The notes beneath the pieces were generated by a model that was not told the origin of the DNA, made no database searches, and was given only the letters and a program-made list of their open reading frames with translations. DNA of 64,000 bases, from the NCBI GenBank assembly GCA_002721175.1, contig PBJR01000011.1, forward strand, positions 12,326-76,325, written 5' to 3'. The DNA comes from Flavobacteriaceae bacterium (lineage in GTDB: Bacteria; Bacteroidota; Bacteroidia; Flavobacteriales; Flavobacteriaceae). This document shows, one piece after another, positions 1 to 64,000 of this stretch (position 1 is the stretch's first letter; each line of letters opens with the position of its first letter). The translations under genes were made by a program, and so were the position numbers.

Positions 1-49
1 GAAAATTTGAGTTTAAATTTCCTATTTTTGAAAACTACTTTATATAAAA

Positions 50-1576
50 ATGAGTAATATCAAAAAAATTAAATCTGCTCTGATCTCAGTATTTAACAAA
101 GATGGTCTCGAGCCAATTGTAAAAAACCTTAACGATTACGGAGTTATCATCTATTCAACTGGTGGAACTCAAAAATTTATTAACGAACTGGGTATTGATG
201 TTATCGCAGTTGAAAAAATTACTGATTACCCTTCAATTTTAGGAGGAAGAGTTAAAACCCTTCACCCGAAAGTTTTTGGAGGTATTCTCAACCGACGAGA
301 AAATCAAAAGGATATTAATGAGATGACTGATTTCAATATCCCACAAATTGATTTAGTAATTGTTGATCTTTATCCTTTCCAGAAAACGGTAGATTCTGGA
401 GCTAATCACCGAGACATTGTGGAGAAAATTGATATTGGGGGTATTTCTTTAATTCGTGCTGCAGCAAAAAACTACAATGACGTTTTATGTATTTCTTCAG
501 TTGAAGACTACAAAGAATTTAATGAATTAATTTCCAAAAATAATTGCTCTTTTTCCTATGAAGACAGAAAAAGGTTTGCTACAAAATCATATAATATATC
601 GTCTCATTATGACTGTGCTATTTTTAACTATTTCAATGATGAAAAAAATGTTTTAAAACTAAGCGAAAAAAAGGGAAAAAAATTGCGGTACGGTGAAAAC
701 CCACATCAGAAAGGATTTTTCTTTGGAAAATTCGAAGATATATTTGAAAAACTTAATGGTAAAGAATTAAGTTATAATAACCTTCTAGATGTTGATTCTG
801 CAGTAAATTTGATGAATGAATTTACGGATGAATTTCCAACATTTGCTATTTTAAAGCACAATAACGCATGTGGTTTAGCGCAACGCAATACTATATCTGA
901 TGCCTACTCGAGTGCACTTGCCGGAGACCCTATTTCCGCCTTTGGAGGGGTTCTAATTTCAAATTATGAAATTGACAAAGAGACTGCTCATAAGATCAAT
1001 GAGTTATTTTGTGAAATTGTTGTAGCACCAAAGTTTAATATTGAAGCTTTAAAAATTTTAAAAAACAAAAAAAAGCTCGTTTTGTTGTCTCAAAATTTAA
1101 TTAGAACTTCACCTGTTTCTGTGAGAACCTGTCTCAATGGGTTTCTTGTCCAAGACAAAGATATTCTCACAGATTCTTTGAAAAGCTTGAATAACGTAAC
1201 TATATTAAAACCAACCACTTCACAAACTAATGATCTTCTTTTTGCATCTAAAATTAGTAAACATACAAAATCAAACACTATTGTTTTAGTTAAAAACATG
1301 CAACTTATAGCTAGTGGAACAGGTCAAACAAGCAGAGTAGATGCTCTGAACCAAGCTATCCACAAATCAAAATCCTTTGGATTTGATTTAAATGGAGCCG
1401 TGATGGCTAGTGATGCATTCTTCCCATTTCCTGATTGTGTTGAAATTGCAGAAAAAGCAGGAATTAAGGCTATTATTCAGCCAGGGGGGTCAATAAAAGA
1501 TCAATTAAGCATAGATTACTGTAATAAAACCAAAATAGCAATGGTCTTTACAAACACAAGACATTTTAAGCACTAA
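50..1576 (+). CDS. purH: Bifunctional AICAR formyltransferase / IMP cyclohydrolase
   Basis: 508 aa; MGS-like N-terminus (STGGTQKFI, ILGGRVKTLHPKVFGGIL) and AICARFT motifs (LRYGENPHQ, ILKHNNACG, SDAFFPFPDCVE, IIQPGGSIKD). Confidence 0.97.
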   Translation: MSNIKKIKSALISVFNKDGLEPIVKNLNDYGVIIYSTGGTQKFINELGIDVIAVEKITDYPSILGGRVKTLHPKVFGGILNRRENQKDINEMTDFNIPQIDLVIVDLYPFQKTVDSGANHRDIVEKIDIGGISLIRAAAKNYNDVLCISSVEDYKEFNELISKNNCSFSYEDRKRFATKSYNISSHYDCAIFNYFNDEKNVLKLSEKKGKKLRYGENPHQKGFFFGKFEDIFEKLNGKELSYNNLLDVDSAVNLMNEFTDEFPTFAILKHNNACGLAQRNTISDAYSSALAGDPISAFGGVLISNYEIDKETAHKINELFCEIVVAPKFNIEALKILKNKKKLVLLSQNLIRTSPVSVRTCLNGFLVQDKDILTDSLKSLNNVTILKPTTSQTNDLLFASKISKHTKSNTIVLVKNMQLIASGTGQTSRVDALNQAIHKSKSFGFDLNGAVMASDAFFPFPDCVEIAEKAGIKAIIQPGGSIKDQLSIDYCNKTKIAMVFTNTRHFKH

Positions 1577-1657
1577 AAAAATAAAAGTTTTGTGGATTAA
1601 CTAAACTTAATTTTTCTTATTTTTAACAAATCTATTAACTCTAATTCTTATTACTTT

Positions 1658-2686
1658 ATGGGGTTTTTTGACTTCTTAACAGAAGAGATTGCTATTGATC
1701 TAGGAACTGCAAACACCCTTATCATTCATAATGATAAAGTTGTTATTGACAGTCCCTCGATTGTAGCAAGAGATCGAATTTCTGGTAAGATTATAGCAGT
1801 TGGTAATGAAGCTAACCTAATGCAAGGCAAAACCCATGAAAATATAAAGACAATTCGACCATTAAAAGATGGAGTAATTGCTGATTTTGACGCTTCTGAG
1901 CAAATGATAAGTATGTTCATAAAAAATATTCCAGCTCTTAGAAAAAAGCTTTTTTCACCATCGTTAAAAATGGTAATATGCATTCCGTCCGGTATCACTG
2001 AAGTTGAAATGCGAGCAGTCAAAGAATCTGCCGAAAGGGTGAACGGAAAAGAAGTATACCTAATTCACGAGCCTATGGCTGCAGCTATCGGAATTGGAGT
2101 TGATATTATGCAACCAAAAGGCAATATGATAGTGGACATTGGTGGCGGAACTACTGAAATTGCCGTTATTGCTCTTGGTGGTATCGTCTGTGATAAATCT
2201 GTGAAAGTTGCTGGAGATGTTTTTACCAATGATATTATTTACTACATGCGTACTCAACACAATTTATATGTTGGCGATAGAACTGCTGAGAAAATAAAAA
2301 TTCAAATTGGAGCTGCCACCGAAGATTTAGAATTACCGCCTGACGAGATGGAGGTTCAGGGTCGTGATCTGCTGACAGGTAAGCCCAAACAAGTAAAAAT
2401 TTCCCATAGAGAAATATCCAAAGCTTTAGATAAATCTATATTAAGAATTGAAGATTCAGTAATGGAGACATTATCCCAGACGCCTCCAGAACTTGCTGCA
2501 GACATATACAATACTGGTATATATCTTGCTGGCGGAGGATCTATGCTCAGAGGACTAGACAAAAGGCTATCTCAAAAAACAGACCTTCCAGTTTACATTG
2601 CGGAAGACCCTCTCAGGGCAGTAGTCAGAGGTACTGGAATTGTTTTGAAAAATATCATTAAATACAGAAGTGTCTTGATTAAATAG
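1658..2686 (+). CDS. mreB: Rod shape-determining protein MreB (actin-like)
   Basis: IDLGTANTLI, VDIGGGTTEIAVI, AGGGSMLRGLD; followed by mreC/mreD/PBP2/rodA. Confidence 0.97.
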   Translation: MGFFDFLTEEIAIDLGTANTLIIHNDKVVIDSPSIVARDRISGKIIAVGNEANLMQGKTHENIKTIRPLKDGVIADFDASEQMISMFIKNIPALRKKLFSPSLKMVICIPSGITEVEMRAVKESAERVNGKEVYLIHEPMAAAIGIGVDIMQPKGNMIVDIGGGTTEIAVIALGGIVCDKSVKVAGDVFTNDIIYYMRTQHNLYVGDRTAEKIKIQIGAATEDLELPPDEMEVQGRDLLTGKPKQVKISHREISKALDKSILRIEDSVMETLSQTPPELAADIYNTGIYLAGGGSMLRGLDKRLSQKTDLPVYIAEDPLRAVVRGTGIVLKNIIKYRSVLIK

Positions 2687-2696
2687 AATTTAGACA

Positions 2697-3497
2697 ATGC
2701 AAAGACTTGTTAATTTCTTTCTAAAAAATAGAGCTTTAATTCTTTTTTTAGTTCTACTTTCAATTTCATTAAGTTTGACTGTTAATCATAATGATTATCA
2801 CAAAAGTAAATTTTTTAATTCCTCGTCTTACATAACAGGCTCGATCCATAATTTTTTCTCGCTTATCGGAGATTATTTTAGTCTAAAAAAAGAAAATAAT
2901 ATTTTATTAAAAGAAAACAATAGGCTTAAATTATTAGAACTAAATCAAACTTTTGACACTACTAAATCAGAAAAGCATGATATGTACACACTTAAACCTG
3001 CTAATGTCATAAAAAACAGTTACTCATTATCTCAAAATTATTTAACATTAAATATTGGAAAAAAAGATTCAATTAAAGAGGAATCTGGAGTCATTACTAG
3101 TAATGGTATTGTTGGAATTATTGACAAGACATCAGCAAAATACTCTCGCGTTATTTCAATTTTAAACACTAAAATCAAAATTAATGCTAAGCTTAAAAAA
3201 ACAAACCACTTTGGAAATATTGAATGGAATGGTATTGACCCTAATATTGTTCAATTATTAGACATACAAGATTTAGTTAAATTAAATATTGGTGATACAA
3301 TAGTAACTAGCGGATTTTCGTCTATTTTCCCAGAAAATATTCTTGTGGGTACTATAAAATCTTTTCAACTTAACGAAACTAAAGATCTATATAATATTAA
3401 TCTGAAATTATTTAATGATATGACTAATTTGAGACATGTCCATGTTGTTGAAAACAGAAATATCAAAGAAATAAATAAATTGAATCAAACAGAATGA
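2697..3497 (+). CDS. mreC: Rod shape-determining protein MreC
   Basis: N-terminal TM plus coiled coil, 'GVITSNGIVGIIDKTSAKYSRVISILN' MreC core; position between mreB and mreD. Confidence 0.93.
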   Translation: MQRLVNFFLKNRALILFLVLLSISLSLTVNHNDYHKSKFFNSSSYITGSIHNFFSLIGDYFSLKKENNILLKENNRLKLLELNQTFDTTKSEKHDMYTLKPANVIKNSYSLSQNYLTLNIGKKDSIKEESGVITSNGIVGIIDKTSAKYSRVISILNTKIKINAKLKKTNHFGNIEWNGIDPNIVQLLDIQDLVKLNIGDTIVTSGFSSIFPENILVGTIKSFQLNETKDLYNINLKLFNDMTNLRHVHVVENRNIKEINKLNQTE

Positions 3498-3994
3498 ATA
3501 AAAAAACTATTTCAAATATAGCTAGTTTCATCACCTTAGTTTTTTTTCAAATATTTATTTGTAATCAGTTAAATTTCTTGGACAATATCAATCCATTTAT
3601 TTATGTGCTATTTATAATTTTATATCCAATAGGCTTTAAAAGAAGTTGGTTTATTTTTACTGCATTTACACTAGGGCTAATTATAGATTTCTTTTTGGAT
3701 ACTGGAGGGGCCCATGCAGCTGCAAGTGTTTCGGCCGCCTATTTTCGACCACTTTTTTTAAAATTTTCTTTTGGAGCTGCTTACGAACATCAATCAATAA
3801 AAATTAATAGTTCTGAACTTACACAGAAATTGGCCTACTTTTCCTGCTTATTATTTTTTCACCATTTATTATTATTTACATTAATTTTTTTTGATGTGGG
3901 AAAATTAGAATTAATTATATACCGAACATTAGTTGTTGGGTTTTCTAGTCTAATTCTCGCACTACTCCTTAATACGCTGTTTAATAAAAATTAA
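3494..3994 (+). CDS. mreD: Rod shape-determining protein MreD
   Basis: Small polytopic membrane protein overlapping the mreC 3' end by 4 bp; syntenic. Confidence 0.85.
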   Translation: MNKKTISNIASFITLVFFQIFICNQLNFLDNINPFIYVLFIILYPIGFKRSWFIFTAFTLGLIIDFFLDTGGAHAAASVSAAYFRPLFLKFSFGAAYEHQSIKINSSELTQKLAYFSCLLFFHHLLLFTLIFFDVGKLELIIYRTLVVGFSSLILALLLNTLFNKN

Positions 3995-3996
3995 TA

Positions 3997-5862
3997 ATGA
4001 GAAGATATCTTTTATTGTCTTTAGTAATCTTAACAGGAACAGTTTTTATTAGTTATTTATTTTATCTTCAAATTTATGAATCAAATGTAAATGACCTTGA
4101 GAATAATAATGCCATAAGAAAAATACACCAATACCCAAAAAGAGGTTACATTTATGATAGAAATGGAAAATTATTAGTTGCAAATCAGCCTTCTTATGAT
4201 CTCGTTGTAATACCTAATGAAGTTGAATCAATCGATACAGTTTTATTTTGTAGATTATTAAAGATTAATAAATCAGAGTTCTTAAAATCTATGTCTCGAG
4301 CTAAAAATTACTCGACGAGACTTCCTTCTTTATTCATTTCCCATTTGTCTAGAAAAGACTATGCATTTCTTTCTGAAAAAATGAGGAAATTTAATGGTTT
4401 TTATATTAGAAAAAGAGCAGTTCGTGATTATCAAATCAATAGTGGAGCAAATTTCCTCGGTTATTTAGCTGAAGTCAATCCAGAAAATCTAAAAAAAGAC
4501 AGTTACTATAAGTTTGGTGATCTTGTTGGAAAAAATGGAATTGAAAAAACATATGAAAATGAACTACGTGGATACAAAGGAGTTAAATACATACAGAAAG
4601 ATATTTTTAATAGAGACATAGGACCATACAAAAACAGACAATTTGATACATTACCAATACCTGGAAAGGATATTACAATTACAATAGACTCAGAGCTACA
4701 GAAATATGGAGAGCAGCTTATGCAAAATAAAATGGGAGCAATTGTCGCAATAGAACCTAACTCTGGCGAAATATTAGGCCTAGTTTCGGCTCCATCATAC
4801 AATCCGTCGCTGTTGGTTGGGAGAGAACGATCAAAAAACTACAGCAAACTTTACAATGACTCTATTTATAAACCTCTATTTGATAAATCGCTCATTCGCA
4901 TGCACGAACCAGGATCCCCATTTAAACTCTTGGTTGCTCTTGCTGCTCTTCAAGAAGGGAAAATATCGAAAACAGATAATGTCTATTGTAATAATAAGTA
5001 TGTATATGGTAGCAAACCTATTTCAATGAAATGTCACTGTGGTGGTGGATTAAAAAATTTGTATTCTGCTATTAGTAATTCCTGTAATTCCTATTTTGCA
5101 GTGGCTTTCAGAAAGACAATAAACAAATATGATGATTCTAAGGAAGCCATGGATATTTGGAGTGATCATATTAAAAGTTTTGGATTAGGGAAGTTTTTAG
5201 GAAATGATCTTTCGGTAGGGAAAAAAGGAAATATACCAAATAGTGAATTTTACAACAATTGGTATCCTGATTTTGATTGGGGTGCTACTACAATTTTATC
5301 AAATGCTATCGGTCAGGGAGAAATATTGGTTACCCCAATTCAGTTGGCCAATATGACTTGTGCAATTGCTAACAAAGGTTTTTACTATACTCCTCATATA
5401 ATAAAATCAATTAAAGCAAAATCAATAGATAAAAAGTTTAAAAAGAAAATATCAACTACTATAAACACAAAACATTTTGATGAAGTTATTGAGGGTATGT
5501 ATCGTGTTTATAAAGACGGCTCAGCAAGTCTACTAAAAATTCCTGGAGTTGATGTTTGTGGAAAAACAGGAACTGCTGAAAATTTTACCAAAATAAATGG
5601 AAAAAAGACACAATTAACAGATCATTCTATTTTTATAGCTTTTGCTCCTAAAGAGAAACCTAAAATAGCAATTGCTGTTTTGGTTGAAAATGGTTATTAT
5701 GGGTCAGGCTGGGCAGGAAGAATAGCAAGCCTAATGATTGAAAAGTACTTGAAAGGTCAAGTAACGATGAAAAAAATGGAGCAATTGGTCCTCAATAAAG
5801 ATTTAAAAGATGAGTATCTCAAGCCCTACAGTGGTAAACCGTTCAACATTAACGAAAGATGA
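3997..5862 (+). CDS. mrdA: Penicillin-binding protein 2 (peptidoglycan transpeptidase)
   Basis: PBP dimerisation region (RGYIYDRNGKLLVANQ), SxxK motif as SPFK, SxN (SNSCN), KTG (CGKTGTAEN). Confidence 0.95.
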   Translation: MRRYLLLSLVILTGTVFISYLFYLQIYESNVNDLENNNAIRKIHQYPKRGYIYDRNGKLLVANQPSYDLVVIPNEVESIDTVLFCRLLKINKSEFLKSMSRAKNYSTRLPSLFISHLSRKDYAFLSEKMRKFNGFYIRKRAVRDYQINSGANFLGYLAEVNPENLKKDSYYKFGDLVGKNGIEKTYENELRGYKGVKYIQKDIFNRDIGPYKNRQFDTLPIPGKDITITIDSELQKYGEQLMQNKMGAIVAIEPNSGEILGLVSAPSYNPSLLVGRERSKNYSKLYNDSIYKPLFDKSLIRMHEPGSPFKLLVALAALQEGKISKTDNVYCNNKYVYGSKPISMKCHCGGGLKNLYSAISNSCNSYFAVAFRKTINKYDDSKEAMDIWSDHIKSFGLGKFLGNDLSVGKKGNIPNSEFYNNWYPDFDWGATTILSNAIGQGEILVTPIQLANMTCAIANKGFYYTPHIIKSIKAKSIDKKFKKKISTTINTKHFDEVIEGMYRVYKDGSASLLKIPGVDVCGKTGTAENFTKINGKKTQLTDHSIFIAFAPKEKPKIAIAVLVENGYYGSGWAGRIASLMIEKYLKGQVTMKKMEQLVLNKDLKDEYLKPYSGKPFNINER

Positions 5863-7139
5863 CACAAAAAAAAAGATATAATTTTAAGCTTGACTGGTTC
5901 ATTCTGTCCATATATTTTTGTCTTGTAATATTTGGTTACTTTAATGTCTTTTCAGCACTTTCTGGAACTGAAATTAGCTCATATTTAGATATATCTAAAC
6001 CACATGGAAAACAACTAATATTTATTGTTGTTTCAGCGTTTTTAATCGTTATTATATTTGCTTTAGACACAAAAATTTATGAACGCTATGCGAGCATAAT
6101 ATATGTCCTGTCGTTAATTTCTCTTATTGGCTTATTCGTTTTTGGGAAAAGAATAAATGGAGCCCTTTCATGGTATGATTTAGGCGGAATGACAATACAA
6201 CCTGGTGAATTCGCTAAATTTGCCACTACACTTGCATTAGCAAAATATATTAGTGACTTGCAAACTGATATTAAGGCTTACAAACATCAGTTTCGATCAA
6301 GTTTAATAGTTATAATTCCTTCTCTGCTAATCCTAATGCAAAATGATGCAGGAACCTCAATTATTTTTGCTGCTCTAATATTTGTATTATTTAGAGAAGG
6401 AATACCTCAAAAATATATTTATATCGGTTTTTCAATTTTGTTAATAATAATTGGAACACTAAAATTTTCAGCCCTTTATTTATGTCTATTTTGTTTTTTA
6501 TTATTACTGATTTATAAACTATTCTATTATAGAAAAAAAAAGAAATTTCTTTCAACTATATTACTTTACATTAGTTTATCATTGCTTAGTTTTTCGACTG
6601 AATGGAGCTTCGAAAATATTCTTCGTCCTCATCATCAAAATAGAATCAGTTTATGGCTAAAAATTGAAAAAGATCCCACTAAAATTGAAGCGATGAAACA
6701 AGATATATCCTATAATTTGAATGAATCAATAAAAGCAATAAGGGCTGGAGGTCTAGTAGGCAAAGGATTCAATCAGGGGACTAGAACTAGAGGGAAATTC
6801 GTTCCAGAGCAGCACACAGACTATATTTTTAGCACAGTGGCCGAAGAATGGGGCTTCTTGGGAAGTAGTTTGGTGATAATTCTATTTGTTGCTCTCATTG
6901 CCAGAATAATTACATTAGCAGATCAACACACTTCGCAGTTTAGTAGAGCTTACGGATACGGAGTAGCTTCTGTAATATTTTTACATTTTTTAATAAATAT
7001 AGGCATGGTTATGGGATTAATTCCTACAATTGGTATACCTTTGCCCTTATTTAGCTACGGTGGATCAGGTTTAATTAGCTTTACGATTTTAATTTTTGTA
7101 TTCTTAAAATTAGATGCAAATAGGCTTAGCGCTTGGTAA
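5859..7139 (+). CDS. rodA: Rod shape-determining protein RodA (SEDS glycosyltransferase)
   Basis: SEDS motifs (GALSWYDLGGMTIQPGEFAKFA, QNDAGTSIIF, FVPEQHTDYIFSTVAEEWGF, PLPLFSYGGSGLI). Confidence 0.95.
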   Translation: MTQKKRYNFKLDWFILSIYFCLVIFGYFNVFSALSGTEISSYLDISKPHGKQLIFIVVSAFLIVIIFALDTKIYERYASIIYVLSLISLIGLFVFGKRINGALSWYDLGGMTIQPGEFAKFATTLALAKYISDLQTDIKAYKHQFRSSLIVIIPSLLILMQNDAGTSIIFAALIFVLFREGIPQKYIYIGFSILLIIIGTLKFSALYLCLFCFLLLLIYKLFYYRKKKKFLSTILLYISLSLLSFSTEWSFENILRPHHQNRISLWLKIEKDPTKIEAMKQDISYNLNESIKAIRAGGLVGKGFNQGTRTRGKFVPEQHTDYIFSTVAEEWGFLGSSLVIILFVALIARIITLADQHTSQFSRAYGYGVASVIFLHFLINIGMVMGLIPTIGIPLPLFSYGGSGLISFTILIFVFLKLDANRLSAW

Positions 7140-7470
7140 AATTATCTTTTTTAATCTGATTTTTTTCTGCAAAATAATCACAGAAATCCTTCATAGTTCC
7201 TGTCATTTTTTCGTCCTGAGTGGCTCGCATATATGTATCACTTAAAGTAATTAGAGTTTGATGAAAAAAAAGTTTCATTTCGTCCAAGGGCATATCTTTG
7301 GTCCAAAGATCAATACGAAGTGACTCTTTTTTCTTTGAGTCCCAAACAGATAAAAAAACAGCCTTAGCTTCTTCGTTTAAAATACCCCCATCGTCAGCCG
7401 ACCAAAATAATTTTTCGGGAATCTTATTTTCATCTAATTCTATATCCAATTGAATTTTTGACTTATGCAT
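7126..7470 (-). CDS. gldC: Gliding motility protein GldC
   Basis: 114 aa; 'KSKIQLDIELDENKIPEKLFWSADDGG' matches the GldC family; adjacent to gldB. Confidence 0.92.
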   Translation of the reverse strand: MHKSKIQLDIELDENKIPEKLFWSADDGGILNEEAKAVFLSVWDSKKKESLRIDLWTKDMPLDEMKLFFHQTLITLSDTYMRATQDEKMTGTMKDFCDYFAEKNQIKKDNFTKR

Positions 7471-7472
7471 TT

Positions 7473-8450
7473 TTAATAACTGATTTTTGGTTTAAATTTT
7501 GATTTTCTAAAAATAGTCTCAGAATCTTTTTGCAATAGCTCAAGTAATGAGACATCATTATTTTTAATATATGATTTAACAATCTGCCAGCCTAAATATT
7601 TACCAATAGAAGCAGGAGAATCTTGGTCTATATTTCGATAAAATTTAGAAAATGGCCCTGGATTAATAAATCTGTTTAACAGTCGTCGATCGGTGCTGAA
7701 AAACAACTCTTCCTCGTTAAAATATTCCCATATTTTTATCTCATTGTTTTTTACCCATTCTAGCTCGTCACTTTTATATCCAATTTTGGTGAAATCATCA
7801 GATTTAGGAATCCAAAGATCCTTAAGATATAATTTCTTTCCTTCATAGATCATTTGATCTAAAAATGTAAGTCGCCTAGGTTGATTAATCCAACGTGAAG
7901 CATATATGTCAGCTAAGTCCATTACAATTTGATCTTTTTCTAAGTTCTTGCGTATCCATTTAGGAAAGGACAAGTAAAACTTATGCTCAGTTCCCAAATA
8001 GTTATCAATATTAATTAAAACAATACTGTCTCCCATGGGAATAATTTTATTTAGATAATCTACGTCAGAATTAACAGTTATTAAAGTTGGTATCTTCAAA
8101 GAAGGGTTATAGTATTTAATATGTTTATATAGAGACACCAAATCTTTTTCAGTAGATTTAAAATCAGTAAATACGCTGTCTATTGACGATTGAATTTCCT
8201 TTTGAATAGAATCCTCAATACGGTCCAAATACATAGAGTCTGTAAAATTATTTGAAAATAAAAATTGATATTCTGATTTGAAATCAGGAAACGTTTCTTT
8301 TGTTATGTTCATGAATTTTTTATCAAATCGATCAATTTTTAAATTTAAAGGAAAGGCCTGTATTTTCTTTTCTAATTTTGATGAATTGTCACAACTCATG
8401 CAGCAGAAAATTGAAATAAAAAAGTATAATAGTTTTTTGGTATATAACAT
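7473..8450 (-). CDS. gldB: Gliding motility lipoprotein GldB
   Basis: Lipobox-like N-terminus (FISIFCCMSC), GldB-like body (IGKYLGWQIVKSYI); next to gldC. Confidence 0.92.
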   Translation of the reverse strand: MLYTKKLLYFFISIFCCMSCDNSSKLEKKIQAFPLNLKIDRFDKKFMNITKETFPDFKSEYQFLFSNNFTDSMYLDRIEDSIQKEIQSSIDSVFTDFKSTEKDLVSLYKHIKYYNPSLKIPTLITVNSDVDYLNKIIPMGDSIVLINIDNYLGTEHKFYLSFPKWIRKNLEKDQIVMDLADIYASRWINQPRRLTFLDQMIYEGKKLYLKDLWIPKSDDFTKIGYKSDELEWVKNNEIKIWEYFNEEELFFSTDRRLLNRFINPGPFSKFYRNIDQDSPASIGKYLGWQIVKSYIKNNDVSLLELLQKDSETIFRKSKFKPKISY

Positions 8451-8513
8451 TAAGGATTTGACTTAAAATTTAATTTAGCAAAAATAATGAATAGAAATAA
8501 AATAAATAAAAAC

Positions 8514-11500
8514 TTATCGCCTAAGAGTAAAGTGACCATTACTATTAAAAATAGTTCCATCTGATTTTATTAATTCAATGCTATACCAGTAATCGTTAGT
8601 TGGTAGGTGTGACCCGTTGTATCTACCGTCCCATAAGTTCTGATTTAGATCCATATTTTCAAGAAGTTTACCATACCTGTCAAAAATTGATATTTTGGAA
8701 TAAATGTAATCTGAAGAAATTATGCCTTTAATTCCCCAATAATCATTATAACCATCTCCATTAGGAGTAAAAAAATTAGGCACATAAAATACTGGAACTA
8801 TTATTGAGACCTCTGCGCATTGTAGTTCATCCCTAACAAATAAGCTGTAGAATCCTCCTGTAAGCTGATCGAAATAACCTTCATCTTGGTATGGAAAAAT
8901 TATATTTCCATTTTCATGAACTAATTGGAATTCATAATTTGCATTTCCAAGATTAAATTCATCGATTGAAATAGAATTATTTGATGTACCCTCAACGATT
9001 GTAACATCGTTAAGAGTAATTGTTGGAGGTTCAGATTGAAAAACCTCAAAATCTTGTGTAGTACTGCATGAGTCATTTAAATTTTTTACAGTCACTTGGT
9101 AAGAACCTGTGGTAGAAACTTCTAACGTGGGGTCCAATGTGGTAATTAAGGAAAAATCAGGCATAACCCACTCATAAATATATGGGGAAATTGGGTCTTG
9201 GGGATAAACTTGAGCAAAAACAGAATCCCCGTCACAAATAATTTCATCATTAACAAAGAAATCAGTATTATTATTTACAAAAAAATCTATTTCATAGACA
9301 GCATCTTCGCAAAAACCATTTGAAACGATAGCTTTTATTGTTTGAGATTCAGACAAAAATAAGTTGGGAAATGGGCTATTAACCAAGATTCCGTCAGCAT
9401 CTTGAAGTGGATTATCAAATTCATCTAAATAAATTACTGTCATGTTAGTTTGAGATCCGATCAGAGTATCCTCAAAATTAGAAGTATCAAAAAGAAATAC
9501 TCCATCATTATTATCATCACAAACCTCAAAATCTGAAATAGGATATAACGTTGGAATATCAACAAATTGAATGTCAAATTCAATTATGTCATAACAACCA
9601 GTATTTAAGTCTGTAATTTTGTAAAAAAGATTTTGAATATTATTCGTGTTAGAAATACTATTAATAGAAGATAAATTATTTTCAGCATCGAAAATATTTG
9701 AAAAATAGTTTATTGAAAAATCCAATGCTGATAAATTTCCTAAGATATTGGAGTCAAATTCATCCGATAAGTTTAAAGTTAAATTTTCAAAACTCTCAAC
9801 ACAAAAGTAGGAGTTGATCGGAACAATTGAGACAGGAATTGGGTCAACAATCAATTGAACATACGGCCCAAGACCAACACAAGAATTATCTATATCAGAG
9901 TCGATACGCACCCATATGTTCTGATTTTGCCCGCTGGAATTTTCAAAAGCAGAAATATTAACAATCGAGTTGACTTCTGAAAGTGCATCCAGCTCAGACT
10001 CATAATATGTTACTGTTAAAGACTGAGTTGGAGGAAAAATATCTAAAATCATTCCCTCTGAATCGCTAAAATCAAAAATGGTTATCCCATCAAAATCATT
10101 ATAACACTCATTGTAGGGTGGAATTGTAAAATTTTCTGGTATCTGTGTTGTTGAAACAAATAAATCTAATTGGGAAACCAGTGAACAACCATCAGCAGAT
10201 TCAACACGGACAAAAATTTGATCAGGATTAACAGAATGATCAGAGCTTTGGTTTTGATAAATTAATGGATCTGTAATAAAATTATTTGATCCTTGCTGGG
10301 CATCACTCAAACTATGGTAATATGTAAATGTCTCTTGCTGATAATTTTCAGAAATTAATGAATTTGATTCAAGCAAATTAAAAATTGTAATACCATCTGT
10401 ATCTTGGTCACATTGATATAAACTAACATTAGGTAAAATAGCTGGCAATGGATTAACTATTAATTCGATTTCAGAAGAATATACAGTTTTACATATCAAA
10501 TCATTTCGCGACATCTTAGCTCTAAAAAACGAATTTGAAAGATCTATTTGTACATTAACAACCTGCAATATGTTAGTCGAAAAGCCCTGAAAACCTGTTG
10601 TTGAATCTGTAAGTTCATTCCATGAATTACCTCCATCCATGCTCAACTCCCAATTAATTTGATCGAACAAATCTGAATCTGGCTCAAGAACAACTTCCAA
10701 AGATATATCGCTGTTTTCGCAAACAAATTGAGGTGAAATTAAACTAGCTGGTAAAATTTCAATAAATTCTTGATAATCAAATAATCCATCTTGATTAGAA
10801 TCAATTGGAATTAAATAACCATTACCACCAACAATTAGTCCATTAATGTCGATGTCAGAGCCATCCAAAATACCGAGGGTTCCATTAAAACCAGCTTCGT
10901 CAACATCAAAACACCCATCAAAATCTGAATCAAGCTCAATAAAATCTGGCTGGCCATCGATATCAGAATCTAAAGGAATTATAAGTTCTGCTGTATCAGA
11001 CACACCGTTAGAATTACCATCATTAAAGCCTAAATCAATTTGTCCGTTATTATCTAAATCTTGGATGTTAAATCCAACACCTGATTCAAATAAATCGTAT
11101 AAACCGTCGTTGTCACTGTCTAAATCTAAATAATCGTAAACGAGATCTGAATCTGAATCTAAAAGGTTTTGTGCATTATCATGATGACCGTTATTATCAA
11201 GATCGTTGAAATTTAAATTATCGACTGTACCGTTTTGATTTTCATCTAATAATGAATTCCCACTTTCTGTTATGTCGAAAATACCATCATTATCGCTATC
11301 TAAATCAAATATATCAAATATTAAATCTCCATCATTATCTACAGTTCTACAAATTTCTGTTAATTGAAATGCTACTTGATTAGATTCGGTCTCTGAGATA
11401 TTTATGTATTCAATATCAAATTGTGTTGCATTTAAACTTTGAAAAGAAAAAGTACCAGCTCCAGTCAAAAGCTCTGCCAAATTTAATTTAAATCTAATTT

Positions 11501-13628
11501 CAAATCCTGTAAATTCAGAAATATTATTATCATATACACCGTCATAATTTATATCAATCAATAACTGATTGTCAGGATTACTAACAGTTATTGTTTGATC
11601 TGATGGAACTCTTATTATGTATTGTTCCATATCATCCATGTGACCAATTGTATAAAAGTCTGATGCTTGTTCAACTTTAAATTTTGTAGGCTGATCAAAA
11701 GTGAGTTGATAGGTTGAAGAGCTTTGAATAGTGCCTACTGTTGGCGAAGCACCCAGAAGCATTGTTTGATCCGAAAATCCTTCAAAAGGAGAAATAAAAG
11801 AATTTGAGTCACTCACCAATACGTTTGAATTAAATAAAATTCCTGGTTCTGTGCTAAGATCAAAAACAAAATCGCAATTATATTCATCTATATTTAAAAT
11901 TCCATCATTATCTAAATCGGTATCCAAATTGTTATTGACCCCATCGTTATCATAATCTCCGGCACAAGCACTTACTGGAATATTATCTGAAATAACAGTG
12001 GTGCAGTCTGAAATAATCCCCTCAAGCTGATAGTACCCAGGATTTACGGGGACAAAAGTTTCAGAGTTAGCACCGTTTATAACTTCACCGTTGTAAAGCC
12101 ATTGATAAGCATCAAAAACTTCTTCACCTCCCAAGCTCAGCTCTATAAAAGGAATGCACAATTCTTCAGTGTTTAGTCCAATTGGATTTGCTGTGATTTC
12201 AGGTTTAAAAACAAAGCCAGAATAAAATCCCCCCAAAGCTGCTGCTCCATTAGCGCCATAGTAGGAAACATATATTTGCCCATCTGAAGACACACTTATA
12301 TTTCCAGTGAGACCACTAATCAAATAGGTTTCATAATTAGAATTTCCCAAAACACTTTGTGGAATAGCAACTGTTGGGATACCATTAACTAATAAACTTG
12401 CACCAGACTCGGCAACAACTGTTATTCCACCAACAAAATTAACATCTCCGGAGCCAGATGATTGTATGATGGGTATATTGTTAATCGTATTTGGGGCCTT
12501 GCAGCTTAATGGAGGAACAAAAAACATTTCCTGATTTGCCTCATTATTAGTTCCACCAATTCCTTGAAATGCAAAAGTTGTCTTGGAAGTCCAGACATAC
12601 AAATTACCCCCAGGGTTTGATCCAGACAAAGATTGAGTGCTAAAATTACTCCCATCTATGCTTATATATTCTCCTGCATTTAAAACAGCAATCAAATTAC
12701 CAGAGCTAGAATCACCATCAATCCAAACTTCAGTGTCATCATAATGCGCAACAATAAGAGGACGTTCAATATCATCATAACCATTGCCCCTCACAAAAAT
12801 ATATTCACTGTGCACCTGCCCATCGACAGAAATAGTTTGCAAAGGAGCAATTTGATCTATGCCAGCATCTCGTCCATTGCCATTAGAGTTACTTCCATTA
12901 AACGACCCACAGTTTACAATAATTGGTTTATTTGATGTAACAAGCGCACCGATTAAACCATCTCTGTTTGATGGAGTAATTGCCGGGTTTAAAGCAATAA
13001 TTTTTGACTCACCAGCATTTAAAACACCCATAAGTGGAATACTATTTTCAATTACAATATCTGAAGGAAGATCTGAAAAATCAATCTGAGTATTATTTTC
13101 TGTAGCCATTACAGAAACAAAATTGATAAAATCTTGGTTTGAACTAGTAAAATTTTTCAAATTAGTAAAGGTGCCTACCCGGAAAACATTACCTAAACCA
13201 GACAAACCTTTGGATACTAGGGAACCTGCTTGATTTTGATTTCCGGCTACAAGCCTTACTGATACATAGACAGGCTTTTCAGACTGAATTATAAATCCTT
13301 TATTTGAAATTTCTGATTCAATGTTTGAAGAAGGAACTACAAATGATGTATCATCTCCGAAACCCAAATATATTTCTAATGGATTTGCGTTTGAAACAGT
13401 GTAATTAGAAATTACATTCCCAAGATCATTAACTTCAACATTTACAGGTGCGATACTAGGGGTAGAAATATGTAAATATTGGTTTTGAGGTGTTGCATTA
13501 CTATTTGCTGCCGTTGTAATTGGAGGAATATAATGAGTACGGCTTAATTGAGCTGACAAAAAAGTGGTTACAAATATTGTTAAAGCTAAGCTTAATTTAA
13601 ATTTAATATGTAAATCAGAAACTTTCAA
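8514..13628 (-). CDS. Giant (1704 aa) secreted adhesin-like protein: IgGFc-binding-like N-terminal region, thrombospondin type-3 repeats, T9SS type-B (gliding motility-associated) C-terminal domain; TTG start
   Basis: Signal peptide; DxDxDG-type repeats (LDSDNDGIFDITESG, LDSDNDGLYDLFESG); C-terminal 'FTPNGDGYNDYWGIKGI...ISIFDRYGKLL...WDGRYNGSHLPTNDYWYSIEL'. Confidence 0.85.
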   Translation of the reverse strand: MKVSDLHIKFKLSLALTIFVTTFLSAQLSRTHYIPPITTAANSNATPQNQYLHISTPSIAPVNVEVNDLGNVISNYTVSNANPLEIYLGFGDDTSFVVPSSNIESEISNKGFIIQSEKPVYVSVRLVAGNQNQAGSLVSKGLSGLGNVFRVGTFTNLKNFTSSNQDFINFVSVMATENNTQIDFSDLPSDIVIENSIPLMGVLNAGESKIIALNPAITPSNRDGLIGALVTSNKPIIVNCGSFNGSNSNGNGRDAGIDQIAPLQTISVDGQVHSEYIFVRGNGYDDIERPLIVAHYDDTEVWIDGDSSSGNLIAVLNAGEYISIDGSNFSTQSLSGSNPGGNLYVWTSKTTFAFQGIGGTNNEANQEMFFVPPLSCKAPNTINNIPIIQSSGSGDVNFVGGITVVAESGASLLVNGIPTVAIPQSVLGNSNYETYLISGLTGNISVSSDGQIYVSYYGANGAAALGGFYSGFVFKPEITANPIGLNTEELCIPFIELSLGGEEVFDAYQWLYNGEVINGANSETFVPVNPGYYQLEGIISDCTTVISDNIPVSACAGDYDNDGVNNNLDTDLDNDGILNIDEYNCDFVFDLSTEPGILFNSNVLVSDSNSFISPFEGFSDQTMLLGASPTVGTIQSSSTYQLTFDQPTKFKVEQASDFYTIGHMDDMEQYIIRVPSDQTITVSNPDNQLLIDINYDGVYDNNISEFTGFEIRFKLNLAELLTGAGTFSFQSLNATQFDIEYINISETESNQVAFQLTEICRTVDNDGDLIFDIFDLDSDNDGIFDITESGNSLLDENQNGTVDNLNFNDLDNNGHHDNAQNLLDSDSDLVYDYLDLDSDNDGLYDLFESGVGFNIQDLDNNGQIDLGFNDGNSNGVSDTAELIIPLDSDIDGQPDFIELDSDFDGCFDVDEAGFNGTLGILDGSDIDINGLIVGGNGYLIPIDSNQDGLFDYQEFIEILPASLISPQFVCENSDISLEVVLEPDSDLFDQINWELSMDGGNSWNELTDSTTGFQGFSTNILQVVNVQIDLSNSFFRAKMSRNDLICKTVYSSEIELIVNPLPAILPNVSLYQCDQDTDGITIFNLLESNSLISENYQQETFTYYHSLSDAQQGSNNFITDPLIYQNQSSDHSVNPDQIFVRVESADGCSLVSQLDLFVSTTQIPENFTIPPYNECYNDFDGITIFDFSDSEGMILDIFPPTQSLTVTYYESELDALSEVNSIVNISAFENSSGQNQNIWVRIDSDIDNSCVGLGPYVQLIVDPIPVSIVPINSYFCVESFENLTLNLSDEFDSNILGNLSALDFSINYFSNIFDAENNLSSINSISNTNNIQNLFYKITDLNTGCYDIIEFDIQFVDIPTLYPISDFEVCDDNNDGVFLFDTSNFEDTLIGSQTNMTVIYLDEFDNPLQDADGILVNSPFPNLFLSESQTIKAIVSNGFCEDAVYEIDFFVNNNTDFFVNDEIICDGDSVFAQVYPQDPISPYIYEWVMPDFSLITTLDPTLEVSTTGSYQVTVKNLNDSCSTTQDFEVFQSEPPTITLNDVTIVEGTSNNSISIDEFNLGNANYEFQLVHENGNIIFPYQDEGYFDQLTGGFYSLFVRDELQCAEVSIIVPVFYVPNFFTPNGDGYNDYWGIKGIISSDYIYSKISIFDRYGKLLENMDLNQNLWDGRYNGSHLPTNDYWYSIELIKSDGTIFNSNGHFTLRR
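10770..11345 (-). repeat. Coding tandem calcium-binding (thrombospondin type-3-like) Asp/Asn-rich repeats
   Basis: Repeated D-x-D-x-D-G-x-x-D motifs in the 1704-aa CDS; a further unit lies near 11880-11960. Confidence 0.75.
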
Positions 13629-13754
13629 AAAATTAATTCATTTAAATCACCACTAACTTAAATATAAGTCTAATTTTTTACAATGAAAATGTTAATTGTA
13701 TTTTAAAATTTTAAATTTGATGATTACAGGGTTTTTTAAAAAATAATAATCACT

Positions 13755-13762
13755 TATTTTTG
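13755..13762 (+). promoter_or_regulatory. Putative Bacteroidota -7 element TATTTTTG upstream of nadE
   Basis: Exact TAnnTTTG match 18 nt before the nadE ATG. Confidence 0.5.
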
Positions 13763-13780
13763 TAATTAATTTTTCAAACT

Positions 13781-14578
13781 ATGAATAGCAAAAAAGTATC
13801 AAATTTCATTACGGATTGGTTAAAATCCTATGCCTTAAAGTCTAATAATAAAGGTTTTGTAGTTGGAGTGTCAGGTGGTATTGATTCAGCTGTGAGCTCT
13901 ACCTTGTGTGCTGAAACAGGCTTAGATGTTTTATGTCTTGAAATGCCAATTCATCAAGCAGAAGATCACATCAGCAGAGCTAAAGAACAAATTTCTTATT
14001 TAAAAAAAAATTACCCTAACGTAAAATCCAAAATTATAGATTTGACTTCTGTTTTTGAAGATTTAAAAACAAAAGTTTCAATTGACAACACAGAAACTGA
14101 TAACGAGTTTGCTTTGGCCAATACAAGGTCAAGATTGAGAATGGTAACTTTATACTATCATGCTGGTCAATTAGGCTACTTGGTCTGTGGTACAGGAAAT
14201 AAAGTAGAAGACTTCGGCGTTGGCTTCTACACTAAATATGGTGATGGCGGAGTTGATTTAAGTCCAATCGCAGATCTTTTAAAATCAGAAGTTTATGAAT
14301 TAGGTAATTACTTAAACGTACCGCAAAGTATAATTGAAGCTTCCCCAAGTGACGGGTTATTTAAAGATTCACGAACAGACGAAGATCAAATAGGAGCTTC
14401 TTATCCCGAACTTGAATGGGCTATGTGTATGAAAGAAAAAGGAAAAAAGGCAGAAGATTTCATTGGAAGAGAAAATGAAGTCTTTAAAATTTTCATGACA
14501 TTTTTTAATTCAAATCAGCACAAAATGAAAACGATTCCTGTATGCTCAATTTCAGAATCCATTAAATCTAATTTATGA
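13781..14578 (+). CDS. nadE: NAD(+) synthase (ammonia-dependent type, no glutaminase domain)
   Basis: 265 aa; PP-loop GVSGGIDSAVSS; GTGNKVEDFGVGFYTKYGDGGVDLSPIADL; SPSDGLF. Confidence 0.95.
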   Translation: MNSKKVSNFITDWLKSYALKSNNKGFVVGVSGGIDSAVSSTLCAETGLDVLCLEMPIHQAEDHISRAKEQISYLKKNYPNVKSKIIDLTSVFEDLKTKVSIDNTETDNEFALANTRSRLRMVTLYYHAGQLGYLVCGTGNKVEDFGVGFYTKYGDGGVDLSPIADLLKSEVYELGNYLNVPQSIIEASPSDGLFKDSRTDEDQIGASYPELEWAMCMKEKGKKAEDFIGRENEVFKIFMTFFNSNQHKMKTIPVCSISESIKSNL

Positions 14579-15213
14579 TTCGAGTACTAATTGCCGACCA
14601 CGAACCTATTGTGAGCTATGGTATTAAAATGCTGTTTGAATCATCCAGTGATATAAAAATTGTGAATGCTGTAAATACAAAAAAACAATTGTTAGACTAT
14701 CTTAAAAAAGGAAGTATTGACGTTGTTTTAATGACTCTGGATTTTGCTGATTCTAACGGAATAAGTGTTTTGCGTAATATAAAAAAGGATTTTTTCGCCG
14801 TCAGAGTTATAATCTTTAGTTCACAACCAGAAAATATTTATGCTGCGACCAGTATCCAAGCTGGGGCTTCAGGATTCCTATCAAAAACTACAAATGTTTC
14901 TGAAATAAAAAGAGCCATTTTTAAAGTGTTTAAAGGTGGCATTTACTTAAGTAATGCGATGGCACGAAAATTGACCTTTGAAAACTCTGAAAGTAAAAAA
15001 GATATTTACAGTAAACTTTCTACAAGAGAAATTGAAGTATTCGCATTAATATGTAATGGTAAAAAAAACAAAGAAATTGCCATTGAACTAAATATTAACC
15101 AAAAAACCGTAAGTACATACAAATCACGACTTATGACAAAATTGCAAGTTTCAAATATAATTGCACTGATTGATTTGGGACGTCAAAATAAAAAACTACA
15201 AAACTCTATTTAG
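14575..15213 (+). CDS. LuxR/NarL-family response regulator with degenerate receiver domain
   Basis: Receiver fold plus GerE HTH (LSTREIEVFALICNGKKNKEIAIELNINQKTVSTYKSRLMTKL); 4-bp overlap with nadE. Confidence 0.92.
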   Translation: MIRVLIADHEPIVSYGIKMLFESSSDIKIVNAVNTKKQLLDYLKKGSIDVVLMTLDFADSNGISVLRNIKKDFFAVRVIIFSSQPENIYAATSIQAGASGFLSKTTNVSEIKRAIFKVFKGGIYLSNAMARKLTFENSESKKDIYSKLSTREIEVFALICNGKKNKEIAIELNINQKTVSTYKSRLMTKLQVSNIIALIDLGRQNKKLQNSI

Positions 15214-17151
15214 TTTTCTTGAAAGTAGTCTCTTAAGATTAGAATAGTTTAATACATCTTCTAAAATTTCAGTATTATCGTCTGATTTATTTTGAGTTAC
15301 TTTCTTAAACTCTGTTACTTTTTTGTCAATCAAAAAGCACCTCAGACTCAAAATTGTTTCACTGACTAATTGAGAAATTTTTAGATCCTTTGGCTTTGGG
15401 TATATATTATTTTTTTCCCAATTGTGGAGACGATAACGTTCATCATCCATTAAAATAGAGGTCACAAATGGAACCAGCTCTGGGTCAATATTATTCATAA
15501 ATAAATCAATTTGAAATTTTTCATGTTGATTTAAATAATCAATTATGAGATAATAAATAGTTTTAAAATCAGAGTTGCTGAACTGCATTTCATCCTCTTG
15601 AAGATCTAAATAAATCTTCTCAAAAACTTTAGTCTTTTGAGTGACTGGTTCAAGGTCAAGCTCTCCAAGTTCATTTTCCTTTAAAATTAGGTCTTCAAAA
15701 TCTTCTAATTTACTTCCATATAAGAGTAATATTTCTATTATTTTCTGCTCTAACTCGTATTGAATATTTACCTCTTTTTTTGAATACTCAGATTTTAAAA
15801 CTTCAAATATCTTACTGTCACTTAAACTACTTTTTTTAAGTTCAGATTTAGTGTTGTTTAGAATTTGAGCCAATGATGCAAATAAAACATCTTCGCTTAA
15901 ACCCATTATTTTGGAGCACTCTTGCACATAAACCTCTTGTTTAATTTGATCGTCAATCTTAGAAATACTTATGATTATTTCCCGAATTAGTTCTGACCTT
16001 TTATTTGGGTCACTTAAATTCTCTTTGTGAAGTAGTGATGCTTTGAAAGAAATAAAATCTTTGGAATTTTCATTGAGATAATTTCTCAAATCATTAGGAG
16101 TACTTTTCTTTGCAAAACTATCGGGATCTTCCCCTGTAGGGAAAGAACAAATTTTTACATTCATACCTTGTTCCAAAATCAAATCAATCCCTCTTAGTGA
16201 TGCGCGAACACCTGCTTCATCGCCGTCAAATAAAACAGTAATATTTTTAGTTAATCGGTTGATCAATCTAATCTGTTCAATGGTTAGAGCTGTTCCAGAT
16301 GAAGAGACAACATTGGTTATTCCAAGTTGATGAAATTGGATAACGTCCGTGTAACCTTCTACCAAGAAACAATTATTTTCTTTGGCAATAGATTGTTTAG
16401 AAAAAAATATCCCATAAAGAACTTTGCTTTTATGATAAATTTCACTCTCTGGTGAATTAAGATATTTAGCTGATTTTGAATCATTAGTTAAAATACGACC
16501 TCCAAAACCTAAAACCCGACCTGACATACTGTGAATAGGAAAAATTACTCTTCCCCTAAAACGATCAAATTTTTTTTCATTTTTTACAATTGTTAATCCA
16601 GTTTTTTCTAAATAATCTATATTATAACCTTTCTTTAAAGCATAATCAGTGAGATCGCTCCAATCATCGCTAGAAAATCCCAGCTGAAACTTTTTTATAT
16701 AGTCGTCTTTAAATCCTCTTTCATTAAAATAGGTTAAAGCTATTGATTTACCCTCACTGCTGGTGTAAAGTGTTTTCTGAAAATGAGAATTTGCAAATTC
16801 TGAAACCAAATACATGCTTTCGCGTTCACTTGCAGCTTCTTTCTGAGCGTCAGACTGAATAGTTTCCTCAACTGTAATATTATATTTTTTTGCTAAATAT
16901 CTTATAGCTTCAGGATATGTAAAGTGTTCATGCTCCATCAAAAATGAAACAACAGTACCTCCTTTACCAGTTGAAAAATCTTTCCAAATTTGCTTAACAG
17001 GAGAAACCATAAAACTTGGGGTTTTTTCCTCGCTAAAAGGACTCAATCCTTTGAAGTTACTCCCGGCCTTTTTTAATTGTACAAAGTCTCCTATAACCTC
17101 TTCAACTTTGGCTGTGTCAAATACTCGGTCTATAGTTGATCTTAAAATCAA
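15196..17151 (-). CDS. dnaG: DNA primase DnaG (zinc ligands substituted); TTG start
   Basis: SPFSEEKTPSFMVSPVKQIWKDFSTGKGG; FRGRVIFPIHSMSGRVLGFGGRIL; TOPRIM region VEGYTDVIQFHQ...LFDGDEAG. Confidence 0.95.
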   Translation of the reverse strand: MILRSTIDRVFDTAKVEEVIGDFVQLKKAGSNFKGLSPFSEEKTPSFMVSPVKQIWKDFSTGKGGTVVSFLMEHEHFTYPEAIRYLAKKYNITVEETIQSDAQKEAASERESMYLVSEFANSHFQKTLYTSSEGKSIALTYFNERGFKDDYIKKFQLGFSSDDWSDLTDYALKKGYNIDYLEKTGLTIVKNEKKFDRFRGRVIFPIHSMSGRVLGFGGRILTNDSKSAKYLNSPESEIYHKSKVLYGIFFSKQSIAKENNCFLVEGYTDVIQFHQLGITNVVSSSGTALTIEQIRLINRLTKNITVLFDGDEAGVRASLRGIDLILEQGMNVKICSFPTGEDPDSFAKKSTPNDLRNYLNENSKDFISFKASLLHKENLSDPNKRSELIREIIISISKIDDQIKQEVYVQECSKIMGLSEDVLFASLAQILNNTKSELKKSSLSDSKIFEVLKSEYSKKEVNIQYELEQKIIEILLLYGSKLEDFEDLILKENELGELDLEPVTQKTKVFEKIYLDLQEDEMQFSNSDFKTIYYLIIDYLNQHEKFQIDLFMNNIDPELVPFVTSILMDDERYRLHNWEKNNIYPKPKDLKISQLVSETILSLRCFLIDKKVTEFKKVTQNKSDDNTEILEDVLNYSNLKRLLSRKLNRVL

Positions 17152-17247
17152 ATTATATAATATTTAAAATTAATGCAGAGACGAATAGTAAATATATATA
17201 AATTCTGAATTATCATAAAGACAAAAAATTAATTTAGAAACAAAAAA

Positions 17248-18225
17248 TTATTTTTTTCTATTAATAACATAGTCAACCATCATTTCAAGAGAAGATTTGT
17301 ATTTTGTGTTAGGATAATCTTGAATTAATTTTAATGCATCTTGCTGAAAGCTCTTCATTTTCGAGACAGCGTAATCTAAACCTCCCCTGTCCTTTACAAA
17401 TTTTATAAGCTCCTTTACTCGCTTAGGGTCTTTGTTAAATCTTTTTACAGAGTTTATGATCCATTCGCGTTCCTTATATGAACATTTATTCAAAACGTAG
17501 ATTAATGGTAAAGTCATCTTTTGCTCCTTTATATCAATCCCCGTTGGTTTGCCTATTTTACTGGTTCCATAATCAAAAAGATCATCTTTTATTTGAAAGG
17601 CCATACCAATTAGCTCACCAAATTCTCTAAAAATTTCAATATCCTTAGATCCTGGCTTCACAGATGCAACTCCTAAACTACAACAGGCAGCTATTAAGCT
17701 CGCAGTTTTTTTTCTTATTATGTTATAATATACATCTTCATTTATATCTAAATTTCTAGCCTTTTCTATCTGTAACAATTCGCCTTGACTCATGTCTTTA
17801 ACAGCTGTAGATATAATTTTTAGAAGATCGAAATCATTGTTATCAATACATAATAATAATCCCTTTGATAATAAAAAATCACCAACTAATACAGCAATTT
17901 TATTTTTCCACAAGGCATTAATTGAAAAGAAGCTCCTTCTTTGGTTACTATCATCAACAACATCGTCATGAACTAAAGTTGCAGTATGAATCAATTCAAT
18001 CACTGAAGCACCCCTATAGCTACGTTCACTCAACTGCCCATTTGAAACCATTTTTGCACAAAAAAAAACGAACATTGGGCGCATCTGTTTCCCTTTTCTG
18101 TTAACTATGTAATGAGTTATTCGATTTAACAACGGTACCTTACTATACATAGAAAGTCTAAACTTCTTCTCAAAAAGTTCCATTTCAAAACTAATAGGCT
18201 TTTTTATTTGTTCAATAACTTTCAA
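17248..18225 (-). CDS. Polyprenyl diphosphate synthase (trans-isoprenyl synthetase)
   Basis: FARM-type LVHDDVVDDSNQRR and SARM-type IKDDLFDYG. Confidence 0.93.
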   Translation of the reverse strand: MKVIEQIKKPISFEMELFEKKFRLSMYSKVPLLNRITHYIVNRKGKQMRPMFVFFCAKMVSNGQLSERSYRGASVIELIHTATLVHDDVVDDSNQRRSFFSINALWKNKIAVLVGDFLLSKGLLLCIDNNDFDLLKIISTAVKDMSQGELLQIEKARNLDINEDVYYNIIRKKTASLIAACCSLGVASVKPGSKDIEIFREFGELIGMAFQIKDDLFDYGTSKIGKPTGIDIKEQKMTLPLIYVLNKCSYKEREWIINSVKRFNKDPKRVKELIKFVKDRGGLDYAVSKMKSFQQDALKLIQDYPNTKYKSSLEMMVDYVINRKK

Positions 18226-18341
18226 AATAGCATTTTAATGTAAAATTAAGTATATAAAACCAAAACTTGTGTTTTAACAAAACAAAACTTCAAAATCAAA
18301 TCATTGTTTTAATAAAAAAACGATTTTCTTCAAAAGAAATT

Positions 18342-19883
18342 CTATTTGGAGTCTTCAAATTTTTGCTTAATCACTTCGGCTATGGACTTATTTTCTATTT
18401 TACTTTCTAACCACGATAAGATGTCTAAATACAGAAAAGCTCTTTTTTCATATGGATGGTTCTCATATTTTAAAAGTTTCCCATACAAATTTTTGAAAGC
18501 CTTTTTTATTTCATTTGGATAAATATCGCCAAGACTTTTTAAAAATAGAACCATTTCATTTTGAACAGAATACAAATCCTCCATTTTAATCAAAAACTTA
18601 TAGGTGTTTTTAATTAGAAAATCCATTCTAAAATCTAATCCTGCTTCATAGTGTGCAACTAGGTTTAAAATTCTTGAAAAACACATAAGATCTTCACGCA
18701 TTTGTAAGGATTTATTTGAAATGATTTTTGAAAGGAAATAAATTGATTTATCGTAATTACCTGCACCAAAGTACAGACATGCAATTTTATAGTAAAACAT
18801 CATCACGTGGTGTTCATCAATTAGCTCAATGTATTTGTTTAAACCAACTAGGACTTTATCTACAATAAACAAACCTTCATTAAATGTCCCTTGAATAAAA
18901 TGAAGATTTATTTTATTAGAATATAAATACAAAAAAATTAATCCATCTATGTTTTCGCCACTAGCAAAGTCCTTTTTTTGAACGATTCTTTCAAAATCTA
19001 ATAAAACTCTTTTAAACTTCTCATTATGTTTAATGAAAAAGAGTGATTCCAAAAGATATTGATACCCCTTGATAAAAAAAACAGGGTGTAACTTGATCAT
19101 AATTTTATTTTCGTGAAATAAGTCAACCCATTTGGCAGAGTACTTATAACACGATTTAAAATCTTGAATCAAAAAACTATACCACAAATAAGACTTATAT
19201 AACCACAGTTTTTCCCTAAAACCTAAATTTTCAATTTTATAATTTGGTATTCTTTTATTAAAATATTCAGTTACCTTCTTATATTCGAGGTCACTTTTAA
19301 CATAACCTGCTTTTAAAAAAAGACCATATAATTGCAACGATAAATTGGATAATTTACTTGCAATAACATTTTCAATGCTCAATTCCTCAGCTTGACGAGA
19401 TAATTCATCTGCTCTATTATTTAAACTTCTAGTAATGTATTGAGATTCAATAACCTTTTCCAATTCAACAATTTCATAAGCTATATTTTTTTCTTGATTT
19501 TTAACAGCTGCTAATTTCGCTTTGTCTAATAATTTTAAACTTTGTTTGTATAACCCTTTATGATACAAAATTGTAGCAAAATCTAACTGTTCTCTTAATT
19601 GAATTCTCAAATTTTTGTGAGAAGGACTTAATTTCAAACTAATTAAAATTTGTTTATAGAGATGCGACTTAAGATTTGACAATTGTTGCTTTTTAACAAA
19701 TCCAGCTTTAAGAATTAAATCTTCATCATAAAACTTTAGACTATCAATTGTTCTAAAAAGAGATAAAAATTTTGAATTATCATTGGCTCCCAATCGGCCT
19801 ACAAATAATTTAAATTGCCTCTTTTCAGATTTGGTTAAAGATTTTATCAAAACAAATAAATTATCCTTGAAAACTTTACTCAT
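18342..19883 (-). CDS. Conserved flavobacterial protein of unknown function, helical repeat (TPR-like)
   Basis: 513-aa intact ORF; all-helical, TPR-like composition; divergent to the leu operon; resembles a recurrent unannotated Flavobacteriia family (from memory). Confidence 0.7.
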   Translation of the reverse strand: MSKVFKDNLFVLIKSLTKSEKRQFKLFVGRLGANDNSKFLSLFRTIDSLKFYDEDLILKAGFVKKQQLSNLKSHLYKQILISLKLSPSHKNLRIQLREQLDFATILYHKGLYKQSLKLLDKAKLAAVKNQEKNIAYEIVELEKVIESQYITRSLNNRADELSRQAEELSIENVIASKLSNLSLQLYGLFLKAGYVKSDLEYKKVTEYFNKRIPNYKIENLGFREKLWLYKSYLWYSFLIQDFKSCYKYSAKWVDLFHENKIMIKLHPVFFIKGYQYLLESLFFIKHNEKFKRVLLDFERIVQKKDFASGENIDGLIFLYLYSNKINLHFIQGTFNEGLFIVDKVLVGLNKYIELIDEHHVMMFYYKIACLYFGAGNYDKSIYFLSKIISNKSLQMREDLMCFSRILNLVAHYEAGLDFRMDFLIKNTYKFLIKMEDLYSVQNEMVLFLKSLGDIYPNEIKKAFKNLYGKLLKYENHPYEKRAFLYLDILSWLESKIENKSIAEVIKQKFEDSK

Positions 19884-20035
19884 AACAACAAAATGTTTTT
19901 TGGCCTGACAGAACCAAGATATTACATTGAATTACATTAAACTTATTGATAGTAAATTTATAAAAATAATTTAGGTTAAAAATTTAAAAAAAATTACTTT
20001 CGTGTAGGATATCGGGTTTAATATATTTTTCAAAA

Positions 20036-21205
20036 ATGTCTAAAAACATTATTCAAATTTTTGATACTACATTGAGAGATGGTGAACAAGTACCTGGGTG
20101 TAAACTCAATAAATCTCAAAAAATTATAATTGCAGAACAGCTAGATCTCATGGGCGTTGACATCATAGAAGCTGGTTTTCCTGTTTCAAGTCCTGGAGAT
20201 TATTCTTCAGTTTCGGAGGTTAGTAAAGTTGTGAAAAATGCTGCTGTTTGTGCACTAAGTAGATCAGTTGAAAAAGATATAGAGATTGCCGCAAAGGCAT
20301 TAAAATTTGCAAAATCTCCAAGAATTCACACTGGAATTGGAACATCTGATTTTCATATAAAGTTTAAATTTAAGTCTAATAGAAATTCCATAATTGATCG
20401 CGCAATTAGAGCTGTAAAATATGCCAAAAAATTTGTTAAGGATGTTGAGTTTTATGCTGAAGATGCTGGTAGAACTGATAACAAATATCTAGCAAAAGTT
20501 TGCGAGTCTGTGATAAAAGCTGGAGCAACTGTATTAAATATTCCTGACACCACTGGGTACTGTTTACCAGACGAGTATGGTTCTAAAATTAAGTTCCTCA
20601 GGGAAAATGTTAGAGGGATAGAGAAAATTACTATATCGTGTCACTGCCATAATGACCTAGGCCTAGCAACTGCAAATTCTATTCAGGGTATTATGAATGG
20701 TGCTAAACAAATTGAATGCACAGTAAATGGAATCGGTGAAAGAGCAGGAAATACTGCTTTAGAAGAAGTTGTAATGATTATGAAGCAACATCCTTCTTTA
20801 AAAATGGATACCAATATTAATACTTCAATGCTTTATGGAGTGAGTCAAATTGTTTCTGATAATATGGGTATTTACACTCAACCAAACAAGGCTATTGTTG
20901 GGGCCAATGCATTTGCTCACAGTTCTGGTATTCACCAAGACGGAGTTATAAAAAATAGGAAAACTTATGAGATTATTGACCCTAAAGACGTTGGTGTAAC
21001 TGAATCTGCAATAGTTCTCACTGCTAGATCTGGAAGGGCAGCATTAGCCTACAGAGCAAAGAATATTGGTTATGAACTCACTAAACTTCAATTGGATGTA
21101 ATTTACACTGATTTTTTAAAATTTGCAGATGTTAATAAAGAAATCAATGACAATGATATTCATAAAATAATTGAGTCTAGCTATATATACCAAGAACTTC
21201 GCTGA
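20036..21205 (+). CDS. leuA: 2-isopropylmalate synthase, short form lacking the C-terminal regulatory domain
   Basis: [49 protein letters not shown]; 389 aa; first gene of a leuACDB operon. Confidence 0.9.
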
Positions 21206-21207
21206 GT

Positions 21208-22590
21208 ATGAAAGAAACACTTTTTGACAAAGTCTGGGATTCTCATGTTGTTGAATCCATAAAAAAAGGTCCTCAAATTTTATACATCGATAAACACCTT
21301 ATTCATGAAGTGACTAGCCCTCAGGCTTTTAATGAATTAAAAAAAAGGAAAATACCTATTTTTAGGCCTAAGCAAATTTTAGCTACTGCCGATCACAATA
21401 CCCCTACAAAAGACCAGCATTTGCCTTTAAGAGATGAATTATCAAGGAATCAGCTTAGCCAGCTTTCAAAAAACTGTACTGAAAACAATATCATGCTTTA
21501 TAACTTAGGACACAAATACAACGGAATTGTGCACGTTATAGCGCCTGAACTTGGTATAACCCAACCCGGTATGACAATTGTTTGCGGAGATAGTCACACC
21601 TCAACACATGGTGCATTTGGTGCCATAGCTTTTGGGATTGGAACAAGTCAAGTTGCACAAGTTTTTGCTAGTCAATGTGTATTAATAAATAAACCAAAAA
21701 GTTTAAGAGTGACTGTAAATGGATGTCTGAAAAAAGGTGTTTTACCTAAAGATGTTATACTTTACATTATATCAAAATTGGGAACGAATGCAGGAACAGG
21801 ATACTTTTGCGAATACGCAGGTGAGGTCTTTGAAAATATGAGCATGGAGGGAAGAATGACTGTCTGTAATATGAGCATTGAAATGGGAGCTAGAGGTGGT
21901 ATGATAGCTCCAGACCAAACTACTCTTGACTATTTAATTGGTCGAAAATATGTGCCTAAAGGTAATAAGTTTGATGAAAAAGCAACGTTTTGGAAAACTC
22001 TCAAAACTGATGAGGGTGCTAAATTTGACAAAGAATATTACTTTGCAGCTGAGGATATATCACCTATGATTACCTATGGAACAAATCCTGGAATGGGAAT
22101 TAAGATTACGGAAGATATCCCTGTAAAAAATAATGAATCTTTCGAAAAATCATTAGAATACATGAATCTCACCAAAGGCGAATCATTAATTAATAAAGAA
22201 ATAAATTATGTATTTATTGGTAGCTGTACTAATTCTAGAATTGAAGATTTTAGAGTCGCTGCAAATTATGTTAAAGGAAAGCAAAAGGCAAAAAATGTTA
22301 CTGCTTGGCTTGTACCAGGAAGTCGCCAAGTTAAGGCACAAATTAAAGCCGAGGGACTTCAAAATATATTTGAAGCAGCTGGTTTTGAATTGAGAGAACC
22401 TGGTTGCTCGGCTTGCCTTGCAATGAATGATGACAAAATTCCAAAGGGAGAATATTGTGTCTCAACATCAAACAGAAATTTTGAAGGCAGACAAGGGCCA
22501 GGTGCAAGGACTATATTAGCAAGTCCATTAGTTGCTGCAGCAACTGCCATAAAAGGAAAAATTATTGATATTACTCAAGAAAATACTTGA
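21208..22590 (+). CDS. leuC: 3-isopropylmalate dehydratase large subunit
   Basis: [49 protein letters not shown]; operon context. Confidence 0.97.
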
Positions 22591-23186
22591 TGGAAAAATT
22601 TAGCACCCTTAAATCCAGAGCAGTACCATTAAATATCTCTAATATTGATACTGACCAAATTATTCCAGCTCGTTTTTTAAAAGCTACTAATAAAAAAGGA
22701 TTTGGTGACAATCTTTTTAGAGACTGGCGTTTCGATAAAGTTGGAAATTTAAAATCTGATTTTCCTTTAAATAAACCGATCTACAGCGGAAGCATACTTG
22801 TCGTAGGAAATAATTTTGGTTGTGGATCGAGTCGGGAACATGCAGCTTGGGCTTTAACTGATTATGGATTTAAGGTGATTATTTCAAGTTTTTTCGCTGA
22901 TATATTTAAGGCTAACGCATTAAATAATGGCCTACTTACGGTTGAAGTTAGTGATGAGTTTCTTGTCTATCTTTTTAAATTGATTGAAGAAAATAATAAA
23001 ATTGAAATAATTGTTAATTTGAAAAAGCAAACGATAAACATTGACGGAGAATCAATGTCAACAAGCTTTGAGATTGATTCTTACAAAAAAACCTGTCTAA
23101 TTAAAGGCCATGACGATATTGCCTTTCTCTTGAGCCAAAAAGAAAAAATTATTTCCTTTGAAAAACAAAACATAAATTTAAAATGA
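22587..23186 (+). CDS. leuD: 3-isopropylmalate dehydratase small subunit
   Basis: [31 protein letters not shown]. The track Met at 22587 overlaps leuC; the second ATG (22590) is an alternative start. Confidence 0.96.
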
Positions 23187-24250
23187 CATTAAATATTGCT
23201 GTTTTACCTGGGGATGGTGTGGGTCCAGAAGTCATTGCTCAAGCATTAAAAGTTATGAAGGTAATTAGTATAAAGTTTAATCACAATTTAAATTTTTCCT
23301 TCGCTAATTTAGGTGCTATTGCAATAAAAAAGGAAGGAGTCCCACTTCCTAACAATACACTCAAAATCTGTAAGAACTCTGATGCTATTTTATTTGGTGC
23401 GATTGGAGACCCAAAATATGACAATAACCCCACAAAAAAAATTCGTCCAGAACAAGGATTATTAGAATTACGTAAACAATTAAACTTATTTGCTAATATT
23501 AGACCTGTAAAAGCTTATGAAACCACTTTAAAAAACTCGCCTCTTAAAAAGAAAGTAATTTGTGGAACAGATATTTTAATATATCGAGAATTAACTGGTG
23601 GATTATATTTCGGCGAAAAAAAAGTAACTAATGACGGTAATTATGCCTCAGATTTGTGTTCATATGGCAGACAAGACATCGAAAGAATAAGTGAACTTGC
23701 CTTTAAAGCTGCAAAAAACAGGAATAATAAACTAACCCTGATTGATAAAGCTAATGTATTAGAAACATCCAGGCTTTGGAGAAAAGTTGTCAAGGAAATT
23801 AGCAATAAATATCCTGAGGTTAAATTAGATTTTTTATTCGTTGACAATGCTGCTATGCAAATAGTTCAAAATCCTAAACAATTTGATGTGATTTTAACAG
23901 AAAATTTATTTGGTGATATAATTAGTGACGAGGCAAGCGTTATTGCAGGCTCAATTGGTTTGCTAGCCTCCGCATCAGTTGGTGATAAACATGCTCTTTT
24001 TGAACCTATTCATGGATCTTACCCTCAGGCGACTGGGAAAGGAATCGCAAACCCAATCGCATCCATTTTGTCTGTTGCTATGTTATTTGAACACTTTTCT
24101 TTAAGTGAGGAGGCCGCTATAATTAAAGAAGCTGTTGATGCCTCTTTAAAGTCAGGGATAACCACACCGGACCTTAACAATAAGTCTAGTAATATAACAA
24201 CTGAAAAAGTTGGTAGCTTTATCATAGATTATATTGATAAAATTGATTAA
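23183..24250 (+). CDS. leuB: 3-isopropylmalate dehydrogenase
   Basis: [54 protein letters not shown]. Confidence 0.97.
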
Positions 24251-24311
24251 TTGAAATTTACAGCTCAAAATTTAATTTGAAATAATCACTTCTGTTAAAT
24301 TTTATGAAATA

Positions 24312-24342
24312 AAAAACCCCACAAAAAGTGTGGGGTTTTTTT
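24312..24342. terminator. Bidirectional Rho-independent terminator between convergent leuB and rng
   Basis: aaaaaccccaca-aaaag-tgtggggttttttt: GC-rich stem flanked by A- and T-tracts. Confidence 0.9.
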
Positions 24343-24343
24343 A

Positions 24344-25891
24344 TCAAAACTTAATTGATTTGCCTTCATCGGTTTTAAACCGATATTCTAGATATGTGTA
24401 AGCATCTCTTGGCATTATTTTGATCCAAATCTTATATCTCAAAAACCATTTCATCCGGATCGATATAAAACCTTTTGTCAAAAAAGCTGCAATGAAAGGA
24501 TGAATATTCAAGGTCAATTTTTTCAAACCTCTTTTAACAATTGAGTCTAACTGATTATTAATTTTATCAATTAAAACAATAGGAGCCTCAATTTCGGATC
24601 CAAAAGGGCCATTTGGATTTGGCTCATTTGTCTTTATATTCATCTCTGGACGAACTCTCTGACGAGTTATTTGAATCAGCCCAAATTTACTTGGAGGTAA
24701 AATTTTATGTTTAGCACGATCTTCCTTCATTTCATCTATTAAATGATTAAATAGCTTTCTTCTATTTTCTGAGCTATTCATATCAATGAAATCCACAACT
24801 ATTATGCCCCCCATATCGCGAAGCCTGAACTGTCTCGCTAACTCTTTTGCCGCTATCAAATTAACTTCAATAGCAGTGTCTTCCTGATTTTTTTCCTTAC
24901 TAGTTCTATTCCCACTATTAACGTCAACCACGTGCAGAGCTTCAGTATGTTCAATTATTAAATAAGCTCCTTTAGGCAAACGAACAGTTTTACCAAAAGA
25001 AACTTTTATTTGCCGTTCAATGCCAAACTTCTCAAAAATAGGAGTTTTAGAGTTATAATATTTAACTATATCTTCTTTGTGAGGAGCAATTTCAAAAATA
25101 TAATCTTTAATTTTTGCACATAAATCGATGTTGTCAACAAATATTTTGGTGAAACTATCATTAAAAATATCCCGCAGAATTGAGGAAGCTTTATTCATCT
25201 CACCCAAAATTTTTGAGGGTGTTTGTGCATTTGGAATACGACTACAAACGTCTTCCCACTTTCTGTAAAGATTTTGTAAATCTCTATCAAGTTCAGCTAC
25301 TTTCTGACCTTGAGCTACAGTCCTAATTATTACTCCGAATCCCTTAGGAGTAATACTTTTGACTAAGCGCTTGAGCCTATCTTTTTCTGAGCTACTTTCG
25401 ATCTTTTGGGAAATTGAAATTCTGCTTGAAAATGGTACAAGGACTAAATAACGTCCAGCGAACGAAATTTCTGAACTTATCCTAGGACCTTTTGTTGAAA
25501 TAGGTTCTTTAACAATTTGAACCAGTAACGTTTGATTAGATTTGATAACCTTATCGATTTTACCATCTTTATCGATATCTTTCTCGTATACAAAATCATT
25601 TAGAGAAAAATTTTTATTTTTTCCTGTGCTTACACTTTTTATAAATTTCATTAAAGATAAAAGTCTTGGTCCTAAATCGTGATAGTGCAAAAATGCATCT
25701 TTTTGATAACCAACATTAACAAATGCAGCGTTTAGGCCAGGAATAGCTTTTCGTACTTTGGCTAAAAATACGTCGCCAACAGAAAATTTATTATTGTCTT
25801 TATCTTTTTGAAACTCAACTAGTTTTCCTTCTTTTAACAAGGCAAAATCAACATTGTCAGAATTAGAGCGAATTATTAGTTCTTTATTCAT
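24344..25891 (-). CDS. rng: Ribonuclease E/G family protein (RNase G)
   Basis: S1-like N-terminus, ALHVVDVNSGNR, RDMGGIIVVDFIDM, GLIQITRQR. Start placed at MNKELIIRS (25891), because the track start (25939) lies upstream of a TACATTTG -7 element. Confidence 0.93.
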   Translation of the reverse strand: MNKELIIRSNSDNVDFALLKEGKLVEFQKDKDNNKFSVGDVFLAKVRKAIPGLNAAFVNVGYQKDAFLHYHDLGPRLLSLMKFIKSVSTGKNKNFSLNDFVYEKDIDKDGKIDKVIKSNQTLLVQIVKEPISTKGPRISSEISFAGRYLVLVPFSSRISISQKIESSSEKDRLKRLVKSITPKGFGVIIRTVAQGQKVAELDRDLQNLYRKWEDVCSRIPNAQTPSKILGEMNKASSILRDIFNDSFTKIFVDNIDLCAKIKDYIFEIAPHKEDIVKYYNSKTPIFEKFGIERQIKVSFGKTVRLPKGAYLIIEHTEALHVVDVNSGNRTSKEKNQEDTAIEVNLIAAKELARQFRLRDMGGIIVVDFIDMNSSENRRKLFNHLIDEMKEDRAKHKILPPSKFGLIQITRQRVRPEMNIKTNEPNPNGPFGSEIEAPIVLIDKINNQLDSIVKRGLKKLTLNIHPFIAAFLTKGFISIRMKWFLRYKIWIKIMPRDAYTYLEYRFKTDEGKSIKF

Positions 25892-25915
25892 AATGTTAAT
25901 TTTGGTCTTTACATG

Positions 25916-25923
25916 CAAATGTA
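25916..25923 (-). promoter_or_regulatory. Putative -7 element TACATTTG for rng, inside an 8-bp inverted repeat
   Basis: Reverse complement of caaatgta, 24 nt upstream of ATG 25891; inverted repeat CTTTACAT-GCAA-ATGTAAAG at 25907-25926. Confidence 0.5.
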
Positions 25924-25977
25924 AAGATTGATTATACAATAATTCTTTTAAATATCATAAGTGAAATTATGATTAAA

Positions 25978-26002
25978 ACTTGTAGCTAATAAAACTACAA
26001 GT
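25978..26002 (-). terminator. Probable terminator hairpin downstream of the HU / 29-aa basic protein unit
   Basis: ACTTGTAG-ctaataaaa-CTACAAGT; on the minus strand the hairpin is followed by TTTTAATC. Confidence 0.5.
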
Positions 26003-26101
26003 GTCACAGGATCTTATCCCGATTAATTCATTTATTCGCAAAGGCATACGAAATAACGAATTTAATGTCAATGAACGTAAAAGTAATACAAAGTTATTGG
26101 T

Positions 26102-26191
26102 TTACTTTTTCTTGTGTCGATTTGCACGACGCCTTTTCTTACGCTTATGCGTTGCAACCTTGTGTCTTTTTCTTTTTTTACCACTTGGCAT
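26102..26191 (-). CDS. 29-aa extremely basic protein MPSGKKRKRHKVATHKRKKRRRANRHKKK; candidate small ribosomal protein (bL38 or COX24/AURKAIP1/bS22-like)
   Basis: ATG to TAA translated manually on the minus strand; 10 nt after the HU stop region begins the spacer (ATG is 20 bp downstream of the HU stop); about 65% Lys/Arg/His; below the length cutoff of the ORF track. Confidence 0.85.
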   Translation of the reverse strand: MPSGKKRKRHKVATHKRKKRRRANRHKKK

Positions 26192-26211
26192 ACTTTATAA
26201 ACTTTCTTTAT

Positions 26212-26505
26212 TTAATTATTAACTCGAACTTTTTTTTTAACAACTTCAAGAAAAATTTTCGACGGTTTAAAGGATGGAATGTTATGCGCTGGGATTTTGA
26301 TTGAAGTATTTTTTAATATATTTCTACCAATCTTCTCAGCGCGTGTTTTGATCACAAAACTACCAAAACCCCTGAGATAAACATTATTACCTGACTGCAA
26401 TGATTCTTTTACTTCTCGCATAAAAGATTCTAAGGTTGCTAGCACATCAGATTTTTCTATACCTAAATCGTCGGATATTTTTGTTACTATTTCTGCCTTC
26501 GTCAT
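26212..26505 (-). CDS. HU/IHF family DNA-binding protein
   Basis: MTKAEIVTKISDDLGIEKSDV...GNNVYLRGFGSFVIKTRAEKIGRNI. Confidence 0.95.
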   Translation of the reverse strand: MTKAEIVTKISDDLGIEKSDVLATLESFMREVKESLQSGNNVYLRGFGSFVIKTRAEKIGRNILKNTSIKIPAHNIPSFKPSKIFLEVVKKKVRVNN

Positions 26506-26545
26506 AATTACTAAATTATAAAAGTAAATGATACCTGAGGGGATG

Positions 26546-26553
26546 CAAATATA
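26546..26553 (-). promoter_or_regulatory. Putative -7 element TATATTTG for the HU / 29-aa protein unit
   Basis: TAnnTTTG match 40 nt upstream of the HU ATG. Confidence 0.5.
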
Positions 26554-26611
26554 TGTATTTTAAATTCAATATATCAAACCAAAATAATTAAAATTTAATC
26601 CTTTAATATTT

Positions 26612-26619
26612 TATTTTTG
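26612..26619 (+). promoter_or_regulatory. Putative -7 element TATTTTTG for mutY
   Basis: Exact TAnnTTTG match 15 nt before ATG 26635. Confidence 0.5.
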
Positions 26620-26634
26620 TAAATATTGAAAAAA

Positions 26635-27675
26635 ATGGATTTTAATTTAAGGGTAGCTGAATGGTATAGATCTCACAAAAGACCTCTACCTTGGAGAGAA
26701 TCAAAAGAGCCCTATAAAATTTGGTTATCTGAAGTTATACTTCAACAAACTCAAATTAAACAGGGATTACCCTATTATCTAAAATTTATAAAAAAGTACC
26801 CTTCAGTATTTGAGTTAGCAAAAGCCAGCGAGGATGAAATTTTAAAAAATTGGCAAGGGCTTGGCTATTACAGTCGGGCACGTAATCTTCATACCACAGC
26901 CAAACATATTGTTGATAAATTTGATGGTATTTTCCCTAATTCATATAAAGATTTAATTAAACTAAAAGGAGTTGGAGATTATACAGCAAGTGCTATTGCA
27001 TCTATTTGCTTTGAAGAATCCGTTGCAGTTTTAGATGGAAATGTGTACAGAGTGCTGTCCAGGTATTTTGGAATTCATACTCCGATTAACACAGGAAAAG
27101 GGTTTAGAGAATTTAAAACATTAGCAACAAAATTACTGCCATTAAGTCAATTTGGTGACTACAATCAAGCTGTTATGGATTTTGGGGCGAAACAATGCAA
27201 GCCTGTTTCACCTGACTGCAGAAAATGTACACTCAGTGAAAAATGTATTGCATTATCTGATGGCTTTGTTAAAACTTTACCCATCAAAATAAAAAATAAT
27301 AAAATTTTAAAGCGTTATTTCAATTTCATAATATTAAAAACGATTAACAATAGAACAATACTTGAGAAAAGATTACAAAAAGACATATGGAAAGAACTAT
27401 ATCAATTCCCCCTCATTGAAACAAAAGTGTCCATTACTAAAAAATCTCTAATTCTTAATGATGATTTTAAATCAAGGTTTGGAAATAAGCTAAAATCAAT
27501 TAAGCTGTTGAACTCAAAACAAATAATCCAAAATCTATCACATCAAAAACTTCATATTAAGTTTTGGGAAATTCAAATTGACAAAAAGTTAAAAAATAGT
27601 ATTGATTGGAAACAAACCAAAAGTTATGCATTACCAATTGTAATTGCAGAATTTATTAATAATTTTAGTAAATAA
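26635..27675 (+). CDS. mutY: A/G-specific adenine glycosylase
   Basis: LPWRESKEPYKIWLSEVILQQTQI, GVGDYTASAIASI, VLDGNVYRVLSR, Fe-S C-x6-C-x2-C-x5-C. ATG at 26635 preferred over the TTG at 26626. Confidence 0.95.
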   Translation: MDFNLRVAEWYRSHKRPLPWRESKEPYKIWLSEVILQQTQIKQGLPYYLKFIKKYPSVFELAKASEDEILKNWQGLGYYSRARNLHTTAKHIVDKFDGIFPNSYKDLIKLKGVGDYTASAIASICFEESVAVLDGNVYRVLSRYFGIHTPINTGKGFREFKTLATKLLPLSQFGDYNQAVMDFGAKQCKPVSPDCRKCTLSEKCIALSDGFVKTLPIKIKNNKILKRYFNFIILKTINNRTILEKRLQKDIWKELYQFPLIETKVSITKKSLILNDDFKSRFGNKLKSIKLLNSKQIIQNLSHQKLHIKFWEIQIDKKLKNSIDWKQTKSYALPIVIAEFINNFSK

Positions 27676-27722
27676 ATTATCAATTTTAAATATATTTATA
27701 TAAACTTTCTTAAAAAACAAAC

Positions 27723-28157
27723 ATGTCAGGAACACTGAACAAAGTTATGCTAATTGGCCATCTGGGTGACAAAGTTAAAATTCACTATTTTGACGATAAA
27801 AATTGCATAGGCAGATTTTCAATAGCAACTAACGAAACTTACATTAATAAACAAACTAATGAAAAGATAACAAACACTGAGTGGCACAATGTGATAGTTA
27901 GAAATAAAGCTGCCGAAATCTGTGAAAAATATCTAAATAAAGGAGATCGTGTATATATTGAGGGTAAAATCAAAACTAGAAAATGGCAAGATGACAAAGG
28001 AGATGACCGCTACTCAACCGAAATAGCATGCACTGACTTTACTTTCTTAACAAACAAAACAGAAGCAAGTTTAGGATCAGTTAACGATCAAAAAGACACA
28101 TTTCATATCGGGGAAAATGACTCAAAAGAGGGCAAAAAAACAGATTTACCATTTTAA
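27723..28157 (+). CDS. ssb: Single-stranded DNA-binding protein
   Basis: OB-fold sequence (NKVMLIGHLGDKVKI, EWHNVIVRNKAAEICEKYLNKGDRVYIEGKI) and acidic DLPF tail. Confidence 0.95.
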   Translation: MSGTLNKVMLIGHLGDKVKIHYFDDKNCIGRFSIATNETYINKQTNEKITNTEWHNVIVRNKAAEICEKYLNKGDRVYIEGKIKTRKWQDDKGDDRYSTEIACTDFTFLTNKTEASLGSVNDQKDTFHIGENDSKEGKKTDLPF

Positions 28158-28207
28158 AACTAAGCCTGTAAAAACTAATTCAACTACACTAAACCACTAA
28201 CCATACT

Positions 28208-29488
28208 TTGATTTTAGAAATTTCATTAATTCTTGTTTTGTTATTTTGTTCTGCGCTTGTTTCTGGAGCTGAGGTAGCATTGTTTTCTCTCAAAAAAAGT
28301 GATTTAAAAAATTTTACTAGTAAAAGTTCTAGGTCTGAAAAGATTATCAAAGACCTACTCAAGCGACCAAAAAAATTATTAGCAACTATTTTAGTCGCAA
28401 ATAACTTTATTAATATTGCTATTATTCTTTTATTTTCCTCACTAAACAATAGCTTATTTAATAGTCTGGATTTGAAATTCAATTTTTTTTTTATAAAAAT
28501 TGATTTAGTTTTTTTTATCGAAGTAATAGTAATCAGTTTTTTAATTCTACTTTTTGGTGAAATTCTACCAAAAGTTTATGCCAATAGAAATAATATTAAA
28601 TTTTCATTACTCATGGCTCAGCCTCTAAAGTTTATGGACTATTTTTTCTATCTCATTAGTCAACCTATGCAAAATCTAACGGTACTCATTCAAAAAAAAC
28701 TTGGTAAGCAAAAAACTAATTTGAGTGTCGATTATCTTTCTAAAGCACTTGACCTAACTAGTGAAGAAGATACAACAAAAGAAGAACAGAAAATATTAAG
28801 AGGAATTGTGTCTTTTGGAAATACTGAAACAAAGCAAGTTATGCGACCTAGAATTGATATTTTTGCACTGAAGACGTCTACAAATTTTAAAAATATAGTA
28901 AATGAAATTGTAAAAAAAGGATTTTCTAGGATTCCGGTTTATGAAGAAAATATTGATTCAATTTCAGGTATTCTCTATTCAAAGGACTTATTACCACACT
29001 TAAATAAAAAAACATTTGATTGGAAATGCTTAGTAAGAGAACCTTTTTTTGTACCCGAAAATAAAAAACTAGATGATTTAATGGTAGAATTTCAAGAGAA
29101 AAAAATTCATCTTGCAATTGTTGTAGACGAATACGGCGGAACTTCAGGTGTTATTTCGCTTGAAGATATTATAGAAGAAATCGTAGGAGATATCAGTGAT
29201 GAATTTGATGACGATAATTTAATTTACTCAAAAATAGATGAAAAAAATTTTGTTTTTGAAGGTAAGACATCTTTAAAAGATTTTTACAGGATAATTAAAC
29301 TTCAAGATGAATCAATTTTTGAAGAAAAAAAGGGGGAGGCTGAAACATTAGCTGGGTTTGTATTAGAAATTTCTAAAAGCTTTCCAAAATTAGGTAGTAA
29401 AATAAAATTCAATAAATATATTTTCAATATTGAAAATATAAATAATAAGCGAATTAAGCGAATAAAAATTACTATAGTAGATGAATAA
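28208..29488 (+). CDS. gldE: Gliding motility-associated protein GldE (CNNM/HlyC-CorC, CBS domain family)
   Basis: DUF21 membrane domain, CBS pair, CorC_HlyC C-terminus; directly followed by gldD. Confidence 0.9.
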   Translation: MILEISLILVLLFCSALVSGAEVALFSLKKSDLKNFTSKSSRSEKIIKDLLKRPKKLLATILVANNFINIAIILLFSSLNNSLFNSLDLKFNFFFIKIDLVFFIEVIVISFLILLFGEILPKVYANRNNIKFSLLMAQPLKFMDYFFYLISQPMQNLTVLIQKKLGKQKTNLSVDYLSKALDLTSEEDTTKEEQKILRGIVSFGNTETKQVMRPRIDIFALKTSTNFKNIVNEIVKKGFSRIPVYEENIDSISGILYSKDLLPHLNKKTFDWKCLVREPFFVPENKKLDDLMVEFQEKKIHLAIVVDEYGGTSGVISLEDIIEEIVGDISDEFDDDNLIYSKIDEKNFVFEGKTSLKDFYRIIKLQDESIFEEKKGEAETLAGFVLEISKSFPKLGSKIKFNKYIFNIENINNKRIKRIKITIVDE

Positions 29489-30050
29489 ATTTTTAACCTT
29501 ATTGTTCTTTTTATTTTACGTTGGTTGCCTTGAAGTCAGTGTTCCAAAACCAAAATCATTTTTATATTTACTCTTCCCTAAAGCTGAATATGAAAAAATA
29601 GATTTGGAAATTCCATTCAAATTTGAAAAAAATAAAATAGCATCTCTTTCAAAATTCGAAATAAAAAATAAATCAAAAACTTTTAATCTTTTTTATAAAA
29701 ATTTTAATGCTGAAATAAATTTGTCTTACAGCACATTAAAAAACAACTTTGAAATTTATGTCAACGAAGCGGAATTTATAACAAATAGACACGAAAAATT
29801 AGCAAACGAATTGTCAAAAGTTGCTTATGAAAATTCAGAAAAAAGAGTTTATGCAAATTTATACGAGCTGACTGGACCAGTAGCTTCACAATGCCAATTT
29901 TACGCGACAGACAGCGTTAATCATTTTCTCTCAGGATCTCTTTACTTTAAAATAAAACCAAATTATGACTCAATTATGCCTGCAGTGAAGTATCTTAAAA
30001 ATGATATAGAAAGGCTGATTGAAAGTTTGGAGTGGAAATATCAAGATTGA
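29481..30050 (+). CDS. gldD: Gliding motility lipoprotein GldD
   Basis: 'VPKPKSFLYLLFPKAEYEKIDLEIPFKFE', 'GPVASQCQFYATDSVNHFLSGSLYF'; overlaps gldE. Confidence 0.92.
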   Translation: MNKFLTLLFFLFYVGCLEVSVPKPKSFLYLLFPKAEYEKIDLEIPFKFEKNKIASLSKFEIKNKSKTFNLFYKNFNAEINLSYSTLKNNFEIYVNEAEFITNRHEKLANELSKVAYENSEKRVYANLYELTGPVASQCQFYATDSVNHFLSGSLYFKIKPNYDSIMPAVKYLKNDIERLIESLEWKYQD

Positions 30051-31105
30051 AGTGAATTCCATCCCTGCGCTTTCAAAGCTATTTTTTCATGGCCCCTGGT
30101 TATTAAATTAATTCCTATTTTTTCATCAGCAATATAGCCTATTACAGTCAGATTTGGATTACCCTTTATTTTTTCAAAATCAACTTGTCTTATTGTCATT
30201 AAAAGTTCATAATCCTCTCCTCCGCTCAATGCTATTGTGGTACTATCTAAATTAAATTCTTCACAAGTTGATATAACTACAGGATCAAGTGGAATTTTAT
30301 CTTCATATAATTCACATCCAACATTACTTTGAGTACATAAATGAATTATTTCAGATGATAGACCATCGCTCACGTCAATCATAGATGTAGGCTTTACATT
30401 TAAGTCCTTAAGAATTTGTATAATATCCTTTCGCGCTTCAGGCTTCAATTGCCTTTGAATTACATAACTATATTTATCCAAGTCAGGTTGTAGATTTGGA
30501 TTTACTTTAAAAACTTCTTTTTCGCGCTGTAACACTTGCAAACCTAAATATGCCCCCCCAATATCGCCGCTAATTACCAAAAGATCATTGACTTTGGCGC
30601 CGTTTCTCTCAACTAAATCTTTTCCATTTAAATGGCCAATAGCAGTGATTGAAATCGTTAGACCAGAAGTTGATGATGTTGTATCACCACCAACTATATC
30701 GACCCCATAAACTTTTGTAGCAGCTATAATACCCTCATATAATTCATCAATTGCTTCAACTGAAAATCGATTTGATACGGCAATAGACACTGTAATCTGT
30801 GAAGCTTTTGCATTCATTGCATATATATCAGATAAATTTACTACTACCGATTTATATCCGAGATGTTTAAGAGGCATGTAACTCAAATCAAAATGCACTC
30901 CCTCTATGAGAAAGTCTGTGGATAAAACAACAGAGTCCCCTGCAAAATTCAATACAGCAGCATCATCGCCAACACCCTTGACTGTAGTTCTATTAGTCAT
31001 TTTAAAATTTGATGTTAGATGTTTAATCAGGCTGAATTCCCCAAAATCAGAAAGTGGAGTTCTCTTTTTACTTTTGTCTTCAAACATTCTGTAAAAATAC
31101 ATCAT
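30041..31105 (-). CDS. thiL: Thiamine-phosphate kinase
   Basis: GVGDDAAVLNF, STDFLIEGVHFDLSYMPLKHLGYKSVVVNLSDIYAM, VGGDTTSS, MIDVSDGLSSE. Confidence 0.95.
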   Translation of the reverse strand: MMYFYRMFEDKSKKRTPLSDFGEFSLIKHLTSNFKMTNRTTVKGVGDDAAVLNFAGDSVVLSTDFLIEGVHFDLSYMPLKHLGYKSVVVNLSDIYAMNAKASQITVSIAVSNRFSVEAIDELYEGIIAATKVYGVDIVGGDTTSSTSGLTISITAIGHLNGKDLVERNGAKVNDLLVISGDIGGAYLGLQVLQREKEVFKVNPNLQPDLDKYSYVIQRQLKPEARKDIIQILKDLNVKPTSMIDVSDGLSSEIIHLCTQSNVGCELYEDKIPLDPVVISTCEEFNLDSTTIALSGGEDYELLMTIRQVDFEKIKGNPNLTVIGYIADEKIGINLITRGHEKIALKAQGWNSLQS

Positions 31106-31142
31106 TTATACAATTTTTAAGATTTTATTCTCCAATTTGATG

Positions 31143-31150
31143 TATTTTTG
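31143..31150 (+). promoter_or_regulatory. Putative -7 element TATTTTTG
   Basis: TAnnTTTG upstream of the CDS at 31181. Confidence 0.45.
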
Positions 31151-31180
31151 ATAAATTATCTTAACTGAAAAACAGATCTG

Positions 31181-32512
31181 ATGCGGTTATGGAAATGTAT
31201 AGTTTTAATGATTTTAATTTCGTCATGTGATGATGAAATTATTGGTGTCACATACCCAGATATTGATCAAGATGGGTTTTACGATGGTATTGATAATTGC
31301 CCTCAAGTATTTAATCCCGAACAACTAGATATCGATGGCGATGGCATTGGAGATCAATGTGACAACGTAAATTTTACATCTGCTCCTTGTGAAAACGGAT
31401 TTGCTGGAATCTTCCCATGCAATGGATATGATTTAATTGGTTATTTATCTTTGGAAGAGCTTAGTATTACACCTGCAATTGGTAGTCTTTCAGGTAATGA
31501 TTCTTGGGGATGGACAGACCCTTCTGATGAAAAAGAATATGCATTAGTCGGACTTTCGTCCCATACAGCATTTGTGGATATGAGCGATCCTGATAATTTA
31601 ATCCTTATTGGTGTGCTGCCAACCTCTACTCAAAATAGCCTTTGGCGAGATATCAAAGTATATCAAAATCACGCTTTCATTGTCTCTGAAGCTTCAGGAC
31701 ACGGTATGCAAGTATTTGATTTAACCAGGTTAAGAAACATAGAAAATCCACCAGTTGAATTTGATTCAGATATTCATTTTACAGAGTTTGGAAGGGCACA
31801 TAATATTGTAATAAACGAAAATTCAGGATATGCTTACCCAGTGGGTGTTTCAGGCGGCTCCTACAACGGTGGTCCAATATTTATAAATATCCAAAATCCA
31901 ACTGATCCCGTTTTAGAAGGAGGCTTTGGAGATGAGGGGTATACACATGATGCACAAGTTGTAAATTATAATGGCCCAGATGCTGACCACACAGGAAAAG
32001 AAATTTTCATTGGATGTAATGAAGATAAAATTGTAATCGTTGATGTCTCTGATAAAATAAATCCAGCTGTGATATCAATTGTTGATTATCCCAGTAACGA
32101 GTACACTCATCAAGGGTGGTTAACTGAGGATTTTCGTTTTTTTATTGTAGGCGATGAATTGGATGAACAAAACATAGGAATGAATACTCGAACAATTATA
32201 TTCGATTTTACCGATTTGGATAATCCCGTTTTGAGCTTTGAATATTTTTCAAATAATATGTCAATAGATCACAATGGCTACGCAGTTGGTGATAGTTTTT
32301 TCTTAGCTAGTTACAGGGCTGGAATGAGAGAACTAAATATATTAAATATTGATAATCAAAATTTTACTGAAGTTGGTTTTTTTGATACCTACCCTGGAAA
32401 CGATAATGCCGCTTTCAACGGGGTTTGGAACGTGTATCCATTCTTTGAGAGTGGTAACATCGTTTTAAGTGATATTGAAAAAGGTTTATTTGTAGTAAAA
32501 AAAAGTAATTGA
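31181..32512 (+). CDS. Choice-of-anchor B / LVIVD-repeat family lipoprotein with N-terminal thrombospondin type-3-like repeat
   Basis: Lipobox (ISSC), DIDQDGFYDGIDNCPQVFNPEQLDIDGDGIGDQCD, then 'SHTAFVDMSDPDNLILIGVLP' repeats. Confidence 0.8.
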   Translation: MRLWKCIVLMILISSCDDEIIGVTYPDIDQDGFYDGIDNCPQVFNPEQLDIDGDGIGDQCDNVNFTSAPCENGFAGIFPCNGYDLIGYLSLEELSITPAIGSLSGNDSWGWTDPSDEKEYALVGLSSHTAFVDMSDPDNLILIGVLPTSTQNSLWRDIKVYQNHAFIVSEASGHGMQVFDLTRLRNIENPPVEFDSDIHFTEFGRAHNIVINENSGYAYPVGVSGGSYNGGPIFINIQNPTDPVLEGGFGDEGYTHDAQVVNYNGPDADHTGKEIFIGCNEDKIVIVDVSDKINPAVISIVDYPSNEYTHQGWLTEDFRFFIVGDELDEQNIGMNTRTIIFDFTDLDNPVLSFEYFSNNMSIDHNGYAVGDSFFLASYRAGMRELNILNIDNQNFTEVGFFDTYPGNDNAAFNGVWNVYPFFESGNIVLSDIEKGLFVVKKSN

Positions 32513-32530
32513 TTATTTTACAAATCAAAT

Positions 32531-33874
32531 ATGAAAAAATTAGATATCATAAAGTATTTTTTTATTTCTTTATTGGCTGCTTGTTCATCTGAAAATAATT
32601 TTGGAGAAGAAACTAATAACTCAGCTGAAATTTTAAATATTAAAACCTTAGGTGGCAGTGGAAATGATAGCGCACAATCTGTTGTAAACACATCTGATGG
32701 TGGGTATGTTGTTGTTGGATATACACAAAGCAGTGATGGAGATGTTGAAATAAAAAACAACTTTTCCTATGATTATTGGATAATAAAATTTGATGAAGAA
32801 GGAAACCAAGAATGGCAAAAATTTTATGGTGGGTCAAAAGACGACAAAGCTGAAAAAATAATAAAAACAAAAGATCAAGGATATGCTATTGTGGGAAGAA
32901 GTAAAAGTAACGATATGGATGTTAATAACAATGAGGGCTTGAATGATATTTGGGTTACTAAAATTGATTTAGTAGGTGATATACAATGGGAAAAATCTTT
33001 TGGATATTCAGGAACGGACAAAGGATTTTCAATTACTCAAACTCAGGACAACGGTTTTTTTATTGTAGGTATTTCTGATTTAAATATTCAAAATGGAGAT
33101 AATATTAACACAAATAGTAGTTCAAGACACGCTGGAGGAGACTTTTGCGCAATAAAATTAAATCCAAATGGAGAAACTCATTGGATTTATTATTTTGGAG
33201 GTACATTTACAGACACCCCCTACGCTGCATTAGAATCAAATGACGGAAATTTTATAATTGTTGGGTCCTCTGACAGTTCTGACGGCGATATTTCAGTTAA
33301 TAAAGGATCTTATGATTATTGGGTAATTAAAATTTCGCCCCAGGGAGATCTTGTTTGGGAAAAATCCTATGGAGGTAGCGAAATTGACAAAGCAAGAGAT
33401 ATTACAGAAACTGTTGATGGAAACTTCATGATAGTGGGAGACACCCGCAGCTCAAATGATGATGTAAATAATAATTATGGGTCAGCAGATGTGTGGATTA
33501 TTAAAATTAACAGCAATGGAGATTTACTTTGGGAAAAATCTTATGGAGGTAGCAGTTTTGACGGCGTTCAAGCTATTCACCGTGCTGATGATGGATATAT
33601 TGTAGCAGGAAATTCAAGGAGTATTAATTACAATTTAGAACAAAACAATGGACAAAATGATGCATGGTTTTTTAAAATTAATGAATTTGGGGTCATAAAG
33701 TGGCAGTCAACCATTGGAGGAAGTAATATTGATTTGTTGATGGATATAACGCAGTTAACAAGTGGATCCATTATCTGTGTAGGTAACACTGCAAGTTCAG
33801 ACTTAGAAATAGCAGAAAACAAGGGATTAACAGATTTACTAATTGTTGAAGCAAAACCTTTCCAAAATTTATAA
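32531..33874 (+). CDS. Lipoprotein built of seven imperfect 'GGS-x2-D' repeats, predicted seven-bladed beta-propeller
   Basis: Lipobox (LLAACSS); seven repeats of the GGSxxDxAxxI...DGGYIVVGxSxSxDxDV...DxWIIKI...GxxxWEKSY type. Confidence 0.75.
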   Translation: MKKLDIIKYFFISLLAACSSENNFGEETNNSAEILNIKTLGGSGNDSAQSVVNTSDGGYVVVGYTQSSDGDVEIKNNFSYDYWIIKFDEEGNQEWQKFYGGSKDDKAEKIIKTKDQGYAIVGRSKSNDMDVNNNEGLNDIWVTKIDLVGDIQWEKSFGYSGTDKGFSITQTQDNGFFIVGISDLNIQNGDNINTNSSSRHAGGDFCAIKLNPNGETHWIYYFGGTFTDTPYAALESNDGNFIIVGSSDSSDGDISVNKGSYDYWVIKISPQGDLVWEKSYGGSEIDKARDITETVDGNFMIVGDTRSSNDDVNNNYGSADVWIIKINSNGDLLWEKSYGGSSFDGVQAIHRADDGYIVAGNSRSINYNLEQNNGQNDAWFFKINEFGVIKWQSTIGGSNIDLLMDITQLTSGSIICVGNTASSDLEIAENKGLTDLLIVEAKPFQNL

Positions 33875-33928
33875 TGATTTTTTTTATTAATAAAATGTTA
33901 GGAAATGGTCTGATTTAAGGTTAAGTTG

Positions 33929-33936
33929 TATATTTG
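33929..33936 (+). promoter_or_regulatory. Putative -7 element TATATTTG for the SUF operon
   Basis: TAnnTTTG 21 nt before the ATG at 33958. Confidence 0.5.
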
Positions 33937-33957
33937 TAGACTAAATTTTTTTTTAAG

Positions 33958-34287
33958 ATGATTAGTGTTAGTGATAAAGCAAAGATAAAAGTTGAACATT
34001 TGATGATCGACGACGGATTTAACCCTAAAACCGATTTCATAAGGGTTGGGGTTAAGAGTGGCGGATGCTCAGGACTATCATACGATCTCGAATTTGATAA
34101 AAATAAATCTGAAAATGATAAGATTTTTGAAAATAACGGTATTAAGATTGTTGTTGACAAAAAAAGCTACTTATATCTAATAGGAACCACTCTTGACTAT
34201 TCAGGTGGGCTTAATGGCAGTGGTTTTGTTTTCAAAAATCCCAACGCAAATCGAACATGTGGTTGCGGGGAATCGTTTTCGCTTTAA
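33958..34287 (+). CDS. HesB/IscA/SufA-family iron-sulfur cluster assembly protein
   Basis: VKSGGCSGLSYDLEF ... CGCGESF; precedes sufB. Confidence 0.93.
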   Translation: MISVSDKAKIKVEHLMIDDGFNPKTDFIRVGVKSGGCSGLSYDLEFDKNKSENDKIFENNGIKIVVDKKSYLYLIGTTLDYSGGLNGSGFVFKNPNANRTCGCGESFSL

Positions 34288-34305
34288 ATTTAATTATTAT
34301 TTGTT

Positions 34306-35754
34306 ATGAGTAAGTATACTGAAGATGACCTAAGAGAAGAATTAAAAACTAAAGAATATGAGTATGGATTTTATACTGATATTGATTCAGAAACTTTTCC
34401 AGTTGGACTTAATGAATCCATCATTCGTGCCATTTCAAAGAAAAAAAATGAACCAAAATGGATGACAGATTGGCGATTAGACGCATTCAAAATTTGGAAA
34501 AAAATGGAAGAGCCCAATTGGGCTAATGTTTCCTACAAAAAACCTGATTTCCAAGCGATATCATATTATTCTGCACCCAACAGCAAACCCAAATACAACT
34601 CTTTAGACGAAGTGGATCCTGAGCTGTTAGACACTTTTAAAAAATTGGGAATATCACTTGATGAACAAAAAAAATTAGCCGGTGTTGCTATGGATGTTGT
34701 TGTAGATTCTGTTTCAGTAGCTACAACTTTCAAAAAAACTTTACTTGAAAAAGGGATTATCTTCATGAGTATTTCAGAGGCAATAAAACAACATCCAGAT
34801 CTTGTGAAAAAATATATGGGTTCGGTAATTCCCAAAACTGATAATTATTATGCGGCATTGAACAGTGCAGTTTTTAGCGATGGTAGTTTTTGCTACATTC
34901 CAAAAGGGGTTAGATGCCCAATGGAATTGTCAACTTACTTTAGAATTAATCAAGCAGGAACTGGACAATTTGAAAGAACGCTGGTAATTGCAGAAGAAGG
35001 CAGCTATGTAAGCTATTTGGAAGGTTGTACCGCTCCCAGTCGCAACGAAAATCAATTACATGCTGCAGTAGTGGAGCTGATTGCACTAAAAGACGCAGAA
35101 ATAAAGTATTCTACAGTTCAGAACTGGTATCCTGGTAATGATAAGGGAGTTGGAGGGGTCTTTAATTTTGTCACTAAACGTGGAATATGCGAAGAAAATG
35201 CAAAAATTTCATGGACTCAGGTAGAAACTGGAAGCGCTATCACATGGAAATATCCATCTTGTATTTTAAAAGGTGACAACTCAATCGGTGAATTTTATTC
35301 AATTGCAGTGACTAATAATCATCAACAAGCCGATACTGGAACTAAAATGATTCACCTTGGTAATAATACTAAATCAACTATAATAAGTAAAGGTGTTTCT
35401 GCTGGAAAGTCTCAGAACAGCTACAGAGGGCTAGTACAGGTGAGTTCAAGAGCAAAAAATGCCAGAAACTTTTCCCAATGCGATAGCTTACTCATGGGTA
35501 ATAAATGCGGTGCCCATACATTTCCTTACATTGAAGTAAAAAATAAAAGCGCCCAAATTGAGCATGAAGCAACAACAAGTAAAATTGGTGAGGACCAAAT
35601 TTTCTACTGCAATCAAAGGGGTATTGAAACTGAAAAAGCCATAGCACTTATTGTAAATGGATTTAGCAAAGATGTTTTAAACAAACTACCGATGGAATTT
35701 GCAGTTGAGGCACAAAAATTATTGGAAATAAGCCTTGAAGGCTCTGTCGGTTAA
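34306..35754 (+). CDS. sufB: Fe-S cluster assembly protein SufB
   Basis: 482 aa; [57 protein letters not shown]. Confidence 0.97.
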
Positions 35755-35787
35755 ATTTGACTGAAAGAAAAAATATACTTAAAGAGA

Positions 35788-36543
35788 ATGTTAAAAATTG
35801 ATAATTTACATGCTAGAATTGATGGGAAGTCAATTTTAAATGGCATAAGCTTAGATATAAATCCTGGGGAAGTACACGCTATTATGGGGCCAAATGGATC
35901 CGGAAAAAGTACACTAGCGTCAGTGATAGCTGGTAAAGAAGACTATGAAATTAGACAAGGCAAAATAATATTTGAAAAAGAAGAAATTTCCGAATTAAGT
36001 GCAGATGAACGTGCACACAAAGGACTATTTCTCTCCTTTCAATATCCCGTAGAAATCCCCGGAGTAACAGTTACTAATTTTATCAAAACGTCGCTTAACG
36101 AAAGTAGAAAAGCGAAAGGGTTGGAAGAAATGCCAGCCAATAAGATGTTACAACTTATAAAAGAAAAATCAGAAATGCTTGAAATTGATAGAAAATTTCT
36201 GTCAAGATCCTTAAACGAAGGATTTTCCGGAGGAGAAAAGAAAAGGAATGAAATTTTCCAAATGGCAATGCTGGAACCAAAACTCGCCATTCTTGACGAA
36301 ACTGACTCTGGGCTAGACATTGACGCTTTGAAAGTAGTTGCTAATGGGGTTAACAAACTAAAATCAAGTGAAAATGCTACACTTTTGATAACTCACTATC
36401 AACGCCTTTTGGATTACATCGTCCCTGATTTTGTTCATGTTTTAATTGATGGAAAAATCGTAAAGTCTGGAAATAAAGATCTGGCACTAGATCTTGAAAA
36501 GAACGGATATGATTGGATCAAAAAAGAAGTGGCTAAACAATAA
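35788..36543 (+). CDS. sufC: Fe-S cluster assembly ATPase SufC
   Basis: Walker A GPNGSGKST, GFSGGEKKRNEIFQM, Walker B LAILDETDSGLDIDAL. Confidence 0.97.
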   Translation: MLKIDNLHARIDGKSILNGISLDINPGEVHAIMGPNGSGKSTLASVIAGKEDYEIRQGKIIFEKEEISELSADERAHKGLFLSFQYPVEIPGVTVTNFIKTSLNESRKAKGLEEMPANKMLQLIKEKSEMLEIDRKFLSRSLNEGFSGGEKKRNEIFQMAMLEPKLAILDETDSGLDIDALKVVANGVNKLKSSENATLLITHYQRLLDYIVPDFVHVLIDGKIVKSGNKDLALDLEKNGYDWIKKEVAKQ

Positions 36544-36546
36544 CAA

Positions 36547-37863
36547 ATGGAACTTAAAGAAAAACTATTGTCCTCCTTCATAGCTTTTGAAAACGAGTAC
36601 TCAAGCGAGAACTTTTTTATTAGTGAGTTGCGTAACGAAGCAATTAAAAATTTTGAAACTACAGGTTTTCCAAGTAAAAAAGATGAAAACTGGAAATACA
36701 CCTCTTTGAAAAAAGTACTAAATAAAGAATTTAGTATTTTCCCCAAAAATGAGCATGTTGTTGAATACAATAAAGTACAACCTTATTTTATCGGCGATAT
36801 TGATAGCTATAAAATTGTGTTTATCGATGGTAAATATGCTTCACACCTCTCACAAACCACTCACGAAGGAATAGACGTATGCTTGATGTCAGCTGCATTA
36901 AGTGAACCCAAATATCAACTGATTATTGAGAATTATTTCAATAAAATTGCTACCCAAAGCGGTTTAAATGCATTAAATACTGCTTTTTGCAAAGAAGGAG
37001 CTTATATTCATATCAAAAAAAATAGAGTTTCTGAGAAACCAATTCAAATTGTTCACCTTTGCACAGGCGAAGACCCAGCACTTCTTTTACAACCTAGAAA
37101 TCTCATAGTAGTTGACGAAAATGCACATGTTAGAATTATAGAACGACACCAAAGTATGACCAAAAACCCCACATTAACAAATAGTGTTACTGAAATTTTT
37201 GCTTCTAAAAGATGTAACATTGATTATTATAAAATTCAAAATGATAAATCTGAAGCTAGCCTTGTTGACAATACATTCATTGCGCAAGATAGTAATAGTG
37301 ATGTCTGCGTTCACACTTTCTGCTTTGGTGGTAAACTTACTAGAAATAACTTAAATTTCTTTCAAAATGGTCAATATATTCAATCTACTCTCAAAGGGAT
37401 AACCATAATTGGAGAAAAGCAACATGTAGATCACAGTACTCTTGTTCATCACTTGCAACCCAATTGTGAGAGTCATCAGGACTACAAAGGAATTTTCAGC
37501 GATAATTCGGTTGGAGTTTTTAATGGTAAAGTAATTGTAGAAAAAGAAGCTCAAAAAACAAATGCTTTTCAGGCTAATAATAATTTGTTAGTAAACGACA
37601 AAGCTACCATCAATACCAAACCTCAATTAGAAATATTCGCTGATGATGTTAAATGTTCGCATGGCTGTACAATTGGCCAATTAGATAAAAATGCAATGTT
37701 TTATCTAAAAACACGTGGAATACCTGAAAAAGAAGCGAAAGCCCTATTAATGTACGCTTTTGCAAATAATGTTCTTGAAAGTGTTAAAATACCACAGCTA
37801 AATAAACGAATTAATGAGATCATTGCAGACAAACTAGGAGTTAAAATTGGATTTGATTTATAA
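36547..37863 (+). CDS. sufD: Fe-S cluster assembly protein SufD
   Basis: KKDENWKYTSL, DVKCSHGCTIGQLD, YLKTRGIPEKEAKALLMYAF. Confidence 0.95.
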   Translation: MELKEKLLSSFIAFENEYSSENFFISELRNEAIKNFETTGFPSKKDENWKYTSLKKVLNKEFSIFPKNEHVVEYNKVQPYFIGDIDSYKIVFIDGKYASHLSQTTHEGIDVCLMSAALSEPKYQLIIENYFNKIATQSGLNALNTAFCKEGAYIHIKKNRVSEKPIQIVHLCTGEDPALLLQPRNLIVVDENAHVRIIERHQSMTKNPTLTNSVTEIFASKRCNIDYYKIQNDKSEASLVDNTFIAQDSNSDVCVHTFCFGGKLTRNNLNFFQNGQYIQSTLKGITIIGEKQHVDHSTLVHHLQPNCESHQDYKGIFSDNSVGVFNGKVIVEKEAQKTNAFQANNNLLVNDKATINTKPQLEIFADDVKCSHGCTIGQLDKNAMFYLKTRGIPEKEAKALLMYAFANNVLESVKIPQLNKRINEIIADKLGVKIGFDL

Positions 37864-39101
37864 TGAAAAGTATTGAGTTTAAAAGTAGTATAAACGTAAG
37901 AAAAGTTCGAGAGGATTTCCCTATACTAAGCAGAAAAATTAATAATCACCCACTGATTTACTTTGACAATGCTGCAACTTCTCAAACACCCCAACAAGTG
38001 ATCGATGTAATTAGCGATTACTATTCTCTCTACAATGCCAACATCCACAGGGGTGTTCATAAGTTGAGCCAGGAAGCAACAGATAAATACGAAGCTTCAA
38101 GAAAAAAAATACAAAATCATTTCAATGCCAAACATCCACATGAGGTTATTTTCACTTCTGGAGCTACACACAGCATAAATATTGTTGCACATGGATTTAC
38201 TGAAATTTTAAAAAAAGGAGAAATAATTTTGGTGTCAGCTATGGAACATCATAGTAATATTGTCCCATGGCAAATGCTTTGTGAAAAAACAGGTGCTGTC
38301 TTAAAAGTCATTCCAATGAATAATGAGGGTGAATTAAACATGGCCAAATTTGAAACACTATTAAAATTAAACCCAAAACTAGTTTTTGTGAATCATATTT
38401 CTAATGCACTAGGCACTATCAATCCTATTGAAAAAATAATTGAAAAATCCCACGAGGTTGGTGCAGCTGTTCTTATTGATGGGGCACAAGCTTGTCCTCA
38501 CATAAAATCAGATTTTCAAAAATTAGATGTTGATTTTTATGTAACCTCAGCTCATAAAATGTGTGGCCCGACTGGTGTAGGTATTCTCTACGCAAAAGAG
38601 AAATGGTTAAACAAACTTCCACCTTTTCAAGGGGGCGGAGAAATGATTTCAGAAGTGACTTTTGATAAAACTTCTTATGCTGAACTCCCTCACAAATTTG
38701 AAGCTGGTACACCCAATATTTGTGGCGGAATTGCTTTTGGGGCGGCAATAGATTACCTAAATGAAATTGGATTTGATAATATTACGTCATACGAAAATGA
38801 ACTTCTGCAATATGCTACAGAAAAATTATTAAAGATCGATGGGCTTAGAATTTATGGCCCTTCAAAAAATAAAACCTCGGTGATTTCATTTAATATTGAT
38901 GGCATTCATGCATATGACCTGGGCTCAATTATTGATAAACTTGGGATAGCTATCAGAACTGGCCAACATTGCGCCCAGCCAATCATGGATTTTTACGGGG
39001 TCTCTGGAACAGCTAGGGTTTCTTTTTCATTTTACAATACTAAAGAAGAAATCGATCACTTAATTGTGGCCATTAACAAGGCTGTGTTAATGCTAAAATA
39101 A
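37863..39101 (+). CDS. sufS: Cysteine desulfurase SufS
   Basis: YFDNAATSQTP, SAHKMCGPTGVGILY, RTGQHCAQPIMDFYG. Confidence 0.97.
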   Translation: MKSIEFKSSINVRKVREDFPILSRKINNHPLIYFDNAATSQTPQQVIDVISDYYSLYNANIHRGVHKLSQEATDKYEASRKKIQNHFNAKHPHEVIFTSGATHSINIVAHGFTEILKKGEIILVSAMEHHSNIVPWQMLCEKTGAVLKVIPMNNEGELNMAKFETLLKLNPKLVFVNHISNALGTINPIEKIIEKSHEVGAAVLIDGAQACPHIKSDFQKLDVDFYVTSAHKMCGPTGVGILYAKEKWLNKLPPFQGGGEMISEVTFDKTSYAELPHKFEAGTPNICGGIAFGAAIDYLNEIGFDNITSYENELLQYATEKLLKIDGLRIYGPSKNKTSVISFNIDGIHAYDLGSIIDKLGIAIRTGQHCAQPIMDFYGVSGTARVSFSFYNTKEEIDHLIVAINKAVLMLK

Positions 39102-39120
39102 AATATGTAATTATAATAGC

Positions 39121-39588
39121 ATGAAAACTGTTATTCCTATTATTTGTTTGATAATATTATCAAGCGCCGGTTGCCAATCAAAAAAAATAATTGTTCAAGA
39201 AAATTTTAGGGATTTAAAAAATGTTGAATTTATTTACAAAAAATATAGTCGTGGTTTCTACAACGAAATTAGCATAAATAAAAATAGAATAAGAACCTAT
39301 TTGAATTATGAGAAAAATAAATTTAAAGATTTAAATATCAACCCCCTACAATGGCAAAAGTGCCTATCCCTTGCTAACGAAATAGACCTTAACAAAGTAA
39401 ACGAAATCAAAGACATATCGAATGATAGATACTCTGACAAAGTTCATTATGGAAAACTCATCATTCAATTTAAGAAAAAGCAATTTGGTTCAATAACAGA
39501 CTTTGATCACGGAAACCCTCCAAAAGAAATAGCTCGTTTAACTAACTATTTATTATATTTAACTAGTCTTGATCCCGATCAAAATTGA
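39121..39588 (+). CDS. Small predicted lipoprotein of unknown function inside the SUF operon
   Basis: 155 aa, lipobox-like SSAGC, co-oriented between sufS and sufE. Confidence 0.75.
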   Translation: MKTVIPIICLIILSSAGCQSKKIIVQENFRDLKNVEFIYKKYSRGFYNEISINKNRIRTYLNYEKNKFKDLNINPLQWQKCLSLANEIDLNKVNEIKDISNDRYSDKVHYGKLIIQFKKKQFGSITDFDHGNPPKEIARLTNYLLYLTSLDPDQN

Positions 39589-39598
39589 TTATGATTTG

Positions 39599-39606
39599 TA
39601 TTTTTG
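39599..39606 (+). promoter_or_regulatory. Putative internal -7 element TATTTTTG for sufE
   Basis: TAnnTTTG ending 4 nt before the sufE ATG at 39611; predicts a leaderless transcript. Confidence 0.4.
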
Positions 39607-39610
39607 CATT

Positions 39611-40036
39611 ATGAATATAAAAGACATACAACATCAAATTATTGAAGAGTTTTCTATGTTTGACAACTGGATGGAACGCTACGAATATATGATTGAACTT
39701 GGAAAGTCGCTTCCAATTATTGATAAAAAACATAAAACCGAAGACAACATCATAAAAGGATGTCAAAGTAAAGTTTGGATGCATGCAGATTGTAACAATA
39801 ACAAAATCAAATTTACAGCTGACAGCGAGGCTATTATTACAAAAGGAATCATAGCTATTTTAATAAGAGTTTTTTCAAATCAAAGCCCGTCGGAAATTAT
39901 TAACTCTAACACCAATTTTATCGATAAAATTGGGCTGAAAGATCACTTATCTCCTACACGAGCTAATGGACTTCAAAGTATGGTTAAACAAATTAAATTA
40001 TATGCTATTGCATATCAAACTAAACAACAAATATGA
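39611..40036 (+). CDS. sufE: SufE family cysteine desulfuration protein
   Basis: MNIKDIQHQIIEEFSMFDNWMERYEYMIELGKSLP...NIIKGCQSKVWMHAD. ATG 39611 preferred over the track start 39569, which overlaps the upstream CDS. Confidence 0.93.
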   Translation: MNIKDIQHQIIEEFSMFDNWMERYEYMIELGKSLPIIDKKHKTEDNIIKGCQSKVWMHADCNNNKIKFTADSEAIITKGIIAILIRVFSNQSPSEIINSNTNFIDKIGLKDHLSPTRANGLQSMVKQIKLYAIAYQTKQQI

Positions 40037-40359
40037 ATAATAAAGACATTGATGTAAGTGCATTAGGTGAAAAAATAGTTGGCGTTTTAAAAACAATCTT
40101 TGACCCTGAAATTCCTGTAGATATTTATGAGTTGGGATTAATTTACGATGTATTTGTCAATGAAGATTTTGAGGTGAAAATTCTCATGACCCTCACCTCC
40201 CCAAACTGCCCTGTTGCAGAAACTTTACCCCTAGAGGTAGAGGAGAAAGTAAAATCTATAGATGAAGTGAAAAACGCAGAAGTTGAAATTACTTTTGACC
40301 CCCCTTGGACCAAAGATATTATGAGTGAAGAGGCCAAATTGGAACTAGGAATGCTTTAG
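40033..40359 (+). CDS. DUF59/MIP18-family (SufT-like) Fe-S assembly protein
   Basis: KTIFDPEIPVDIYELGLIYDV, TSPNCPVAETLP, FDPPWTKDIMSEEAKLELGML. Confidence 0.92.
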   Translation: MNNKDIDVSALGEKIVGVLKTIFDPEIPVDIYELGLIYDVFVNEDFEVKILMTLTSPNCPVAETLPLEVEEKVKSIDEVKNAEVEITFDPPWTKDIMSEEAKLELGML

Positions 40360-40360
40360 C

Positions 40361-40879
40361 TTGATGAGTAAAGAAATTATCAATAGAGTAGCAAAAAGTA
40401 ACTTAATCACTATCAATCTTGAAGATTATTATCCTCAAGGACAGAGAACTCATCTGGATATAAAAGATTGGCTAGATCAAGAGCTTGTTTTAAAAGAAAA
40501 TGAATTTCGTGAAGAATTAAAATCCTTTGATTGGAGTCAATACAAAAATCATTTTGTTGCTTTGCACTGCAGTAGTAATGCCATCATTCCGGCATGGGCC
40601 TACCTATTAATCCAAACACATCTTCATGGAATTGCCAAAAAGGTTGTTGTTGGGTCAATAGAAACTTTGGAGAGTATTATTTATGACTATACCATTGAAA
40701 ACCTCGATCTTGATTATTGCAAAAATAAACCAGTCATAGTGAAAGGTTGCTCTGACAAAATGGTCCCACAAAATGCATACGTAAAATTAGTAAATAAACT
40801 ACAGCCAATTGCCAAATCAATCATGTATGGTGAGGCCTGCTCATCTGTTCCACTTTATAAAAAAAGAAAAGAGCTATAA
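40361..40879 (+). CDS. DUF2480 family protein
   Basis: 172 aa, last gene of the SUF operon; sequence matches my recall of the DUF2480 family. Confidence 0.75.
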   Translation: MMSKEIINRVAKSNLITINLEDYYPQGQRTHLDIKDWLDQELVLKENEFREELKSFDWSQYKNHFVALHCSSNAIIPAWAYLLIQTHLHGIAKKVVVGSIETLESIIYDYTIENLDLDYCKNKPVIVKGCSDKMVPQNAYVKLVNKLQPIAKSIMYGEACSSVPLYKKRKEL

Positions 40880-40906
40880 AATTTTTAATAACTTCTGAAG
40901 TTTTTT

Positions 40907-42109
40907 TTAATCATAATCTGGATATAAAAAATGATTATAAGGAAAACGTGAGACATGAATTTTACGCACCTCAGAATAAATATATTTTTTAAAAGACTCC
41001 ATATTTTGTTTGTTAAGTGCAGAAATAAATAAGGTTTTTTTTCCTAGTTTTGACATCCATGTATCTTCCCATTCTTTCAGCGAGTAATTGGATTTCGTTC
41101 TTTGTTTTGTAAGATCAATTTCGTCATATGGCTCAGGCTCATATGCATCGATTTTATTGAATACCATCACAGTAGGTTTATCAATAACCTTAATTTCTTC
41201 CAAGATCTTGTTTACAGATTCTACATGATCTTCAAAACTTGGATGGGAAATATCTACCACATGAACTAAAATATCAGATTCTCTGACTTCATCCAAAGTA
41301 CTCTTGAATGACTCCACAAGCTGAGTTGGTAATTTTCTTATAAACCCAACAGTGTCACTTATCAAAAAGGGGAGGTTTTTGATAACCACTTTTCTCACAG
41401 TAGTATCCAAAGTAGCAAATAACTTATCCTCAGCAAAAACCTTTGATTTACTAATTACATTCATTAATGTTGATTTTCCAACATTAGTATATCCAACTAA
41501 TGAAAGTCTAACAAGGGTACCTCTATTACCTCTTTGGACAGACATTTGCCTATCAATTTTTAAAATTTTTTTCTTAAGCAAGCTTATTTTTTCACGTACA
41601 ATTCGTCGATCTGTTTCAATCTCAGTTTCACCTGGTCCTCGCATTCCAATTCCACCTTTTTGGCGCTCCAAATGAGTCCACATACCTCTCAAACGAGGCA
41701 ATAAATATTGGCATTGAGCCAACTCTACTTGGGTTCTTGCATAGCTTGTCTTGGCACGCTGAGCAAAAATATCCAAAATTAAATTTGTTCGATCCAATAC
41801 TTTACAATTCAAAATTTTACTCAAATTACGCTCTTGCGTTGCGGAAAGTTCATCATCAAAGATTGCTGTACCTACACCAAAATCCTTAATAAATTTTTGA
41901 ATCTCCACAAGCTTACCGCTTCCAATAAAAGTTGTAGTATTGGGCATCTCCATTTTTTGGGTAAATCTTTTTATTACTTCACCTCCAGCTGTATATGTTA
42001 GAAATTCCAATTCATCTAAATATTCCTTAGATTTTTCCTCACGCTGAGTCTTATTGATTATTCCTACCAGAACAACCTTTTCGAAATCTACCTTTTTTTT
42101 CTCAAGCAT
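40907..42109 (-). CDS. hflX: GTPase HflX
   Basis: GPGETEIETDRR, G1 GYTNVGKSTLMN, G3 DTVGFIRKLP, NKID. Start at MLEKKKVDFEK (42109); the track start 42130 lies upstream of a TAATTTTG -7 element. Confidence 0.94.
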   Translation of the reverse strand: MLEKKKVDFEKVVLVGIINKTQREEKSKEYLDELEFLTYTAGGEVIKRFTQKMEMPNTTTFIGSGKLVEIQKFIKDFGVGTAIFDDELSATQERNLSKILNCKVLDRTNLILDIFAQRAKTSYARTQVELAQCQYLLPRLRGMWTHLERQKGGIGMRGPGETEIETDRRIVREKISLLKKKILKIDRQMSVQRGNRGTLVRLSLVGYTNVGKSTLMNVISKSKVFAEDKLFATLDTTVRKVVIKNLPFLISDTVGFIRKLPTQLVESFKSTLDEVRESDILVHVVDISHPSFEDHVESVNKILEEIKVIDKPTVMVFNKIDAYEPEPYDEIDLTKQRTKSNYSLKEWEDTWMSKLGKKTLFISALNKQNMESFKKYIYSEVRKIHVSRFPYNHFLYPDYD

Positions 42110-42117
42110 AACCATTG

Positions 42118-42125
42118 CAAAATTA
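42118..42125 (-). promoter_or_regulatory. Putative -7 element TAATTTTG for hflX
   Basis: TAnnTTTG match (caaaatta on +) about 9 nt upstream of ATG 42109. Confidence 0.4.
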
Positions 42126-42177
42126 CACATAAATGTAACCTAGAATTATATTATATTCAATTGATATTGTATTAGTT

Positions 42178-42209
42178 ATGTATTTCATCGAAAAAAAATG
42201 TATTTCATC
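42178..42209. repeat. Two perfect 12-bp direct repeats ATGTATTTCATC with 20-bp period, upstream of the adhesin operon
   Basis: Copies at 42178-42189 and 42198-42209. Confidence 0.85.
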
Positions 42210-42282
42210 AATTTGTTACAGCACTAATAAATAAACTGTTATGTTTTTGTTAAATTCATAGCTTAAATTAACCAACAATACG

Positions 42283-45200
42283 ATGAAAAATATTACCACT
42301 GCACTTCTGTGCCTACTTTTCTCAACTTATTCTTTTGGGCAAATTTTGAACGAACCCGCATCATGGCCCAATGCGTCTTGGACAATTACTGGAACATATA
42401 ATGCCGGGGGACTTCTATCCAATCCCACTACCGATGGTAGTAATTTAACATGGGATGATGACGGTGCTGGAAGCGCTTCAGACGATGACATTCAGGTGAC
42501 CTCCCCTGTTATTGATTTGACAGCAGCTTATAATGGTGGTGAAACGTGGATTACAGTCATTGGAGAATATGTTTATAACGAACTTGGTGGTGATATTTTA
42601 TTAATTGAAACTTACGACGCAGATGCTATGAGTTGGTCTGCTTTACAAACATTTACTGAAAATTCTACTTCGACTTTAGATTATGAAGTCTGTGCATCGA
42701 CAGAAGCCTATCAGACTCCAATACTAGATATTTCAGGATTTACTCCTACACAACTTTCTGGTTTTCAGTATCGAATTTCATATGATGATGTCGATGGATG
42801 GATGTGGGGTTGGTGTTTAACATCTCCCACAATCACTTCAGCAGCTCCACCCACATGTTTAGTACCATCCGACCTTTCTGCCTCTGCAGCATCCTCATCT
42901 GCGGTGATTAACTGGACTGCCAATAATGGAGAAATTCAATGGGAGTACTCACTTCAACCAGCTGGTACAGGTTTGCCAAGTGGAAGTGGTACTACCACAA
43001 CTGATAACCCATTGACCCTAAGTGGTTTAACAGCAAATACATCTTATGAAATTTATATAAGAGCAGTATGTGATGGTGGAGACCTCAGTGATTGGGTTGG
43101 CCCTTTGAATTTCACCACGCAATGTGACGAGATATCAACAATCCCCTACTTTGAAGGATTTAATTCAGATTCAGCCACTCAAAATTGTTGGACAGTGTTG
43201 AACGAAAATGGTGACGGTGATCAATGGAATATGGACTACACGTTCAACTCATTTGAAGGAGATGAAGTAGCTGCAATGTATACTGACTTTAATAGCGGTA
43301 ATAATGATGATTGGTTAATATCCCCAGGGCTAGTATTGACTGGAAATGAAAGATTAAAGTTTCATCAAAGGGTTCAATCTAGCTTTGAGCCTAACGATTT
43401 TGAAGTTCTGTTATCTACTACTGGTATTGGTACAACAGCTTTTACTAATGTCTTATTACCATTAGCAGAATATGATAATACTGAGTACATTGAATATATT
43501 ATTGATTTATCGGCCTATTCGGGAACCGTAAATATAGCCTTTCACGTTCCTGGCGGTGGTCTAGACGGATGGAGATTATATATAGATAATTTTATTGTTG
43601 AACCTATTCCAACTTGTCCAGAACCAACAGATTTAGATGCTACAATGCTATCATTTACTGAAGCAGTGCTCAGCTGGATAGGAAATGATTCCGCTCAATC
43701 TTATGAAGTTGTTGTTCAGGCACCAGGTTCAGGTTTCCCAACAGTGGCAGGAAATGTTACTGATGATACTAGTCTTAACTACACTGGATTAACGCCTGAC
43801 ACAAACTATGAGTTCTATGTTCGCACTTTCTGTGGTACTGCGGATGGATACAGTAGCTGGGCAGGACCCTTCCTATTTTATTCAGGCTATTGCCCGTCAG
43901 TTCCAACTAGCAACGATGGACAAGGAATCACCCAAGTTGTTTTGGGAGGTACTACCTTTGCTTCTGCTGGTGATGTTACTTACGAGGATTTTACTACTCC
44001 AACTGTAGATTTAAGCCAGTCAGTGACAGCAGAGCTTTATATTACATTTGCAACAGGCTGGACATACAATACCAACGTTTGGATAGATTTCAATAATGAT
44101 TTAGTATACGATAACGATACGGAATTATTTTACCAAGGCGAGTCATTAGTGAACAATCCAACAACTCTAGATGCGTCCTTTGTCATCCCAGGTGACGTTC
44201 CATTAGGAGTTTATAATATGAGAATTGGAACAGCTGACTCTGGCCAGTTCAATCCTGATCCATGTTATAATGGTTCTTGGGGTGTTACTATTGATATGAC
44301 TATTAATATAATCGAAGCCCCATCGTGTGTACCTCCATCTGGGCTAACTGCTGAGAATATCACTGGGACATCAGCTGATCTAAGCTGGACGGGCGATGAT
44401 ACAAATGTGTCATGGGAATATGTTCTTCAATTAAATGGAGAGCCTGCACCAACTGGAAGTGGAACAGCTACAGCAACAACAAGTTTCCAAGCAACTGATC
44501 TTGATTATTTAACAACATACGATTTGTATGTCATGGCGCTTTGTGGTGATACATTTGGAAATAGCAATTGGATAGGTCCCTTCTCTTTCACAACAACCCA
44601 ACAGATATACTATGATATTGAATGTGAAATTGGAAGTACGCCAACAGTTATTGACTACTGCTATACTGATAACGATTCAACCTTCTGGGTATTTACTTCA
44701 GATAATGGATTCCCACTTGAGCTAACATTTAATGCAGGTACAATGAGCACGTTTGGAGACAATATTTTGGTATATGATGGTGTCGATAATACAGGAACAT
44801 TATTATTTGACTTAAGTGCTAACAACTCAGGAGGTGATCTTTCTGGCGTTGTAGTTGAATCTAGCTCAGACTCAATATATGTTCAAATAGTTTCAAGTGC
44901 TTTTACAAGCTGTGAGACCTCGTCATTCTTGGAAGAAATAAACTTTGAAGTTATATGTAAGACATGTATTACACAATCTGTTGATTTTGAAGTTATTGGA
45001 AGTTGTGAACCAGATCAAGAGTTTTTGATTGAAGCAACAGTAACAGATATGGGAGATGCATTAGGTATCGAATTATCAGACGGCCTCGGAGTAACACAAA
45101 CTGTTTCCTCCACTGGAGTTGTTACTTTTGGACCTTATAATGCGAATGACGAAATTACTATCTCAACAGTCAATGTGGATGATCCAAGTTGTGCTCTTGA

Positions 45201-46716
45201 CAGTGGATTACTCACATTTTTGTGTCCACCTCCGCCTAACGAGTGTTCGATTGTTTATGCAGGAGAAGATACAACCTATTGTAGTGACGGATCGGTTGGA
45301 ACTACATTATCAGCAACCTATCACATTGTTGGTCAAGACAGTAATTCCTATGATATTAATTCACAAGAAAATTGTCCAACGCCTAATTTAACAGGGGGAA
45401 CGCCGACAAGTTTGAATATAGACGACCAGTGGTCAGACGTTATAGATATCGGTTTTGAATTTTGCTTCTTTGGAACAACTTACAATCAAATATTGATTGG
45501 CTCGAATGGAGTCCTCTCATTTGAATTTGATAATGCAGGTGGATACAATGGATGGGGACTCGGAGCAGGTGATTTACTACCTAATTCAACTAATGGAACC
45601 ATATACAATGCAAATATCTTTGGGGTTGGGCACGATATAGATCCATCAGCTGGAGGTGACATCAACTACATGATTCTTGGTTCATTCCCTGAAAGACAGT
45701 TTGTTGTCAACTATAGTAATGTTTCACACTTTTCAACTGCATGCTTAGATGAAAATGGAGAAAGACTCACCTCAACTACTCAAATTATATTATACGAATC
45801 GTCTAATTATATAGATATTAATATTATTGATAAGCCCGTATGCGATAGCTGGAATGGTGGATTAGCTGTAGTTGGAGTTCAAAATATTGATGATACAATC
45901 GCCTTTACACCTGAAAACAGAAATACTAGTGTTTGGGAGACTACAAATGAATCTTGGCGCTTTTCTCCATCTCAAGGCGATGCTGATTACATATTCGAAT
46001 GGTACGATGGTGACAACAACCTAGTGGGAACAGAAGACACAATTACAGTTTACCCTGAAGCCCCAACAACATATATTGCTGCTGTAACATATAATCTGTG
46101 TAATGGTGATGTAGCAACAGCATTTGACGAAGTTTTTGTTGAAGCAACACCAACCCCTATACCAGTTCCGGTTGAAAGTGAAATCATGGTTTGTGGCGGA
46201 GATGAGGTAACGCTCGAAGTAAACGTTGATCCATCCCAGCTCGTTCCTGATGCCGATGCCATTGTGTATTACTGGACTTACAACAATGTAGATGTACAAG
46301 AAGGTCCAAATAATACTTACACATTTGATGCTGGAACAGACACATTTGGAGACTACACAGTTACAGCTTATAACCAATTAACAGGGTGCTACTCAGATGC
46401 TGTTATTTCAGTTAATAGTTATATGAACGAAAACTGTGTTGATATTCCACAGGGAATCTCACCAAACGGAGACGGATTTAATGATTGTCTTGTACTAGAT
46501 CATTTAGAAGACAGAGAAGATATTGTAAAAGCTGAAGTTTACAATAGATATGGCGTGAAAGTCTTTGAGCTAAATGATTATGTTGACCATTGGTGTGGCC
46601 AAGACGGTAGTGATAGTTCAAGCGGTAAATTGCTTCCAGTTGGGACCTATTTCTATGTAATTAAATTTGCCTCTGATCGAGAACCGATCATAAGCTGGAT
46701 ATATCTTAACTACTAA
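42283..46716 (+). CDS. Large (1477 aa) secreted multidomain protein: choice-of-anchor J-like, three FN3-like domains, GEVED-like domain, T9SS type-B C-terminal domain
   Basis: Signal peptide; FN3-like repeats 'L.WTANN.....YE.YIRAVC'; C-terminus 'GISPNGDGFNDCLVL...AEVYNRYGVKVFEL...GKLLPVGTYFYVIKF'. Confidence 0.85.
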   Translation: MKNITTALLCLLFSTYSFGQILNEPASWPNASWTITGTYNAGGLLSNPTTDGSNLTWDDDGAGSASDDDIQVTSPVIDLTAAYNGGETWITVIGEYVYNELGGDILLIETYDADAMSWSALQTFTENSTSTLDYEVCASTEAYQTPILDISGFTPTQLSGFQYRISYDDVDGWMWGWCLTSPTITSAAPPTCLVPSDLSASAASSSAVINWTANNGEIQWEYSLQPAGTGLPSGSGTTTTDNPLTLSGLTANTSYEIYIRAVCDGGDLSDWVGPLNFTTQCDEISTIPYFEGFNSDSATQNCWTVLNENGDGDQWNMDYTFNSFEGDEVAAMYTDFNSGNNDDWLISPGLVLTGNERLKFHQRVQSSFEPNDFEVLLSTTGIGTTAFTNVLLPLAEYDNTEYIEYIIDLSAYSGTVNIAFHVPGGGLDGWRLYIDNFIVEPIPTCPEPTDLDATMLSFTEAVLSWIGNDSAQSYEVVVQAPGSGFPTVAGNVTDDTSLNYTGLTPDTNYEFYVRTFCGTADGYSSWAGPFLFYSGYCPSVPTSNDGQGITQVVLGGTTFASAGDVTYEDFTTPTVDLSQSVTAELYITFATGWTYNTNVWIDFNNDLVYDNDTELFYQGESLVNNPTTLDASFVIPGDVPLGVYNMRIGTADSGQFNPDPCYNGSWGVTIDMTINIIEAPSCVPPSGLTAENITGTSADLSWTGDDTNVSWEYVLQLNGEPAPTGSGTATATTSFQATDLDYLTTYDLYVMALCGDTFGNSNWIGPFSFTTTQQIYYDIECEIGSTPTVIDYCYTDNDSTFWVFTSDNGFPLELTFNAGTMSTFGDNILVYDGVDNTGTLLFDLSANNSGGDLSGVVVESSSDSIYVQIVSSAFTSCETSSFLEEINFEVICKTCITQSVDFEVIGSCEPDQEFLIEATVTDMGDALGIELSDGLGVTQTVSSTGVVTFGPYNANDEITISTVNVDDPSCALDSGLLTFLCPPPPNECSIVYAGEDTTYCSDGSVGTTLSATYHIVGQDSNSYDINSQENCPTPNLTGGTPTSLNIDDQWSDVIDIGFEFCFFGTTYNQILIGSNGVLSFEFDNAGGYNGWGLGAGDLLPNSTNGTIYNANIFGVGHDIDPSAGGDINYMILGSFPERQFVVNYSNVSHFSTACLDENGERLTSTTQIILYESSNYIDINIIDKPVCDSWNGGLAVVGVQNIDDTIAFTPENRNTSVWETTNESWRFSPSQGDADYIFEWYDGDNNLVGTEDTITVYPEAPTTYIAAVTYNLCNGDVATAFDEVFVEATPTPIPVPVESEIMVCGGDEVTLEVNVDPSQLVPDADAIVYYWTYNNVDVQEGPNNTYTFDAGTDTFGDYTVTAYNQLTGCYSDAVISVNSYMNENCVDIPQGISPNGDGFNDCLVLDHLEDREDIVKAEVYNRYGVKVFELNDYVDHWCGQDGSDSSSGKLLPVGTYFYVIKFASDREPIISWIYLNY

Positions 46717-46739
46717 CCAACACAACTAATAAGAAGAAA

Positions 46740-47657
46740 ATGAAAAAGTTAATTTTAATATTTTTTAGTATGCTAATTGTTCAGCAGGTTTCTGCTCAGC
46801 AGGATCCGCAATACACCCAATATATGTACAACATGAACATCGTTAACCCTGCTTACGCAGGAATGTCAGAAGGGCTTTCAATTGGCGCCTTATACCGAAG
46901 TCAATGGGTTGGTTTAGATGGAGGTCCTGAAACATTCACGTTTAATATTCACTCACCTGTTGGAAAACAATTAGCACTTGGTCTTTCAGTTATTTCAGAT
47001 GAAATTGGACCAGTGAACGAAACCAACGCCTATGTTGATGTTTCGTATACAATCCCAGTTGGAATGGAAACACGGTTAGCATTTGGAGTTAAAGGAGGAT
47101 TTACTTTTCATGATATAGCGATTGCTGAAAACCAAATAAGTCTAGTTGATTTAGGGGATCCTTTCTTCGCAAGTGCAATTAATGAAACTACTCCAAATAT
47201 TGGTGCTGGAGTTTACCTCTACAAACCAAACAGATATTATGTGTCTGTCTCGGTTCCTAACATTCTTAATGGTGTTCATTTGGATACCAATGGAACCCAG
47301 ATAGGTTCTGAATCTGAGCATTTGTTTGGAGCTGCTGGATATGTTTTTGATTTATCAGAAAACTTTAAATTAAAACCACACGCTCTAATTAAATATGCAT
47401 TTGATGCACCTGTAAGTTATGACATAAATGCTAACGTTTTTATGTATGACCTAGTAGAACTGGGAGTTGGATACAGACTTGATGACTCTTTTAGTGGTAT
47501 GGTCAATTTCCAAGTCTTGGACAATTTAAGAATCGGATATGCATACGATGCTATTCAATCAGATCTGGATATTGTTACAAATTCTTCACACGAAGTATTT
47601 ATTAATTTTGACTTTAACTTTTCATCCAAGGTATCAAGGTCACCGCGTTATTTCTAA
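46740..47657 (+). CDS. PorP/SprF family type IX secretion system membrane protein
   Basis: QQDPQYTQYMYNMNIVNPAYAGMSEGLSIGALYRSQWVGLDGGPETFTFNIHSPV. Confidence 0.93.
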   Translation: MKKLILIFFSMLIVQQVSAQQDPQYTQYMYNMNIVNPAYAGMSEGLSIGALYRSQWVGLDGGPETFTFNIHSPVGKQLALGLSVISDEIGPVNETNAYVDVSYTIPVGMETRLAFGVKGGFTFHDIAIAENQISLVDLGDPFFASAINETTPNIGAGVYLYKPNRYYVSVSVPNILNGVHLDTNGTQIGSESEHLFGAAGYVFDLSENFKLKPHALIKYAFDAPVSYDINANVFMYDLVELGVGYRLDDSFSGMVNFQVLDNLRIGYAYDAIQSDLDIVTNSSHEVFINFDFNFSSKVSRSPRYF

Positions 47658-47678
47658 ATTTAAGCTAAGTATATTATC

Positions 47679-49589
47679 ATGAAAAAATATAGTACAATTT
47701 TAATTATCATATTAGTCACTGGTTTATTTGCCAATGCCCAATCAAAATCAACAAAAAAAGCTGATAAATTATTTTCTAAATTTGAATTTGTCGAAGCTGC
47801 TAAAGAATACGAAAAAGTCATTTCTAAGGGCGGTGGTAGTGAATTTGTTTATGCTCGACTTGCTGAATCATATTATAATGTATACAATACTCAAGACGCA
47901 GAAAAGTGGTACGCAAAAGCTTTGGAAACCTCTGAAGTACCAGAGACAATTTATCAATATGCCCAAATGCTCAAAGCCAATGGTAAATATGAAGCATCTA
48001 ATGTACAAATGTCAAAATTTGCATCAATGAGACCAGCTGACCACAGATCGACTGCGTTTTTAAACAATCCAAGCTACTTGCCAAAAATTCTTGAAAAAGG
48101 TAAAAAATTCAATGTTCAAGAAATGAATATTAACTCTGAATTTTCTGATTTTGGAGGAACTTTTAGAGATGGTAAGCTTTATATTTCTAGCGCAAGAGAA
48201 GAAAGTGGAAAAAATTATGGATGGAATGAAGAGCCTTTCCTTGACATTTATGTCTCAAGTAAAAATAGCGATGGGTCATTCAATACTCCCTTAGCCATGG
48301 AAAATCTTAACACGAAGTACCACGAAGGTGTTGTTTCTTTTTCACCTGACGGCAGTACTATGTATTTTTCTAGAGAAAGCTATTTCGATAAAATTTTCGA
48401 ACGTGATTCCTTATCAAGAAATAAGTACAGTGTGTTGAATCTTTACAAATCAACTATGGAATTAGGAGAATGGTCTGAGGGCGAGGCTTTGTCAGTAAAT
48501 TCTGATAATTATTCTGTTAAAAATCCTGCTGTCAGTGCAGATGGAAAAACTCTGTTTTTTTCTTCAGATATGGCTGGAGGTTATGGAAAATTTGATATCT
48601 ACTCTGCCCCAATTAATGATGACGGATCAATTGGAGTACCAAAAAATTTAGGACAAAAAGTTAACACTGAGGGACAAGAAATGTTCCCTTTCGTAAGCTC
48701 TGACAATATCCTCTACTTTTCATCTGATGGACACTTAGGCCTTGGCGGACTTGATGTTTTTTTTACAAAAGTTGTTGATGATAAAGTTGGTCCAGTAAGA
48801 AACGTTGGGATTCCAGTTAACGGAAATGCAGATGATTTTGCGTTTAGTATTAATCCCGAAACTGGAGAAGGTTTTATTTCTTCAAATAGAGAAGGTGGAA
48901 CAGGAAGCGATGATATTTATTTTGTAAAAGTTTTACAACCCATATGCGATGTTTTAGTCACTGCCACTGTGAAAGACAGTGAATCTGGAAAAGTCCTTTC
49001 TGGAGCAAATGTAAATGTAACAGATTCTGAAGGAAATATTTTCGGCTCAAAAAAAACAAATGATAATGGTGAGGTAAATTATATCGTCGAATGTGATACA
49101 AATTTATATCTCACTGGTTCATTGGATGAATATGAGAGTAGCTCAACAAACCTTTTACTTTCAACAGCTGAGGAAGCTACAATTGATATTTTGCTGGATC
49201 CAATTGATGAAATTATACTTGCAAACAAAGTAAATCTGAATCCAATTTATTTTGATTTTGATAAATCTAATATTACTGCACAGGCTGCATTTGAGCTAGA
49301 CAAACTGGTTCAGGTGATGAATAAATATCAATCTATAGTAATCCATGCAGAATCTCATACAGATTCTCGAGGAAGTTCCACATACAATCAATCACTATCA
49401 GAAAGAAGAGCTTTAACAACTGCTCAATATGTAATTTCTAAAGGAATTGATAAAGACAGAATTAAAGGAGTTGGATTAGGTGAATCTAAGCCTGTAAACA
49501 GATGTGGTGCTGGATGTAGCGAGGAAGAACATCAAATGAACAGACGTTCAGAATTCATCATAGTTGACGGAAACCCAAATGAAAATTGA
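47679..49589 (+). CDS. OmpA-family protein with TPR, PD40-like and carboxypeptidase-regulatory-like domains (PorE-like)
   Basis: KADKLFSKFEFVEAAKEYEKVI (TPR); SADGKTLFFSSDMAGGYGKFDIY (PD40); IYFDFDKSNITAQAAFELDKL...HTDSRGSSTYNQSLSERRA (OmpA). Confidence 0.9.
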   Translation: MKKYSTILIIILVTGLFANAQSKSTKKADKLFSKFEFVEAAKEYEKVISKGGGSEFVYARLAESYYNVYNTQDAEKWYAKALETSEVPETIYQYAQMLKANGKYEASNVQMSKFASMRPADHRSTAFLNNPSYLPKILEKGKKFNVQEMNINSEFSDFGGTFRDGKLYISSAREESGKNYGWNEEPFLDIYVSSKNSDGSFNTPLAMENLNTKYHEGVVSFSPDGSTMYFSRESYFDKIFERDSLSRNKYSVLNLYKSTMELGEWSEGEALSVNSDNYSVKNPAVSADGKTLFFSSDMAGGYGKFDIYSAPINDDGSIGVPKNLGQKVNTEGQEMFPFVSSDNILYFSSDGHLGLGGLDVFFTKVVDDKVGPVRNVGIPVNGNADDFAFSINPETGEGFISSNREGGTGSDDIYFVKVLQPICDVLVTATVKDSESGKVLSGANVNVTDSEGNIFGSKKTNDNGEVNYIVECDTNLYLTGSLDEYESSSTNLLLSTAEEATIDILLDPIDEIILANKVNLNPIYFDFDKSNITAQAAFELDKLVQVMNKYQSIVIHAESHTDSRGSSTYNQSLSERRALTTAQYVISKGIDKDRIKGVGLGESKPVNRCGAGCSEEEHQMNRRSEFIIVDGNPNEN

Positions 49590-49613
49590 TCATTAAAATA
49601 CAAATCATTAAAG

Positions 49614-49639
49614 CCCCCAATACTTGGGGGTTTTTTTTT
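49614..49639 (+). terminator. Rho-independent terminator of the adhesin-PorP/SprF-OmpA operon
   Basis: cccccaa-tac-ttggggg followed by a nine-T tract. Confidence 0.9.
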
Positions 49640-49946
49640 ATATCACTTTATAAAAAACAAATGATACCAAATGTGTCAATATTTGGAACAAAATGAGTGA
49701 TAAAATACTGTAATGTTTTCTTAATTCTATTTTTTTGGCCATTAAAATTTTATGTCTTTTGCCATTATAAATTAGCCAGTTTCTAAAGCATATGAAAATT
49801 GAGACTGATACAAAAAAAAAGGCTTGATTTGTATTTAAAAAATTAATTTTCATTTGCTTTAAAAATTCCATAATAAAAAAAGTAAAAGCAAAAAAAACAC
49901 CTATTTGAAGCAGAGAAAGATATAATCTTGCTAATTTGCTTGCCAT
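49638..49946 (-). CDS. Small putative membrane protein
   Basis: ORF from MASKLARLYLSLLQIGVFFAF; several hydrophobic segments; no recognised family. Confidence 0.45.
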   Translation of the reverse strand: MASKLARLYLSLLQIGVFFAFTFFIMEFLKQMKINFLNTNQAFFFVSVSIFICFRNWLIYNGKRHKILMAKKIELRKHYSILSLILFQILTHLVSFVFYKVI

Positions 49947-50027
49947 CTTTGTTTTTATATATCTAAAATGGATATATACTGAAATATATAGCTGATCGTT
50001 AAAACTCATAAGTTCTCTTATAAAAAA

Positions 50028-50053
50028 ACCTGTGAGTTAAATAATTCACAGGT
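50028..50053 (-). terminator. Rho-independent terminator downstream of the TonB receptor-DUF5689 unit
   Basis: acctgtgagtt-aaat-aattcacaggt stem; T-tract on the minus strand. Confidence 0.75.
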
Positions 50054-50075
50054 CTTTTGATCTCTAAATCGGATA

Positions 50076-51518
50076 TTAGTTCTGAACTAAAATTTGAAAA
50101 TCATCAATTTCAAAAGTCCCAGTGTAATCATCACCGCCTCCTGTATATTTAAAAGCAATATAGGCATTACCCGAATACCCACTCAAATCGCTAAGACCTG
50201 AGTCAACCCAATTTTGATAATACTCATCATCAGAAACAATATTAGCTGGAAGTTGTTCCCATGTTGAAATCTCAATATTTGCTTCATTCCCATCCCAATC
50301 AGTTGAAATTAAAAGCTCTAATTCACTATTATCGCTATAGCTGTTGGAAGATCTAAATTTAACAAATTCAGCATCTTGAGTGTCTAAGTTAATAACTGGT
50401 GTTATTAGCCAAGAAATATTACTAGAGTCACCAGTATTATAAGCACTCATGTATGCAATTTTACTACCATCATTTCCATCATCATAGGTTGTCTTTGCAC
50501 GCCAATCTCTGTTGCCAGCCTCCGTGTGATTGACCCAACCGTTTGTGGTAATTGAACTATAATTGGCATATGACTCAAAATCGTCCTCGAAAATTGCAGT
50601 AAAATCATCAATATCCAATAATTCACAGCGACTGCTAGTCATTTCTACATCGTTTACAGAGTTTAAAACAAGTACTAAATTATCTCCAAAATAATCTTTG
50701 GAAACAATACCTGAGATAGTCCCCCCTCCCGAGGGTAGTATATCGTTTGCAAAATTAGCGAAAGAACTAGTTTCCAGAAGAAATGTTGCATAACTAAATC
50801 CAGAACATCTTTGTACAATTCGTTGAGTATCATAGTCATCAGTTGGAGAAACATAAGGAAGTCCTACCTGACTTGTTGGAAATTCTGTTGATTCTATAGA
50901 AACATAAATCCCAATATCGCCCGATGTTAATGCAGAAACAACCTTTGGAACAATTGTCGCAGTGGTTGAAGATCGAAATAGATACAATGGAACCTCGTTG
51001 GCTGTAAGCTCTTCTATCTCTCCGTCTCCATTTGTTGATCCACCAATTGTGAAGACGCCATCTCCGCTATTTGTTTCTCCAAGAAATAAGTTTTTAAGGT
51101 AAATATAAACCTCTCTACCAACATTAAATTGATTGTAGGATTCAACCTGATTTAATGAAATCTTTAATGCGGCAGTTGGATTTTCAGGGGTATCTTGAAT
51201 AAAAAACTCCTTATAAAAGTTTCCCGTTGCATCAGAGGAAGAAACGTACCCTTTGACAGCAATCTCAGATACAATTTCTGTAGCTTGTTGATTAGATATA
51301 AACTGCGATTTTAATTGTTCAATAGTAATTAGTTGAACTTCTCCCGTATCAATCCTTGATAATAACTCATTTAAAGTTCGATTTTCTTCGGCTCCAATAC
51401 TTGACGGAATAGCAAAATCATCGTCCTGAACGCAAGAAAATATACCAAAAATCAACACTATGCCTAAGGTAAATAATTTAAAATTTATTGTTTTCATTCG
51501 TTTAAAATTAAAGTTCAT
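50076..51518 (-). CDS. DUF5689-domain lipoprotein with C-terminal choice-of-anchor J-like domain
   Basis: Lipobox (FGIFSC), 'SEIAVKGYVSSSDATGNFYKEFFIQD', 'FEDDFESYANYSSITTNGWVNHTEAGNRDWRAKTTYDD'. A start at MKTINFK (51497) is possible. Confidence 0.8.
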   Translation of the reverse strand: MNFNFKRMKTINFKLFTLGIVLIFGIFSCVQDDDFAIPSSIGAEENRTLNELLSRIDTGEVQLITIEQLKSQFISNQQATEIVSEIAVKGYVSSSDATGNFYKEFFIQDTPENPTAALKISLNQVESYNQFNVGREVYIYLKNLFLGETNSGDGVFTIGGSTNGDGEIEELTANEVPLYLFRSSTTATIVPKVVSALTSGDIGIYVSIESTEFPTSQVGLPYVSPTDDYDTQRIVQRCSGFSYATFLLETSSFANFANDILPSGGGTISGIVSKDYFGDNLVLVLNSVNDVEMTSSRCELLDIDDFTAIFEDDFESYANYSSITTNGWVNHTEAGNRDWRAKTTYDDGNDGSKIAYMSAYNTGDSSNISWLITPVINLDTQDAEFVKFRSSNSYSDNSELELLISTDWDGNEANIEISTWEQLPANIVSDDEYYQNWVDSGLSDLSGYSGNAYIAFKYTGGGDDYTGTFEIDDFQILVQN

Positions 51519-51528
51519 TTATAATTGT

Positions 51529-54285
51529 TTAAAATCTATAGTTAAGGTTTAAAAAATAAGTGGGCCCACGGCCATACCAATACTTAGGACCGAAGACGCG
51601 TTTAGGATCTTGTGCATCATCAGCTAAGGATTGATAGTTTGCACTTCTACCTTGTTCAAACCCACCTGATTTAAATTTTTGATCTAGAATATTATTTAGA
51701 CTCACAAATAGGCTAACGTATCTTTTCCCAATTTTCCAAGACTTCCCTCCAATGGCATTAACAACCATATAATCATCAAATCTCTCCTGTCGGAGTAATT
51801 CTCTAGCAAGTTCTGGCTCATAATTATTAAAAGGTAAACCATCAGTATCTAAATAAAAGTTTTCTGTTCGAGTTAGTGGAGACACGTCAACAAAGGTGTC
51901 AGCAAAGAAATTAGCAGTAGTTCCAAACCACCAATAATTTGGATCTCTGTACTCAAAACCTATTGAGGCAGCTTGCTGCGGTCCCGCAGCTATTCTATAA
52001 TGTTTTAAATTAGATTCTCCAAAATTAAGACCCTCTATAAAATCACTTGATGTCAATACTAAATTTGGATTATTGTCATACGTAAACTGACCCATTGAGG
52101 CAACCCCAGTCAACTTAATAGTTGGGGTTACTTGTGCTTCCATACCGAATTCAATTCCAAGGTGACTTTTATCGATTCCTTGCAGAATTTCTTGCACAAA
52201 CGCAGTCCCCTCATCAACACCACTAATCCCATCAGCGAAATAAAACGAAATTTCATTTGCGTCTTTGACATTAGCATAATAAGCCGTTAATCTGGTCTTT
52301 ACAGCAGAGGACCTAAAAATATAACTAGCATCAAAAGAACTTATTTTTTCTTCAGTTATATCTCTACCTGTTATATCCCCTACAACCGCATGGTTTTCAC
52401 GGGAGTTTGTATATGTATTTCTTATAGATGGAGCTTTCGTTAAGTATCCAGCATTCACATTTAGATTATGCTTTCCTGAAAATTTATATGTAAATCCCGT
52501 TTTAGCACCAATTCCTTGAAATGATATTTTAGGTCCCTTACCAAGTGAATTATCTGCGTATGTTTCTGTTTGATAGAGGCCCTCGCGCTGATAATCTGTA
52601 GCGGTGTAACTTCCGGCGAAAAAGAAATCAAACTTATTATATTCGAAACGTGTTTGTAAAAAAGTATTCAATATGCTAGCTTCTATATTAAAATTATACC
52701 TAAATGTATCCCCTTCTCCAACTACCATATTTGGATTTTGTAAATCAAATTGTACTAAATCAAAAGAATCCACATTGAGATAACCAGTATTACTTCCTAA
52801 CATATCAATAATTTCAGCAAAATTATGAGACTTTAGCCTTCTGTAGTTTACTGCTGCATTGAAGGTAATATTATCTGATAGAGTAGACTCGACAATTGAA
52901 TTAGCAGTAAATTGTTGATCATCACTGCGATCTTCATATAACACGTAAGCCGCATAATCACCATTAATATTATTGGTAAGGTTTGCGTCATAAATACGAT
53001 TCCAGTTTATTTGTCCATCATTTCTAAATGACTGCTCAGCAAGATAAGCTCCTGAGTAATCTGGACCATTATCGTCAGCTAAAAAATAACTTGGTAAGGT
53101 TTGATAATAAGCTGGAGTTGGATTAGCCCCACCAGCATAATCCAATCGGCTGTTGCCTAGTTTTCCAAATTGATAAGCCAAATTTGTGTTTAATGTTGTT
53201 TTATTTGATAAATCCCAGTAATGATTTAACATCAATACTGGTTCAGATATGCGTCGAATTCTTGAATTTCTCTTTTCACCATCATGCCACCCCCAGTACT
53301 CATTATATTTTGTGTCTTTTAAGTCAAAAACTTCTTGCGTGTTAGGTGAAGATTTTCCACGTCTATTTGGAGTGTAAAAACCTACAAAATTTAAACTATG
53401 ATTATCATTTATTCTTTTTTCCAGCGAAATAAAAAAGGAGTTTGCATCATAAAAAGTACCATCCTGAAAACCTTCATTACCCCAGCGTCTTCCAAGTGAA
53501 AATGCATATGCCCAACCACCCTCTAACAAACCAGAAGAATAAGTTGCCATTAATCTATTTGTATAGCTTCTATTTGAAGATGAATAAGTTACACGTCCAC
53601 CTGCTCTATAACTAGATGCTCTTAAATTAATATTTGTTGAGCCTAATAATCCTCCAAAAGTATATGCAGAGGGTGCCAAGCCCATAGTTAACTCTTGACC
53701 TCTCAGAACATCGTTGAGCCCTCCCCAATTACTCCACTGAGGTCTACCATCAAAAGTTTTATTCATTTCAATCCCGTTCATTAAAACAGTTCCATTATCA
53801 GTATTGAGTCCGCGAACACGGAAAAATGATTGACTAAATTCAAAAGCCGCAGCTCGTTGAAAAATATCTTGTGAAGCAGATAGTAAACCAGATATATTAT
53901 CCGCTCCACTCATATCATCGTTTAATTCATCGTCAGAAAGTGTAATAGTAAATAAATCTTCAGACGAATTATCAATTTGCATGAGCAAGTCCGATAATTC
54001 TAAAACCTCGCCGTCAACAACAACGACAGGAAATCTTAAATCTAAATAGTCTATTTTACTTAAATATAAAATCTGATCCCCCAAAGGAATATCTGTAGAA
54101 AAAGTAAAGCTACCTGAACTATCAGTTAATAAACTTAGAGAAGTTCCTTCAATTTGTACTAAAACTCCACTCATCGGTTGAGATGAGAGCTCATCCTTAA
54201 CAACACCTATTATGGTAGTCTGTTGGGCAAATCCATAAATTGCTGAAAAAGAAATAAACAGGAGACTTAAAAATCGTTTTTTCAT
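51529..54285 (-). CDS. TonB-dependent receptor with carboxypeptidase-like regulatory N-terminal domain
   Basis: Signal peptide, CarboxypepD_reg-like region, plug (FRVRGLNTDNGTVLMNGIEMN), beta-barrel ending ...YFLNLNYRF. Confidence 0.93.
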   Translation of the reverse strand: MKKRFLSLLFISFSAIYGFAQQTTIIGVVKDELSSQPMSGVLVQIEGTSLSLLTDSSGSFTFSTDIPLGDQILYLSKIDYLDLRFPVVVVDGEVLELSDLLMQIDNSSEDLFTITLSDDELNDDMSGADNISGLLSASQDIFQRAAAFEFSQSFFRVRGLNTDNGTVLMNGIEMNKTFDGRPQWSNWGGLNDVLRGQELTMGLAPSAYTFGGLLGSTNINLRASSYRAGGRVTYSSSNRSYTNRLMATYSSGLLEGGWAYAFSLGRRWGNEGFQDGTFYDANSFFISLEKRINDNHSLNFVGFYTPNRRGKSSPNTQEVFDLKDTKYNEYWGWHDGEKRNSRIRRISEPVLMLNHYWDLSNKTTLNTNLAYQFGKLGNSRLDYAGGANPTPAYYQTLPSYFLADDNGPDYSGAYLAEQSFRNDGQINWNRIYDANLTNNINGDYAAYVLYEDRSDDQQFTANSIVESTLSDNITFNAAVNYRRLKSHNFAEIIDMLGSNTGYLNVDSFDLVQFDLQNPNMVVGEGDTFRYNFNIEASILNTFLQTRFEYNKFDFFFAGSYTATDYQREGLYQTETYADNSLGKGPKISFQGIGAKTGFTYKFSGKHNLNVNAGYLTKAPSIRNTYTNSRENHAVVGDITGRDITEEKISSFDASYIFRSSAVKTRLTAYYANVKDANEISFYFADGISGVDEGTAFVQEILQGIDKSHLGIEFGMEAQVTPTIKLTGVASMGQFTYDNNPNLVLTSSDFIEGLNFGESNLKHYRIAAGPQQAASIGFEYRDPNYWWFGTTANFFADTFVDVSPLTRTENFYLDTDGLPFNNYEPELARELLRQERFDDYMVVNAIGGKSWKIGKRYVSLFVSLNNILDQKFKSGGFEQGRSANYQSLADDAQDPKRVFGPKYWYGRGPTYFLNLNYRF

Positions 54286-54351
54286 TTATGATTAATTTTA
54301 TTACACAACATATATATCAAACAAAAATACGTTTCTTATTTCTAAAATTTA

Positions 54352-54359
54352 TATTTTTG
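54352..54359 (+). promoter_or_regulatory. Putative -7 element TATTTTTG for the EEP nuclease-like gene
   Basis: TAnnTTTG match 34 nt before TTG 54394. Confidence 0.45.
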
Positions 54360-54393
54360 ACTAGTTAATTAATTATGACCAAATATTATACTT

Positions 54394-55458
54394 TTGAAGC
54401 CATACCATAACTTTAATTTTTTTTATTTCTCTATACTTTTATTAATATTTTTTAGTTTAAATATAAATGCACAGAAGAAACGAAACTTTAGAGTTCATAC
54501 TATTGCTTTTTACAACGTAGAGAACTTATTTGACACTGTAAATGATCCTAAAAAAAACGATGAAGCAAGCCCAATTATGGAGCTAAAAACAGATCGTGAT
54601 AAAATTTATTCAAAGAAATTAGAAAATATTGCAATTGCCATTTCAAAAATAGGTTTTAAAACTTCAAAAAATTCGCCAGCTGTCATTGGTATCTGCGAAG
54701 TTGAAAACCGTAAAGTTATAGAAGATCTAGCCAATCACTCCGCTTTAATCGCCAAGAATTATGCTATTGTCCACTTTGAGTCTCCAGACGAGCGTGGGAT
54801 CGACGTTGCATTAATGTATCAAAAATCTTTGTTCCAACCAATCAACTCTAGCTCTCACGAAATAAAGCTACTAAATAGTGATGGGGAAAGAGATTACACA
54901 AGAGATGTTCTATTAGTTAGTGGTTTTCTGGAAAATGATTTAATACATGTTTTAGTTAATCACTGGCCTTCAAGAAGCGGAGGAGAAGCCAGAAGCAGAT
55001 CAAAACGGGAAGCAGCAGCAGCCGTCAACAAGAAATTAATTGATTCTTTACAATTCAAAGACGCTAATGCTAAGATATTTTTGATGGGAGATTTAAATGA
55101 CAACCCCACAAATTCAAGTTTAAAAAAAATATTAAAAACTAAGGGAGAAAGAGAAAGAGCGAGAGCGAAAGACTTATTTAATCCCATGGAATCTTTATTT
55201 AAAAAAGGTCTTGGCTCAAATGCCTACCGGGACGGATGGAGCTTGTTTGATCAAATAATAGTTTCTGCCTCCTTGATCGAAAAAGATTACTCATCATTTA
55301 GGTTTTATAAAGCTGGAATTTTCAATGAACAATTTCTAATTAATCAAAAAGGACAATTCAAAGGGTACCCCTTTAGAAGCTTCACTTGGGGTGGTTTTAC
55401 TAATGGTTATAGCGATCACTTCCCAGTTTACATTAACCTCATAAAAGAGGTAAATTAA
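54394..55458 (+). CDS. Secreted endonuclease/exonuclease/phosphatase (EEP) family protein; TTG start
   Basis: Signal peptide; IAFYNVENLFD, VIGICEVENR, NHWPSRSGG, MGDLNDNP, SDHFPVYI. Confidence 0.9.
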   Translation: MKPYHNFNFFYFSILLLIFFSLNINAQKKRNFRVHTIAFYNVENLFDTVNDPKKNDEASPIMELKTDRDKIYSKKLENIAIAISKIGFKTSKNSPAVIGICEVENRKVIEDLANHSALIAKNYAIVHFESPDERGIDVALMYQKSLFQPINSSSHEIKLLNSDGERDYTRDVLLVSGFLENDLIHVLVNHWPSRSGGEARSRSKREAAAAVNKKLIDSLQFKDANAKIFLMGDLNDNPTNSSLKKILKTKGERERARAKDLFNPMESLFKKGLGSNAYRDGWSLFDQIIVSASLIEKDYSSFRFYKAGIFNEQFLINQKGQFKGYPFRSFTWGGFTNGYSDHFPVYINLIKEVN

Positions 55459-55461
55459 ATA

Positions 55462-55893
55462 TTAGCCAGGCCAAACTTCCCATGGGATTCTAGAAAGAAT
55501 TAATAGTAAAGCCAAAAGATAGAAAACTATAATGCTCTTATACTTTTTAAAAGACAGTCTTTGCTTTTTGTGTTTAGAATAACCAACTGTTACTAGTGTA
55601 ATTGCAATAACATTGGCGATTGGGTGCTCAATTAAATATAATCTATATGAAGTTACCTCTAAGATCTCACTTAATCCTAGCTCAAACCACATCGAAAATC
55701 TCTCATTGCTAAAATATAAAAATAATGAAATTAAAAATTGAATGTGATTAACAATAAGAGCTAATAATGCCAATTGAAACATCTTTGGATTATATTCCCT
55801 TTTTAAAATTATAGATTTTAAGGCTCTAAAAACAGCGAGGATAAGTGTTATTAAAACTACGTAAGCCCAAAAAGAGTGAATGGTCTTTAACAT
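55462..55893 (-). CDS. Conserved flavobacterial integral membrane protein
   Basis: 143 aa, four hydrophobic segments, 'RLYLIEHPIANVIAITLVTVGYSKHKK...LLLILSRIPWEVW'. Confidence 0.75.
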   Translation of the reverse strand: MLKTIHSFWAYVVLITLILAVFRALKSIILKREYNPKMFQLALLALIVNHIQFLISLFLYFSNERFSMWFELGLSEILEVTSYRLYLIEHPIANVIAITLVTVGYSKHKKQRLSFKKYKSIIVFYLLALLLILSRIPWEVWPG

Positions 55894-55940
55894 GCCAAAA
55901 AATATTTAACAATTGTAAATTTAGCAGATTTTGAAATAAA

Positions 55941-55970
55941 AAAAACCTCTACTTATATAGAGGCTTTTTT
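55941..55970 (-). terminator. Rho-independent terminator downstream of the second TonB receptor
   Basis: Minus strand gCCTCTA-tataag-TAGAGG followed by a T-tract. Confidence 0.75.
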
Positions 55971-55990
55971 AATATTAATCATTAAAAAAA

Positions 55991-58720
55991 TTAAAAATTG
56001 ATCCGTAAAGTACCATTCCATGTTGTTCCAAATCCAAACCAAACAGAATTTGTAGTGTCAATTCCTTTCCAAGTATCGACAGTATCATCGGTGACATGTA
56101 TATTAGAATTTGACTCAGCTATGTAAACAGTATTAAATAGGTTGTTTATATTTAACCTGAAAGAAGCATTCGTTCCAAAAAGATCAAAATTTACTGTCGT
56201 ACCTAAATCTGCCAACCCAAAAGATGGAAGCTTTAAGGCACCTGGATTATCCGGCTCTAAAAACGCAGAATCGGTGACTGAATAATCTGCATATAAATTA
56301 TCCACAAATCTATATCCAAAATCAAAACTAAAAATACCTGTTCTGTAAACTCCTTCTAGATATGTTACAAATTGTGCAGCATCCCCGACTTTGGCATCTT
56401 TAAGGTACAAAGTTCCAGTACCTATGGACTGTTGATTATCATCAAACAGTTCGGTTGAAAAATCCTTAGTGTATTTCCAATCCCCTGCAGATAACATACC
56501 TCTTAAAGTAAGCTTTTCAGTTGCAAAATAAGTGGCTTCAATTTCTAAACCGTTGTGTAGAACATCAACGTCTTTAAACTGAGCAGTGCCATCAACTCCC
56601 TGTTGATTAGAAATACCTCTAGAAATAAATCTGTTACCCCAATTTGTTGAATAAAGATTAACATTTAGCCTTAGCTTATCGCTTGCAAATCCATAACCTA
56701 ACTCCACAGAAGTAATTTCTTCGTTTTGTAAATCAGGATTTACTGTATTTGCGTAATTCGGGAACACCCCATCAAAATTTGGTTGCCTAGAAATATATCC
56801 AGCATTAAAATAAACATTTGATTTATCATCAATGTTATAGTTTGAGCCACCCTTGATATAGCCTCCAGTGATATCCTTCTTTTCAGAAATAGGATTAAGT
56901 GGAGAATCAAAGTAATCTTCACGCTCAAAAGACTGATTAGAAAGACCAGCTTGTAAAACAGATGTAAATATGTCATCCTTACTGTATTCTATCAAACCAT
57001 TAAATCCAAACCAACCTACATTACCAACATTATAATAGTCAATTTTAGGTCCTTTTATCCCAGTATTGTTAAATGGGGAGGCATCAATTGTAGTGTTTAT
57101 AATCTGGCCAGCAGAATTAGCATTCCCTGTTGAATAATAGCCGTCAAAGCCCATCAAGTCGTTCAATGCTCGATAGTGATATCCTTTATAACTTCTTAAA
57201 TCAATACCAACAGAGTATCTCCAATTTCCTGAATTTATTTCTAAATTAGATATAGCACCTACCCAGTCGTGAGAATTTATAGAGGCTCTTCTGATAAGGC
57301 CTGCATTGTTTACACCGTCATCACTAAATCCATTTGAAGAAATTAACATTCCGTCATAATCTGATATGGAACCAGTGTAAGGATCTGTATTTGAAAGCTG
57401 ATAATTAATCAAAGCATCATAATCAATAAATCCGTTAGAGTCTCTTGGCCCTCTTCCATTTTCAAGGTAGTGTTCTGTCAAATCCTTGCGGTATGGAAGA
57501 ATATCAGTCTCAGAGTTAAAGAAATTTTGACCTCTTGGCCCAGTTCCACCTCCCCGTCCAGCAGATCCATACAGAGAAGTATTCAGGGCAACTTTGTCAG
57601 AAATTTCCCAATCCCAGTTGAAAGTCACTAAAGGTTTGTTATAAAAATTTCTTCTCATGTTAAACTCTTCTCCGTTCAGGGTTCCGCCGTTTGAATTCCA
57701 ACGCTGATCAATACCTGAGTCACCAAAATTTTGATAATCTCTTATAGATACCCATACATCCCTTTGATGATGCCACTGCCCTGCACCAAGCAAGGAAAAA
57801 TTCATGGAATGCTTAGATCCCTCTGGATTGTATCCTACGGCCATAAAATATGTAGTTCCCTCTCCACTAGTATTATATATGTAGCCATCACCGGCCCATT
57901 TGGAAAGTAAAAAAGAGGAAGCCCAACCACTTTCATTCTTACCAGACGAATAAGAAGCAGTTGTCTTATAGTAACCATCATTCCCTACCATCTGAGATAT
58001 TGAACTTGACTGCATCGCATCTGTAGCTTTAGTGAAAATTGATACAGTTCCTCCAACAGAAGGTATCGCTAAACGTGTAGCTCCAAGACCTCTTTGAATT
58101 TGAATCCCAGAGGCAATATCTGTCAGTCCTTGCCAATTTGACCAAAAAACTCTTCCATTCTCCATGTCATTGACTGGCTGGCCATTAATTAAAAACGATG
58201 TATTAGTTTGATCAAAACCTCTTAAAGAAATTCTTGAATCTCCATAACCACCCTCTTGCTTAGTTGCATAAACTCCTGGTGTTTTGTTCATAATTTCTGG
58301 GAATTCTTGATTACCAACTCTCAGCGAAATCTCACTGCTTGAAATTGTTGAAACAGCAACAGGTGTTTTTCTTTTAACTGCTAAGTCGATAACACCAGAG
58401 CTGAGGACAATAACTTCGTCAAGTGAATTGTCTGATAATAAAGAAATTGAACCAAGATCAGTTGATCCATCAAATGAAAGTGTCAAAGATTTATAACCGA
58501 CAAAAGAAATTAATAACTCCCCAGAACTACTTGTGGTATTGATGGAAAAAGTTCCATTAAAATCAGTCATTGTACCATTTGACGTTCCAACTTCAATAAT
58601 ATTCGCACCAGAAAGTGGTGCATTAAGTTCTCCATCTGTTACAGTTCCTGTAATTGTACTTTGACTAAAAGCAAATGATGAACTTAAGAAAAAACTTAAA
58701 ATAAATAATACTTTTTTCAT
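55991..58720 (-). CDS. TonB-dependent receptor with carboxypeptidase-like regulatory domain
   Basis: STITGTVTDGELNAPLSGANIIEVGTSNGTMTDFNGTFSI; plug (ISLRGFDQTNTSFLINGQPVNDMENG); C-terminal aromatic ...TLRINF. Confidence 0.94.
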   Translation of the reverse strand: MKKVLFILSFFLSSSFAFSQSTITGTVTDGELNAPLSGANIIEVGTSNGTMTDFNGTFSINTTSSSGELLISFVGYKSLTLSFDGSTDLGSISLLSDNSLDEVIVLSSGVIDLAVKRKTPVAVSTISSSEISLRVGNQEFPEIMNKTPGVYATKQEGGYGDSRISLRGFDQTNTSFLINGQPVNDMENGRVFWSNWQGLTDIASGIQIQRGLGATRLAIPSVGGTVSIFTKATDAMQSSSISQMVGNDGYYKTTASYSSGKNESGWASSFLLSKWAGDGYIYNTSGEGTTYFMAVGYNPEGSKHSMNFSLLGAGQWHHQRDVWVSIRDYQNFGDSGIDQRWNSNGGTLNGEEFNMRRNFYNKPLVTFNWDWEISDKVALNTSLYGSAGRGGGTGPRGQNFFNSETDILPYRKDLTEHYLENGRGPRDSNGFIDYDALINYQLSNTDPYTGSISDYDGMLISSNGFSDDGVNNAGLIRRASINSHDWVGAISNLEINSGNWRYSVGIDLRSYKGYHYRALNDLMGFDGYYSTGNANSAGQIINTTIDASPFNNTGIKGPKIDYYNVGNVGWFGFNGLIEYSKDDIFTSVLQAGLSNQSFEREDYFDSPLNPISEKKDITGGYIKGGSNYNIDDKSNVYFNAGYISRQPNFDGVFPNYANTVNPDLQNEEITSVELGYGFASDKLRLNVNLYSTNWGNRFISRGISNQQGVDGTAQFKDVDVLHNGLEIEATYFATEKLTLRGMLSAGDWKYTKDFSTELFDDNQQSIGTGTLYLKDAKVGDAAQFVTYLEGVYRTGIFSFDFGYRFVDNLYADYSVTDSAFLEPDNPGALKLPSFGLADLGTTVNFDLFGTNASFRLNINNLFNTVYIAESNSNIHVTDDTVDTWKGIDTTNSVWFGFGTTWNGTLRINF

Positions 58721-58837
58721 TGTAAAAATTATTTGATTATATTTTGCAATTTATAACATCCTACGATTGTGGAAAAGAATTCTTAATAACATTGACTAAT
58801 TGTTAATTATTTAATTACAATAGGTTAATAAAAAGAA

Positions 58838-60457
58838 TTATAGAAAGTTTTTATAGTTATTAATCAATCTTTTTGTTGATGCATCATGATCATTTAGTTC
58901 ATCTTGTGAAAAATCATTAAGTATTCTTCCAGCTAATTTTTTACCAAGCTCAACTCCAAATTGATCATAGCTATAAATATTCCATATAATTCCCTGAACA
59001 AATATTTTGTGCTCATACATAGCAATTAATTTACCCAAATTTTCAGGGGTTAATTTATCAATGAAAATTGTGTTTGTTGGTCGGTTTCCAGGAAAAATCT
59101 TATATGGAATAATTTCTTTATCGTTTATCTCATCAGCGATTTGATCTTTTGTTTTACCACACAACAAAGCCTCTGACTGTGCTAAAAAATTTGAAATCAA
59201 TTTATCATGCTGAGCAGTGTTACCATAAAGAGACTTTTTAAATGCAATAAAATCTGCAGGAATTAATTTAGTACCCTGATGCATTAATTGAAAAAACGCA
59301 TGTTGAACATTAGTTCCCACACCTCCCCAAATTATATTACCTGTCTGATAATCCACTTTTTTACCAAAGCGATCAATGCTTTTTCCATTACTCTCCATTA
59401 CAGCTTGTTGAAGATAAGCAGGCAATTTCCTCAAATTTTGCGAATATGGTATAATAGCCTCACTATCTGCGTTAAAAAAATTATTATACCAAATACTTAA
59501 CATTGCAGTGATGATTGGAATGTTTTCTTCAAACGGAGCGTTTTGGAAATGTAAATCCATTTTATGGGCTCCATCTAACAATCTTTCAAAGTTGTCATTG
59601 CCAAGGGCCAAATTAATACTTAGTCCTGCTGCGCTCCACAAAGAAAATCGTCCTCCAACCCAATCCCAAGTTTTAAATACATTTTTAGATTCGACCCCGA
59701 AATCATTGGCCGCCTTAATATTAACTGTAACCGCAACTAAATGCTTCTTTAGATCATGACTAGAAGCGGATTTCAAAAACCATTTCTTTATGGTATGTGC
59801 ATTTGAAATAGTTTCTTGTGTCGTAAAAGTTTTTGATACAATTACAAAAAGAGTAGTCTCAGGATTTAATCTTTTTAAGACTTCAGAAACGTAATCACCA
59901 TCAATATTATTTATAAAATGTAATTTCAAATGATTTGAATAATATGTCAAAGCGTTAATAACCATTGAAGGGCCTAGATCAGATCCACCTATACCAACAT
60001 TAACAATATCCGTAAAATTTTTGTTAGTATATCCCTTCAGCTGGCCTGATATCACACCATTTGAAAATTGGCTAATTTTGTTTTTTACTTCAAATATTTC
60101 TGAAATAATATTAATGCCGTCAACTTCAATTTTTGAATCTTTCGGCGCTCTCAATGCGGTATGTAAAACTGATCTGTTTTCAGTTTTATTTATTTTAAAA
60201 CCACTAAAGTATTTTGAAATCGAAGAATTTAATTTCATTTCATCAGCCAAAGCTTTGAGAAGCGAAAGTGTTTCTGTTGTAATTCTGTTTTTAGAATAGT
60301 CCAAAAGAAATTCATCCCAAATAATTGACATTTCATTTGCTCGTTCAGGGTTTTCAACAAACAAATTCTTCATCTGCACGTCCTTAATAATTTCATAATG
60401 ATCTTTTAGATCATTCCACGCCTTGGTTTTTACTGGATTTATAGACTTTAAGCTCAC
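58838..60457 (-). CDS. pgi: Glucose-6-phosphate isomerase
   Basis: VGIGGSDLGPSMV, VGGRFSLWSAAGLSI, ESNGKSIDRFG, IIWGGVGTNVQHAFFQLMHQGT. Confidence 0.97.
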   Translation of the reverse strand: MSLKSINPVKTKAWNDLKDHYEIIKDVQMKNLFVENPERANEMSIIWDEFLLDYSKNRITTETLSLLKALADEMKLNSSISKYFSGFKINKTENRSVLHTALRAPKDSKIEVDGINIISEIFEVKNKISQFSNGVISGQLKGYTNKNFTDIVNVGIGGSDLGPSMVINALTYYSNHLKLHFINNIDGDYVSEVLKRLNPETTLFVIVSKTFTTQETISNAHTIKKWFLKSASSHDLKKHLVAVTVNIKAANDFGVESKNVFKTWDWVGGRFSLWSAAGLSINLALGNDNFERLLDGAHKMDLHFQNAPFEENIPIITAMLSIWYNNFFNADSEAIIPYSQNLRKLPAYLQQAVMESNGKSIDRFGKKVDYQTGNIIWGGVGTNVQHAFFQLMHQGTKLIPADFIAFKKSLYGNTAQHDKLISNFLAQSEALLCGKTKDQIADEINDKEIIPYKIFPGNRPTNTIFIDKLTPENLGKLIAMYEHKIFVQGIIWNIYSYDQFGVELGKKLAGRILNDFSQDELNDHDASTKRLINNYKNFL

Positions 60458-60470
60458 TTTAGATTTTTAA

Positions 60471-61733
60471 TTATTTTATTGAGTCTAATTGTTGTTTCAA
60501 TGGTTTTATAAAGTTAAGAAAATCAGGCTTATAATCGCCTGAAAGTTCTTTAGCATCTGGAAGTTTTTGTCGGAAAGGGTCTACTTGGCGACCATTTTTC
60601 CAAAATCTATAGCAAACATGAGGACCACTTGTATTACCTGTCATTCCAACTTTACCGATTACATCCCCTTGCTTCACATAGTCTCCAACTTTAACCATCC
60701 GCTTGCTCATGTGCAAATACTGAGTTGAATAAGTAGAATTGTGCCTGATCTTGACGAATTTGCCATTACCTCCCCTTTGAGTAGATTCAACAACTGTCCC
60801 GCTAGCTGTAGCTAGTATAGGGGTTCCGACTGAAGCAGCAAAATCAGTTCCCTTGTGAGGACGAACGACATTACCATAATAAGCGATACGTCGCTTTAGA
60901 TTAAATCTGGAAGTAATTCGGCTAAATTTAATAGGGCTTTTTAAAAATGCTTTTCTTAAACTTTTACCATTATAGTCATAATAATCGGTTTGATTTTTAG
61001 AATCTGGTGTTATATAATTAAATGCATAAATTGATTCTCCTTTGTGTTTAAAGTAAGCAGCGTCAATACTTTCGATACCTGCATTTACGTTGCCATCAAC
61101 AAATCTTTGTTTGTAGATAACCTTAAAAATATCACCCTTTTGAATTCTAAAAAAATCAATTGTCCATGCGTATATATCATCTGACATATCATATATAAGC
61201 TCAATGGGTAGGCCCTGTTTTTCCATTGTTTCAGACAGGGAACTTTCAATAAATCCAATAGCTGTTTTCTCTACTATTATAAAAGGTTTTTTTTCTTCAA
61301 AAATTTTGATAGAATCACAAAATTCAATAACTAAATAGTCAATTTTATTTTGCTCATAAATAAAACATAGTGGTTCGTCAGTACCATCTTTGGAAATTAA
61401 TATTGTGTAAGGTTTGCCTACTTTCAAACGACTTACGTCAAAAACCTCTTTAGTACTCTCCGCAATTTGATAAATTTTTGAATACGGTAAATTATTTTTT
61501 TGTAAAATTCCCCCAAAACTGTCGCCCAGCCGAACCGTATCATTTACAACAAAATAATTGTCGAGGTTGTATCCATATTTTTGATTTTCCTCTAATTTTT
61601 GAGATTCAATAACAATCGTTTCTTCATCCTTTTCTGGCTTAAAATTCTTGCTGAAAAAAAGTAAAAGAACTATTAGTAGCCCGGCAATTAAAAATTTATT
61701 GTTTAATACAAATTGGTTAATTTTCAACTTCAT
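60471..61733 (-). CDS. M23 family metallopeptidase
   Basis: N-terminal TM; RPHKGTDFAASVGTPILATASGTVV ... YLHMSKRMVKVGDYVKQGDVIGKVGMTGNTSGPHVCYRFW. Confidence 0.94.
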   Translation of the reverse strand: MKLKINQFVLNNKFLIAGLLIVLLLFFSKNFKPEKDEETIVIESQKLEENQKYGYNLDNYFVVNDTVRLGDSFGGILQKNNLPYSKIYQIAESTKEVFDVSRLKVGKPYTILISKDGTDEPLCFIYEQNKIDYLVIEFCDSIKIFEEKKPFIIVEKTAIGFIESSLSETMEKQGLPIELIYDMSDDIYAWTIDFFRIQKGDIFKVIYKQRFVDGNVNAGIESIDAAYFKHKGESIYAFNYITPDSKNQTDYYDYNGKSLRKAFLKSPIKFSRITSRFNLKRRIAYYGNVVRPHKGTDFAASVGTPILATASGTVVESTQRGGNGKFVKIRHNSTYSTQYLHMSKRMVKVGDYVKQGDVIGKVGMTGNTSGPHVCYRFWKNGRQVDPFRQKLPDAKELSGDYKPDFLNFIKPLKQQLDSIK

Positions 61734-62655
61734 GCCCCCAGTTATCTTTTTCTTTAGAGCTCCAAAGTTCTGGGAAAAAAATTCTTTTTTGATACTTCGG
61801 ATGCATATATTTTTGCCAATTACTACCTCCCGTTCCTTCTATCTCATTATTGGAATTAGATGAAATATAATGCTTTGCAGCATTATAATGACCTTTTACC
61901 CATTTTATATTAACAGTATAATCATAATGCCGCATAGCTTTTATTAAGCTTTTATTTTTTCGTTTCAAGCTTGGAAGATCTTTAAAACGAGACCATAGGT
62001 TCTTAGTGTTGTAAACCTTCATAAAGGTAATGAATTCTTCTTTGTATTCTGACTCAAAACTTGTAAGTAAAATTGATTTATTATTGGTTTTATAGTCTTT
62101 ACCAGCTGCTTGCCAATAAAGGTGCTCAAGTGCATGCTCAAAGGGAGTGTCCCTGTCAATAGTTTTTCTGTAGCGAGGGTCTATTAGGTTAATTAGTTCA
62201 GTTGATGCGAATTCAATCTTTCTATATTGGGCGCTTTGAAATCCGCTTCCTGGTGCCAAAGCATGTCTGAATTTATTGTATTGAGCGACATCCATACCCT
62301 CCTGCATAATAATAAAGGAAGAGGTTAGCATATCAAAGTAGCGACTAATTCTCATAAGCTTCTCTTCAAAAAATGAGACTTTCAAAATAGTTTCTTCAGC
62401 AACCTGTTGTAATTCCCATAAAATCATTTTAAAAATTAATTCATTTATTTGATGATAAACAATAAAAACCATCTCATCTTTGTAATTAGTCTTTTGGATT
62501 TGCAATCCAAGTAGAGAATTTAACTGAATGTAGTCCCAATAAGTTATTGGTTTAGTGTGAAGGAGCCCTTCTAAGTGGTTGTTCTTGTCTAAGCCTAATG
62601 AGTTACACTTCTCATCAATTTTTTTGATAATTTCTTTTGTTGAATCACTTTTCAT
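61717..62655 (-). CDS. Tryptophan 2,3-dioxygenase family protein
   Basis: YWDYIQLNSLLGLQ, YHQINELIFKMILWEL, FRHALAPGSGFQSAQYRKIE, GTGGSNWQKYM; overlaps the M23 gene by 17 bp. Confidence 0.88.
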   Translation of the reverse strand: MKSDSTKEIIKKIDEKCNSLGLDKNNHLEGLLHTKPITYWDYIQLNSLLGLQIQKTNYKDEMVFIVYHQINELIFKMILWELQQVAEETILKVSFFEEKLMRISRYFDMLTSSFIIMQEGMDVAQYNKFRHALAPGSGFQSAQYRKIEFASTELINLIDPRYRKTIDRDTPFEHALEHLYWQAAGKDYKTNNKSILLTSFESEYKEEFITFMKVYNTKNLWSRFKDLPSLKRKNKSLIKAMRHYDYTVNIKWVKGHYNAAKHYISSNSNNEIEGTGGSNWQKYMHPKYQKRIFFPELWSSKEKDNWGHEVEN

Positions 62656-62665
62656 TTAATTTAAT

Positions 62666-63439
62666 TTATTGAATTTCAAGTTGGTGCTTTAATCCTTTAT
62701 AGGAATCAAGATCAGCTATTAATGAACCAACTCGCAAATCAGCTTTAATTTTTAATGGAACCTTGTTCCTGTCCGCACTAATCCACAAAGTCAGACTTTC
62801 TTCCTCTTTAAAAACACGATCCGCAACAACATAGGGCCTAAACTTTAAACATTTTATATATCCAAATTTGGTCTTGATTTTATCATGTCCCAAAAACTTA
62901 AGTTTAAAATTATAAATCTCATAATCAAAAAACATTTTTAGTTCAATAGAGCTTCCGACTTCAATATTATTTGTGTCATAATAATTCCTTAAATAATAAT
63001 AGGATGATAACATGTCTTGAATATCTGATTGTATAGATGAACTTTTTTTAACCCCAGTTTTGAGGTCGTCAACATGAGCAAGATTCTTTTCATAATCAAA
63101 ATAAATAATACGATTTTTAATATGACCACCTTCGTAAATCTTTCGAATAAACTTGTATGGTTTTAATGACTGCTTATCAAAATAACTTTCATACCTGTCG
63201 TTTACTTTAAAAAAAAACTTTATAGCGCCTGTGGTCCAACCTTTCCCAATTACATGATAAACTGGATTGTTTTTGTATGTAGAATTTTTTACTTCCAGAG
63301 TTGAATAGCCTGCTTTAAACCAACCACTGTAACTAAGTTTAAACTTTAGCCACTCGCCTGCCTTAAACGACGATTCCTCTTGAGGATAAGAAATATTAAA
63401 AATTATTACAACAATTAGACAAGCTAAGTAATGTCTCAT
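62666..63439 (-). CDS. DUF3108-domain protein
   Basis: Signal peptide; 'FKAGEWLKFKLSYSGWFKAGYSTLEV', 'PLKIKADLRVGSLIADLDSYKGL'. Confidence 0.82.
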   Translation of the reverse strand: MRHYLACLIVVIIFNISYPQEESSFKAGEWLKFKLSYSGWFKAGYSTLEVKNSTYKNNPVYHVIGKGWTTGAIKFFFKVNDRYESYFDKQSLKPYKFIRKIYEGGHIKNRIIYFDYEKNLAHVDDLKTGVKKSSSIQSDIQDMLSSYYYLRNYYDTNNIEVGSSIELKMFFDYEIYNFKLKFLGHDKIKTKFGYIKCLKFRPYVVADRVFKEEESLTLWISADRNKVPLKIKADLRVGSLIADLDSYKGLKHQLEIQ

Positions 63440-63531
63440 TAAAATTTAAATATAAACCTTAACAAATTTGCAATTATTATTTTAAAAGAAAAACTTGTTT
63501 AATCTAATTTTTAAATTGAAACCGTGTTTAC

Positions 63532-64000
63532 TTAAAACCAATAACCTAAATTTATAAAAAATCCGTTAAAATTATTTTTTACAGACCAATGATATTTTAG
63601 CTCTATTGGACCAAAAAGTGTTTCCAAACCATATCCGAGTGAATATCCATTGTATGTTGGTATCTTCAACCAATCTCCACTTAGAAAAATATTATTGCCT
63701 ATGTTAGAGAAATTACCGCTAAAGTTCAAATGATGTCGCTTTGTAAATTCATAGTCTGCCACGAAATTAGCTTTAATAAAACTATTCCCTGAGAGGCTAA
63801 AAAAATCATAGCCAAATAAATTGAAATAATTATTTGGTGAATTGTGTGAATAGCCACCAAGTCCAAAGTTTAAACTCGTTATATTATCATTACCTATTCT
63901 AAAGCCACTATCTAAGCCAATTAGAAAAGAAATATTCCTCTTAAATGAAAAAGCTTTTGATAAATTAGTTCTTATATTAAAAAATTGGCTGAAATCATCA
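63532..64000 (-). CDS. C-terminal fragment of an outer-membrane beta-barrel protein (patatin-like/BamA-type C-terminus), running off the window
   Basis: The frame stays open through 64000: RIGNDNITSLNFGLGGYSHNSPNNYFNLFGYDFFSLSGNSFIKANFVADYEF... upstream of the listed 76-aa ORF; terminal aromatic (NLGYWF). Confidence 0.7.
   Translation of the reverse strand, partial: DDFSQFFNIRTNLSKAFSFKRNISFLIGLDSGFRIGNDNITSLNFGLGGYSHNSPNNYFNLFGYDFFSLSGNSFIKANFVADYEFTKRHHLNFSGNFSNIGNNIFLSGDWLKIPTYNGYSLGYGLETLFGPIELKYHWSVKNNFNGFFINLGYWF

What the first reader, a model, noticed from the sequence alone, without database searches (positions are those of the whole stretch)
26102..26191. Unlisted 29-aa Lys/Arg/His-rich gene between HU and rng: candidate small ribosomal protein
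Seen: the minus strand encodes MPSGKKRKRHKVATHKRKKRRRANRHKKK*, starting 20 bp after the HU stop, with a hairpin plus T-run about 100 bp downstream. The ORF track omits it (below the length cutoff) and lists two ORFs antisense to it. Knowledge: the K/R/H pattern resembles very short ribosomal proteins such as the COX24/AURKAIP1 (mS38/bS22) group, and the Flavobacterium johnsoniae ribosome structure revealed an extra protein, bL38. Inference: this is a ribosomal protein of one of these types. I cannot tell which from sequence alone.
Basis: partly seen in the sequence, partly recalled or inferred. Interest (0 to 1): 0.7.

Follow-up and report, generated by a model that had tools for sequence, protein, structure and literature searches.

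The report
Tiny ribosomal protein bS22 gene
The overlooked 29-residue gene next to HU is the Bacteroidota version of bS22, a known small-subunit ribosomal protein already seen in ribosome structures, so it is real but ordinary; the one new twist is that large phage contigs carry their own copies.

Summary
Window 26102-26191(-) encodes MPSGKKRKRHKVATHKRKKRRRANRHKKK, 20 bp after the HU stop. It is a conserved gene: 57/57 relatives and 197/198 genomes sampled across the phylum have it. Twenty-three genomes encode the identical 29 residues while differing by a mean of 14.7 of 90 bases, with no second-position change. The peptide is 28/29 identical to the Flavobacterium johnsoniae 70S chain 7jil_5 (bS22) and matches Borrelia bS22 (8fmw_V). 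It is not bL38, a different strand-containing 50S protein near uL6; the PDB gives the identical chain both names. Pfam COX24_C does not reach it, nor the solved F. johnsoniae and Borrelia chains, so that test is blind here. The gene is second in a HU-bS22 unit with a conserved promoter and a hairpin before rng. Likely role, by homology: a bent helix in the h27/h44/h45 pocket of 16S rRNA that touches 23S rRNA. This is already known. Side result: three IMG/VR phage contigs (two of 231 and 297 kb) carry their own bS22, closest to one Flavobacteriales family and apparently under purifying selection; I found no report of phage-encoded bS22.

The parts
26102..26191 (-). bS22 gene, 29 codons plus TAA, ATG start
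   Evidence: translation; 28/29 identical to 7jil_5; conserved in 57/57 and 197/198 genomes; codon pattern
26212..26505 (-). HU family DNA-binding protein, first gene of the unit, 20 bp upstream of bS22
26546..26577 (-). promoter-like site TTG-N21-TATATTTG, Bacteroidota type, first base 72 bp upstream of the HU start
   Evidence: near-identical site at 65-70 bp in all 9 congeners and at 60-100 bp in many family members
25974..26006 (-). hairpin with short T tract between bS22 and rng, probable terminator
   Evidence: MFE -11.9 kcal/mol, z -4.9; hairpin plus T tract in this interval in many relatives
24344..25891 (-). rng (ribonuclease G/E type), downstream gene
26635..27675 (+). mutY-like adenine glycosylase, divergent from HU
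   Evidence: ORF (ATG inside the listed TTG ORF); divergent in most loci; name from sequence inspection
26001..26304 (+). two antisense ORFs (26001-26222, 26065-26304), shadow frames, not genes
   Evidence: length and sequence not kept in congeners

Best explanation
This is the gene for ribosomal protein bS22 of a flavobacterial genome. Shown here: a conserved, selected 29-residue basic protein, an orthologue of the F. johnsoniae bS22 chain, in a HU-bS22 unit. Taken from published structures by homology: it folds as a bent helix, inserts into the cavity formed by 16S rRNA helices h27, h44 and h45 near the decoding centre, and touches 23S rRNA (H67/H68), adding an intersubunit contact. Inferred: it stiffens the h44/h45 region during initiation and translocation, and is co-transcribed with HU, ending at the hairpin before rng.
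For: 28/29 identity to 7jil_5 and full-length match to 8fmw_V, sharper with a profile (E 3e-15 and 1e-11). Phylum-wide single-copy conservation, also in a 0.34 Mb reduced genome (L079) where no HU was found beside it. Purifying selection: 247 third-position and 50 first-position differences, 0 second-position, among identical proteins. Synteny, conserved promoter and a hairpin before rng. Position and contacts of bS22 in F. johnsoniae, Borrelia and Cutibacterium ribosomes.
Against: No expression or ribosome data for this organism. One of 198 phylum genomes (G201) has no match even with the profile. The same chain sequence carries the name L38 in at least one PDB entry, which I read as a labelling clash. 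I did not locate a separate bL38 gene in this genome.
Confidence: 0.97

Rival explanations
1. It is bL38, the extra 50S protein first reported in F. johnsoniae.
For: At least one PDB entry that shares the 7jil_5 sequence names it 50S ribosomal protein L38.
Against: bL38 sits near uL6/uL14 and H95, has beta strands, and Borrelia bL38 residues reach past 50. Borrelia bL38 could not be found with the F. johnsoniae bL38 sequence, whereas this peptide matches Borrelia bS22 directly.
Confidence: 0.02
2. It is a non-ribosomal basic peptide, such as a nucleoid-associated or antimicrobial peptide, linked to HU.
For: Operon with HU; C. acnes bS22 inhibits growth of bacteria in disc assays (PMC10085706).
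Against: A near-identical chain was built into the F. johnsoniae 70S map; bS22-rng linkage remains in a reduced genome where no HU was found beside it. An extra-ribosomal role is not excluded.
Confidence: 0.01
3. Chance ORF of A/T-rich DNA with a lysine-rich translation; the gene is on the other strand.
For: Two longer antisense ORFs overlap it.
Against: Frame and residues are conserved phylum-wide, antisense ORFs are not.
Confidence: 0.001

Closest known systems
bS22 of Flavobacterium johnsoniae (PDB 7jil chain 5)
   Same: 28 of 29 residues, same ends bar one extra Lys
   Different: Ala21 is Arg here; one residue shorter
bS22 of Borrelia burgdorferi (PDB 8fmw chain V)
   Same: full-length alignment, THKRKKxRRxNRHK core
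   Different: about 71% identical; GUG start in Borrelia
bS22 of Actinomycetota (M. smegmatis, C. acnes)
   Same: same rRNA pocket; 37% identity between C. acnes and F. johnsoniae bS22 (PMC10085706)
   Different: not reached by profile search from the Bacteroidota side
mS38/AURKAIP1/Cox24 and eL41
   Same: occupy the same rRNA pocket
   Different: mS38 is longer; Pfam COX24_C does not match; no sequence hit from this protein

Membership tests
bS22 | sequence homology over the full length to a structurally placed bS22 chain | tested here: met
   7jil_5 E 4e-11, 8fmw_V E 2e-6; profile E 3e-15 and 1e-11
bS22 | about 28-35 residues, more than half Lys/Arg | tested here: met
   29 residues, 17 Lys/Arg (59%)
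bS22 | single copy, conserved within its phylum | tested here: met
   57/57 and 197/198 genomes, one match each
bS22 | bound in the h27/h44/h45 pocket of the 30S | not testable with these tools
   published for F. johnsoniae, Borrelia, C. acnes; no structure for this organism
Pfam COX24_C (PF08213) | score above the curated cut-off of 23 bits | tested here: not met
   no match; solved F. johnsoniae and Borrelia chains also give none, and 9i5v_10 scores 11.8 bits
bL38 | longer strand-containing protein of the 50S near uL6/uL14 | tested here: not met
   29 residues, and the match is to bS22 of Borrelia; bL38 description from PMC10618245. A bL38 sequence itself was not available to compare

The most novel reading that the evidence does not exclude
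Large phages of Flavobacteriales carry their own bS22 and may swap it into host ribosomes, as proposed for phage bS21. Three IMG/VR contigs from three metagenomes (L100; L101, part of 297 kb; L105, part of 231 kb) encode MSGAKKKK-type bS22; a fourth (L104, with tail and tape-measure genes) encodes a weaker relative. The probability given is for bS22 genes truly residing on phage genomes; the swap into ribosomes is inference and less certain (about 0.4). The window gene itself is not phage-borne.
Probability: 0.75. Interest if true: 0.5.

Novelty: already known. Interest (0 to 1): 0.2.

Why it matters
For the window gene: mainly annotation. It is a ribosomal gene below usual length cut-offs that current Pfam and NCBIfam models miss, and the PDB gives the same chain two names (S22 and L38). 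For the side finding: if large Bacteroidota phages supply their own bS22, that adds a ribosomal protein close to the decoding centre to those phages are reported to encode, in a phylum whose ribosomes ignore Shine-Dalgarno sequences and whose phages already carry bS21. Surveys of viral ribosomal proteins that rely on Pfam profiles would miss it because the Pfam model does.

Tried and rejected
Pfam and NCBIfam scans of the peptide and 18 relatives: no usable match. L102, L103, L109, L110 pattern hits are chance or unrelated frames. Stretches of the huge phages LR745206 and LR756502 (about 49 kb of each) hold no bS22 motif. A bS21 scan of viral contigs did not return the bS22 contigs. Rfam: nothing in 24000-28000. 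bS22 = bL38 considered and rejected. The original F. johnsoniae structure paper is not held.

Full report
OBSERVATION. The minus strand of 26102-26191 encodes MPSGKKRKRHKVATHKRKKRRRANRHKKK followed by TAA. HU (26212-26505, minus) ends 20 bp before it. The annotation gap is a length cut-off effect. The overlapping plus-strand ORFs (73 and 79 codons) change length and sequence in the congeners examined, so they are shadow frames.

IS IT A GENE. A whole-genome search found one copy in this genome, a copy in all 57 genomes of the relatives set and in 197 of 198 well-completed genomes drawn across the phylum. The exception, G201, also failed a profile search. Among 96 loci read in detail, 23 encode the identical 29 residues; these differ by a mean of 14.7 of 90 bases. 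Compared with this genome the differences fall at third positions (247) or first positions of synonymous codons (50), none at second positions. Invariant residues across 18 divergent relatives are M1, K6, K8, K11, H15, K16, R17, K18, K19, R25, H26, K27.

WHAT IT IS. Against all PDB chains, the best match is 7jil_5, the F. johnsoniae 70S chain, 28 of 29 identical, E 4.2e-11. Next are 9i5v_10, named AURKAIP1/COX24 domain-containing protein, and 8fmw_V, Borrelia bS22, E 2.1e-6. A profile of 18 Bacteroidota sequences gives E 3e-15, 7e-14 and 1e-11 for the same three. That 7jil belongs to F. johnsoniae is from my own knowledge of the structure. The 7jil_5 sequence occurs in five entries under two names, S22 and L38. 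The Borrelia structure paper (PMC10618245) separates them: bS22 is the short helical 30S protein, more alike between Borrelia and F. johnsoniae than to M. smegmatis; bL38 is a 50S protein near uL6, uL14 and H95 with beta strands, and could not be found in Borrelia by sequence from F. johnsoniae. The peptide here is therefore bS22.

THE PFAM TEST. The peptide does not match it, nor does anything in the genome up to E 10. This is not evidence against bS22: the solved F. johnsoniae and Borrelia chains also give no match, and 9i5v_10 reaches 11.8 bits against a cut-off of 23. I do not file it under COX24_C.

NEIGHBOURHOOD. HU-bS22-rng on one strand with mutY divergent is the usual arrangement in the order; in several families of the order about 0.5 kb separates HU from bS22. 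In other orders of the class, rng still follows while HU is about 0.9 kb away or more; beyond the class no rng match was found beside bS22. In L079, a genome of 0.34 Mb, no HU match was found in the stretch but bS22-rng remains, which argues for selection on bS22 itself. A site TTG-N21-TATATTTG, the Bacteroidota promoter form as I know it from the literature, lies 72 bp upstream of HU here (26546-26577) and at 65-70 bp in all nine congeners. A hairpin at 25974-26006 separates bS22 from rng; most congeners have a different hairpin directly after the bS22 stop. I infer a HU-bS22 transcript; no expression data were available.

MECHANISM. By homology, not shown here: bS22 lies in the cavity of 16S h27, h44 and h45 and contacts 23S H67/H68, the site used by mS38 in mitochondria and eL41 in archaea and eukaryotes. 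Yeast mS38 stabilises h44 and affects initiation on particular mRNAs (PMC6582356). A stiffening role for h44/h45 is the likeliest function. Whether it relates to Shine-Dalgarno-independent initiation in Bacteroidota is open.

SIDE FINDING. A degenerate DNA pattern for the bS22 core found two IMG/VR contigs, and looser patterns added two more plausible hits. L100:8820-8912(-), L101:9109-9201(+) and L105:3342-3434(+) encode 30-residue MSGAKKKK-type proteins. L101 is part of a 297,623-bp contig and L105 of a 231,285-bp contig. L100 and L101 bS22 differ by 13 bases but one residue. They share further genes pairwise. L100 carries an endolysin and a protein whose best phage matches, 44% and 39% identical, are in 635- and 642-kb metagenomic phages; L101 has a phage-type DNA ligase. 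The phage peptide matches bS22 chains in the PDB (E 2e-4), and its nearest chromosomal relatives, 76-87% identical, are all in one Flavobacteriales family, f2. L104 has a TTG-start relative (MPSDRKWHRKKVKKHKRKKKRRKQRHKSKNR) on a contig with major tail and tape-measure genes; its match to Borrelia bS22 is weak (E 0.0035). A paper search for bS22 with phage found no report of phage-encoded bS22, and the survey of viral ribosomal proteins (PMC6375957) does not mention it. Caveats: the contigs were called viral by IMG/VR, only 5-14 kb of each was read, no terminase or capsid gene was seen on the L100, L101 or L105 stretches, and some neighbours, such as a conserved 174-residue protein, also occur in bacterial genomes.

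VERDICT. Observation confirmed, interpretation correct and now resolved to bS22. The gene is ordinary and already known; the phage-borne copies are the part worth a further look.

Noticed in passing
L101:9109-9201, L100:8820-8912, L105:3342-3434: bS22 genes on IMG/VR phage contigs (297 kb, 18 kb, 231 kb), closest to Flavobacteriales family f2; apparently under purifying selection.
   Followed up: partly
L104:9557-9652: bS22/eL41-like 31-residue peptide with a TTG start on a phage contig downstream of major tail genes and upstream of a tape-measure gene.
   Followed up: partly
PDB 7jil_5, 9oz9, 9ozn, 9ozz, 9p0e: One chain sequence is deposited under two names, S22 and L38.
   Followed up: partly
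L079 (G049, 0.34 Mb genome): A highly reduced Flavobacteriales genome keeps bS22-rng; no HU match was found in the 4-kb stretch read.
   Followed up: no
G201: The only phylum genome of 198 sampled (99% complete) without a detectable bS22, also by profile.
   Followed up: partly
window 26101 downward compared with L002-L010: Most congeners have a hairpin directly after the bS22 stop (ACTGATAAAGTAGC...GCTACTTTTTCAGT or close); this genome lacks it and has another hairpin about 95 bp further down.
   Followed up: no
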